DNA from: Congeria kusceri
Lineage: Eukaryota > Mollusca > Bivalvia > Myida > Dreissenidae
Assembly (NCBI GenBank): GCA_027627225.1
Contig: CM051024.1
Coordinates: forward strand, 80,631,204 to 80,695,203
DNA: 64,000 nt
Direction of reading: 5' to 3'
A model generated the notes under the pieces. The model did no database searches. It had not been told where the DNA came from and worked only from the letters and a program-made list of their open reading frames with translations. Of the stretch, positions 1 through 64,000 are shown one piece after another (positions within the stretch are counted from its first letter, which is position 1; every line of letters begins with the position of its first letter). Both the position numbers and the translations under genes were made by a program.

Positions 1-351
1 CAGCATATCCAAGTCGGTCACCGAGAAGCGATACCCCCTTCCAGTTAGTTTTCTGTCATTAAGATTCAAACTCCTCCTTAGTAATTGTTGAAGATTTTCT
101 TTTCCGTGTATCGATGATCACAAACACATGACGAGCTTTACCACACACTCTTTTGAGTAGGAATAGGTAAACCTTTAAACACTTGATATCCAAGTACACT
201 GTTTGGATAAACTATTAGATTTATTTGAAAATGATTGATAGTTGTGGAAACGTCTAATAAACCTTGTCGAGCTTACTCCTCAATGTATTTATGTTGTAAC
301 AATTCTTTAGCACTTTCCTTTACACCTATTTCACGTTGAGTCTATTTCCAG

Positions 352-2307
352 ACTTATTCGGGAACGTGTCGGAAATTAACGCGCTACCAAAGGACGCTGA
401 CCCCGTGTTTATAACTGGTGCTTCGTCCAATCACTTTCAAGAGTCACTGAAGATGTTCGACAATTTCAATTCGGTTGTGCGGAAAATGAAACCAAACTTA
501 AAAATGATCTTTTATGACTTGGGGTTAGGGACTGGCCAACCAGAAAAGGTAAGGCAATCCGCAAAATATAACGTTTAAATATGTTATACATTATAATAAT
601 TGCTTATTGTATGCAATTTATCTTAAGAGAAAACACTCAAAATGCGTTGGCTAGTATAGAACACAGTAAAATGTAATTTATATTTTAATGACGTGTGACA
701 TCTCAGTGTAACATTAATTTTTAATTTGATTGTGAAGGTTTGTGTAAAATTTATTTTTCGCAAAAATGAAACTACCTGGCCGAAGGCTAATACGCTTATA
801 CTATGGAGGTTCTTCCATCGTGGGTGGGTATGTAAACTTTTTCTTTAAACGACATTTCCTCTCAAACCGTTAAGCCGACTTCACAGAAATGTGCCTTGGG
901 TGGTCATGTGGCGAAGTTGCGCTAACGGTTCCTTTCCGCACTAAAAGACATAGCTATATATAGAAAACTCTTAACAACATTTCATCCTAAAGCCAGACTT
1001 TCACACAACAGGGATGTTTATAGGGTGGTTCTCTACAAAAGTTGCTCAAATAGTCCGTTGAAAGAAATGTAATTTCCCTTATATGACTATATTTTAAACT
1101 TTGAAAATCTTCTTGTCAGAAACTTGCCCTAAACGACTAGTTGGATTTCGAAATAACAAAAATGTGACACTTCTAATAGTCAGGTGAGTAATCACAGGGC
1201 CACGTTGGCCCTCTTTTCTTTTTGTTGTCTTTGTTGTCGTTGTAGTTAATAATTGCCTTATCTACTTGTAGATAAAATCCGTATGTCAGTGTAAATACAG
1301 GCGGTTTCCATTTGAAAGATTCCCAGATCACGTGAAACAACTCAATACCTATGCGTTCAAACCGCTGTCAATAATGGTAAGGTATATATAGATGCTGTGG
1401 TGGCTTTTATAACACACGTATAGTAAATTCAGCGGTAATCACACAAAGCAAAATTTCTATAATGAATTATTGAATTAAAATAAAATGTACTAGACAAAGC
1501 TTTATCTTTAAATCACCGCAGTAGTTTATAGCTATTTATAGTTCAGCGATTCTACTACATGCATAATCTGGCTAACTGTATTATTTTACATTTTTTGGTG
1601 TCATTAAGTATACGGTTTTCCATCGGCATCCAACTAATTATTATCCGTCTAGTTCCGAATATCTAGCATGTGTTCATGTGCGGCTTTCTTTTGTTAAATT
1701 GTGTAAGGTCCGCGTCAATTTTACCGAACTTGCTTTCATGGCAAAGGATTCAAAGATTCAGCTGCTGGGATTTGTAAAGTTTAAGACTTTTTTTAATGTT
1801 CATACATGAATGTTTATGTTTATAATCCAGATGGTTTTGAAGGAATACCCGTTCGCCTTGTGGATGGATTCATCTATACGTTTTAAGGAAGCTAACATTT
1901 CCCGACTGTTCGACATGGCTCGAAAACTGGATGTAATCTGTATGGCCGGCGACGGATCAATCGCGCTTCGAACACTTCCGGCGACCTTCGAATATTTTAG
2001 CGAGCAGCCGTGCACCTTCCGAAATCTGTCAGAAATTCAAGCTGGATTTTCGATCACACGAACAGCTCCATTTGTTGTGGAGAACATACTAAAGCCTTGG
2101 GTTGCATGCGCCCTTCTGATTGACTGTATGGCGCCACACGATGGACCTATGAAATATTTATATTGTGGTCAGTATGGAAAAGTCTATGGCGATTGTCATA
2201 GATTTGATCAGTCCGTGTTGGGAATACTGCTGTATCGCGCTTACGGCTATGACGTTTTCAAACACATGCTAAATTTTCGAGGAGATTTGGTGTATATATC
2301 ACGGTGA
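352..2307 (+). CDS. DUF1647 / glycosyltransferase-like protein, C-terminal exons (5' end outside the window)
   Basis: Three exons join in phase: 352-548, 1272-1376 and 1831-2307, with stop TGA at 2305-2307. The first opens after a TTTCCAG acceptor and needs one base from an upstream exon; the other junctions fall between codons (AAG|GTAAGG to TTGTAG|ATA; ATG|GTAAGG to AATCCAG|ATG). The product is about 258 residues. It contains VFITGASSNHF, a short IFYDLGLG block, YRRFPFERFPDHV, NTYAFKPLSIM and EYPFALWMDSSIRF. This order matches the family I know as DUF1647, small extracellular or Golgi proteins of nematodes and molluscs. The acidic WMDSS motif suggests a GT-A type nucleotide-sugar site, but that is inference. 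No signal anchor is visible because the N terminus lies off the left edge. No frame breaks are seen. A second copy of the 197 bp exon lies at 20184-19988 on the other strand. Confidence 0.75.
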
Positions 2308-2535
2308 ATCCAATACACTATTAGCGAAAACATTGTGTTAAATAGATGGCGATTGTGTTTGCAACTAAATGTATAGCATTTACTAAAGGGAATGTCAGAC
2401 TTGGTATTAGGTATGATAACCCCCTAATATTATTTACAACTGTTACCTCGCCAATCCGCTTCATTGGTATCTATATCATTATCTTACTGTATTCCAGTGT
2501 ATTCGTTACCCTTTATTGTTGCGAATAAGCTTGTC

Positions 2536-2541
2536 AATAAA
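2536..2541 (+). terminator. Polyadenylation signal AATAAA of the DUF1647-like gene
   Basis: Canonical AATAAA lies 229 bases after the stop codon of the preceding gene. It is the first such hexamer downstream on the coding strand. Confidence 0.5.
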
Positions 2542-3441
2542 AAGCAAAATACCATCGTGCTATTCGTGAGTAAAGCCAAGCTTTTAGCATTCCACAAACG
2601 TCCTTATTCATAACATAATTAGCTTACCTCTATGAGGCCGTCAGTTATTTGTGAAACTATTATCTGGCAAGATTGAACTGGCACTCATTATTTTTTGCCA
2701 ATATATTGGCTAGTATTCGGAATTAAAACCTCAACACAAACTCGTGAGATATTTCTGCTGATACTATTAGTATACGCTTTACTACAGACGAATATTAGTC
2801 GGTGTAATTTTAAACTGCTAGACCTCTAGGAAAGTTTCGGTTGACTTTCCGGTATTTTAAAGTTATTTTACGATACAATAGACGTCGCGCCTATTTGATG
2901 TACCTGACTTTGGAACTGGTCTGTCTGAATTTCAGTCTAAATGCACACGTGCTTTTATGCATGCATCACGGTATCATATAGCATGTTCTTTGGGATCTAT
3001 AATTTGAAACCAAACAAACGACGATTTTGATACAAAAATTAATCAGTTCATATTTCAACCTTGCCAAATTTGTCCGGTTTTCATATCGTGCAACACATAC
3101 ATGTAGTAAAATCGAGTGCGTACGTGTTTACTCAATATTATTTCTGATGCGTCAGGTTAACAATTCCGGACTGTGTTTCATGTATTGCTGTTGACGTGTT
3201 GTTGTTGTTGTTGTGTGAGTTGTTGTTTCTTTTATAAATATTTTGGAACCATTTTAGTCCTGTATATGTACATGTATACGTGTAAAACACATGGACTTAA
3301 ACCCGTTTTCTTAAGCAATATTGTTTCAAGATCCCGTTCCGCGAATAATATCAAATAATTTAATTATGCGAGAATCGAATTCCTGTCTGTGTGCAAACGC
3401 GTATATTCAGTGGTCATCGTGCTAGATTTTACTCATTTATA
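2542..3441. other. Intergenic, no feature seen
   Basis: AT-rich sequence. The only open frame (3173-3358) is short and built on TGT repeats. No exon, hairpin or repeat is supported. Confidence 0.5.
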
Positions 3442-4536
3442 GCTCGACTATTCGAATAATAAGGGAGCTTTCCTACTGGTCCCGGCGTCGGCTTCGGCGG
3501 ACGTCTTAACTTGGTTCAGGTTTATAGTTAAAAGTCTAGTGACTTCAAAACTACATTCGTTATTTATTTGAAACATGGCATATATCTTTGTCATCAACTC
3601 CGGCATCAGGGGCAACATTACCCATAACTTTCTTTTGTATTTTGACATAGTGCTGGCCCTTTTTCACATAGATTTGCGGGTTAAAGTTTTTATTTGAATG
3701 TCTGATAACTTCAAAACTTGATAACTTGATAAATTATTCACTTGAAACGTGGAATGTACCTGTGTCATCAACTACAGTGTCAGTTACCCCAATCCACATA
3801 ATAATGTTTGTCTTCTGACAAGAGTTTTGTCCCCTTTTCGAATAGTTTTTAAGGTTAAAGTTTTTATTTAAGTCTCATAACTGCTACAATGTACACAAGT
3901 TATTCACTTTAAACCTGAACTTTACCGTTATCGTCACTTTTAGCATCAGGTGCAACAATGCCCATAACGCTGTTTTGTATTTTGACAGGGGTATGCCCCT
4001 TTTTCACATAGATTTCAGTTTAAAGTTTTTATTCAAAAGTTATATAATTTCTAAATTACATAGGGTATTCACTTGAATCTTGGACTACAGTTTTGTTTTC
4101 AACTCAAGCATCAAGTGCAGCAATCCACAAATATCTCTGGTTTGTATTATGACAGATTATTCCCCCTATTCACATAGGTTTTCGGGTAAGAGGTTTTATT
4201 TAAATCTCATACTTTCAAAACTACGTAAAGTGTTAACTTGAAATTTGAAACATATCTTTGCCGTCAACCCCAGCATCAAGTGCAACAATCCCCGTAACTC
4301 AGTTTTGTATTTTGACACGCGTATGCACCTTTTTCACTAAGATTTTGATAATAAATTTTAGGTTTAAAAGTCTTTAAACTTCAAAACTACATACCCTTTT
4401 CACTTGAACCTTTAAGAATAGCATTGTCATCAACTTCAGCATCCGATGAAATAATTGCCATAACTCAGCTTTGTATTTCGACAGATTTATGCCCCTTCCA
4501 CCTGAAATCCATCTGAAATACTTGGAATTGTCGAGC
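3442..4536. mobile_element. Element with GCTCGACTATTC termini filled with degenerate ~170 bp tandem units
   Basis: The left end reads GCTCGACTATTCG; the right end reads GAATTGTCGAGC, a near-perfect inverted copy. Inside are about six diverged units, each with a CATCAACT..GGCATCA..GTGCAACAAT block, then CATAACTCAGTTTTGTATTTTGACAG (given here in part) and TGCCCCTTTTTCACATAG. The period is roughly 165-175 bp (units near 3523, 3690, 3858, 4030, 4200 and 4370). A GCGTCGGCTTCGG segment sits just inside the left end, and its inverted equivalent is inside the right end of a related element at 34060-35275. No coding capacity. The open frames at 3448-3648 and 4471-4680 are by-products. Confidence 0.65.
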
Positions 4537-6252
4537 GCGCTCTTCTTTGACTGCTATAGTTATATTAAATATCGGTTTCGAAAACATCGCGCGTATTACG
4601 ATCTGAGTAAAGAAAACTTAAGAATGGTGAGAGAATGTCATTGCTTAGAGCAAGTACAATTCAACATTTTAGCGCGATAAATAAGATAACGTATGTATGT
4701 GAAATTTGTCAAAATAACATGTTTTGAACCTCAGTGGATATTTAATTACTTAAAGGCAAAACTTAGTGTGTGTCTATGTAATTAAACAATATATGCTTGG
4801 TTTTGGCTTTAAACCATTTTGTTATTTCTTATAATCCAAATATTGTTGATACTTATATAATATCTAGTACTCAAACAAATCTCAGTGATTAGTTTTAAAA
4901 CATTTCGCCAACGACATTCGTTGCAACAAGCAAATAATTGCACTACATGTACGTTGAAAATTGATACACATTTGATTTTTTGTCCCATTTCGAGTCCTAC
5001 TACACTGACCACTATATCAATACTGTGTTAACAGTATAAATATGAACATATACAAATACATTAATAATAATAATGCATATTAATGTTATAGAGTTATAGG
5101 TAGTTAACATGTTTAGACTCAAACATTTGTATTGTAAGCAATGAATGGACAATGGTATTTCACTGAAGAACTTGGATTGCAATTATATACATGAATACTG
5201 TTTCATTATTTACTAAAAGTATGTATATATTTATTCTAATAAAATGTGATAATTACGTGTACGTCCAATGATGATATCAGTTATAAGTTGTCATATGCAT
5301 TATACACAAAATGATGTTTTGTCAAGATTTCCAATTATATCACTATTATAGACTTGTACTGTATTACTGTATGAGATATTTGTTTAAAGATAATATCAAT
5401 AAATTGTACACATTAATTGTAATTTCCTTTCTTTTTAAGGCATGTCTACTTTTCCACTTAAACCTGTTGTCTATATATTTTGTATATGAATACTGGTAAT
5501 GATGAAACATAAATACAAGACAACATAACTTTTTTAAATATTACATTTAACAATCAAAATTACAAGATCCTTTGAATCGTCAGTGCAGTTGGCCAGCCAT
5601 GCTCACAAATGAATCCAGTTTTTTACATTACATCTGGAATTTTTCTTCACATTTCAGGTTATGCGATGCTAAATAATGTCTCAAAACAATAAACACTGCA
5701 CAACCCCTTTAAAATCCATTACGGTGCAAGAGTAGAGTAGATCTAGTACGATTCAGTTACTAACTGAATCAGCAGCCTGAAAAGAAATACAACAATCATA
5801 AAACATATACAAGAATTATACAATAAGTTTTACTTGCATTTACTACTTGGCACTATCACAGCTGTATCTGTATTGTTTATTAATTCTACATAAAAAATGT
5901 GTATAATGTGATTGAGCTTTAGAGCACTATTCTAAATCAAATAACTATCAATCAGCATTAGATGCATGTACACTGTACTAATTCATTATAATTGATCCGA
6001 ATATCCGAAATACACTAATTTGTGTTTACTTTATTACAAAAATACAAATGATACAGCTATGACAAGTATACCAATAAACAGACACACTAAGGGTTTAATT
6101 AAATTCGAAACGCCATTACAATGACCTGCAAAAGAAGTCCTTGATTTTCGGGCTCTTTTAAAATTGCCTTTGGAAAATAAAGTACCTTTGCCATCTTGAA
6201 TTAGCCGGTGTTACAGTATGAGATTTGGGTGATGCCTGACCTTTAATAAGTA
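4537..6252. other. Intergenic; one dispersed short repeat and one perfect small hairpin
   Basis: No gene is seen. Bases 4832-4872 resemble 12084-12124 (both read ATCCAAATATTGTTGA then a diverged tail), so a dispersed repeat is present. Bases 5751-5771 form a perfect inverted repeat around GATTCAGTTA. Confidence 0.4.
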
Positions 6253-6574
<322 letters not shown>

Positions 6575-6685
6575 TGGGCCGTCATGGACTGGCCGTCTTG
6601 GTATGGGCCTTCAACAACTTGGGCCATCCTGACCCGCATTCATTCGTTAGGGAAAATAGTGTTTCCCTGCTTTGCTTCCCTGCTT

Positions 6686-7195
6686 TCAAACCGCGAGACT
6701 CGGTATTCGGGCGATATTTGAACGATACAATATCGAGTCTCGCTTCGTGTGTCGCCGGATTCTCGCGTCTCACTTCGTGTCTCGTGTATCGTGGTTTGAA
6801 AATCTGCCGCGAGACTCGAAATTCGGGCGATATTTGAACGATATAATATCGTGCCTCGCTTCGCGTCTCGCCTGAATATCGTTTATCGCTTCGTGTCTCG
6901 CTTCGCATCTCGTGTCTCGACCTTTGAACGCGAGGACCGAGAATTGCGCGATACACGAAGCGAGGTACGATATTTTACCGCAAGACACGAAGCGAGACAC
7001 GAGAATTGCGCGAAACACGCAGCGAGACACGATATTTTGCCGCGAGATTCTGTGGTATGGGATAGTGCGAAAGTGCGATATCTCGTATTACAATATCGTG
7101 CCTCGCTTCGTGTCTCGCGAGAATATCGTGTCTCGCTTCGTGTTTCGCGCAATTCTCGTGTCTCGCCCTTGCCGTAAGAGGCACGATATTTCATA
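6686..7195. repeat. Palindromic array of CGAGACACGAAGCGAGA-type words
   Basis: About 500 bp are built from short words (CGAGACACG, AAGCGAGA, ATATCGTG, GCGCAATTCTCG) present in both orientations. The left part uses TCTCGCTTCGTGTCTCG and the middle its complement CGAGACACGAAGCGAGA. The right part returns to the first orientation. Large hairpins are therefore possible, with one arm around 6860-6930 and the other around 6950-7010, and again at 6960-7040 with 7100-7170. Open frames occur on both strands because the words lack stop codons. It is GC-rich compared with its surroundings. No known family is recognised. Confidence 0.75.
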
Positions 7196-10100
7196 TGGCA
7201 CTAACCTAATTCCGTAATGCTGGGACACAGTTGAATCTCTGTGCGTAAGTTGACGAAAATGTACCTTACAATCAGCAGAGTAGAAACATATAATAAATGG
7301 GTTAAATATATATAATAAAGGTAATAATAGGCATAAATATAAATACGTATCTATATTTTCAATTATACTACGTTTTAATACGCTCACGGACATTGACTGA
7401 GCAAACAATGTAAAAATTCGCATGGAATTGAGGTTCCAAACCACTACAAAAACCGTGGCGATATCAACCAGATCGCAACACTATCGATGTCTCCACCAGG
7501 GAAAGCAACCCCCACAATTCTGTTTTGTGTATTGACAGATGTATGCCCCTTTTAACTCATAAATAAAGTCCAGTACGTTGAAAGGTATTTTATTGAAACT
7601 TCAAATACTTCTTTACTATCGACGTCTTCACCCATCATTCTGTTTACATTGTTGCTAAAAAAACATTCGGGGGCATACATGTATGTTAAATTATAGTGAC
7701 AGCACTTGCTATTTCTGCATGTATTTATTAATATAATTTATTAATGTAATTTAAAGAATTTAGCATACATACGCGACATATTTTCGGATTTAGAAGGTGC
7801 CATGGTAATGGTCACTTGTCATAAATTGCAAAAGTTTTTGTATTCAATAGACGTTTCCAAAATGTCAACGGAACTTACGTGTGACATCTATTATTTTTAC
7901 TTGGTAATCATGAGATTAGCTGCTAACTAAGTTCACACAGTTATCGCATTACGAAGCAAAACTAGGGGAAAAGTCCAATAATAATAATGTGGGAACTTAT
8001 ATTTTAATAATAATGCGAATACTATTTACGTATTTTGTAATGAAGACATTTGCTGTAAGATGAAATTTTCTTGTCAAAGCTTGATAAATAATTCTCATTT
8101 ACTGATGCTATAATAACATTCTTTTATTCTTGTTTGCAGAACTCCATTGTTAGTTTTTTTTATAAATGGACCATAGTTATGTGGGGCCCCCATGAGAGTG
8201 ATATGCAAAACTAGTATTTTGACTATTTTGATTTTCTAAAAAAATAGGCATTTAAAAATAGCATTGTTATCAACTATGTTTAACTAATTTGCTAAGGTAT
8301 TTACGTGAATGTTTATGTTCACACATATATATATATGGGTTAATAACAATGCAATTTTGCGTTCCTTTTTGCCGCACCACCCAGCGAGGAAATAATTCGT
8401 TCCTAAACATTTAACTGACACGTTCCTTAGCTTAAAATGACCTTGTAAAAAATTCAAAATCATTTACAATTAATGTTGAGTTTTACTTCTTTTACATTTA
8501 AATTTATGAATATGTGCAACATAGGTATTATTTTTAAAGTCGTTGATAAGCTTTAGCGAAGTTAAATTCACACGTTATGTAAATATGACAGTTTCAAAGA
8601 GTCTTGTATTAGGTATTTAAATCAACGCTTGGAGTCGCAGTCCATAGAATATAATTAAAATACATCTTAAATTGACATAAGTTCGAATGAACGTTAACGA
8701 CGTTTACTCGAATGAAAATTGTTTATTAACAAAAGGCATTCTATAATATATACGCTCGAAAACTTTGGTACGAACTGAATACATACTAATGTACATGCTT
8801 ATTTACTCCAGTGGCATCACCAGCTATAGCATACAGAAACTATACGATAAAAAATTACGAAAACATTATTGCTTTATCGATTTCAATGAGGTGTTTTGTA
8901 TTTTGATCGGTAAGATGTCCAGTAGAAACGATTTCTGTTTTATTTTTATTACATATTTTACTGGACTGCGGCTTTAAGCACTTACTGAGAAATACTGAGA
9001 AAACGTCACTCCTTTAAGAATATTAAATGACAAACATCGAACATGATTAAAGGGACATATTCACTGATTTTCGAATGTTTTAGAAATTTCAAAACATATC
9101 ATAACTACAAATAATAAACATCTGGATTAACGTATTCTCTGTCGAAAAAGCATCAAAAGAAGAAAAATGTATGCCTCCTCAGGACCAAAGTATGCCCATT
9201 AGGCCAAAGCTGCTTGTTTGCGTTAACGCTATGTTAGTGATACACGCTATTTACAATACGAAAAGCGTTAGACAAAGATTTATAGTTTATAATTGATATT
9301 TAATCATAAAAGACACAATCTGAATATATTTCTACCACAATTGTCATTTTGCTCCTTTATATAAGTCATCTAAACATAACAAAGAGCTCATTTATTTGAG
9401 GACGCCCTGTTAATGACACTTTTGGATTTAGTTTTGCCTAAGAAACGTGTCATGGTCCATTAATATAATTTAAAACGTACTCGCCACGTTGACAAATATA
9501 GTAGAGCTTAAGCAATATGATAAACGCGTTAAAGGTGGAATGTGTGTGGTACGTTCACTGGTGTCCGCCTACAACGATATGAGAACCACTATGTAACGTG
9601 GCTTGAAAAATTTAAAACGACCAGAGTTTATTTTCCAGATGCAGCTGTACTTTGGAATATAAACACTTGTATACAATATCTAACACATCTGACAATCACA
9701 CTATGATTTTCGGAACATTATGATAAAATAACAACTTACAAATATGTATTTCAATGAAACGAGTGAAGATTGAAGAATGTTATGGTTTTACACATCCCTT
9801 ATGTTTTGAATTTTGGAAAATATATATTCTGATCTTCTATTGCATCTTGAATTTGAAAACCGAAGCTGGTATTATTTTTCTGTTTTGATTTCTGTTATAA
9901 TAGCACGAAGGGCCTTAAATGCCACACACAATTGAACGTGTATCGGAATTATGTACAATTTGTGTTAATATACCTCGAGACTACCATTTTGAAAATACAT
10001 GTATCTATTGTTTTGTATAGTTCTTGCTGTATATACAGGGAAAGATCTAAACCAAAATAGAAGGGTGCTGCACTCTGCACCTTTTTGGTTCCTCTACTGC

Positions 10101-11090
10101 CCCTCTAGGCTGATCAACACAGAAGTGTTGAACATCTTTTGAAATTCAATATATATATTTGTAAAAATTCAACGAAAAATGAATAGACTATGCTTTTAAA
10201 CGTCATAAAAAGCATGAAACATATTTTTTTTTTAAACCTGGATTTAGCGAATTCAACATATTTGAATATTGGAATGGTGGATGGTAATACACCTTCAATA
10301 TGTGGAACAAGCACAAAAAGCCGGCAAGCACGACTTGACCTTTGCGAACTGCAGCATTAACACTTTTCCTTCAATATTGCTTTCGGAATAATATATACCA
10401 GTGTCGAGAAAAATACTCTGGTACCTACTTGTTTATGAATATGAGCTTTTTTTATTAAAAAGGGATATTAGAGTATGAGCAAATGAAATATGACAGTTAA
10501 TCGGCCAGATAAATGATTTTATATCATTATGACATCCATTTTCATAAAATTTGTTCAAACCCATCACAACATTAAGGCCTTCATCTTTGGCAGTACTCAG
10601 GCGAGCCCTTTGGACCATCATGGCCCTCCTGTTTGTCGATGTTGTTTTCAAACTTTTTGCATAAGAACTATATGTCAATCATTTGAACTTTATTGTCGAA
10701 TTCCGAAGCGTAACTATGTTTGATGTTAAATATCATTTATATTGTTATTACCCAGGGTTTCACCTTAACTTTAAGGAAGTGGTGGTCCACAGGATAGGCT
10801 ACCTTCAGAACTTACCGCTCCGACACTATATAAACTGGTCCAGATAATCAAAACACATCGAACTGCATAGAGCATACAATGAAGGGAAAATGATTATGAT
10901 ATTCTTAATCGGAAAATGTATTGAGCCCGCGTAAAAATCATATAACATAATTGTAGACATATACAATATTATTTGCGACGGTTTCCTGTATTCCTAATGA
11001 CAAACGCTTAGAGATTTGACAATTTATACAGTTGGAACCAGTCAAAAGAACAACTGGTCACCGGACCTGTTGTCCTCCAAAGACAACTGG
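7196..11090. other. Long intergenic stretch, nothing codable seen
   Basis: AT-rich. A single degenerate unit like those at 3442-4536 appears near 7490-7600 (TTTTGTGTATTGACAG then TGCCCCTTTTAAC). Bases 10590-10640 carry a short GGACCATCATGGCCCTC segment that looks like a repeat fragment. Nothing else is supported. Confidence 0.4.
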
Positions 11091-11470
11091 TCTCGGACGG
11101 ACACGCCTTAAGATCGAACCCTGAAAACCATTCCTGTATGCGCAATATTGGAACAAGTTTAGATCCACGTGTTTTTGTAACATAGCATCATGTTACTATC
11201 AAAATGTAAAATCTTGTTCTCGGACGGACACGCGTTAAGATCGAAATGTAAACCATTCCTGTATGCGCAATATTGGAACAAATTTAGATCCACGTGTTTT
11301 TGTAACATAGCATCATGTTACTATCAAAATGTAAAATTTTGTTCTCGGACGGACACGCGTTAAGATCGAAATGTAAACCATTCCTGTATGCGCAATATCG
11401 GAACAAGTTTAGATCCAATGGTTTATGTAAAATAGCATTATGTTACTTTCAAAATGTAAAATTCAACAAT
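11091..11470. repeat. Three tandem copies of a ~125 bp unit
   Basis: CTCGGACGGACACGC recurs at about 11093, 11219 and 11344, and each time AAGATCGAA..CCATTCCTGTATGCGCAATAT and CATGTTACT..CAAAATGTAAAAT follow. The spacings are 127 and 125 bp. Units 2 and 3 are nearly identical and unit 1 is diverged. The open frame at 11315-11521 lies inside it and is incidental. Confidence 0.85.
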
Positions 11471-13417
11471 TGTTGTAAAACGTCATTATTCCATTTTTCT
11501 TATTATTACACGATCATTTAGGGTCATCCAATTATATCCAACGAGTCGATTTCCAATTTGTTCGCTTACGGCAAATTTAGTTTTCGTCATACTGGAATCG
11601 GTTAGTCGGTAAGTATATAAACTGTTTCTGAAGAAAACATTAGGTTAAAATTTAATGAAAATTTAGTATTGTTTCAATGTTAAAATCAATAATTATATGT
11701 TTAATTTGTTTTAGTAATATAAGAGGTGACAGTTGATTAAATATGAAAAGAAATCCATATAATGCTAGATGAACTAAATGACACAGCCACAGTATTAAGC
11801 AATTGTATGACTCTAAATGAGTTGTTTAAGATACGTTTATAAACACGGCCCCAGGTCATTATTTACCCCAGAAAAAAAGCTTTTTTACAGAAGCGTTGTA
11901 AAGAACGGCACAAAAGTGCAAACACGACGGAAATGTGATAGGCTGTCACTGCTTAGCACAGAACAACAATTTTCACTTGAAAAACATACTTTGACGCAAT
12001 CATCGTATACGTCAGCGTAGGTGACGATATTCGACGATTAGGATAACATATCGTTCTCATAAAGGACTGTGTGTTAGCTCTAATGATCCAAATATTGTTG
12101 ACACTAAGATAATATCGAGAAGTTGAGCAACTCGACCTTATGTGATCACACTTCAAATCGCAAATGCGTCAGAAATGTTTCCCGTCCTTCAAATATGACG
12201 TCACGTAACTGATTATCAAGAGATCACATTGAAATAGTCAGTTGTGTCACTGAAGCGAAATATACAGGATTAATAGACAATACAATTTCAAAATACAATG
12301 TATATGCCATTCTTCCTTTTCATAGAGTTTCACAATATGTATCACAGTAACAAATCTATTTATTGTTGGCAATAAATGTTACTTACTTATTTCATAACAC
12401 CCAATTAAAAATGAAATTAACACATGTAAATTGTATTGAAACATTAACTAAAGCAGGTACATTAAACGTTTGAGAATTAATAAAGGTACATTTTTATTTT
12501 TGAGAAAAAAATGTTATTTCAGATGCCTACACAAGACAGGAGGCTGTCTGCCGTTCACACCTGCTAAGTGTGCACAAATTGTATGTCCAGGCATGCATTT
12601 GCACAACGTTTGTATATATAAAAAAATCAGAATCCAACATTAATTATTGATGCTAATGATGATGAAGATGACGAGTGAAATAAACCTGCCGATGGCAATG
12701 ACGGCACCGACAGAAGAAATTTCGTTGTTGTACGACTGTCCTGAATGATGCTTGTCGCTCTAGTCAAATTACATCCATGAACACTTTTGTTTATTGAAAA
12801 TATAACTATGCCCCCATTGAAGATGGTGGGGGTATATTGGATTACTAATGTCGGTCGGTTATCTTAAATTACCCATTTGAGCTGTTAAGGATCTCTTAGT
12901 AAAACAGTTTAAAACAATTTTAAACTTGATTTAAATGTTTAAGGATGTAATATATTACCAGTTTCATGACTTATCAAATAACCACAGGAAATGCATAGTT
13001 ATGGCCCCTGATTTATTATATAAAATTCACTTTTATGACCAGTGAACGCTCTTGATATTTAAAAGATTTGTTTCAACCTCGAAGGGTTTTAACTGTTTCA
13101 CAAACAGCTCTTGTGATATTTAAATGACATAACAAGTGCTGCCAATAAGAAACAGTTTTCAGTCAAATAAACGTCACTTACGTTGTCAGATTAGAACTTG
13201 TGCCAATTAATTATTTCTTAAAGTTTGTCAGTCCTAGATTTTCTCAAATGATTTTAAGAGCATTGTTATTCATTAATAAATGTTGGTACAAGACTATACA
13301 CATTGATACTGTTAAGATAGTGATAACAACAAATGAAATTGTTCACAACTAAACTGCCTTTATTTTACAGTAGTAATATAACACTTGCTTAATTTCAAGG
13401 CTCAAATATATCTGACA
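11471..13417. other. Intergenic; nothing supported
   Basis: AT-rich. It contains the second copy of the dispersed repeat (12084-12124) and, at 12809-12833, a CCCCCATTGAAGATGGTGGGGG hairpin-like end (given without its flank). The words CCCCCGAAGTTCCCTTCGGG near 14371-14390 look like the matching opposite end of a repeat. No exon is seen. Confidence 0.35.
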
Positions 13418-14673
13418 TTAGGTCACTAAGTCCACTATGGCAGCCAATGATGCTTGGATACTCTCCAGACTGTCCATCATTTTCTTCTGGTTTTCCAAGA
13501 AAGTTTCATCAAAGGATCATGCAATGACATTTATAATACATGGGTAAACAGGAAAACTCGTAAAAGAAATTTACAATAATTATGTGGGTTAGAATTAAGA
13601 CTTATTCATATCAATTAATTCATATAAAGTATTTCAAATGTCCGTTTTTTATATATCAATTATCAACTGTAGTATTTTTACTTTCAAAACTTACTTTTTG
13701 ATGACTTCTTATGTGTTTCATTTCGCTTCTGTTCCCTTGTACTGGCTAAAACATGAGTTAATTATACTGTCAATTGTTATGTTGTTTTAAAATTGTGTTA
13801 TTATTCATAATTTGTTGCTTTTCGAATATAGTAATACATGCAAAATGTACGTATAGATACATTTAACATTATTGTGCAAATAGCAAACTTACAGCTTGTC
13901 TAGTGTAAACGTTAAATTTTGATATTAGTTAATTAAAAGAGTTATCTCTTAATCAAAAACACACTTAAATGTTAATTCTTATCCATAAATGCATTATGCC
14001 TCCATCAATAAAAATATGTTGATGATAATTACCTGTTGATGTGCCGTTTCGGATTTCACTTGAAGCAACTGGGCTACAGTCAATTTCTGCGGGTGCAGAA
14101 ATAAAACGTTTATGTATTGTTCAGTTTATTATGCTAAACGTATGCTTGCCAGAGGATGGCAACGCGATATCAGCTACATGTTGGCAAAAAAGAGGTTTCG
14201 TACAAAAAGAATAAGGAAGTAAAATAAAGGGCAATAACTCCTTAAATATTGAAGAAAGAGTATTGGTAATTGTGCTCTGCACTTCCTCTGATTTTCCTCT
14301 ATCATTATATGAAGTTTCATTTGAATCCCTTCAAGAAGCGTGACGGACGGACTATTCGATTACTATATACCCCCGAAGTTCCCTTCGGGAGCATAAAAAC
14401 TGACCTTAATACATCGATGAAATGCCGTAAAGAGCAATTCAATTTTTAAATAACAATAATTTCATAACCAATAAACAGACACCTTAAAATGACCATAAAA
14501 TCGTTATATAGACATATATAGTCAATACGAGCAACATATACGTCAGCGATGGAATGATGAAAGAATATATCACCGTTTGTTCGTAGGCTTTACACACTGG
14601 CAGTGGAGATGCGGGCCCTCCCCCAGTGGACTGCACCTCCAGTCTCCTCTTTTTTCTTTTTCTTGACAAGGCT
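13418..14673 (-). CDS. Myb/SANT-like (NAIF1-like) DNA-binding protein, C-terminal exons, probably decayed
   Basis: Four minus-strand coding blocks occur in order. Block 14673 to about 14550 follows a TTCATTGCAG acceptor and gives SRKRKKRRLEVQSTGGGP. Block 14086-14033 (54 nt) has clean AG and GTAATT borders and gives KLTVAQLLQVKSETAHQQ. Block 13745-13695 (51 nt) is flanked by TTTTAG and GTAAGT. Block 13516-13418 gives SFDETFLENQKKMMDSLESI and onward to a stop, an amphipathic, coiled-coil-like tail. A basic stretch followed by TGGGP and then a coiled coil is the layout of NAIF1/Harbinger-associated Myb/SANT proteins. The Myb domain itself is not found to the right, where a mariner sits at 14938. 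The last block lacks an AG acceptor, so the gene may be broken. The family call is from motif memory, not a search. Confidence 0.45.
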
Positions 14674-14937
14674 CTGCAATGAATTGAAAGATAGGTTATT
14701 CTATAATAGAACTAGTGGCAGCAAAGAAAGGGTGTGGTGCTAGGACATGTAAATTTTAAAGCAATTTTCCTCAATTAGTTGAATATGTGTTCAAGCATGC
14801 AAAATCAGTGTTCTTTCTGAATAAAAATAAAAACAACAATAAAGTACGGGATATTTTGCGAAAAGGAATTAATATATCGAATTTAAGTGGATAAGTCATC
14901 GAAGAAAACGAATGTCCTATGCAAGATCGTACATGTA

Positions 14938-16090
14938 CGATGGGCGATCCATAATTAACCGGACTGGCTTTGAATTTTATTTATTGCTTAATATATTTGA
15001 ATAAAAGTTTCAGATACAAGCGTTTATTTATTATTTAATATGGAAACAAAACGATATTTATTTCAAAGCATACACTCTAAATGTTGTTCGTTGCTATAGC
15101 AACCCATACCACTTTAAGCGGGGACGGTGTCGTAATTTTGCTTTAATGTTTGAATTTGATATAAAAATAAATAGTTTAAAACGTGCCGTTTCGGCGCCGA
15201 TTAACGAATTCAACGTCATTGGTCAATTTTCTGACGTCATTGTAGACACGACTGGCTAGCAAAACGAGTTTAAGCGTTACTGCCCGTTTCCTTTCATGGC
15301 GTCATCTGATCCAACCGGTATTATAAATTTCTGTTGTGAGCTTAAATATTCGCCGACCTAAACCTCCGAGATGATTCAGAAGACATTGGCAGGCACCAAC
15401 ATGTCACGAGCGCATGCTTTTGAGCGGCACAGACGATTATGGGAAGGCCGTGTGTCGCTGGAAGACAAAAAAGAAGACGTTAATAGATTCAACGTTTGTT
15501 GCTACAGTTAAAGACGTTGTTGATATGCGGATCAATATTTAGGACATATGCAGACGTGTGTGATATTATAATTCACCACGACAAAGCACCCTCCAATACA
15601 GCCGACGCAACCAATTAAGCTAGATATCGGGCTCTTGGGATTGTAACTGGTTGATCACCCTGCATACTCGCCGGACGTCGCCCCAATGGATTTGTGCGTG
15701 CTTCCCGTGGTTAAGTCGGCATTGAAGGGCACGAGGTTTGAGACATTTGACAACCTGTCACGTGCGGTCCAGCGTGTTGTGTCCCGGTTAGATGAAGAGT
15801 GGTACATTAACCTGTTTCAGCGCCATGAAAAATGTGTATCTTGCGCTGGTGATTATTTGAAAAGATGACAGAAACACGCTACGTCATTTTGACGTACAGT
15901 TTTCGTCTAAGCGTTCCCCAACGGTTGTTATAATAATGTATGTACATTTTTTATTTCTTGCATTACAGCTATGAAACTTTCAGATAATATAGATAAAGGA
16001 TTGATAAGATTTACTTTTTTGTTTTATCTACGTGGACCTTGTTGTTTAAAAATAACAGCCTCAGTCCGGTAAATTCTGGATCACCCCTCG
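14938..16090. mobile_element. mariner transposon, dead, with TIRs and TA target site
   Basis: The left end CGATGGGCGATCCATAATT and the inverted right end CGAGGGGTGATCCAGAATT match over about 30 bp, ending in ACCGGACTG. Both ends are flanked by TA (14936-14937 and 16091-16092), the target site of Tc1/mariner elements. At 1153 bp it is slightly shorter than a full mariner (about 1.3 kb) and carries a broken transposase on the plus strand. Confidence 0.88.
15371..15868 (+). pseudogene. mariner transposase remnant
   Basis: An N-terminal block begins at ATG 15371 with MSRAHAFERHRRLWEGRVS, the helix-turn-helix start of mariner transposases. A middle block near 15572 reads HHDKAPSNTADATN, the second catalytic aspartate region. 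The C-terminal block (15650-15868) contains HPAYSPDVAPMD, then SALKGTRFETFDNL and EEWYINLFQRHEKC up to a stop. Between the first two blocks most of the catalytic core is deleted, and the blocks are in different frames. It cannot encode an active enzyme. Confidence 0.85.
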
Positions 16091-16199
16091 TACAAGGCAT
16101 TCTGGGCATATCCAGTTGTGTCTGCATTAAATATTTAGGAATTTCCAACAAACAGTCTTGTTAGCGTTTAATGATGTAAAGTATTATTAGTTACACCGT

Positions 16200-16309
16200 A
16201 AGTAACTGAAGGTGTATGGGATATACACTCTCAGTGGCTTCATATCATACTCGCCCTCATATGGTATGAAGCCACTGAGGGCGTATATCCCATACACCCT
16301 TAGTTACTA
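16200..16309. repeat. Foldback hairpin (about 46 bp arms)
   Basis: AAGGTGTATGGGATATAC..CAGTGGCTTCATA is followed after a ~12 bp loop by its inverted copy ending CCATACACCCTTAGTTACT. A small MITE or the remains of one is likely. Confidence 0.75.
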
Positions 16310-16319
16310 ACAGATAAAA

Positions 16320-17985
16320 AAAATATAATATCATTTATATTAGAGCTACTTGACGTATAGTAAACCAGTTTTACGGTAATGTTTTGAAATTGTTCAGATT
16401 CTAACTATCATCACAACTTGAATAGCCATTGCTTTCGCCAGATTCAAATTGGGTCAATTCACAATCAAGCGTTGATGATCTGATATAAAAGCATTATTTT
16501 TGGTGTTATTATTATGGTACTTACTTCTGTTGTTAGAAACAGTGTAAACATTTTGAAAGTAGAATTGTCAACAATTTAATGTTGTAAATCTTTAAAATAC
16601 ATTAGATTTTTGCTATTTTCTAAAAACACAATTAATGAAAAGACCAATTCGAAGCGTTAAAGTATAAATCGTAATATTAACTTTTATACACGATGTCAAA
16701 GAACTGATCCGACTGCCCGCGGATCCTTATGAGCAGCACCCTGTACATTTTCTGTTCCTAGATCTTTCTCTATAAATGTCAGGGGCGTATTTAGGGAAAA
16801 AATGAATGTACGCCGTTGCTTGTACATGAAATATATCGGACAATAATATTAAAGGAATTATTCACATATTGGCAAATAGAGAAATTCCAAAGAAAAAAAC
16901 AACAAAATAATATATAAAGGGGCGAACATGACACTGCTGACAAAAATTAATTCAATATATAATATCGCATTATGAATAAACATCAGATGAAATAGCGAAA
17001 AGTGTAAAACGTGTTTTTAGACTGGTGGCGGAAGCCAACGGTCTTTTGAGAGGGTAATTTATAGAACAGGTATCACAGGGAACTACTTTTTTTGCAGGCT
17101 ACGAGTCAGTAAACCGAAACCTGAACGGGTCCTTTTTCTACCTGTTTTATTATATTTTAATTATTTAAGGGAATGTAAGTCATATGTGCTATAATGTGTA
17201 TATCGTGTTATTTATAACATTTACATATTTTTAAATGTCAATTTATTACAAAATGTTACTTCAAACCAATGACACCCCTACTTTCGCTATTTGCATGTTG
17301 TGTGTAACCGAAATATTCACCTTAGTGCCCTGGAATAAGACCACTAAATAATGAGCTACATCTGTTACTTTTAACACTAACTGCTACGCTTCATCAATTT
17401 TTCTGCATGGCCCGTTGCAGATTGACTTGTCGACTGGCATGTATATAATTCCGTCTGCAACTATAACTAGGCTTAAAAATATATGTTTTTGCTTAAAAAA
17501 TATTTTTATTGTGATGTCGTATACTATTGAATAGAACGCAACATTATCAAGTTTAAAAGTGGGAAATTCAACTTACATTCAAACAAATGATTCCATCTTA
17601 GCAAAAATGCACTTTTTAGTTTCTGTTGTCGCCAACAGTCTTTCTACGTTGGCAGCGTTTTGATTAAGCAATAATAATGCACTTTGCAAGGAACAACTTA
17701 AAATTAAAGCACTTTAAGTATCTATATGAAACCTTATCTTCAATAAATATATTTTAAAAGATATTCGGCGTCTTTGATCATTTTTATCCGTCGTATATTA
17801 GACTCGATCAGTAGGTCACATACTACCATAAAAAAATCATGCTTTATTCCTCCCAACATATCATCATATAAATTAACGTTACCTGTTTGTTGGTTTTGCA
17901 AAAGAAAATTTCGCGAATTCGCCGTGATGTACTTAAAACAGCCTCTAGCCTTATTAACTCCTTATCTTGACATGTTGGGGTTTAT
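16320..17985. other. Intergenic, no feature seen
   Basis: AT-rich with no exon-like blocks. A frame at 17774-18070 is open but has no recognisable content. Confidence 0.4.
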
Positions 17986-17989
17986 TATT

Positions 17990-18300
17990 ATATATGTATC
18001 TCACATTGGAGGGATGTCAAGATGTTCCCCTTCCATTTTATTTTGTGATCTCACTATTTCTGGGGGCTGATTAAACATTGTCACGCATATGTGCCACATT
18101 TCACAGGATGTTTTGTGTTCCCTGTGATTTATTTTGATGGGATGTCAAATTGTCCCCTTCTTTTTACGCGGCAAATCTATTCTTCGAGGTGGCAAAAGCC
18201 ACTTGGCTATTTTTAACCACTATTTCACAGGATGTCTCGTGTTCCCTGTGCTTCTTTCGGAAGGGATGTCAAACGTTTCCCTTTCCTTTATATTAAAAAA
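17990..18300. repeat. Diverged ~126 bp tandem repeat, three units
   Basis: GGGATGTCAA recurs at about 18011, 18139 and 18263, each followed by a CCCCTTC-like block. CACAGGATGT and TTCCCTGTG lie in the spacers. Confidence 0.55.
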
Positions 18301-18753
18301 AAACTAAAACAAAAAAACAACAACAACAAAACTCAACAATATACAATTATTATTCATTAATAGTCATTTAAAATTTAATAATTTGGCTACATTTTACTGT
18401 TTGATCCACATCAATTTATTGTCATTCTATCATCTTTGGGGATACCTGCCTCCGCTTATATTACATGACCGCTCATTATTCCCTAAACCACTGTGCAGGC
18501 TTGTTTCCTATGATCATTTAAGCACTCGTGGGATTGATGTTTTCTTGTTTGATATTTGCTTATTATTCCTGGGTTATACTTTCAGATGAAACCCCCCAAA
18601 ACCACGTTAACTGAAAATATTTAAAGATTTGTGAATAATCTATGTCACGTGACAGTATAAACCCGTCTAAATAAATAAAGAGCGAAAAGTATGAAATTAA
18701 CGAAATGGAATAGTCCAATGACATAAATAATTTTATATTGGTATAAAATTTAA

Positions 18754-19945
18754 TTTATGTATTGTCCTGCCGATGGTAAAGCGTACTTGTATTGAATGAG
18801 GGAAAAACAACACATATATGAATTGAAAATGGGCATTTTATTAAATGCCATAAAAACATGTTTGCAAGAGTAACATGACAAGCATATATGTTAACCCACA
18901 TTACATAACTGGGTGGCAAAAAACGGCCACAGTGGGAACCACACCGCCACCCAGTAAGCGAGACCTAAGGCAGGAGGAATACAAGTAACAGGTTTATGAG
19001 TTTTTGATCCGTACATAGAAGTACTGGAAACTGTATGATTGAGTAAGAAAGATATTAAGACTTTAAGAGATGAATGTCCATAGAATAAAATACAGAAAAA
19101 TATAGCAAATAATCGACCATGGAATTCAAAGTGACTCAACACACATCAAAGTACGTGCAAGAATATAATACTGACAAAATATAGGCACATAGCAAAATAT
19201 ATCAAATGGATAAAAAAAGATAAACCGCATTCGAAGAAGTAAAATATAAACAACGACCAAACGCTGTGCTATAAACAAAGTTGGCGGCCTAAACCATCCA
19301 ACAAGGACTAGATCAAAAATGGTTATTTGAACGGAAAAGTAACTGGACATAAAGCACGGAATACACATATGTACAAAGGTAATTACAAACATAAAAACCA
19401 ATGGTGTAAAGCCTGAGCGGCCTAAACCGTCTAGCATTTCTGTGTAAGGCGAAAACTATGTAGTATGAGTAAGTTGGCGGCCTGAACCATCCAACCAGGT
19501 CAGAGCAAAAATGGCTATGCATAAATGTAAATGGACATTCAAGTACTAAATACATCTACGTTACAAACATAAAAAACACTGATTTAAAGAGCTAGCGGCC
19601 TAAACTGTCTAGCCTTTGTGTTTTATGCAAAAATCCATGTAGTGGTGGCCTAAACCATCTAACCAAGACTAGATGAAAAATGAATATTAAAACGGAAAAG
19701 AAAATGGACATAAAAACATTTAATATACATATGTGCAAAAATGTTAAGAAAAATCCATGGTTCACACTGTGGCGGTTTTTTTGCCACACAGTTATGTAAT
19801 GTGGGTTAACATATATGCTTGTCATGTTACTCTTGCAAATATGTTTTCATAGCATTTAATAAAATGCCCATTTTCAATTCAAATATTGTTGTTTTGCCCT
19901 CATTCCATACAAGTACCTTTACCTTCGGCAGTACGATACATTAAT
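18754..19945. mobile_element. Non-autonomous DNA element with ~170 bp terminal inverted repeats
   Basis: The left 170 bp (CTGCCGATGGTAAAG..TGAATGAGGG..GGGCATTTTATTAAATGC..GTTAACCCACATTACATAAC, given in pieces) reappears inverted at about 19775-19945 with roughly 90 percent identity. The core holds three copies of a 175-195 bp unit marked by GGCGGCCTAAACCATCC at about 19283, 19476 and 19644, alternating with GGCCTAAACCGTCTAGC. No transposase is present. It lies directly downstream of the last recognisable exon of the minus-strand DUF1647-like copy. Open frames at 18891-19825 are produced by the units. Confidence 0.8.
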
Positions 19946-19987
19946 AATGTTAATCTGTTTTAACGTAATGTTTGACGAATGACTCAC

Positions 19988-20749
19988 TTTTGTCTGGTTC
20001 ACCAGCCTACAACCCAAGTCGTAAAAGATCATTCTCAGATTTGGTTTCATTTTCCTCACAATCGAGTTGAAGTTCTGGAACATCTCAAGGGACTCGTGAA
20101 AATGATTGGACAAAACACCCGTAATAAACACGGGATGAGCGTCCTTTGGTATCGCGTTAATATCTGACAAGTTCCCAAATAAGTCTGAAAAAGATAAACG
20201 CAAGATATTAAAAACTTTAAATACACTGTAAACAATCGACTGAATATACAGAGTAGACCCTCGTAAAGGACCTTTCACCAGTCGTGAGTTTTGGTGTATT
20301 GCGTTGCCAAATTTCACGGCAATGATACCATACTAAGCACATACATGTACTTTCCTTTACGGCTTTAACAATTTGCCTTTTTATTGCCCTCACTATTCAC
20401 AAATAGACCCAAGCCCCATGACTGCAAACATTCTAAAGCTTAATCTTAGTCTTAATCTTAAATATTAAACCAGTGGAAATCAAAGCTCAAATATAACAAG
20501 CATTCTCATTGGACAATATTTTAAGTGGAGACTAAGTTTGAAATTGAAAACGTTCGTAGTCATGGGGCCAGGCCTCTTCACAATTTTGAAAGAAAAAACG
20601 CACGGATGTATAATTAAAATGTTGTTAAAGCATACCATTTATGTAGTGCTGTACTTTGTCATAGTCGTGAAATAACGTGGTCCGACGTGAGTCGTTGATA
20701 GTTCCGCTGCAAGGTTCACTGTACACTTTGGGGGTACGTCTCTGAACAC
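19988..20749 (-). CDS. Second DUF1647/glycosyltransferase-like gene copy, two exons, 3' part missing
   Basis: Exon 20749-20636 (114 nt) has a TTTCCAG acceptor and a GTATGC donor. It encodes VQRRTPKVYSEPCSG, INDSRRTTLFHDYD and KVQHYIN. Exon 20184-19988 (197 nt, the same length and phase as 352-548) has a TTTTTCAG acceptor and a GTGAGT donor and encodes PVFITGVLSNHFHESLEMF and VRKMKPNLRMIFYDLG. The expected later exons (YRRFPFERFP and WMDSSIRF in the copy at the left edge) are not found on the minus strand further left. Instead a long-TIR element occupies 18754-19945. The sequence after YDLG also departs from the left copy. A truncated or decaying paralogue is likely. Confidence 0.65.
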
Positions 20750-21224
20750 CTGGAAACAGGTCAATACATACCTGATTAAAATTAATATATAATATAGAAG
20801 TAATATCTTGCTTTAGAATTAAAGAATCATTAATATATTATATTTAAATATTTTAGAAAATTATCAAAGATTTATATCACACTTACAAATACCCACATGA
20901 ATCATGGCGTTTGTAAGACTAACAATTATCAATTGTTAACAATTGTGTATGATTATAAAGAAACAGGAAAAAGGGGCGTTTGTAAAGCTCCTTAAAATTC
21001 TCAACATATAATGTCTGTGTTTGCAAGATCTTACAACTTTCAGCAAAAACTGTTCCTTTGTCGGATTCTTACAATGAGATTCTTGTAAAATTTATTAGCA
21101 GAAAAAGTGGCAAGTTTGTGAGATTCTTACTATAAAACTCCAGACAGAAAAAGGGAACATTTGTAAGATTTTGTTTACAATTCTCAGCAGAAAAAAAACC
21201 CAATAGGTTTCTCTGTTTGCTGAC

Positions 21225-21690
21225 CAACATCACTGTCAATACCTTTTGTCTGTATGTTTGAAGAATTAAGTGAGGATTTCGACGTCACTAGATTAACTTG
21301 ACCAGTCGCAGATGGATTTAGTCGAAGTACATGTGACTCATTGTCTATATGTTTTTCCGTGTGTTGAACGAAACACGTATACTCGAAGAACTTAAGGCGG
21401 ATTTCGACGACAGTAGATATACTGGGTCCGTCGCAGATGGATTTATTGGAAATACATGTTTCTCCTTTTCTATATGTTGCTCCGTTTGTTGTCCATGCCT
21501 TGTGTCTGTATCGTTGAATAATTCAGTGTGGATTTCGACATCACTAGATTAACTGGATCCGTCGCAGATGGATTTATTGGCAGTAAATGTGACTCGTTGT
21601 TTATATGTTGAATAAGGCGGACCGTTGGGTCGAAGTTCGTTATCATACGGTACAGCACTGTGGCAGCTGAAACAGAAGTGATTACTCTTA
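21225..21690 (-). pseudogene. Tandemly expanded N-terminal (stem) exon of the DUF1647-like copy, frame-broken
   Basis: Three diverged units of 125-130 bp each encode a version of NPSATDPVNLVMSKSTLN on the minus strand (NPSATDPVYLLSSKSALS and NPSATGQVNLVTSKSSLN in the next two). A conserved protein core with unit lengths that are not all multiples of three puts a stop or frame change at each junction (ends NI-stop). It sits about 0.5 kb upstream of exon 20749 in the same orientation, so it probably was the stalk region of that gene. This link is inference. Confidence 0.45.
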
Positions 21691-21822
21691 CAGGTCGACT
21701 GTCTGTTCCAGTAGATAAAAGGTCCATATACATAGACAAAATGTGAATAGTTATGTATTATTCAGAGCTTGTTGTTAGTAGCATTATTAGAAGTACTGAC
21801 AGTAGTATTATTATTTACTGTA

Positions 21823-21900
21823 TTTATGATGATGATGATGATGATGATGATGGTGATTATTATTATTATTATTATTATCATTATTATTATTATTATTTAG
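21823..21900. repeat. (ATG)n and (ATT)n microsatellite
   Basis: About nine GAT units are followed by about 14 ATT units, immediately before the large AGT tract. Confidence 0.95.
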
Positions 21901-21925
21901 AGAAAAAGGGAAGAACAAGAAAATA

Positions 21926-22760
<835 letters not shown>

Positions 22761-22799
22761 CAGTAGTATATGTAGCAATCAATTTAATGTTTTATAGTG

Positions 22800-24190
22800 A
22801 GTGATGATTGTAAATGTAATATATTTGTTGTCAACTTATTACAAAATGCACCTTTACACTGCAATTGTTATTAAGTTTATATATTGTAACTATTTTGATC
22901 ATATATAATTCATATCGTTCTGTCAATTTACACAGAGTTCATATGGCCTTCCAGATTGTCCGATTATAACAAACAAAACTTCGCTTTGTCAAGAGTAGTA
23001 TATTTGAATTGCGCAAGTTGATGATACAGAATAAGTGCATAGCGACAGTAATCAAAATACCTACAGATTATTAGCATACCTATAACTACGAAAACCAGCC
23101 GCCATTTTCGTGGTAGAGCTACAAATCTAAACGACTCTCGCAGCTTGTTCCTGTAATATTTATGCATTTTACAATCGTTTATACTTTCTCTCAGTGGCCT
23201 ATTACATCATACAATTTTCAGAAGAAACCTAAAATAATTGCATACTGCAAGTGATTTGCATTAAATTGGTGTAAGAGTTATACTATATCAAATAAAATAT
23301 ACAGTTGAATCACGATTATACCGGACGGACCGCCGCAATTATTCGTACGGTTATTGAAGGAATGCCGAATCACTGGTAGTTCCGGGTCACTTTAACATTA
23401 ATGGTTCTAAAAATAATTGCAACCCTCCCATTTCGATTTGTATTAACTGGTGTTTGAACAGCAATACATTTGCAGTAAGTCACCAATGTTTCAACTTTGT
23501 ATGCTGATAAATGAACCGAAACAGGGTTTTAATTTTTCACACTACAGAATTTAAATTTCTTGCAATAATGAGTAGATATGGTATAAACAAATCTTGCAGT
23601 GCAAGCACGTTAAAAAGAAATTACCGTAATTTACGTATGTCGCAGAACATTTCTGGTCTGAACCTAGATCTATTATATCTATCTAAACTCCAACTGACAA
23701 ATAAATGTTAATATACATATATTTTCACTTTTCTGCTAACTAAGGTAACTTTTGTAAATTTTTTGTATAAAAAGTTATTGAATCTAGAATTATGTTCTCG
23801 GTTACAGGTGTCTGTAACAGTCTCTATTAGGCTCACTGTTCATACACTATAATCGAACATAGTAGATCTACGACCCGTTTATGCGGAAAAAGACATTTGC
23901 GTCACTACAAACAATACCAATATACATTCGATAGGGAATAAATGTTATTATACCTCCGCACAACAAAGCGAACCAAAGTGTTCCAGAACCAGCCTTTCTC
24001 TCTGTTCATCCGTCTGTCCGCCTGTATGTATGTAAACACAGTTTTATCTTCTTTTTTAAACGGAAGGGGACCACAGTTAGTGTTTTATCTTTATTCTGAT
24101 TAGATCTGCCTTTGTCGATTAATTTTAATGAAATGTAGAAGTTTACTTGCGAAGGCTAAAATCTCGCGCCAAACAGTGCACTCTTCTGTG
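22800..24190. other. Intergenic, no feature seen
   Basis: AT-rich. A CCGGACGGACCGCCG patch at 23320-23336 and small open frames are present, without recognisable content. Confidence 0.4.
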
Positions 24191-24204
24191 CATTGAGACG
24201 GGAA

Positions 24205-25520
24205 TTTATCATGCTCCCTATCACCACCATTATCATCCCTATCCCCACCATCATCCCCTCTATTCCCAACATCAACCTTCCGTTCTCTACTATCATCATC
24301 CCCATCTCCACGATCAAGCTCCTCTATCGTCATCCTTCTTATCCCCACCATCATCCTCCCTATCTCCACTATCATCCTCCCTATCCCCATCATCATCCTC
24401 CCTATCCCACCATCACCCTTCCTATCTTCAACATCATCCTCTCTATCTTCAACACTTCAACAGCATCCTCCATATCCCCACCATCATCCTCCCAATCTTC
24501 ACCATCGTCCTTCCTATCCCCACCATCATCCTCCCTATCTCCATCATCATCCTCCCTATCCCCACCATCATCCTCTCAATCTTCACCATCATCCTTTCTA
24601 TCTCTACCATCATCCCGTCTATCACAACCATCATTCCCTCTATCCCTACCATCATCCTACCTATCTCCACCATCATCCTCCCTATCCCCACCATCATCCT
24701 AAATCTCCCCACCATTATCCCTGTATCCACCATCATCATCCCTAGATCCACGATCATCCTTATAATAACCATCATTATCCTGCCTATCTCCACTATCATC
24801 ATCCCAATCGCCACCATCATCCTTCCTATCTACACCATCCTCCTCCCAAACTCTACCATCATCCTCCCTATCACGACCATCATACCCTCTATCCCAACCA
24901 TCATCATCTCTATTACCACCATCATCTCCCTCTCTATCACCACCATCATCCCCCTCTCTTCACCATCATCTTTCCCCTTTCTATCCCAACCATCACCCCC
25001 CTCTCTTTCACCACCATCATCCCCCTCTCTATCATCATCATTATCATCATCATCATCATCCCTATCCCAAAGATCATCCTTTCTATCCCACCCATCATCC
25101 TTCCTATCAATAACATCATCATCCCTATCCCCGCCATCATTCCCTTCTATATCACCACCATCATCCCCTCTCTATCACCAACAATCATCCCCCTATCTAT
25201 CACCACCATCATACCCCTCTCTATCACCACAATCATCCCCCTCTCTATCCACACCATCATCCCCCTCTCTATCACCACCATCAACCATATCACTACCATC
25301 ATTCCCCTCTCTATCACCACCATCATCCCTATAACAACCATCCCCCTTTCTATCACCATAATCATCCCTCTCTTTATCACCACCATCATCCTGCCTTTTC
25401 CTTACCACCATCACTCCTTTCCCAAGTATCATCATCCCTATCCGAAACATCATCATCCTTATCACCACCATTTCCCCCTCTTTATCACCATCATCATCCC
25501 TATCCCAACCATCATCCTCC
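24205..25520. repeat. CCATCATCCTCCCTATCC minisatellite, about 1.3 kb
   Basis: Imperfect 18-24 bp units (multiples of three predominate) are built on CACCATCATCC and CCCTATC. Because units are rarely out of phase and contain few stops, frames stay open for hundreds of codons on both strands (Ser/Pro/Ile-rich plus, Met/Gly/Val-rich minus). No start context, splice signal or protein domain supports a gene. Confidence 0.93.
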
Positions 25521-25539
25521 AAAAGAAAACAAACCAAAG

Positions 25540-28440
25540 CAGTTTTTAAAACATTGGAGACCTATCACTCTATTAAATATTAGTACAACATAGCTTCTCA
25601 CAGCTGCAAGACTGAAGTCGGTTTTAGATCATTTGATAAAAAAGGACCAAACCGGGTTTATCAATCAATCGAATTATGGACGATTTATACGTAAAAACAT
25701 TCGTTTAGTAAATGACATAATGAACTATACTTAAAAATATACATGAATTGTTAATGATGTTTGACTTTGAAAAAGAATTTGGTATTTATTTTTGGATTGT
25801 ATATTCCGAACGCTTTCTTTTTTCAACTTTGGTCCAAAATTTAGCAAATGGATATCATTGTTCATAATAGTACTAGTACTGTCGTGCAATGAAACGGTTT
25901 CCCTTCCGATTTTTTAATATTCGCCGTGGCTGTAGACAGGGGGACCCTGTAAGTCCATACCTCTTTATTTTGTGCGCTGCAGTTTTACCTATAACAATTA
26001 GGGATGTAAACAAATAATCGAATATTCGATTGAATGTCCAAATATTCGATTCTTAATTTTAATTAAACATATACAAATACAAATGTAAACAAACAATAAA
26101 CCCCAAAACGTTGAATTGGTGGTGTTTTGTTTGAATCGCTTGGATATACTTTTCATTGCTCCGGACCCTTTCCTCAATTAGCGAGGCTGTATCGTTAAAC
26201 ACCATCTACACATTGAGTAAACGTGTCCTATTGCGCAGAGACAGTGTTCTGTTGATTGGGTGTCAACGTTTAACAATAGAATGGTGATAGCAGTCTGCAA
26301 GACCAGTGAAGTCACCATAGCATAGTCCCTCGGTTAATTAAGTTAGGTCTCAGCTGATTGCAATTGATCGATATACCTAATCCTTATCGAACCTTGTTAT
26401 TGGTTACTTACACAGAATACCACATCTGGTTTGAAAATAGATCGGCCTCTGATCGTTTAGTGACTTTGTAGTAGTTGATTTGAAATTATTCTAAAATATA
26501 ACTGAACTACAATTACGTATGTCGGTATAATCGACAACGCTAATTTAGTTGATAATGATGATTTTTTTTTGTACGAGCATGCTTAAAAAGTATAAAGTAA
26601 AGAAACAACAATCGTATTTCATTCGAGTATTCGAATATTCGTTTGAAAGGGCACTCGAATATTCGAATACCTATTTTGGTGTTCGTTGAAATCCCTAATA
26701 AAAGTCAGAAACAATAACAATATCAAAGGTATTTATATCAATGGCACAGAATACAAAATGACGTAATTTGCCGATGACACTACCTTGTTGTTAGATGGAG
26801 GCGAAAGCACAGTTAATAAAACTTAAGATATCTTACATCAAATTTCCCAATACTCATTGTTAATAAATTAATTTTGACAAAACTCATGTTATTTTGGATT
26901 GGTGCCTTAAAATATAGTTTTCGCTCTAAACATAAAATGTAAGTTGGTTTGGGGAGACACTGCTTTTAAATTACTTAGCATACAATTTCATATACAATTG
27001 TAAACTTGGAAAACAGTGTTTCTATCAACTTTAATGATAAAATGCAAAGTATTGAAAACTGTATAAAAATTATGGAAAAAGAGCACTAACGCCAATGGGC
27101 AGAATTACTGTTGTGAAGTCACTTTCATTACCTATTTTAACAAACCTTTTTTGCCACACTACCAACCCCAAATACACAATTATTAAAATATAATAAATGA
27201 CATGTTTTATGAATTTGTTTGGCAAGGTCCAGCAAGGATAAAAGTTAAGGTTCCTATGAAAGATTATGATAAAGGAAAATTTAAAATTATTGAAGTCGTT
27301 GCATATGTAAAAATGTTTGGTTAAATAGACTACAGTAATTACTGGATATAATAGTAAATGCTACAGTTGTGTGCTGAAAAATGTAATTGAATCAGAAAAA
27401 CTATTAAACATTGGGGAGTATTACGTGCAATCTTTCGCATCAGAGTAGTTTGATCCATTTTGTAAAGATGTTTTGAAATCCTTTGCAGATTTTATAGATC
27501 TTTTCCATATAGACAGTATTATTAAATTTGAAAAACTTCAACTTTTCTTTAATCATAATTTTTTAATTGGACAACAACCGTTTTTTGTTCAACCAAGGTA
27601 TAACAGAAAAATAAGATATGTGCAAGACATCATGAATTGTAATGGAACATTTGTAAATAGAACTGAATTTGAACAGCAACTTGGCTTCAGTGTTATTTTT
27701 TTACAATTCGAAGGAATGATACAATCAATTAAAAAAAATTTAAACTCGCTAAAGCTTAAGAACATCACATCACAAAATAATGACTGCTGCTTTCTTATTA
27801 TTCCTTGTTACATAAATCCAATATTATTTGGTGATAAAAGTAAACCCTTGTATATACAAACTGTTGATACAAAATAATGAAATACCTACATGCCAAGCAA
27901 AATTGAATAGCGTATTTAATATTGGCAATTCTGATTGGGAAAGTTTGCTTTCATGGGTGTTTGACACCACAAAAGATTAATATAACCAATGGCACCAAAT
28001 TAGACTTACTCATAATATTCTAACTACAAATAACTTGCTCAATAAAATGAAGATCTGTGGTTCTGACAAATGTACTTTTTGTAAGACAGAAACAGAAACA
28101 CATGTTCACTTATTTTGGAGTAGTAATATTACACGAATGTTGTTAAATGACATCACATCTGTTGTCAATAAACATTGATAATGATTTTGTTTTTGATTGT
28201 AAAACCTTTTTATTGAGATCAAGTAGTAAATTGTCCACAAAATATAAGGTTTTGCTTTGAAATAAAGCGGTTTTTTTCACCTCTGTAAACGTAAATGGTA
28301 AATCCAACAATTCACGACCTTAAAAATTGTTGCAAAATAGCCTTTGCAATTATCTAACACACACAACTTCCAGATAAATATACTAGTTCGTGGGAGTTGG
28401 TAGAGTCGTTTTGTAACTGCGATATAACTTTATAACTGTC
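25540..28440 (+). pseudogene. LINE retrotransposon ORF2 remnant (L1/Tx1-like reverse transcriptase)
   Basis: The reading begins inside the reverse transcriptase at WRPITLLN (25551), then KSVLDHLIKKDQTGFINQ, then RRGCRQGDPVSPYLFILCAA (25926-25986). After an inserted element (25999-26697) it continues with NIKGIYINGTEYKM and the catalytic FADDTTLL (about 26772). The C-terminal part (27473-27877) reads RKIRYVQDIMNCNGTF, and CTFCKTETETHVHLFWS near 28070 is the usual terminal Cys/His region. Frame changes and stops are scattered through it. The 5' half (endonuclease) is absent, and the minisatellite directly abuts the truncation. This motif order is typical of L1/Tx1-type LINEs. Confidence 0.85.
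25999..26697. mobile_element. hAT-like MITE inserted in the LINE reverse transcriptase
   Basis: The 699 bp element starts TAGGGATGTAAAC and ends with the inverted form GAAATCCCTA. ATCGAATATTCGA palindromes lie just inside both ends. The flanks ATAACAAT (25991-25998) and ATAAAAGT (26698-26705) look like an aged 8 bp target duplication, the size made by hAT transposases. Removing the element and one flank puts the two halves of the reverse transcriptase back in one frame, which confirms the borders. No coding capacity. Confidence 0.82.
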
Positions 28441-28444
28441 TGCT

Positions 28445-29215
28445 TATGAATGATCATATATATTATGTAGTTTGAAAGAGAAAATCAGCACACGGACCAT
28501 TCTGCGTAATCAGTAAATCTAAAGTTACATACATTTGCATTTGATGTAGTGTACGTATATCTTCAAAGAAATTAAATGAAATCATCGTTTGAAACCGGAG
28601 ACTTAAACGCAATGAAAATTATTCATCGTTTGAACTACAAAACCAGCATCATTAACCAAAACATACATACAATGTACACCAGATAATTTGTACATTAAGA
28701 ATGTAAGTTTCACTTTCAGTAAAGTAATTTTGCCCTTTAGCAACGATGAATACATTTAATTTGTTTCGAGCTAAAAGGCGGATTTAGAGGAGGGCGGAGC
28801 GGCGTACGACCCCTCTAAAATTGTCCAAAACTAGGTTTTTAAAGCGAACAATAACTGAAACATGTGCATTTCGTTAGAATTAAAATGTTTGTTTTTTCAA
28901 TCAGATTATTTCAAATATTATTTCTGTTTTGTGGTATTTTGGTTAAATTGTTCCGTTTGGCGATATTGCGTCATTCCGATACATGTATCTTATCATTTAA
29001 GAGACAACAGCAGTTAATTCGTTGTCAGTTATTTAATATTTCCGGCCCTCTCACTCAAAATCCTGGTACCGCGCCTGATATCATATTTGAAATAAGGTAA
29101 AACATGAGGGGTTTGTTCTGTACCAGATTAAAACCATTTAAGACGAGGGGAATTTTCAATCATCAAGCCACATACTAAAGTTTTCACCACGGAAACTCTG
29201 TGAATGAGGCGTGTC
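28445..29215. other. Intergenic, no gene seen
   Basis: AT-rich. GCGGATTTAGAGGAGGGCGGAGC at 28777 resembles a common repeat edge (shown only partly). The frame 28864-29100 has no recognised content. Confidence 0.35.
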
Positions 29216-29404
29216 GTGGGAAACCAGGGTTGAATGCATGTGCGTAAAGTGTCGTCTAGGATCAGCCTGTGTAGTCTGTTCTAAACATAAATCCACTGTA
29301 GGCGGAAAGTGCCGTCCTGTATTAGCGTGTGCGGACTGCACAGGCTGAACCGGGACGACATTTAACGCACATGCATTATGCCCGGTTTTCCCGCGACACG
29401 CATC
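29216..29404. mobile_element. Foldback MITE, copy 1, with 4 bp target duplication GAAT
   Basis: It starts GAGGCGTGTCGTGGGAAA and ends with the inverted form TTTTCCCGCGACACGCATC. The direct repeat GAAT stands at 29212-29215 and 29405-29408. Inside are GTGCGTAAAGTGTCGTC, the CCTGTGTAGTCTG palindrome and its inverted partner. It is 189 bp with no coding capacity. The terminal 30 bp align with the TIRs of the 4.3 kb element at 37349-41680. Confidence 0.88.
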
Positions 29405-30025
29405 GAATATGGATTCAGCGTGGGTTTTTTATATGAAAATATATGTTGGTAAAATAAAGACGAACAAGAAAGAACAAATCATTCAAACGCTTTGCTAATT
29501 TAGGATTGTATTGTTAAGTTACTAGATACGCGGTTGTAGTTGTTTATATTGATGAATAGGTCGGGTAATATGTAGTGCGTTGATAAAACGCATATACAAG
29601 ATCATTAAGTAGACATTGAACCTATACAGGTAGGTGACATGTCGCTGCGTCTGAAAATTGAAATACGATCACAAGATTGCCGTACCTGTTTAAATTTTAA
29701 CCACAAAACGAAATGGCAAAGTGTTGTGTACGCCCGTGCGTACAGGAAACGCGTGAATTCGCCACTGGCAACGACTTAGTCTATGCTCATTGAGCCATTC
29801 ACCATCGTTTATGGTTTTAGCATATATAAATGTCTTATACGCACGCAAAACAAACTGAATTGCATTCTCAAGTCTATTTAGTTATAGCGTCATCACCGAA
29901 ACGGTCATCTCCGCAACACTGATACTATTTGGATAAATAAAACATGAATTGCATTAATGCGCAATTCATTAAATGGATGGATGCCTTGAAAAAATGTGAG
30001 TTAATAATTAACTGAAAGTAAATAT
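29405..30025. other. Spacer between two MITE copies, nothing seen
   Basis: AT-rich, without exon or repeat signals. Confidence 0.4.
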
Positions 30026-30252
30026 GAGGCGTGTCATGGGAAAACCGGGCTTAATGCGTGTCCGCAAAGGCTAATCCAGGACGGCACTTTCCGCTTTTAT
30101 GGTATTTCCTGTTTAAAGGAATTCTCCTTTAAACATAAATCCACTGTAAGCGAAAAGTGCCGTCCTGGATTAGCCTGTGCAGACTGCACAGGCTAATCCG
30201 GGACGACACTTTACGCACATGCATTAAGCCCGGTTTTCCCACGACACGCCTC
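30026..30252. mobile_element. Foldback MITE, copy 2, with 4 bp target duplication ATAT
   Basis: It starts GAGGCGTGTCATGGGAAAAC and ends with the inverted form GGTTTTCCCACGACACGCCTC. Flanks ATAT lie at 30022-30025 and 30253-30256. The right arm contains an almost perfect inner palindrome around CCTGTGCAGACTGCACAGG. It is the same family as 29216-29404, with a longer left arm interior. Confidence 0.88.
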
Positions 30253-30763
30253 ATATATTTGTTATATTTAACTGTTTCTCATACTCATTACCGTAACATT
30301 ATGCCATCATCAAAACAAGTTGTCATTTCAACATCAACATAATTAATCTAAAATGTGTGCACAATATGTATGATGGAAACAATACATTCTTGAGAATATT
30401 ATTAACAAAATAAACTACTTTAAAAATGCAAAAATATTAAAGATGTAGATAAAGCTTATGACTGATAGTTTAACTTTGTTTATAAACTATGTGTTAAATT
30501 TTCTTTTAAATGAAGTAAAAACGAGAACAAACGTTTTTTTTTTATATAAATATTTCACACATGTAATAATAGCATGCAATGGAACACTAATATGTATTAA
30601 CGTAACATTTAAACGGGACTGTTTCGTGCAAATACAACAGATCTGTAAGTTTATCATCGTTATAGTAATGACTAATTGGGCAGATATAGGTGTCAAGGTC
30701 ACGTTAGTTTGGTCATATTGATCGCCTATTTTAAACGTTGCTGAGTATTATACAGGTACACAT

Positions 30764-30848
30764 ACAGTACGTGCCACGCGCAACCCGCAGAATTCGCGCT
30801 GTCGTGACGAGCCTTCGATCACTATTCGCGAAGCGACGTCACGGAAGT
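30764..30848 (+). repeat. 85 bp repeat, inverted partner at 45918-46002
   Basis: ACAGTACGTGCCACGCG through GCGACGTCACGGAAGT differs from the reverse complement of 45918-46002 at three positions only. It is GC-rich in AT-rich surroundings. It is probably a shared end of a dispersed element. Confidence 0.85.
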
Positions 30849-30859
30849 ACGCACGAACG

Positions 30860-33080
30860 GCCATGTTTAAGTCTTTAAGAGTATCAGATAACATAATCAC
30901 ACAACATTATTGCAAATTCGGTTGAAACGCTTGCGAATCAGACTTGGCATTTATGTAAATTTGATTAATTTAAATTATTAGCATCTTGGTCTTTTTTAAG
31001 GTTAAAAAGGAGTTTTGTCAAAAGTTCGACAAAATGTCCAAGTCCGGTATCGGTTCACCCGCTGAGTCCGCCGAGCCATAAAACTGATAACAATCTGGTC
31101 ACCGTATACTAGGCGCTTTGGAGCAGGGACCTATAGGCCCTGTTTGGAGTTATGGGTTAATTTGAACTGAAGTAAATGAACTGAACTGGTGATATTTAAT
31201 TCAATAAAAAATTGTGACAATAAATATACATGTGTAGAATTTAGAAATAATTCAAAAGCTGAAATGAGTAATAATAATTCGTGGTTATTAGTTTTAACAT
31301 GATTGTATTTATATACACCTTAATTAGAATTTTGAGAAATGCTATATTATTTAACATATTTGCACACTTTGTTTTCTTTGCAAACCAACGTTAACTCTAT
31401 TTTAAACTGAGAACCAAAACTGTCGCATGGGTCTTTGTTTTGTTTTCAAGCCTAGGAGGCTCCCTAAATCAGAGTTGTTTATTAGGGTGACATCCGGAGG
31501 CCCGTATCATTGCTCGGGCAATGGTTTATAACCGAAGTCCCGAGGGTAAACAACATAACACCGTCGTCGGCCCGTGTCATTTCCAAATAAACCACACGTT
31601 TGCCATTAGGTATACTATGCAAATGTAGGTGAATATTTGCCGTCGGATAGCAAGCTGATTTAAGGCAGCTGATAAGGCTGTATTTATTTCTTTAATTATG
31701 AGTAAAAGGTAATGTACCTTTAATAAACTTAATTAATTAATCTAGAAATAACCATTATAATAAAACTCAATGTGATAATCAATTTCAGAATAGTATACTT
31801 TGCCTATAATAACTTCAAGAAACAAATTATGTTTTAACACGTTTTTGCAAGCCCTAATTTACAGTCTGATGTAAATGTCTTGTATGTATATTTTCTAACC
31901 TACATACCATCATATTTTTGTTTTTCAGTAGTGTATATTTCTATTTTCTGCAATTATCCCGTATCAATTCTGAATTAGCTACTTTTATATAAAGAGATAA
32001 TTTAGTTCGTTCCCTCTTGTCGTGGAAGCATAAATATTTTAACATACATACTGATTTCAGTGAAATATAATATACTCGTCTAAACTAACCTTAATTATAG
32101 CTAGCAAACAAAAGAACATTTTCTGGATTTAAATTAGATGCAGTATTGCTTTTTTATGAAAATGATCATGATTCGATTATGTGATGTAATCCCTCTACGA
32201 CTGCCCAGATAGTTCCTGATAACAGATGGGGTAAATCAGATAACCATCTTTATGTCAAGGTCATAAATCTTATCGGATTATGTTGGCCACAGGCGGGTCC
32301 ACAACTCTTAGAGTCAAGTTAAAGTTAATTTTGATAGCTGAGGAAGTTTCTTCCATATAGAACCGGTAGTCTGTAGAACAAATGATGTTTTCTTTAGCAA
32401 ACACCAAATTTAGAAGAGGCTACAATAACCGTTGTGATGGCTTTCGTTTGACATACATTTGTATTTACATTTATTTTGTTTACTGATGAGTAAACAATAA
32501 GTACATTTTATAAATACGTTTTACAATGATACCATACGTAACAAATAATTATAGACACTTACGTGTATATAACCACCTTCAATACAACTCAAGTACATGA
32601 TAATTATAAAATATCATATCAAAACGTCGGTGATTTGCATCTTTATGATGATTATAAAAACGATAAACAATCACACACTATTCGTGATAACATTTTGGCC
32701 CGTGTTACAAAAATGGACCATACCATTTAGATCATATTAATTAGTGTAGAAAGATACAATTCTGTAAATAAAGCATGATTGTGAACTGCACACATGTGGC
32801 ACAATACAACAGCTTTCAAAGAATAACACATCATGAGTAAATTCAGACACATTTAAAAGCCAAACACAGTGTGGACAAATCTAAAACTTGATGTGACTCT
32901 ATAGCACACAGCCTGTACTGGTAGCAAGGTATGATAATGGAATCAAATGCGAGACAACTCCACCAGTAGATATACCAATCTTACAGTATTGCATAGTATG
33001 GACCAATTAACCTAACAAAGACATTTTAGTATGACTATTTTATCAGAATGTACCAAAAAATTGTGTAAACACGTAAATAT
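30860..33080. other. Intergenic, no gene seen
   Basis: AT-rich. A short GC-richer stretch at 31480-31610 (CCCGTATCATTGCTCGGG) looks like the end of a repeat. A 15-codon frame at 31034-31081 (MSKSGIGSPAESAEP) stands alone without splice donor or conservation evidence. Confidence 0.35.
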
Positions 33081-33084
33081 AGGC

Positions 33085-33510
33085 CTCCGGCCCAGAATAC
33101 AACATATATAACAGGTATACATACTGAAATATACCACCTTGCGTTCATAAATATGGATACTATTTTATGTATCAAGCACAGAATACAGCATATATAACAG
33201 TTTCAATCATTGTAAATTCCAATAGATAACTGTGTTATCATAGAATCAATACAATGTATTTGTCTGGCCCAGAATACAACATAAGTGTATATTATAGTTT
33301 CAAATCAATTCAGACATACCATTGTGTCTTCATATTGGTAATATAATTTATATATCCAACCCACAATTCAACATAAACAGTTTCAAACAATTCAGATAGT
33401 TGTGTTTCAAAAGCGCAATATAAAAATGTATCGTTCCGAATTAGAGTACCGCATAATTATAACAGTGCAATACAAAACAATTCAAATAGGCCAATCTGTT
33501 AACTTATAAA
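33085..33510. repeat. Diverged ~88 bp tandem repeat, about five units
   Basis: CCAGAATACAACATATATAACAG recurs in changed form near 33090, 33178, 33270, 33359 and 33440 (each shown partly), followed each time by a TTTCAAACAATTCAGATA-like block and a TGTGTT..CATA block. Confidence 0.6.
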
Positions 33511-34059
33511 TGTCTATTAAGCATTGATTGAGATATATAGTAATACAATACATTTACGTTCAAAATAGACAACTGTCAAGCAATTACAAACACATTATTA
33601 TTTTAAGTAGGTAAGCTGTTATCTTTATACATGTCATTGTTATAAAACATTTGAGAATGGTCACAAGACAAAGGCTCACAAACTAATTCAAGTATGAAAA
33701 TAGTTAATTTGTAAGAGCCACATCTCAATGATACCAACTTGATCATGCATTAATATTCAATATGAAAAACGATTAAAACTTTCTCACATTTAATACCGAG
33801 CCTTCATTGAACAACAATTATTCAAAACATAAAGCATGATCAAGATAATGTAAATATAAGGAGAACTGATGTGGTGAAATCAAATTGTAAGCTAGCAGTT
33901 CTAAACTATCAAGTATTAAAAAGTTAAAAAGTTATGTTTCTTGAAATCAATTTTTTTAAAGAATATTAGCATATAATCTTTTTTTAAACATGTTAAATTA
34001 CAAGCCTGAAAATATTATCGGGAATATGTGAATTAACAAGAGCTGCCTCAGGACAGTGC

Positions 34060-35275
34060 GCTCGACTATTCACTACACTTAAAGTCTTTGAAAGTATAAT
34101 ATATTATGTCAGTGACTTTACATAATGACCATAAAAACGTATGTGAAATTTCAATTGAATATATGTAGTAGTTACAGAGATATGCAGGGCTTCCATTAAG
34201 GGAAGTTTGGGAGTAATTTACTCCCAGTTTTTGTCACAGAATTTTCAAAATTGCAGCCATGGAAGTTGCAGAACTTCCAAAATTGCAGCCAAGGAAGTTC
34301 CATCATGTAAGGATGAACATGTTAGAAGAAAAATTAAGAACTTTTTCTAAATGTATACCTCTTTCACTGAATAAATTGGCATTATAAGCACTTGATGAAA
34401 AAGAGCTGGCCTTAAAAAACCTTGCATTTTATACTAAATATATACCCATTTCTGAAATGCTCAGGACTTCTGTAGCGCAATACTGTCAAAACTTCCATAT
34501 ATTATGAGCAAAACTTCAGAAATTAGAGGCCAGGAAGTTCAAACTTCCAGTTTTCAAAAGTTAATGAAAGCCCTGGATATGTACTTGCACACACACTTTA
34601 ACCTGATTATTTCTAAGTACAAAAAGGGTCATAATTCTGCTAAAATGCTGGTCACAGTAATGGGCATTGGCTAGTGACCTTATAATATGACCCTGAAGAT
34701 ATGTGAGAAGTTTCAGCTGAATATCTGAATTCAGCTAAATTGCAGATAAGAGTTATAGGCCTTGGTCAATGACCTCACAAAATGACCCCGAAGACATTTG
34801 TGAAGTTTCAATTAAATATCTGTAGTAGTTACAGATATATATACTTGTTGCACGCAAACCTTAACCTGAAATTTTTAAGTACAGAAAGGGGCCTAATTCT
34901 GCTAAATTGCAGGACAGAGTTATGGGCCTTGGTCAGTGACCTTACATAATGACCAAGAAGGCATGTGTGAAGTTTCAATAGAATATATGTAGTAGTACTG
35001 TAGTTATTGATATATGTACTTGTTGCACGCAAACTTTAACCTGAATTTTCGAAGTACAAAAAGAGGCATAATTCTGTTAATTTGCAGGTCATAGTTATGG
35101 ATCTTCGCCAGTGACCTTATATAATGACTCTGAAGGCATGTGTTAAGTTTCAATTGAATATCGGAAGTAGTTACAGAGACATGGACTTGTTACCCACAAA
35201 TTTAACCAGAGCATTATGCCGACGCCGACGAACCGGTGAGTAGTATAGCTCAAACTATCCGGTGAATAGTCGAGC
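34060..35275. mobile_element. Second GCTCGACTATTC-ended element with ~180 bp tandem units
   Basis: The left end GCTCGACTATTC (34060) and the right end GAATAGTCGAGC (35264-35275) are perfect 12 bp inverted repeats. The inside has about five diverged units with GTGACCTTACATAATGACC, GTGAAGTTTCAAT, TGTAGTAGTTACAGA, AACCTTAACCTGA and GGGCC.TAATTCTGCTAAA. The GCCGACGCCGACGAACCGG segment sits next to the right end, so this copy is inverted relative to 3442-4536. Its units, reverse-complemented, resemble the units there (CATAACTC then a T-rich block then GCCCCTTT). Confidence 0.75.
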
Positions 35276-35639
35276 TTAAACACATATAATTATTAAAAAT
35301 TTAAGTCGATGTAATACAATATTTTAGACTGTGATCGCAATCATTTCACTCACAGCAATTACAAGTGCATGTTTTCTAATTAAAAACTACTGGATATAAA
35401 TATCAAGTGTCAATAACACTGGTAATTATGACATGCATTGTTTCTCTTATTTAGTGTGGTAAGGGCTAATGAACTTCATTGCTAACTGACTGTCTCTTGT
35501 AATGAGCACGAAAATACTGGACTCCATACAAGTTCGGCAATTACTGCCTTGTTAATGGTTAATTGAACTGATCACTGTTTGGTTATCAGAAGTATGGGGT
35601 GTTTCACGTTCATTTGTTTATATCCGCAGCATTTTTGGA

Positions 35640-36284
35640 TCACACACACCAACAAGTAGCTTTTTTCAGTCTCCTCATTGTACGCTTGCCTTGCATTCTT
35701 GGTTCCTCGACCTTAACACATGTTCTGAAAGTACAAATTAAAAAATATGTGTTGAAATGAAATAAACATTAAGAAATACATAGAATTCCAGACAGTGCAA
35801 AACCTGTCAGACAATCAGACGTGTCAGACAAAAAATGAGAGTGTCTGATAAAATTTATCACAAACCTTATACATATTACTATTTAATGTTAGTTAGACCT
35901 TTGTTTGATATATAAAGGAATTATTACTGCAACAATCAGTGTATGCATTATGTTATGCCAAATAAATAAATAATAATCAATTAGTTAACAGTGTATATGT
36001 TTTCAACATGTGGTGTATGCTTTACAAATCTTTGTCTGACAGATGACTTTGAGGTCCACGGAGTCCGAGATTCAACAAAAATATCTGATTAAAGTTGATA
36101 TACATGTCATGTATTCTTACAAACAACAATTTGATTTTCATGAAATAAACAGCAATTTCGTTTTATCAAAATATCAAACTTACTTTATCAAGCTTGGACA
36201 AGTTGAAGTTTGACAAAATGTTTTTTCCATCATTTCTGCTGAAATTGTACTGTATAATCAAATGCTCTTTCATAATCTCCATAC
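35640..36284 (-). CDS. Two terminal exons of an unidentified gene (candidate)
   Basis: Exon 36284-36184 (101 nt) lies between CTTCACACAG and GTAAGT and encodes MEIMKEHLIIQYNFSRNDG then KNILSNFNLSKLDK with no stop. It can join in phase to 35711-35640, which encodes VEEPRMQGKRTMRRLKKAT and ends CWCV-stop. The acceptor before 35711 (TGTTAAG) is weaker than a CTTTCAG 13 bases earlier, but the latter would give an immediate stop. The intron holds a dispersed GTCAGAC repeat. I do not recognise the protein; the end is strongly basic. Earlier exons would lie to the right beyond the transposons or are lost. Confidence 0.4.
35917..36060 (+). repeat. Dispersed repeat shared with 54490-54640 (opposite strand)
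   Basis: AAAGGAATTATTACTGCAAC..GTATGCATTATGTTATG..GGTGTATGCTTTACAAATC..TGTCTGACAG (in pieces) recurs reverse-complemented at 54490-54640. Confidence 0.6.
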
Positions 36285-36537
36285 CTGTGTGAAGAAGGGG
36301 ATACATGTATGTATTATATATCTGTAAAATCTGTTTTCAGCTATTTACAAATAAGCAATTAAAGGGGCTATGTCAACCAAATATTGGCTTCCTATTGCAC
36401 TATAAATTATATGATTTGATAGAAATACACTTTTTTAAGGCATGTGTATTAAATAAATTAATATAATATAAAACACAATAAGATATTTGATAAAAACAAA
36501 TTAGCAAAAAAGCCTGAAAAAAGGAAAACCCCAAGTG

Positions 36538-36622
36538 GGTATCGAACTCAAGGCTTAGGAGCCATACAAAGAAATGACAGTAGCCAGCGCACTAACCAAC
36601 TGCACTATCACGCTTGGTAAGG
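36538..36622 (-). other. tRNA-like segment with Pol III A and B boxes
   Basis: On the minus strand GATAGTGCAGTTGGTTAG matches box A and GAGTTCGATACCC matches box B, 50-60 bases apart. Stems are imperfect, so it is probably a tRNA-derived SINE head or tRNA pseudogene, not a functional tRNA. A degenerate copy lies in 46567-46866. Confidence 0.5.
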
Positions 36623-37139
36623 AATCGTTTGTAAACTATGGTTATTCATGATGCTCACAACTCTGATGTCAAAACATAAACAGGAAAAGGGCCAAACAAA
36701 CAAAACCCATAATATTTATTGATTTTATCTCCGAATGCGTACACTCTTTTCCCATTATATATATACCCTGTTTTAACCGTTATTATATGCCAGTAATAAT
36801 ATCGAAATTTCAGATTTTTTACAAGAAATTACCCCCTTGAGGCCTTTTTTGATGACACAGATTGGCAATTTTCAAAATGTTTTTCATAGATCCCAAAAAA
36901 GAAAAATACATTATATATAAACAAGCAAAATAACACTACAGACAAAGAAATATATTGGAAATACAGTGTCTTTTATGAAAAATCATCAATTAAAATGGCT
37001 AAAATTATAGTTTTATGAAAAGTCAACTGAAATGGCTAAAATTATAAAGCGTTTGTAACGCTTTTTGTCGGTATTTTTGAAAACATGTGTACCACTTACA
37101 TAGCAATTAGCGTTAAACATTCACCTCAATGATCGGCAG

Positions 37140-37207
37140 TCAGAATAGCCGAGTGGTTACAGTGAGAGGTTTTTGATCCTGGCGGACGTGGTTTGAGTCC
37201 CGCCCAG
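37140..37207 (+). other. tRNA-like segment with Pol III A and B boxes
   Basis: AATAGCCGAGTGGTTA matches box A of Ser/Leu-type tRNAs, and GGTTTGAGTCCCGC matches box B. The arms between are irregular. A tRNA-derived repeat is the likeliest reading. Confidence 0.5.
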
Positions 37208-37414
37208 AGCAATTTTTATTTATTTATTTTCTTGATATACTATTTGTTTTTGGTCAATCCAACATCTTTAGTTTAAATTGCAGTTAAGACGTTAAGTGAC
37301 ATTTTTCAAAAATACGAAAATGTGTGAACAAGTCCCTTTAAAAGAAATGGGCCGCGTCGCGACAAAACCTGCCTTAATGACATTGATGACGTTTGTGGGA
37401 AAACCCGCTTAAAG

Positions 37415-37422
37415 TGACGTCA
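37415..37422. promoter_or_regulatory. TGACGTCA (CRE-type) palindrome upstream of the transposase-like gene
   Basis: A perfect cyclic-AMP-response-element octamer lies 78 bases before the ATG and 66 bases inside the left end. A second perfect copy lies at 41526-41533 near the right end. It may be a promoter element or a subterminal transposase site. Confidence 0.4.
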
Positions 37423-37499
37423 TTGTTTTTAACCAGGAAGTATTTTCGTGTTTGGTGAAAATTAGTTATTTACGGCATAGTTTTTATTTTCGGAATAAC

Positions 37500-40400
37500 A
37501 TGATGGATGAAGAAATGGAGGTAAGTATTTGTTTGTTCATTGTAGTAGTGTTATGAAAGTTTCTGTTTGAAATGTGTTAATTTCCAGAGCTTTAATAACA
37601 TGAACCGTCTGAAGTGAAAGTAAAAGAAAACGACTGTCGCAGGTTTGCTCAATAGCCTAGTGTCTTACCACTAATGTTTAGTAAACTTAACGCTATCCAA
37701 ATCGAAATCATTGAATGTTATGTAATGAGTAATAAAACGATATTTTTTCTGTACATTTTAAATAAATAAATGTAGAGGTAGATATTATTATTTCTCGAGT
37801 GTTTTAAGATCCCATACTGACCCTATAAGCACAAGCATGTAGTTATGAAAGATTGTTATTAACGTACTATTATTGCTTCAAATAGCAACGAATTTGACAT
37901 ACCTTTCAGAATAAAAATGAAAATAATTGGAGTTTTTGACATTTCAAATTTGTCGAGTCATTCTCGTCATTTAATTGTAAATAGATCCACACAATTTGCT
38001 TCTTAACTCATCAGACGAGTCTGTGGTGTAGAGGTTACATAGTTCGCTTAAGAATCGGTTGACTGAAGTTCAAATCCCTCCTCCAGAATGTTTTTTTTTT
38101 CCCTGTTATTTGTAATTTTCAGCTATTTACATGCACACCATTATTTATTATTTAACTAATACTTAATCTTTATCACGTTAAATAGAGCACATGCCATTCA
38201 ATTTAAATTTAAGCGCTTCATGTTCCCCTACAAGCAAAGTGCATCATGTTCAATTTTGTTCAATTTTTTAAAAGTACGGTTAACTAATAGGAACTTACAA
38301 TAATATAATTGATTGACAACGAAATGGTGAACTGAGTAATAAGTCAGCTTCTTAATGAAGCGTTTTTTTTTGTAATTTGATTTCCAGAAGTGAATTGCAT
38401 AAGTCCATTGTCTGAAATGCGCATATGTATTTAATTTGAGACTTAAAAGGATTTTTTTTTTAATATAGGAGTTGGAGAGTGTACTCTCTCAACATTTTGG
38501 GAAGACCCCTGTTACTACGCCATTTGCTTCGCAAGAGATTGACGAGTTCTCAGCAGATGAAGAAGAAGTTGAAATTGATGTGAGTGCAGATGGCATCGGT
38601 GAAATAATCGAAGGACGGGTTCGAGATTACGTGTCTCACCAGGAAGTTGATGAAGAGGAAGAAGATGAAGAGAGTGATGATGGGCGTGACATTCTGGATT
38701 TGGCTTCGAACGATGATGAGGATTTGAAACAAGTTGAAAAGTTCTGTACTGAGGGTTGTGGATGCAGACACGACTGTGCACAGAAACTGAATGTAGGGAC
38801 AGTGTATGAACATATTTTGAATGTCCGTGAAATGGAAAAAAATGCAAAAGATCTATATTTGATGGGCGTTCTGCAAGATGATAGAAGCTCGGCTGTCACA
38901 AACAGAGGAAAGAAGAGACAACGAAGTAGATGCACTTTTAAATTCAGTGGTAAAATAGTGTGTCGACCAACATTTCAAGTGTGTTATGACATCGGACGAA
39001 TTGCGCTGAACAATTTGATGTCGCACATGTCACAACATGCCGTCGTGTCTAGAACACACGGCAATGTAGGCCGACGCCCAAAGCACGCACTAGGGTTTGA
39101 CGACGTTCAGCGTGTAGTTAAATACCTACAGAATTACGCTGAGCACGAGGGTATCCCGATGCCGGCGGCACCACGGGGAAGGGACAACATACCACCGACG
39201 TACTTACCTGCGAGCACTACAAAGCTCAACTTGTACAAAGACTACACAAAGCAGTGTACATCGGATCATAGAATCATTAAAGTCACTGCTTTCAAAGATG
39301 TATGGTCGAAATGCATCCCACACATCCGGATTGCCTCTCCCCGTGATGATGTCTGCGCCACGTGTGAAAAAATGCGAAAACGCGTGGTAGACGCTCTAGA
39401 GGAAGAGGCTAAGCTTGAGGCGACAGACGCGTACGGTGACCATATAAGGCGTGCTCAGATGGTAATCACCTATATGGTTAAACATTGTAAATGCGCTTAA
39501 ATTATTGTCATGTTTATTCTTCATCTTTTCGTATTGACATTCGTGGCATTAATCCGACTCTGTAAACACATTCATTTCCTTCTGTTTGAATTTTTTAATA
39601 ATTTAACAATAAAAGATGTTATTATTTTGTAAGAGAAATTATTTATTATTTCTGTCATTATTTTTATTTTTCAGGAACGGGAGCTCTATAATGAGTGTAT
39701 ACGAAGAAGTCGAGAAACACCGGACGCTGATCGTTACCATCATTTCACATTTGACTTTAGCCAAAGTGTGAGCCTTCCTCATCACTTCAACCAGATGGGA
39801 CCATTATACTTCCTGTCCCTGAGGAAGATCCATATCTTTGGTTTCAGAATAGATGGCGACCCGCGCCAACTCAATTTCATCATTGATGAAAATGAGACCA
39901 TGGCTAAAGATGGTGGCGAAGCTCAAGGTCCTAACGCTGTCATCTCCATGATTGATTGGGCGATCGAAAACCGTGGCGGTGATCCGGCGTCTTTTGCCAT
40001 GCATGCCGATAACTGTCCAGGTATTAATATGTATAATTAAACTATAAAGTACATATTTTTTTACTTTGTGAAAAGTGTGTGTCACATTCGCGTATTGTTT
40101 ATGTTTAACTTATTTTTATGAATTTCAAATATGCATTTTATGTAAAAGTTAAATAATAATAATAGTAATTACTTAGTAAGAAAATAACATATTTGTCATT
40201 TTCTTAATAAATATTTATGCTTCAATATTTTTTTTTTCTATTTCAGGTCAAAACAAAAACCGGTTCCTGTTGGGCTACTTCATGTGGCGAGTCATGACTG
40301 GACAGCAACAAACTATAGAATACCTTATGCAGATACCAGGTTGGTAACACAACACAAGATACTGATATTAAAATTGATTCGCAAATAAGAACGTATGGGT

Positions 40401-41160
40401 GCTCATAATCATTTGAATCATTTGTATACATGTATTTAATTATTTTTTAATGTTTACGTCATGAATGAAGTTAAATTCAAATTAACAGCAACATAAACAT
40501 AATTTTCAAGACCAAGCACGCAACAGGAAATATGTACTTGGGTATATTAAGTGAACATCATTACAGGACATGCAAAATGCCACGTGGACGGAGGCTTTGG
40601 GAACATTAAGACGCTCTTCAGACGGACCGATTGTGAGAGCATGGACCAATTGGAGGCCGTTGTAAATAATTCGTCTGAAACGAACACCGCCGTGCGATAC
40701 CCGGCATGGTCCTGGAGGAACTGGAAGGAGTTTCTTGGAGAGCATTTCAAGGCAGTCAATGGAATAAGGTAGCAGCATGCATAATAATACTATTAATTTA
40801 TTGACTATTTCGGCGTTCAATTTTAAGTCCTAGTAGCTTCTTTTTATTTTTTTAAACTGTACATTATTTCGTAATTCAGAAAAAAAAATGTGTGTATTCG
40901 TTTGCAGGCAGTACCAGTACTTTAAGTTCTCTGCCGATGAGCCAGGAATAGTAACGTTAAGGGCATCACGTGACGCTGTACATAAGACTGCGTGCATTTT
41001 AAAGGACCCAGCGTTCCGCTTCAGTAATGCTACTCGACCAGATGTTGTGCCCGCGGCCGGCTTGAGCACAGCAAGACAGGCATATCTCTATAACTCTGTT
41101 CGACCGTACGTTCGACCCGCGTACCAGGACTCCATATGCCCAGGATCAGACGCAAAATAA
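37500..41160 (+). CDS. DUF7869-like transposase-like protein, six exons, 635 residues, intact
   Basis: Exons are 37500-37520, 38469-39461, 39675-40020, 40247-40339, 40567-40768 and 40908-41160. All have GT-AG borders and join in phase without a stop, from ATG (MMDEEME) to TAA. The N-terminal 90 residues are very acidic (EEEDEESDDG). Then comes a Cys/His cluster CTEGCGCRHDC, and TRTHGNVGRRPKHAL, a basic block likely to bind DNA. DDVCATCEKMRK is a second Cys pair. The core has HHFTFDFSQSVSLP, FIIDENE, MHADNCPGQNKNRFLLGYF, then GHAKCHVDGGFGNIKTLFRR and WSWRNWKEFLGEHF. This block order matches the family I know as DUF7869, common in cnidarians, molluscs and fish. The repeated Asp/Glu blocks suggest an RNase H-fold (DDE/D) nuclease, which is inference. 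The TIRs around it indicate a transposase. Confidence 0.85.
38024..38091 (+). other. tRNA-like segment in intron 1 of the transposase-like gene
   Basis: TGTGGTGTAGAGGTTAC resembles box A and AAGTTCAAATCCC is a good box B, 40 bases apart. The acceptor stem is poor. It is probably a tRNA-derived insertion. Confidence 0.4.
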
Positions 41161-41340
41161 TTGTGCTCATCTTGATTGATTTGCAGCATGAATGACGATC
41201 ATCATATCAATGTGTTGTGTTAACAGTATTTGACAGGCATTGGGTTTTAGTAAATCTGATATAATATAACGTACTCAACTAAAGTATTGCTGTCCATCTT
41301 TATCTCCCATACTCTTTGCATTCCTTCGTTGCTAGGCAAC

Positions 41341-41346
41341 AATAAA
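41341..41346 (+). terminator. Polyadenylation signal of the transposase-like gene
   Basis: AATAAA lies 181 bases after the stop, well inside the right TIR. Confidence 0.55.
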
Positions 41347-41980
41347 GTATTATTCTATGACAACATAATGAATTAAACAACTTAGCTAACCACTGTTATG
41401 GTCCATATGATAAATCAACATGTTAGTATGTTGTTTTAATAAAACCAGAATTAAAATACAACGCGTGATATTTTCTCGATTTGTCGCAAATGACTTCAAC
41501 GTCAAACATAAAATGTTACATTACATGACGTCACGGAAATGCGCATAACTTTGGCGTTTCTTAACCGATTTTAATTATCTTTTTACCGTCCAACTTAAAA
41601 ATGAATGCACTATAAAAATCGACAAAAAAACAAAAATGTGAAAAATTGCCATTTAGGCATGTTTTTTCACGACGCGGCCCAAATATATTTTCATGCTATT
41701 GCAACTACTGGTATTTGGCCAGTCTACTGCAGGTAAGATTAACATCATATGTTAGCGCTACCAGTAGCCAAAATAGCCATTGGCTACAAAACTTTATAAT
41801 TGGCTATACAAAATTATATTTGGCTACTAAAATTTTTGGAAAACATTTAAACATGAAGCATATTTTCTGAAAATATATCTAAATAATGGGTTTTCTTTGC
41901 AAAATCAATTTTTTTGGCTTAATTTAAAATGTATAGCAGGTTGACCAATTTTGTATAATGTCATTAATTAAGATGTTTTT

Positions 41981-42209
41981 GAATTTTACAGAAGATCATG
42001 TTAGAATCGAAATAATTGACAGGTTAGCGTTGGTTATTGCAGTAATTAGCAAAAGTTTGGAGTTTTGATGTGAAGCAATTAAACCACGAGGGCAGTAGCC
42101 CGAGTGGTTTGATAACAAGCATCGGAACGACAAACTGTTAGTTATTACCATATTAACCACCGCTAACCTGTAAATTGTTTGGATTCCAACACGATCTTCT
42201 GTAAAATTC
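41981..42209. mobile_element. Foldback MITE, about 230 bp
   Basis: The left arm 41981-42054 (GAATTTTACAGAAGATCATG..GACAGGTTAGCG) returns inverted at 42138-42209 (CGCTAACCTGTAAATTG..GATCTTCTGTAAAATTC). The loop contains CCACGAGGGCAGTAGCCCG. ATGT.AGAATCGAAATAATT inside also occurs at 58259-58279. Confidence 0.75.
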
Positions 42210-42214
42210 TGCTG

Positions 42215-43195
42215 TAATTTTAAAGGTTATGAATGAAAACTATAGCCTATAATAGGAATGTATACTCCACAAAAGTACATTCACATGCGTTTCAGTGATG
42301 TCAATAAACCATAACAATTCAAAATGACGTCAGCTTCACTGATAAACATTGAGCGAATGGCGTTTTAATTGTTGATAAATACTGTGAAAATATTAAGCAC
42401 CTGCATTTTACGGAACGCTTTTTAATTACCGGAACTATTTTCAAAAGATAAGGCCCCGCCAATAATTTGTTGCAGAATAACCCATGGTTTATTTTATTCT
42501 TTATCTATGGAAAATTATCGACATGGCCGTGTTGTGTTAAGATAAAATATAACGCGATTAATCACACTAATAAATTTGCTGTTTATTTCTTGTGTAATTA
42601 AATATTTTAATATTGATTATAGCGATAAATAAGAACATGATAATTAATGCAAGGCATATAAAAATGAAATATAGGATGTATATTTTGTGTGTGAGATTGC
42701 TTAAGCTAATTCATACATTTATACTTCAGAACTCAAATACATGAAATTTATTGTTCCAATTAGTGAAATTATTCCAACATTCAATTAATTGCCATATGGT
42801 GTACGTTGTAATACATAATGCAACTTCAACAAAAGCAACTACATTGTTTTCCTACTGATAACCCATGCTTTATTTGCACAAAGATTACACGTACAAAACA
42901 ACACCCACATTTTGAAACAGTTGTGATAGTGAAGTTACATTTTTTAAATAGTCGCGAAAATACATGAGAATATAGATATATTTACTTTAATTCTGATTTA
43001 AAGTGCAATTATGATTATTAAGTTATGAAAACAAAAATTCCCAAGTGCAAAACACATATTTACTTACTTGATATTTAAGGAATGCAAACTGCATTGTGCT
43101 CCTCGAAAGAAAATCTGCAATTGACAAAACAAAATGGCGGCCGTGAAAACTGCCTTGAAGTGGTCATAGAAGCACACATCAGATTGACCGATATG
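42215..43195. other. Intergenic, no feature seen
   Basis: Very AT-rich. The first GC-rich patch (CAAAATGGCGGCC at 43130) leads into the minisatellite. Confidence 0.4.
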
Positions 43196-43198
43196 GGC

Positions 43199-44122
43199 AT
43201 GTTTGATGGGTCCCATATGGACTTGCTAGTTAGGAACCCATATGGTCTCTCTTGCTGGGACCCATATGGGCTTGCTATTGGTGACCCATCTAGTCCTGCT
43301 TTTTGGGGGCCCATATGGGCTTTCTTGCTGGGACCCATATGGGTTTGCTTTTGGGTGACGCATATCTAGGCTTTCATGCTGGGACCCATATTGGCTTGTT
43401 TGCGTGGGTCCTACCTGGGACTGATAAGGGCATAACAATGTATGTGGGACCCTCGCGGAACCCATGTGGTTAATCAGCCCAGTTATAGCCAATATTGGGC
43501 CCCCATAGGCTGGCTTGCCGGGACGCATACGAGCGTACTTGCTGGGGACCCATATGGCTCTATTAATGGGACCCGTATTGTGTTCAATGTTGGGCTTGTT
43601 TGTTGGAGACCCATACGGGCCTTTTTGCGGGGACCTATATGGGCTTGCTTGTTTGGTACCCATATGGGCGGTCCTGCTGGGACCCATATGATATTGCTGT
43701 TGTTGACCCATATGGGCTTGCTTGTTGGGGACCCATATGGGCTTTCTTTCTGGGACCCACATGGGATAACTTGTTGGGGACCTATTTAGGCTTATTTTGC
43801 TGGGACCCATATGGGCTTTCTTGTTGTGCGCCCAATTGGGCTTTCTTGCTGGGACCCATGTGGGCTGTTTTGATGGGACATATATTGGGCTGTTTTGAAG
43901 GGACCCATATCAGCTTGCCTGTTGGGAACCCATATGGGGATGCTCTTTGTGACCCATATGGGCTGGTTTGTTGGGGACCCATACGGGCCTTCTTGCTGGG
44001 ACCTATATGGGTTTGCTTGTTTGGTATCCATATGGGCTCTCCTGCTGGGACCCATATGATATTGCTGTTGTTGACTCATATGGACTTGCTTGTTTGGGAC
44101 CCATATGGGCTTTCTTGCCGGG
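43199..44122. repeat. GGGACCCATATGGGCTT minisatellite, about 0.9 kb
   Basis: Imperfect 33-42 bp units are built on the palindrome CCCATATGGG plus a CTTGCTTG or CTTTCTTG spacer. A higher-order copy exists: about 135 bp near 43617-43760 (with GATATTGCTGTTGTTGA) recurs near 43987-44120. Several open frames on both strands result from it and are not genes. Confidence 0.92.
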
Positions 44123-44124
44123 AC

Positions 44125-45915
44125 CTGATTTACAAGATATACTTTGCCCTGTCATGCAATTTAAATGGATAAATGTTGGGGAAAATGAACGGGTGAATTT
44201 TGTGCAAATCATCCTTGATTTATGTTTAATTGACCAACGTTAGCCTACTGCACGGAGTGTTTAGAGCTTCGCAGCTGGCGAGTCATTTGCGTACTTGGAA
44301 ATGGGATTTGTACAATGATAAATGGGACATTCAGCTCCCAGAGGTGACAATTTGATGCAGCAAGCACATTGTTCGAGGTGTTCTTGTGGCATTCTTATGC
44401 AAGCTCCACGGGATGACTGCATGCCATGCTCGCTTGGTTTTCTGGTGGCTTCCTTGTCAAAATAATGTGAGACGTTTGTTCAACTGGATGTCTGTTATTT
44501 GACTGAAACCTTTTGTTTCTAAACCGTTCTTTGTCCTAATCTGTAAAATTGTGCATTTTTATGTTTGTGTTTGCTAAATTTAATTTTTTTTCCTCTTTTG
44601 ATAAATATAAATTTAATTATAAATAATAAATATTTTTATCCAAAAAGAACTTTTTTATGTGTGTGTTGAATTTTCTCTCGATGTTCTTTCTTTTCTTTCA
44701 GGCATAATGCTCATCAAATAGGCAAAAAGAGACAAACAACATACATTTTACATTGTTTATACTTTATTATTAATTAATTCATTTATTTATTATTAATTAA
44801 TTTTTTGACAATGCCATGTATAAATGTGAATAAATCTGTTAATCTCTATTTCTATTTGTGTGTGTGTGTGTTTTTGTGACAAGCACTGCATGTAAAAAGT
44901 AGTCCCTCGTGAATATTAATTGAGGCAACCAGCTTCATTGAAAAATAAATGCCTGTTACATGATGCATTTCAGCCAATCAGAACACTGTAAAATTATCAG
45001 ACCAAATGAAATTGTAATTATTAAGTGATAACAAACATAACATACATACATACATTCATCATTCAGAATCATTCAGACAGATTCAGATTCTAATAAAAGT
45101 TTACCTGTATGAAAAGCAAAAAAAAACACATGCATTATTCTGACATGATATTCTGATTCAAATAAAAGTTCAGCGGTTTAATAAAGCGAAAAAGAAAAAA
45201 AAAAGGCTACGAATACAAGTGAGTGTACAAAGGGGATACTGTTCGGCGCGGTATTTAACATGCACACGCAATCATTTATCGATAATATCCGTGATTATTC
45301 GGAAAAAAACGTTATACACCGGACATATCCGAACGTAATTGCAATATATTCATAGTGTCTATAAATTTTCGGACACCTGTAATTTAGGAATATTTTTGTG
45401 TATCCAAATTTTTGGACACGGACATTTTTAATTATTTTCAAGTGTCCGAAAGCATAGAGCTTTTACGGTATACGTAAAAGGGGTGATCATTTGTAGTGAA
45501 CAAAAGAACAATCAGTGTTTAATAATTTTAGGTTGATTTTAATAATTATTGTCCGAATTGTAAATGTAAACTTAAACGTATATACACACTATATAAATTC
45601 ATTGTGACTTTTATATGCGTTTTCACTGTGATATTTGATTAATACTGTAAAATAATAGTGCTTTATTATATAATTATTTATTAATTAACCGTAAAATGAA
45701 GGATACAAAATTAATATATCTACATTTAACATTCACTGTTCGACACACAATGTAGAATGTTGCGAAAAGACCGTAAAACACTGTGCAACTCTTAATTTTT
45801 TAAGAGCAAAAGCACATATACCTGTTAAATCGCCGTGAATCGCGACGAAATTTCGTGACATATTCGTCGCGAAATCTCGCGCTGGGGCCACCCGCTATAT
45901 TTTGCGAATTGTCGC
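44125..45915. other. Intergenic, no gene seen
   Basis: AT-rich. A short (TG)n run lies at 44858-44872. Inverted words CGGACAC/GTGTCCG occur at 45370-45450. No exon is supported. Confidence 0.4.
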
Positions 45916-45917
45916 GA

Positions 45918-46002
45918 ACTTCCGTGACGTCGCTTTGCGAATATTGATCGAAGGCTCGTCACGACAGCGCGAATTCTGCGGGTTTCGCGTGGCACGTACT
46001 GT
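45918..46002 (-). repeat. 85 bp repeat, inverted partner of 30764-30848
   Basis: 82 of 85 positions agree with the partner after reverse complementing. Both copies are followed by AT-rich sequence with no further match. Confidence 0.85.
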
Positions 46003-46343
46003 ACCTATATATATATTGAATTTGTTTATTTAAATTTTGTTGAAAATAACTACATCGGTTTTCTTCTGGAAACCACAAATACAAAACTGTTTATAAAGAA
46101 AGGGGTAATAATCCTATTATAATGACAAATTATACATGGAGCGAAAACCGAGCAACATGTGTGTATAAAAAACATTATTTATGTATCTTCGTTTCGTAAA
46201 TAGACTGTACAAAGTGTTTATATGCTAATTAGCAGCAAGTAAAGCATGTAACACGTACCTGTGGCTTAGATGTTTCTTATTTTACCATTTTGAAAACATA
46301 ATTTATTTAATACCACATTGACAAATTGATCTGATGATTTTCC

Positions 46344-46439
46344 TCAAGTCCAATTTAAATTAAGATTGCTCTTTTTGTGAAATGCGGACCAGAGCTCTTC
46401 TTGCAGCATCTGTTTGGAACATATATCCTCGTTCCTACT
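46344..46439 (-). CDS. Possible terminal exon of an unknown gene
   Basis: After a T-rich tract and TTTGCAG the minus strand is open for 31 codons (SRNEDICSKQMLQEELWSAF and on) to TGA. The phase of the upstream exon is unknown. No family is recognised. This is a candidate only. Confidence 0.2.
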   Translation of the reverse strand, partial: SRNEDICSKQMLQEELWSAFHKKSNLNLNWT

Positions 46440-46566
46440 CTGCAAAGATATGTAAAACGGTATTGAAAGTTAAAGTAATTATTATGACCAATCGCAAGAC
46501 AACAGATGCGTGAGTAGTTAGTTAAGGTCCTTTCATGCATTTCAGAAAAAAAATAAAGCTAAAATG

Positions 46567-46866
46567 TTTAAAGGGACTATGTCAACGAAAAAAACGGTTT
46601 CCTATTGCACTATAAATGATATTTTATGATAGAAATGCGCTAAACTAAAGCACGACTTAGGAAATGACAGTAGACAGCGCTTAAACCAACTGCGTTATTA
46701 AGCTTTGTGTTGATATGTGTGTAAACTATGGTTATATACAATACTAATAGTTCTGACGTCAAACTGTAAACACGCAAAAGGGCCAAACAAACACAACCTA
46801 TATTATAAATAGATTTGTAAGAAATTGCCCATATGAGGCCCTTTTCGATGACATAGTCCCTTTAAA
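46567..46866. mobile_element. 300 bp MITE with perfect 18 bp TIR TTTAAAGGGACTATGTCA
   Basis: The two ends are exact inverted copies over 18 bp. The interior aligns with 36359-36860, including CCTATTGCACTATAAAT and GTAAACTATGGTTAT, and keeps a degraded tRNA-like segment. Confidence 0.85.
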
Positions 46867-48700
46867 TAATGCAAACGATCATATTGGAGTCCTTTACTGG
46901 AGCATTTAAGCATTTCATTTTATACATGTGCCAATCTAGATACACAGTTCATATTGTAGGAAAACCGATCCTAACGCTTTCACATAGATACCTACATTTT
47001 AGAACCCCGTTTAAATGCATTTAAAATACCCTTGAAATGCGATTGAATTACATTTATTTTGTAATTGCTTTGATGCTATTTGAAAGTTGATGTTTAGTAA
47101 AGATGTATATTTCAAGTTATTAATTGAAAGTTAATATGTATCTTAGTTAGCTAGAAATGTTATACTACTTTAATTTGCTAGTTATGTTTTGTTACCAAAG
47201 TGGGTAATTTAATGAGTTAAATAAAACAAGCTTAATATCCTACCAAACTAGTTTATATACAACACCAACAACAAAAACAACAACATTTATTTCAGCAATA
47301 AAGCTTACAAAAAAAGCTTCTAGCCTACAATAATGAATATATAAATAATGTTAAATACCGCTGGTTAAGATTGCTTTAATTGTTAGCGAATTAAGGAGGA
47401 AGTAATATATTAATCGTGCGAATGTCTATAAATATTGTGAAATGTTAGTGTTTTCATTTTAAGTGTCTCTATTACTATGGTGATATGCCTTGATCGAATA
47501 GAAGCAATAACACTTAAATAAATGCGTATGTAATTAATATTAATAATTGTGATTTTTCTCAACTATTAATAATGTTGATAACGTTATAACTAAACAATAT
47601 GGCATTTACAAAAATTTGTTTACACAATATATCGAATGTAAAGTGCTTTCATCGGCAAACAAAGTATGAAGTAGACATTTTATGTACAAAAAATAGGGAT
47701 ATTAACTATTTACGCGTATTGCTTTATTTTCTAGTAAATGATATTCGAGAGTCGTAATTCTATATAATTGATAGAATACACTTACACAGCAAGTCAAAGT
47801 ACCATATAACATTGAAAATTGAAAAGAATGTATTGATATTATGAATTTTAAACATTAATCTCTCAATGTTTATACAAGATATCTGTATACAAATACAAAC
47901 ATGATTAAACAAAAGGGAATGTACAACTATTTACAATTAGTACAATAATATGCATGCGTGTTACAATGCATATACGAATATAGTACAGTTATAAGTCCGT
48001 CTGATCCTGGGCTTTTATGAGCTCGTTGTTGTGATATTTCCAGAATCGATGTTATCAAAACTTATATTGAGAAAGTTCTTACTTCATTGTCTACTGATTT
48101 TATTAGCTGCATCTTTTTCTTGTCAGTCTTTTTTGTTTAGCAAAATATATTGTATTCATGTTGAACACTTTAGCCAGTTTGCTGTTGATGCTTGATTTTC
48201 TATTGTTCAATAATGTTTACTGCTCATTTGTTACAGTCTGTAAAGTATTCATATTCGTTTTATAAGTGCATCTCGGTGTTGTCTTTTTATCTACAGGTAG
48301 CTGTGATATAAGCAACATTTACAAGTTTCACACATTTTATACTAACAAAACCTCTACACGAAACAGTCATAGACTTAAGGACGTTTATAAATTAAAGAAA
48401 TGGACATTGTTTGCCTATACCTAGCTTTGTGAATACGGGTCCTGTATTACTGCAATGGGATTTAAATTTAACTGTTCATTATTTTGAAAACTATAACGCG
48501 TGCACTAATATAATGTAAGTGTATACGTGTAATGTTGTGTTGCGAACTTGAAGCAAATCTCTCGAACATATCCGCTCTTAAGATCACCGAGCACATCGTG
48601 CTCAGATTGGTATAGTGACCTTTCTTGATTCGTCCGTCGTCAGTGGTCAGTCGACTCTCGTCTGTATGATGTCAACAATTTGACCGTTGTCGCGCATAAT
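46867..48700. other. Intergenic, no gene seen
   Basis: Very AT-rich with no coding or repeat structure that can be supported. Confidence 0.4.
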
Positions 48701-48710
48701 ACTTCATGTT

Positions 48711-48825
48711 TAGGCCCCCAAAGGGAACTTTTGGGGCATATAGTAATCGCATCGTCCGTCCGTCCGTCAGTCCGTCACGTTTCTTGTGCGGCCATAACTC
48801 CATTAGTCCAGTGGAGTCAACGTTT
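48711..48825. repeat. Fragment of a dispersed repeat (CCCCCAAAGGGAACTTTTGGGG end)
   Basis: A hairpin-like GCCCCCAAAGGGAACTTTTG end is followed by ATAGTAATCGCATCGTCCG and repeated GTCC units, then GCGGCCATAACTCC. This layout is one I associate with repeats common in bivalve genomes. A related end is near 14371-14390. Confidence 0.4.
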
Positions 48826-48930
48826 GTGTTTCGCAAATATGCGATTAATTGCGATTGCGATTAAACCGTTTTAATCCGTTTAAATCCCAAGGTTCGCGAT
48901 TGTTAGCGACTGTTTGCGATTATGTAGTAT

Positions 48931-49062
48931 TGCGCATGCGTAGCGCTGAATAGCGGTGAAAAGGCGGAGTTTCCAGTGTGTTCTATATTTAGAAACAATT
49001 GTTTAGTATTGCGCATGCGCAGTGTTGAAAAAGGCGTGGTTTCTAGCGAGAGGTTAATATTG
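48931..49062. repeat. Direct repeat with TAGTATTGCGCATGCGYAG
   Basis: Two ~45 bp copies about 78 bp apart share GTATTGCGCATGCG, a GTGAAAAGGCGGAGTTTC-like block and TCTAG/TCCAG. Confidence 0.6.
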
Positions 49063-49290
49063 CAGTTTTAAACTTTTGTATTTAGGTAAGCCGGTTTTAT
49101 AAAAACACTATTAGTGTAAATTATCCTATGAGTAATATTTTGTTATTGGGTAATCGCCCTTTACCGGAAGTTATTTTTGTTGTTTAAAAGCCACTGACTG
49201 TTATTTCAAGATGCCGCAGGGTTTCCCGCAGGATTTCTTGAAGGCTTGTCGGCATCACCCGACAACATCTTCCTACTCACCCCCACACTA

Positions 49291-49307
49291 CCCCCCCCCC
49301 CCCCCCC
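49291..49307. repeat. C17 homopolymer
   Basis: Seventeen consecutive C on the plus strand, about 75 bases inside the hAT left end. The length is a likely sequencing-error or polymorphism site. Confidence 0.9.
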
Positions 49308-50289
49308 AATGCCAAAATCTCCTTTTGACACGATTTAATAAAGCAACACAGGGCTATTCTTAGCATCAAAATGCAAACACAAGCCTTTGATGTCACGCCG
49401 ACCCTCGTTCGATGAGTAACTGCTCAAAATTATAATGTGTCATCAGCAATATTGACAATTACGTAAAAAATATTTAGTGTTTGTGTGCCGTAAATGGGAA
49501 AGTGTATGTAAACACGTTTCAATGCGTTATGTTTTATGTTCAAATACTTAAAATTGTTTAAGAATATCCATCAGACAGAATTATTCTGTAAGATATCGCG
49601 CATAAGTTCAAGAAGTTATGACGTGCACGATATCCGCTGTCGTGTGAGCATCGTCTGTGTCCGCTGCAATATATTTACAAATAAATTGAAATCTTAATTA
49701 ATAGGTTTTTTTTAAATACCCGTCGAACAAATCGCCAATCTATTTAACTGACATAGCTACACTCCTTTCCTTGTGTTTTAAACCATCTGGGTAAGCATCT
49801 GGACACTGTGCGTATATATGTAATTGGAAGAAATTATAACAACTGACAGAGTGTTTAATTGTTTTTTATTTGTGAATAAAAACGATGTGAATGTATGCAT
49901 ATGTGTTTAAAGTTCATGCACAAGTATCTGTTTCACTTTCACGCTTTATGTTTAAAACATACAGCATGGAAGTGAAACAATGTTAAATTCAATTTGCATA
50001 ACTTAAACATTCAACTTTTTAACAATGTCGAAATAAAAACAAGTAATTTTAAACACAATAACAAAGAGCACTAACAATTACTTTATGAACACAGAAGTTG
50101 CGAGACCAGCTGGTTAAGCGTCCAGCGTATACACCGTTTACACCGTCTGCAGTTTAAACGCCTAGGACCGATTGACTTCCATTGGCGAACGCACCGTCCC
50201 AAGTCGAATTCGGACAAGGTCGGTCCTTCCATCGACACCATGAGTAGCGCGTTGAGGGTGTCGGCATTGAGACGGTTCCGGTGCGAGGT

Positions 50290-52870
50290 TTAAACTCTTT
50301 TCAATGTCGAAAAACCTCGCTCGCAATCTGCGGTTGATGCCGGGATGAGAAGTGCAACGGTTGCAAGTCTGATGAGGTTTGGCATCACAACTGCCAGCTT
50401 GGACACAACGTGCTCTAGCAGCTCTTGCGTGGATGTCCTCTTCATCTTCTCATCGCCGTACTCAGTTTGCTTCAATAACTGGTACTCTACCCACGTGTCG
50501 ATTGGGGATGGCAATGTAGAGGCAAATCATCTCAACCTCGGCACGACCATGGTGATGTCGCATATCGTCGTCCTCGGGACACTACCCGCACGTAAAGAGC
50601 GCACCAAACGCCTCCAGCTCCTGAATGTATGTGGGGAAACCTCTTCTCCAGGTTGCTGACTACGGCGTCAAGGAACGCATCGTACACCTGGGTCTTGTAG
50701 AGGTCAACTTTGCCGGAGCTCGGCTCTATAACCTTTCCGTCTGGCGAGAGGGCTTGAAGCCGCTCCGGAAGTGCAGTGAAGTTCTCCCCTGGGTGCGTCT
50801 TCAATGCACTAACTGTAGCAATGGTCCCCTTCCAATCGCCCGTCTGACGAGCCCTGGAGAGAGCAAGGCATCCGACATCAGATGCAGGGAGACAACGAAC
50901 TTGTAGGACTGCATAAAATGGGCAAGGCCCTGCGCCTGGGCGTCACATCGCTCCATCGCCTCATACTCCAGGCTCTCAAGGAGTGCCGGAAGGCACAATC
51001 GGACCGCCCGCACAGCTCGGTCATGCGACAGCCACCGGACGTCTTTCGCCTCTGCCATCTTCAAGAGTGGTTCATTGAGGATGTTCTGGATCTCCCGCAA
51101 TGTGGCTGTTCGCACTCCGCTGTTCGCATAGTACCTGTAAAGTTGCTCAATGATGGCCTTGAACTTCTGTAAGTATGGAATTGCCTCAGCCGCCTGTGAG
51201 CTAGTGCCAGCCTGTGAGCAACGCAGTGGTTGCTCAACAGATGAGAAACCCGCTCTGCCAACTGTGTACTCACACCGGTCTTCCGTCCTACCATGACCTT
51301 AGCACCGTCGCTCCCGAATGCGCATAGCTTCCCCATAGGCAGCTGGTTATCGGACAAAAACGTCTCAACAGACTCACGGATGGTGTCCGCTTTCCCGTTG
51401 GGTATACTACGCAGGGCGGCGAATAAAGTCTTCTACGACCATTGTGTATATATCGAATGTAGATGGACAACTGACAGGTGGTCGCAATGTCGGTTGTCTC
51501 GTCGACCATCAGACTGTAATAGAGAGACGACCTGACTTCGTGGACAATATTGCTCCATATCTGATCGCCGAACATCATAGTGACCTCGTGAATATGGCGG
51601 TTCGATGTGTAGTTTACGTTTCCACAGACCTCCAGCGACCTCAAGACGTCGTGTCTAAGGTCGCGCACGCATGCCATCAGCGGCGCATACTTGGAGTGGT
51701 GCGGGAGCTCCTCCTTACACAGGAAGTATAAGATGGCCATAGCGGTCTTCATGGCCTCCTGGTTTACCTCCTTCTCCCGGTTGAGCGCGCCCTCAATACC
51801 GCCTGCAGTCTGCATGGACGAAGTCTCGAATACCTCGGCCTCACCATGCGAGTCTGAAGCCTTGTGGGCGGCGCAAGCTGTGTGACGTATAGTGTTGCAG
51901 TCAACGTCTACCCATGTTGCGCGTCCGATCGGGTCCTTTTTCGGTCTACGCTGATGCTTAATGCACAACGTGCACAGCTTCCCGTTGCCTGCATATTAAA
52001 AAATATTTTTTAAATGTACATACCGGTAATATATGTGCATAATTTACCTGGTATTGAAAGTAAAATATGATTTTGCATACTGAGAAATTTGTGAACCACT
52101 GTCATTTAGTAACAATTTTCATTGCATTATATTAATTTATACATGTATGTACAAGAACAGTGCTTTGTTAGCTTTTCAGATGATATCATGTAGCAAAGGA
52201 AATGAAAGTCGTATGGTTTCCCGACATGTTTGCGTAGATGTGGATCTTTGCTGCTTATATTTAAAACAAAACTGGTAATAAATTTCCGTTCACTTATTGA
52301 AACTTTTAACGCAAGAACGCACCCAACAGGTGCACTTTCACACATCTCGCTTGCTGTTTGAGCGTATATAAGTCTTCATGTTATAATAAACCTGACAGTT
52401 GCTTTAAATGGCAAGGTAAAAATATTATGCGATCTTGTTTGTTGCAAACACATCAGATAATGAATATGACGCACAGTGTTTCTGTATAGCTCACAAACAT
52501 TAACATGACACTGATATTAATGCATTAATATATTACATTCCGTACTCGACTCAATCTAAATAGATGGAAAGAGTATCTCGCATAAAATACTGTTATGGTT
52601 ACATTAAACTTCTGAAACATGTACACGGACTGAACCCAATATAAACATAAGAAAAAATTCGAGCGCGTTATTTATGCTAATGATTCATGAGTGTCGGCGT
52701 AATATTTGCGAGCTATATGATGCATTTAGTTTTATTCACATACCGTCCATTCTCTCAGTGAGCCATTGGAATTCCTTCTTCTATTTAGGATCGATGCCAG
52801 ACTTTCTTTGCTTTTGAGGTGTACCAAGGCTGGACGGAGATGGTGGAACATCCGTCACTGTATATGTTAC
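50290..52870 (-). pseudogene. hAT transposase (ZNF862-like), frame-broken, two exons
   Basis: The 5' exon (about 52870-52744) ends KKEFQWLTERMD before a GTATGT donor and carries one internal TAG. It joins in phase to the exon starting 51988 after ATATGCAG, giving GNGKLCTLCIKHQRRPKKD, the zinc-finger side of ZNF862-type proteins. Further on are YYSLMVDETTDIATTCQLSI (first catalytic Asp), FGSDGAKVMVGRKTGV (second), SNHCVAHRLALAHRRL (Cys..His pair), EAKDVRWLSHDRAV, and the C-terminal dimerisation motif IPASTADCERGFSTLKR ending near 50290. These blocks lie in changing frames (breaks near 51290-51350, 51065-51110, 50802 and 50515-50530), so no complete protein can be made. It is much more GC-rich than its surroundings. 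Confidence 0.88.
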
Positions 52871-53347
52871 TCGCGATATCTCGCGAGTTCGTGAAAAAAC
52901 TCGTGATATCAGCGAGTTTTCGTTTTGACATCAGACTATTTCGCAATAATTTGGCAGTGTGAATGACTGTGCTATTGTAACATTTTGCTATATTTTACTG
53001 ACAATCGTGTCAAGGACTGTCAACTGGCTTCGGGTACCCCTTTCCTGACACCTGGTGCTCTAACTGTATCCGGTGGCCCCCAATGTGGGCCGTGTCAGGG
53101 TCTGTTTATTGTCAGTCAGGTACCTCTCTTAACAAACAATAACGGACCAACTAATTAACACATACGTAGACGCCATATACTTGAAACGTTCTTTTTTGTT
53201 TGATTTTAATTTTAATCTAAAGCATGTGGAAAACAATATAACACATATGAAATATTATTTTAAAATTCTGAATAATATGAAGGCCATAATTATTAAAATA
53301 AGATATGTTTTTGTCATGAGAATTATAAGTCGATACGCCGATTAGCG

Positions 53348-53972
53348 GCCGTGACGCGTGTGTTTAACAAGCGGATCAAGGCGTGTCGCTATGAAATAAA
53401 AGGGTTGTCGGCAAAATTAAAGCATGTCGGCAAATAGTGTTCTGGTTTGAAGGCTTGTCGGCGCCGACAAGCGATACGGGCCTGCGGGAAACTCTGATGA
53501 CGTATTGGACTTCAAAAATTATTGATACTGCCATAAAGAAGTTACATAATGCAGGCTATAACTCGCTTGCAATAGCAAAAAAAACTGAGGATACATCATT
53601 CCTATAACATCACTGACCGGGGAGTAAGAAACATTCTGTCAAAGGTATACAAACAACGCGGCGGTGACGCGTGTGTTTAACAAGCGGATCAAGGCTTGTC
53701 GCTATGAAATAAAAGGGTTGTCGGCAAAATTAAAGCATGTCGGCAAATAGTGTTCTGGTTTGAAGGCTTGTCGGCGCCGACAAGCGATACGGGCCTGCGG
53801 GAAACTCTGATGACGTATTGGACTTCAAAAATTATTGATACTGCCATAAAGAAGTTACATAATGCAGGCTATAACTCGCTTGCAATAGCAAAAAAAACTG
53901 AGGATACATCATTCCTATAACATCACTGACCGGGGAGTAAGAAACATTCTGTCAAAGGTATACAAACAACGC
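53348..53972. repeat. Tandem duplication, two 313 bp units, nearly identical
   Basis: GTGACGCGTGTGTTTAAC recurs at exactly +313 (53351 and 53664), and the copies run to TATACAAACAACG (53658 and 53971). One difference is seen (AAGGCGTGTCG against AAGGCTTGTCG). Each unit contains the last ~147 bp of the hAT element plus ~162 bp of the following Tc1-like gene start. Confidence 0.93.
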
Positions 53973-54489
53973 CAACGGCCTCTACGAAAAGTGATAAAAG
54001 TGAAATGAGAACATTTCGCCTTTGTTGATTTTTTGTAAAGGCAAGACAATAAATTGTCAGCGTCAGCAGTGCATGGAAAAATCAAGTATGTGTTTGGTGT
54101 CAATCTGTCTAAAACAACTGCCAAGAAGATGAGGAAAAAACTTGGATGGACATGCAAGCAGTCTTCCTATTGCCAAATGATCAGTGTAAAGAACAGTATA
54201 GCAAGGAAGCAGTTTGCGATAGATATGCTGAGGAAGTACGAAGACTTCATGGATGTAGATTTCACCGGAATGTTTCATATCAACCATTTTTTTTTCTATT
54301 TTGTGGGTATGTATTTATGTTGCATTTTTCTGACTAAACTGTACACATGATATTAAGAGACATTTCCAACAATCAACATTTTTTTACTGTTGGGCAAGTT
54401 ATTTAGCAATGGTGTCCATTTAAGTTCTAATGTCACGGAGAGCAGTTAAAATCACTGTCAGGCTCTCAAGGTTTTACACGTCAGATGAT

Positions 54490-54640
54490 CAGGTTTTAAA
54501 ATCAGACTCCGTTTACACCTCAAAATCAGCTGTCAGACACAACGATTTGTAAAGTATATACACCGCATGCTGAACACGTTATGTCATAACATTATGCATA
54601 CTACTAATTGTTTCAGTAGTTATTCCTTTATTTATTAACC
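54490..54640 (-). repeat. Dispersed repeat shared with 35917-36060
   Basis: The reverse complement carries AAAGGAATAACTACTG, TATGCATAATGTTATG, GGTGTATATACTTTAC and GTGTCTGACAGCTGATTTTG, in the same order as the partner. Confidence 0.6.
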
Positions 54641-54980
54641 AAACAATTTATGGGGAAACGCAATTACATAAAATTAGTTTGTTTAAAATTAAATGTATGA
54701 CTTTACTTGTGATACATTTGATTTTTTCCAAAAAATATACAAATGCATTAAATATTCTACTGTATGTGGGCTTTTTCTTTAATTATAGATGAGACAACAA
54801 TTGAAATGTCGTCAAGCGGGGCATTTCAATTCTACAAGAAGGGCAGTACTATTGGAAGTCTTCCGAGAAAGTGTGCACAGCCTAAACATGCATTAAAGGT
54901 GAATGGTGTTTTCGTTTGAACCTTATTGGTCTTAATTGACGTGTAGATATAGGTATTTATATACCAAATATGTGGCAGTC

Positions 54981-56370
54981 CAGGGCCTTCCCCACGATTT
55001 TTTTCAGGCGCCCAGGTCCAGAGAGGGGTGGCTTAGGAAGTGGTATCCCCTCCCTACGTGTGAATTTTTTTCGCGGCATGTGTCAAATGACGTTATCTGG
55101 TGCGTTTTAGCTCTTAACATTTCGGCAAACAGCTTTCATTTTTTGCAAACGTTTAAACGAAATTAAATAAACGAAACATCACCGTTAAAATGGTATACCT
55201 CGAGCCTTTTAGAAGTATCGGGCGTCAATTTTGTTGTGAAACTGAAAGTAACTAATAATGTTTTCCGGATGTTTATGTCCAATGCGCATCCCTTTCGCAC
55301 AGTGACGTCATGATCAAACCAACTATTCTCGTCGTTCTCGAATATTTAGGTTACACTCGATCTACTTACGGAGCCTTTTTTTTTGTTCGATTAATTATGT
55401 TCATATGGGCATGCGTTTAGTGTTTTAACACTGTTTTAATCGTTACAGCTGTTGACCATAGTACTGATTGGATAATTGGTGAATTGTAAAGATTTTGACT
55501 AAAATTATACATTTATATAATATATTCTTTGCTCGTGCAAAATGGCGGAAAAATTTCCTCGTGCACGTCGTGCCTACGCGCGTCAAATATTAGTAAAGCA
55601 CATGGTCCGTACACGCACGCTTTTTCCATGCTTTGAACGTGACGTCGTGGTTGTGAGCAGACATTTGGCGCTCTTTTGTAGAAAACAGGGGTTTTCCTTG
55701 GCATGCATGTAAAACAAGACAGCTTATTTTACGAAACTACAACAGTAACACCGGATAGGCTTTTACGATTACTATTTCATAATAGTGTATTTTAGACTGA
55801 TTTTTGCAGTTTATTTTTTTTATTGTAGTTATTAAATTTAGCAAATAAATAAGTGTGGATATTATAAAACACGAAAGGGCGAGGGTTTGTTTTGACGCGA
55901 ATATGAGGTTACCTGTGTGTGGATACATGCCGATTGCGCCGATTCGTCAATGATAACGTCGTTCCATAGAAGATAACCTGAGCGTTTCTATTGGCTTTTA
56001 TCGATTTTACTGTGTAATTAAACTTCGCCTACAGGGGCGGTGCTTCACGGTGATTGATTGCGGCTTATGAATAACAGCAAATTATTGAAATTTTTGGCGA
56101 AGTGACACTCGCTTTGATCATTAACCGACTTGGTTGAGTGGGTGTACATGTTTATAGAGTGAAAAACTGCCTTTATGACGCAAGAGAGTAGCTTTCACAG
56201 CAGGTACTGACGGTCTACTTCAGTCAACATAGCTGATTAATTGCTAAAATACAGGCGCCCCGGGCGATGTTTATACGTGCAATACTAATTTAAGGCGCCC
56301 CGGGAATGTTCAAGTTAAAATTCAAGCGCCCCGGTCCCGGGGCGCTAAAACGGCCTGGGGAAGCACATTG
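54981..56370. mobile_element. Non-autonomous element with CCTTCCCCA..GGCGCCCAGG ends, about 1.4 kb
   Basis: The left end reads CAGGGCCTTCCCCACG then TTTCAGGCGCCCAGG. The right end, inverted, reads TGCTTCCCCAGGCCGTTTTA then GCGCCCCGGG, with a further GCGCCCCGG copy each at 56253 and 56302. CAG.G-type ends suggest hAT, but no clear 8 bp duplication is seen. It lies in intron 2 of the Tc1-like pseudogene. No transposase. Confidence 0.6.
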
Positions 56371-58258
56371 TGCATATTAGTATCCACCTGCAATCTAATA
56401 GTTGAATTGGCCAGTTGTATGTAGACCTAGTGGCCAGTGGAAATGGATATTAGCATCTATTCCTGTAAGTTTGTGGCTTATTACAAGTTTGTGGATGATA
56501 CTCTGACGTCATTTCCGATACGATGACGCAACGTCTCGTGTCCAAATTCTTAACCTTTGCAAATTTTGCCCTAAGAATGTCCCAACTCATTTCAGCCTGT
56601 ACAGCAAATGCATCCATACATTTTAAGTTTAATGATAAATAACAACATGATTTTAGTTTTTATTGCATTAATGATGCACTGTTTTTAACTTTGTCATGTT
56701 TATAAGTATTCGGTGGAATTTATTTAGTTTTTATAATGTTTCAATTCACGTATTTTGAATATAGATCTGAGCAGCATAAGAAATTCATCGCTTGATATTT
56801 AAACATAAAATCAACGACTTGATCTTGCCATGCTACGTCATCTAAGATTACCCACAAACTTGAAGAAATGTGATCAATTTAAAGGCGCTGTCATGTCACA
56901 TTTATTTTTTCAATAATATAACATATTTTTCATAACGTGTTCACTGTTTTGTTACATGAAATAGTAAGACAACAAGCCATTGTATTTAAATGTGTTGATT
57001 ACATTCCATTAGTTGCATATTGTGTGTGTGCCTGGATTCGAATGCATAACATCCACAAACTTATAGGTGATGAGGTTATAGTTTTTACTTAAAATTAGCA
57101 GTATGTAGAAATTAACCATGTTCCTACTACATGTATCAGTATGTCATTGTTATTTAAAGTAAATTCAGTGATGAATATCTCTGGTTATACTGTTACCACC
57201 TCGTCAAGATTGGTCCTAAAGAAACCTATTAATATTATAGTTTGCTTTGTATCTGTTATATGTTTCATGTCATTTTGTATAAAGGTTAACCGTTAACCCT
57301 ATGTAGTATGAGCTTTAATATTATTACACTAATTTACAGGGACGGGTTGCACAGTTTGGGGTTGGAAAAACATTTCTCTAAAACAAGAAATTGTAGAATA
57401 TCAAAACTTTTTGTCTTTTATCTTTTGTTTTGGTTACAAAACGTACTTATTTCAATATTAATTATGCCTTTTGAAGTAAACTGTTACTAAGGTATGTCTA
57501 CCAGGTAGCAAATTACATCAAATGTTTAACGTTGCACAAACTATGCGCATGTCTAACATTCAAATATAAACAATAATTGAACAGGAAAAGGTAAGTTTTA
57601 GAAAATATATTTTACAGCCCAAAACTGTGAAACTTCCCTTTAAGTACTGTACTGAATTCATATTATATCTGGCTTATTAGAAATATGGTTTTGCCAGTGT
57701 ATACCAAACTAAATAATGTTCGTATATAACAGATCTACATCCTAAAACACTGTACGTATTGATTGAGCTTACCAGTATGTTGTAAAGTAGTATCATAATC
57801 ATACTTGTGTCACAATCTATTTGTCCATGAGTATATAATACACATCCAACTGTTTGATGTCTTAAGATCTCGGTTTGAACAGCCGCTTCTCAGTAGTGCG
57901 GTGTTGTTTTTTTTATATTATATTAAAAATACAAAATGCAGAATTTTAAATTTTAAGAAATACAATGAATGAATTATAGAGCAATTGGTCTCTATCTATG
58001 TAAATTTTCCAAAACAATTATTATCAGACCCATGTTTACAAAGTATTCTGTACAGAAAGGGGCTTTCATCATCTGCAGGGTTTGAATGAAGAGCCTTAAT
58101 TTAATTTATATCATCACACTTATTTAAAATGTTGCTGGCTAATTTTTCTATTGACAAAGAACATTACTATCGTTGTTAAAACACCCAATAAACAACCCGA
58201 AAAGTAGTACTGTTTCTGTAATGTAGTTCTCATTACAATTACAAAAATATTGTCAAAT
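56371..58258. other. Intron sequence of the Tc1-like pseudogene, nothing further seen
   Basis: AT-rich without exon-like blocks. The frame 57308-57490 has no recognised content. Confidence 0.4.
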
Positions 58259-58411
58259 CATGTAAGAATCGAAATAATTTTTGCATAATCATTGTCAGCC
58301 AATACACAACCATTTGGCGTTTCTGATGCATGGCAGCCTTGGCATTTAAACAATTCCAAGTCATCAGAATTCCAAATAGTTGTTCATTGGCCAATAAACA
58401 ATGATCAATCA
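58259..58411. repeat. Imperfect foldback, ~30 bp arms
   Basis: ATCATTGTCAGCCAATACAC and CAACCATTTGG are answered by the inverted CCAAATAGTTGTTCATTGG and ACAATGAT. The preceding AGAATCGAAATAATTT also lies in the foldback at 41981-42209, so the two may be related. Confidence 0.5.
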
Positions 58412-58704
58412 GCAATTATTTCTTAATTAGATTATGGTTATGTTTGAAAGTGTTACCAAAAAGAATGAAATATACATGTTGTTAATCAAATGATTTCAGG
58501 TCCATATGTGGGGAGGAATTAGCTATCAGGGTCCAACAAGCTGCTGCGTGTTCACTGGCATCATGGACTCCCTATCATACCAGAAGATATTGAATGACAG
58601 TCTATTACCCTTCACAACTAGAAGATATCCAAATGGATTTCGTCTGTATCAGGTATAAAATTAAGATATTAACTTTAAAAAGACATAATTATGGTAAATG
58701 TACA

Positions 58705-59640
58705 TAGAGAATAACAGGTTACTGCCTGGTTTTGTGTAATATATCAGGTGAGGCTTAGAATAATATAACAGCGAGGTTTGCCGAGCCGTTATTTTATTCG
58801 TGCCGAACTTGATATATTACACAAGACCAGGCAGTAACCTGTTTTTCTATTTATCATACCACATTTTTCGTAAAATATCACCAAACGAGCTGATTTTTAT
58901 ATATTTAAAAACTAAGGGCGGCGCTGATTTTGCTGAGCCGACTTTTACACGTTCACGTACATGTAGTTATGGATTTCTAAAAGTTGACCGGATAATACCT
59001 TATTATTAACATTCCGTAATGATAAGTGAACTGTTTTCACTACGAATACATAGATTACATGCATGCTCATTCATAAAATACTGAAAATGCGAACTGAAAT
59101 AGATTGCAACGATCAATTTCATCGGAGAACACATAACGCCGAATTGTTTGGGGACGCCATTTTGGAGTTGTGTATTGAAATTGACATTTCCAAGATCGTG
59201 TCAATATTAACAGTATATTACTATATTGCGTTCAATTTTTGGTAATAATGTTTTTGGTTCAACATAAACTGATGCTTTGTAGTGACTTGTAGTGCATTTA
59301 TTATGAATGTATTGAAATAAATTTGTATGGATGATTTATTGTGTTCCATAGATGACGTCATCTCACTACCAAAGTGCGGGTTTATGTGAATATTTCAAAA
59401 ATAACGTTTTTGTGATTTATGACGATTAAAAATAATAAACTATATACGTTCTTGGTATCAAATTGTTTGTTTTGTTGAATCTGATTCATTTGTACTGAAA
59501 CTGTTGACTTTAATTTGATTCCGAATAATATGACGTACCTCCAAACAATGAATGATATAAACGTTAGTGACCTGATATAAAAAAATATATCAGGCACCTT
59601 TGTATCAGGCCGATATCAGCATAGTGGTATGATAAAATAA
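58705..59640. mobile_element. Inverted-repeat element (TATATCAGG / CATACCAC)
   Basis: AACAGGTTACTGCCTGGT..GTGTAATATATCAGGT (58711-58750) returns inverted at 58810-58845. The neighbouring TTTATCATACCAC (58850) returns inverted as GTGGTATGATAAA at 59624-59636, and TATATCAGG recurs at 59586. A nested or composite MITE is likely, sitting in intron 3 of the Tc1-like pseudogene. Confidence 0.55.
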
Positions 59641-61249
59641 AATAATGTGCTTGCTCTTTAACCAAATATATCAGCCATATGGGTTTGTCAGTGATTTTTC
59701 CACTGTTTTCGGAATGACCTCTCAAATTGGGAATTGTTGGTTACATGTATTGAATCTTTATTTACAGTTCAGCAGTAAAAATTAATTAATTTAACTAATT
59801 TCATTTATGAATTACTAAAACTAGCGTTAAATTGTGTGTGCTTCGTATTTTATCGCACGAAGAAGATAAGATAGTTGTCGCAGCGTCTGTATGTCGTTAA
59901 CTCTATGGGTGGGTGAATTTTGGGTACATGTAGGTGGTTTGGTGGGTGTGTCTGTCCGTCTGGATTTCGTTAATCGATCTGTAACCTTTTAAGGCTGGAA
60001 GGTCAAAGGTCAAGGATTTATGTTTCTGCTCTATAACTTATTAACGCTTAGAAGCAGGTTAATATTAATTCAGCTTATTATTCCCCATTACCAGACAATG
60101 TGTTGTGTTTATCACATATGGTCATCTGTCATAGGTCAGGTTACAATTCAAGACCAAAGGTGAATGATTTTCGTTTCTGGTAGATTAAATTTTTTAATGC
60201 CTGTATGGTGTTTGTGTACATCACATATGCTTATCCATCAAAGTCAATGTCTCAATTCAAGTTCAAACGTCAAATATTTGTCTGAAGCATTTTTTTTTGC
60301 TGGCATCGAGTGTTTTCTAATGACGAAGGAATAGAAATGATCACTGTCATTCATGGCATACACAAGATCAAGACCTGTAGAGGTGAAGAGTGACGAGATC
60401 ACACTAAGAAGAATGACAAGAGATCAAGATATTTGTCCAGGAAAAACTATATTGTACACATTTTCTGACATTGCTTTCCTCTGACAAGATGTGCTTTGGT
60501 GGCATATGTTTCATCCAGTGACAAGCCTTGTTTACTTGTTGGTAAATATCCTTGGTCTTTCAAATAATGCAGTTTTTCCCAAAAACATATCTTACCCCAG
60601 GATTTTTATTCCCCTGCTATGAAATATTCCCCCAAAAGCTACAAATAGTGCTTTTTTCCCCACAAATGAGGGCGAAAGCCGCATCCCAAAGAGGTGAAAA
60701 GGTCCCTGACTATGGCCCAAAACTGACCAGCAATTTAGCAGAATTATTCCACTTTTTGTACTTCAAATTGCTAAGAATTGCAAGTAAGCGTGCAATTACA
60801 TACATCTGTTACTACTACAGATATTGAATTGAAACCTTACACATATATCTTCGGGTTCTTTATATAAGGTCAGGATAGAAAATGTATGTTGTCAAAGATG
60901 TATGCATCTGTCCAAAGACAGCTCTTTTTTTTGTTCATTCTAATTGGGCAAAATAAACTTTATTACTATTTGGCATTTGTATTGGGCTGTTTTATTAGAC
61001 CATGTTAAAAACCGAAAACAATAACTGAGTATACTATTGGAATTGGTAGACCCTACAGTCCTGATTATGTTTGGTGTACCTTTCTGTAAAGAAAACATAT
61101 TGTTTCATAATAAATTGTTAGGAAATGTTATTAATGTGTCATCTTTTATCGTTTAAGTCTTGCCTCTGTGTCAGGTGACTATATAATTGTAATGACTTGA
61201 GCTGAATTATCTCACATTAATGAAAGCTGCATAGAATTTGTTGTTGCAG
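59641..61249. other. Intron sequence, weak GGTCAAAGGTCAAGG repeats only
   Basis: AAGGTCAAAGGTCAAGGATT at 59999-60020 and changed forms to about 60270 suggest a diverged tandem repeat. No exon is seen. Confidence 0.35.
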
Positions 61250-61545
61250 GACAATGACGCTAAACATAAAAGCAAATAAACACCCAGTGGCTAGAAGACA
61301 ATGGAGTTTTAACACTGCCCACACCACCATCAAGTCCTGACCTCAACCCGATTGAAAATGTTTGGGCTGCCTTGAAAGATAACTTGAAAAGAACGGTCAA
61401 ACCAAAAACCAAGGTTGAATTGGTCAATGGCATCAAGAACTTTTGAGAAAAAATGACAGCAGTTGATTGTGCCAAATATATTGACCATATTCATAGGGTA
61501 CTTCCACATGTTGTGTTAAACGATGGCGGACCAACAAACTTGTAA

Positions 61546-63420
61546 CATAATTTCAATATTAAACAATGACAACTATGTTTGGTTTCAGTGCTTTCAGTTG
61601 CACACGCACTTGATAGCTAGTAAGTAGTTGTTCTCTCTGTAATAATAATTGTATTTAGTGTCATTGGAAAGGAGACAAGCTAAACATATATTTTAAATTG
61701 TTTATGATTATGTCCTATACTACTGATTTCAAGCGTTTACATCTTTCTCTCATCCCTTAGTCATCCTATGTCCGACTTGTCAGACGCAGGTAATTTTACT
61801 GTCGGACAAGTACATTTTTCCTGTCTACACCTTCATGGAAGAGCAAATTCCATGGTGTGAAAATGATGTAAAAGTTTGAAGTTATTTATCATATTATGAT
61901 ATACCTATACATTTGAATAAAAAATGGTGTTTTATTTTTTTATCTAATGAAAAAATACGTCAGGAATGTCTGGAATAAAGGCTATATTTGTATTTTGACA
62001 AGTGACTGTTGCTTGGGGACAAGTAGATTTTGTCAATGAACTTCTCCATGGACAAGTAAACAATTTTGGTATTTCCTCACCTGGACCTTACATGTAAGAA
62101 TTAATGCTGTTTTAAAATGATAATATTGACTTATATTGAAACAGGCATTGTACCCCATGCTTGATCATACTGTACATTTTTATATGTTGTTTATATCAGA
62201 TGTTAGTGGACACGATCCAATTATATTGGTTTTGTAATGTCAGTATGCATAACGGAAGACCTTCTTACAGTAAAATTCTACGAACACAACACACAATGTA
62301 CAATTTCTCGATTCGCAAAGTTTAAAGCAGACTCTTTGTTGATAAAATAGATAAGCGACATTGTACAAATGTATATGGTTCTATGTTCTAACGTTTCAAA
62401 TTTGTATTTGAGATTTTAAATTTGTATTGGAGTTTTCCATGACATTTAATTTGTGTTTAATAAAACCTGAAAAATCTAAAAAAGTTATGTGTTGTCTCTG
62501 CAGGATCTTACCTACCATTGCCATTTTGGAGTGACACTGTCTGAATATAATCAAATATAATATATTATACATGTAAATATGAACAGGTCCTCAAAGTAGG
62601 AATGTATGCAACAATATAAACACAAACAAACTTGTACATTTTACTTTTGAATTTATATTTTAATATTAAAACAAAACGGAATAAAACAAAAACACAAGGA
62701 TAATACAATGTCACATTATGTGAACAAAATGTTTTTTAAGTAATTAAATAAATTCATGTGATTGACTATACATATAATGACAAGCACGATATTGTGCACA
62801 TACAGAATGCCTGAATAATTATAATAGAAAAATGATAATTGCTGATCATATAAAGTTGTTAAAATGATCGTGATGAAAATTGCAAAACAAAAACTAATCA
62901 TGTTTTGACCGTTTATTCTCCATCTGTTCCCTAAAAAGCAAACAAAAACACTAAATTTAAATATTAGTTTACCAAAAACATCTAAACCTATATTCACGAA
63001 CCCCTTCTTAAGACACAAAAATAAAGAATAGACTTAGATTCAAGCAACAATTATTGTGCATTTTCAGATATGCTGGGAAACAATGTTGCTTATTTCATTC
63101 TTAGAAGGAATGATAAAACTAACGTTGGTGAATATCAAAGAATATTCACATTCATTCCGTTGTTAGAAAACAAGAATTTTAAAATATTCTGTATTGTTGA
63201 GTCTTTAGAAATGTTGTTGAATACGGGCCCAAGTTCTGTATAAACACAACTACATGTACATATTATTTATGAGTCATGAACAACAAATAAACCCTAATAA
63301 ATTGTTGATTTCTTAGTCATAATCTAGTGTCAATGGTAATTTCGTTTTGTAATTCCTTTTGTTTCGAATACCATTATTAATGGAAGAAGCAACGCATGTT
63401 GCATAACCTGTGACCTCTCA
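61546..63420. other. Intergenic, no gene seen
   Basis: AT-rich. GTCCGACTTGTCAGACGC and GGACAAGTA words occur at 61770-62060. The minus-strand frame 62716-63018 is hydrophobic but has no recognised content. Confidence 0.4.
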
Positions 63421-63540
63421 ACATGCCTGGCCTACAGATTTTAGTATAAGCTGTTTTCGTCTTGGGGACAACAATTGACGGCCACCTTTCCCACTAAACG
63501 TACCGCAACGAAGCTATTCTTCAGAAAACAGTTGTTTTGC

Positions 63541-64000
63541 CTATCCACAAGTAAACCTACATAAGTTAAACTGATGTTCAGAAAGTTCTTCAATAATATC
63601 CTGATGTAAAACAAGATCTGCATGCCCAAAAACCTCAAGAATATCTTCATACCCACGGACAACCATCATAGAATGGTTACCAGCAGATCGGTTAATACCA
63701 AGAGGGGTCCTTCCTGATAAACTAACACTATTGCCAGAATGTCTTGAATCACTTACCGACCTACCACCAAACCCATCAAAAGAAGAATCAACAACCTGTC
63801 TACTACCACCCAATGTCCCATCAAATCCACCCTTATATACAGAACTTACCACCTGCCTACTACCCAACACACCAGCACACGAACCTCCATCTACGGAACT
63901 TACCACCGGCCTACTACCCAACACACCAGCACACGAACCTTCATCTACGGAACTTACCACCTGCCTACTAGCCAACACACTAGCACACGAACCTACATCT
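63541..64000 (-). CDS. Unknown protein, last exon, with 18-residue tandem repeat; runs off the window
   Basis: The minus strand is open from the window edge (first full codon 63999-63997) to TAG at 63543-63541, 152 residues. It begins with repeats of VVSSVDEGSCAGVLGSRP (54 nt units; a partial copy at the edge, two good copies, then a diverged third VVSSVYKGGFDGTLGG). A Ser/Gly-rich stretch follows (FGGRSVSDSRHSGN), then a non-repetitive tail with GYEDILEVFGHADLVLHQDI and EELSEHQFNLCRFTCG. No domain is recognised. It may be a cellular protein or part of a retroelement. The 54 nt unit keeps phase, which supports real coding. The plus-strand frame here is a mirror image. Confidence 0.5.
   Translation of the reverse strand, partial: DVGSCASVLASRQVVSSVDEGSCAGVLGSRPVVSSVDGGSCAGVLGSRQVVSSVYKGGFDGTLGGSRQVVDSSFDGFGGRSVSDSRHSGNSVSLSGRTPLGINRSAGNHSMMVVRGYEDILEVFGHADLVLHQDIIEELSEHQFNLCRFTCG

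Follow-up and report, generated by a model that had tools for sequence, protein, structure and literature searches.

Positions 37349 to 41680 on the plus strand of the 64-kb stretch of DNA analyzed here (referred to below as the window) hold a complete DNA transposon of 4,332 bp, recognized by its terminal inverted repeats (TIRs) and target site duplications (TSDs), by empty sites, and by its presence at at least 35 genomic loci. Judging from sequence comparison and structure prediction, there is little doubt that the element is autonomous, of the cut-and-paste type, and a member of a young family that makes 4-bp AWWT duplications; its sole recognizable gene, for a DUF7869 protein, encodes a predicted DDD transposase.

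Ends of the element and neighboring repeats

The left TIR (37349 to 37382, plus strand) begins GGGCCGCGTCG and matches its 34-bp counterpart on the right (41647 to 41680, minus strand) at 29 of 34 positions, or 30 of 35 when the outer T/A is counted. Both arms were traced by a genome-wide pattern search, and their alignment bears out an earlier note on this DNA. Copies of the TSD, AAAT, abut each end as that note had described, at 37345 to 37348 and 41681 to 41684, and the corresponding empty sites carry a single AAAT. In the 64-kb window, a relaxed 25-bp pattern of the TIR end occurs at two places only, namely, the two ends of the element (mean of 0 in 100 shuffles). The polyadenylation signal previously seen within the right end is represented by two candidates, AATAAA at 41341 to 41346 and at 41438 to 41443 (plus strand).

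Several other features share the window. Arrays of 24/49-bp units with GGGACCCATATGGGC occupy 43186 to 44125, a 313-bp unit occurs twice, head-to-tail and 99% alike, at 53345 to 53972, and a long 21/42/63-bp array at 24208 to 25520 leaves each of the three forward frames open over long distances. Minus-strand open frames at 50801 to 51995 presumably resemble hAT-derived ZNF862-type proteins; in Pfam, one of the two frames matched zf-C17orf113 at an E value of 0.0094, below the cut-off, and the other matched nothing.

Copies, target sites, and empty sites

How common is the element? A search of the genome (1.55 Gb in 1071 contigs) returned 38 matches from the 35 of 383 candidates that were scored, and copy counts are therefore lower bounds. 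The locus set consists of the window and 34 others, each with 400 bp per side. Terminal inverted repeats, a hallmark of cut-and-paste transposons, are present in the window element, and both ends were found in the fetched stretches of 32 of the 35 loci. The match starts 14 to 15 bases inside the left end in L026 and L034 and 596 bases inside it in L040, where the gap is probably due to an insert, since a TIR that faces it is found at a distance of 6.8 kb. With at most one mismatch, the TIR pattern occurs in the genome 107 times forward and 101 times in reverse, while the reversed pattern scores 0 and 0. Among 100 such places listed, a hand count gave 30 single ends and 35 inward-facing pairs 3.0 to 6.8 kb apart, six of the pairs being loci beyond the 35-locus set.

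Three pairs of loci have common flanks (99 to 100% in 150 bp per side) and, by this likeness, are duplicated segments or alternative haplotypes. Entering each pair once leaves 29 independent loci. An exact 4-bp duplication is found at 28 of these 29 two-ended loci (ATAT at 23, AAAT at 3, and ATTT at 2), the sole exception being L033, with AATT versus ATAT and no duplication. Only a length of 4 fits at 5 of the 29; many of the others lie in AT runs, in which a longer repeat could also be read. The family inserts at AWWT tetranucleotides, mostly ATAT, duplicating 4 bp. By the tests set beforehand, other copies share the TIRs and their flanks differ beyond the 4-bp duplication, the three duplicated pairs apart.

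Element-free junctions were built for 29 loci by removing one copy of the duplication, and the first four were searched (794 nt, the last short by six bases); 40 of 2027 candidates were scored, and five of the places were fetched. Each of the four junctions has an uninterrupted counterpart at another place in the genome, so that this element has what a cut-and-paste transposon should leave behind, a duplication of fixed length (28 of 29 loci) together with empty sites (4 of 4 junctions searched). Among the 40 places listed, 16 have the junction of the window copy uninterrupted, and in both of those fetched it agrees over 200 bp at 99.5% and over 400 bp at 98%, with a single AAAT. The L011 empty site agrees at the junction, as does that of L010, which has a 2-base gap elsewhere within 200 bp, and that of L009 has a single mismatch within the tetranucleotide. 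The insertion context of the window copy, 37149 to 37348 joined with 41685 to 41884, is itself repeated, at at least 16 places with 98 to 100% identity (rounded) over the 200-bp junction. Because this host sequence is repeated, the empty sites of the window copy are related rather than allelic.

The predicted six-exon gene and its product

The six GT-AG exons proposed earlier join in phase into 635 codons plus a stop, and the description of this copy as apparently intact holds for its frame and all of its splice sites. All lie on the plus strand. Exon 1 (37500 to 37520, ending at a GT donor) provides only 7 codons, and the N terminus it encodes, M....S.HFG.TP, is kept in the consensus of 16 homologues. 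Exon 2 (38469 to 39461) encodes an acidic N-terminal region and conserved Cys/His positions. The predicted catalytic acids follow, with the first D (365), a conserved E (410), and the second D (450) in exon 3 (39675 to 40020) and the third D (492, in HVDGGFG) in exon 5 (40567 to 40768); between them, exon 4 (40247 to 40339) carries the QNKN motif. Exon 6 (40908 to 41160) ends with the stop codon. The protein matches Pfam DUF7869 (PF25273), a domain with no functional name, at 59.4 bits versus a curated cut-off of 26.

What might such a protein do? The structure model is that of a full-length homologue from Mya arenaria, 61% identical to the window protein. Its predicted fold contains an RNase H core like that of integrases and of Mos1, and the spacing of the acids, D365-84-D450-41-D492, is conserved in homologues, the third D differing in 2 of 45 and falling in a gap in 9 of 54 alignment rows. 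The predicted fold and conserved acids of the Mya homologue are those of a DDE/D transposase with an RNase H-like fold, and they support the transposase role suggested before. The model is poor directly after the second D (residues 451 to 460, pLDDT of 62). With Foldseek alone, no PDB entry reached an E value of ≤0.001, Mos1 coming closest at 9.1e-3, and a PDB sequence search with the element protein gave no match.

Given this predicted fold and the conservation of the acids, the 635-amino-acid protein is very probably the transposase responsible for cut-and-paste movement of the element. It would bind the TIRs; outside the core, it has conserved Cys/His positions that are candidates for zinc and DNA binding. 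As known DDE/D chemistry suggests, the transposase would cut at both ends of the element and attach each 3' end to one of the two target strands, at points staggered by 4 bp, and gap filling at the target would then yield the 4-bp duplication.

Could DUF7869 instead be a captured host gene, carried as cargo by a nonautonomous element that another transposase moves? The activity of the protein is a prediction, and the genome holds 115 exon-wise DUF7869 matches, both of which suit that idea. It is nevertheless very improbable, given the integrase- and Mos1-like predicted core with its conserved acids and the relatives of 68 to 78% identity that retain the TIR together with coding segments. Nor does the element offer an obvious other candidate; its remaining open frames (of 40 or more amino acids, up to 126) run antisense to its exons or occupy introns or alternative frames. 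Still more remote, to the point of being practically negligible, is an ordinary host gene lying between chance inverted repeats or spread by segmental duplication. The three pairs with common flanks are what duplication would produce, but the 29 independent flanks, with 4-bp duplications in 28, speak against it, and the empty sites refute it. An autonomous transposon moved by its own DUF7869 protein is the reading retained here.

Age of the family and older relatives

The family has amplified recently to dozens of near-identical loci in what is apparently the genome of a bivalve. Over 4.3 kb, 31 copies differ from the per-column majority by a mean of 0.18% and from one another by a median of 0.35% (maximum, 0.81%). 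The window copy departs from that majority by 5 substitutions and 5 indel events, with a single protein change, K at residue 635, which is E in all 26 of the other copies of equal coding length. All 635 codons and every GT-AG are retained in 24 of 35 copies, a count that includes the second members of the three shared-flank pairs and L026, which is without its left end. The 11 broken copies have stops (L013 and L017), a lost splice donor (L024), or changes in coding length (L030, L033, L034, L037, L038, L040, L041, and L042). Natural transposon tools are few for molluscs, and this young family, with its many near-identical, frame-intact copies, is a candidate active transposon for them.

Six loci with variant ends are relatives at 68 to 78% nucleotide identity that have the same TIR and coding segments, with AAAT, ATTT, or ATAT outside the end read (about 3 kb per locus). 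Related loci do keep the TIR, then, and older generations of the family exist. These relatives look decayed, as no open frame of more than 103 amino acids was found in the roughly 3 kb read per locus.

DUF7869 proteins elsewhere

The window protein has 73 homologues at an E value of ≤1e-3, with 28 to 71% identity over 37 to 99% of the query. PF25273 homologues occur in the bivalves Mya, Ruditapes, Mercenaria, oysters, Tegillarca, Mytilus, and Dreissena, as well as in an acorn worm. Where names are given, they are uncharacterized or DUF7869 proteins, with mobility in none of the names seen; the bivalve and acorn worm proteins have the same acids as the window protein. Two DUF7869 proteins (P0023 and P0149) are labeled as coming from Sedimenticola and Thiodiazotropha MAGs. 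Since both genera are bivalve symbionts, the two proteins probably stem from contigs of the host that were included in the symbiont assemblies.

In the same genome, the 115 exon-wise matches to PF25273 belong to several families, and some of them lie in frames that run for at least 1,000 codons without a stop. One DUF7869 lineage (L043 to L045, L052, and L053; G000 C5) has an N-terminal Herpes_teg_N-like domain (PF04843), and its relatives have an OTU protease domain (PF02338) at the N terminus. Its homology extends over 460 columns (hhalign, 99.8%; E value, 6.5e-29), and it shares the RNase H core, with 41 residues separating the last two D residues; the protease-like domain sets it apart. 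Two copies have common edges about 3.9 kb apart, and the one copy pair examined gave no clear TIR or 4-bp duplication.

The predicted function, a DDD transposase catalytic core, concerns a Pfam domain without an assigned function that many gene sets of bivalves and insects contain. If DUF7869 is such a core, many of these "uncharacterized genes" are probably transposase genes, to be masked or reexamined as possible domesticated genes.

Comparison with known superfamilies

The DUF7869 core is similar in predicted fold, though not by a PDB sequence match, to retroviral integrases and to Mos1, the target duplication of which is TA. The duplications here are 4-bp AWWT, with AAAT and ATTT sites that lack TA, and membership in Tc1/mariner was rejected. 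The Sola superfamily reportedly goes back to Bao et al. in 2009. As described in the available text of PMC10741241, Sola elements encode DDD transposases, make 4-bp duplications, are mostly 2 to 9 kb, and have TIRs of 11 to 1124 bp. The present element has the predicted triad D365, D450, and D492, 4-bp duplications at 28 of 29 loci, a length of 4,332 bp, and 34-bp TIRs.

Could DUF7869 elements instead stand apart as a separate superfamily (DD41D, GGGCCG termini, AWWT), sharing the 4-bp duplication with Sola by convergence? Pfam gives DUF7869 no functional name, and the literature searched, insofar as its text was available, does not mention DUF7869 or the motif strings looked for. This includes a bivalve survey (PMC10294476) that used profiles of 17 DDE/D superfamilies, Sola1 to Sola3 among them, and listed 95 Sola1, 105 Sola2, and 64 Sola3 elements in molluscs. 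Repbase superfamilies are listed in the portion of PMC4455052 consulted, and that of PMC12730594 does not mention Sola. The agreement in enzyme type, size, and TIR length with Sola (PMC10741241) weighs against a separate superfamily, as do the duplications discussed next, and a separate superfamily is the less likely reading. Equally tentative is the broader proposal that DUF7869 marks a separate, widespread animal transposase superfamily whose members are annotated as uncharacterized, this family being currently or very recently active.

The Sola superfamily, of the Sola2 type, is the probable affiliation, by likeness of description rather than of sequence. Sola2 elements of two amoebozoans make AWWT duplications, and the three tetranucleotides spelled out for one of them, ATAT, AAAT, and ATTT (PMC3627910, in the part available), are the same three seen here (23, 3, and 2 of 29 loci, with none at 1), which makes Sola2 the best fit. 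The earlier suggestion of a Sola-type 4-bp duplication agrees with this. The TIRs of the amoebozoan elements are 12 to 13 and 21 bp (PMC3627910), compared with 34 bp here, and the likeness to Sola2 lies in the predicted DDD enzyme, the AWWT 4-bp duplications, the element size, and the range of TIR lengths.
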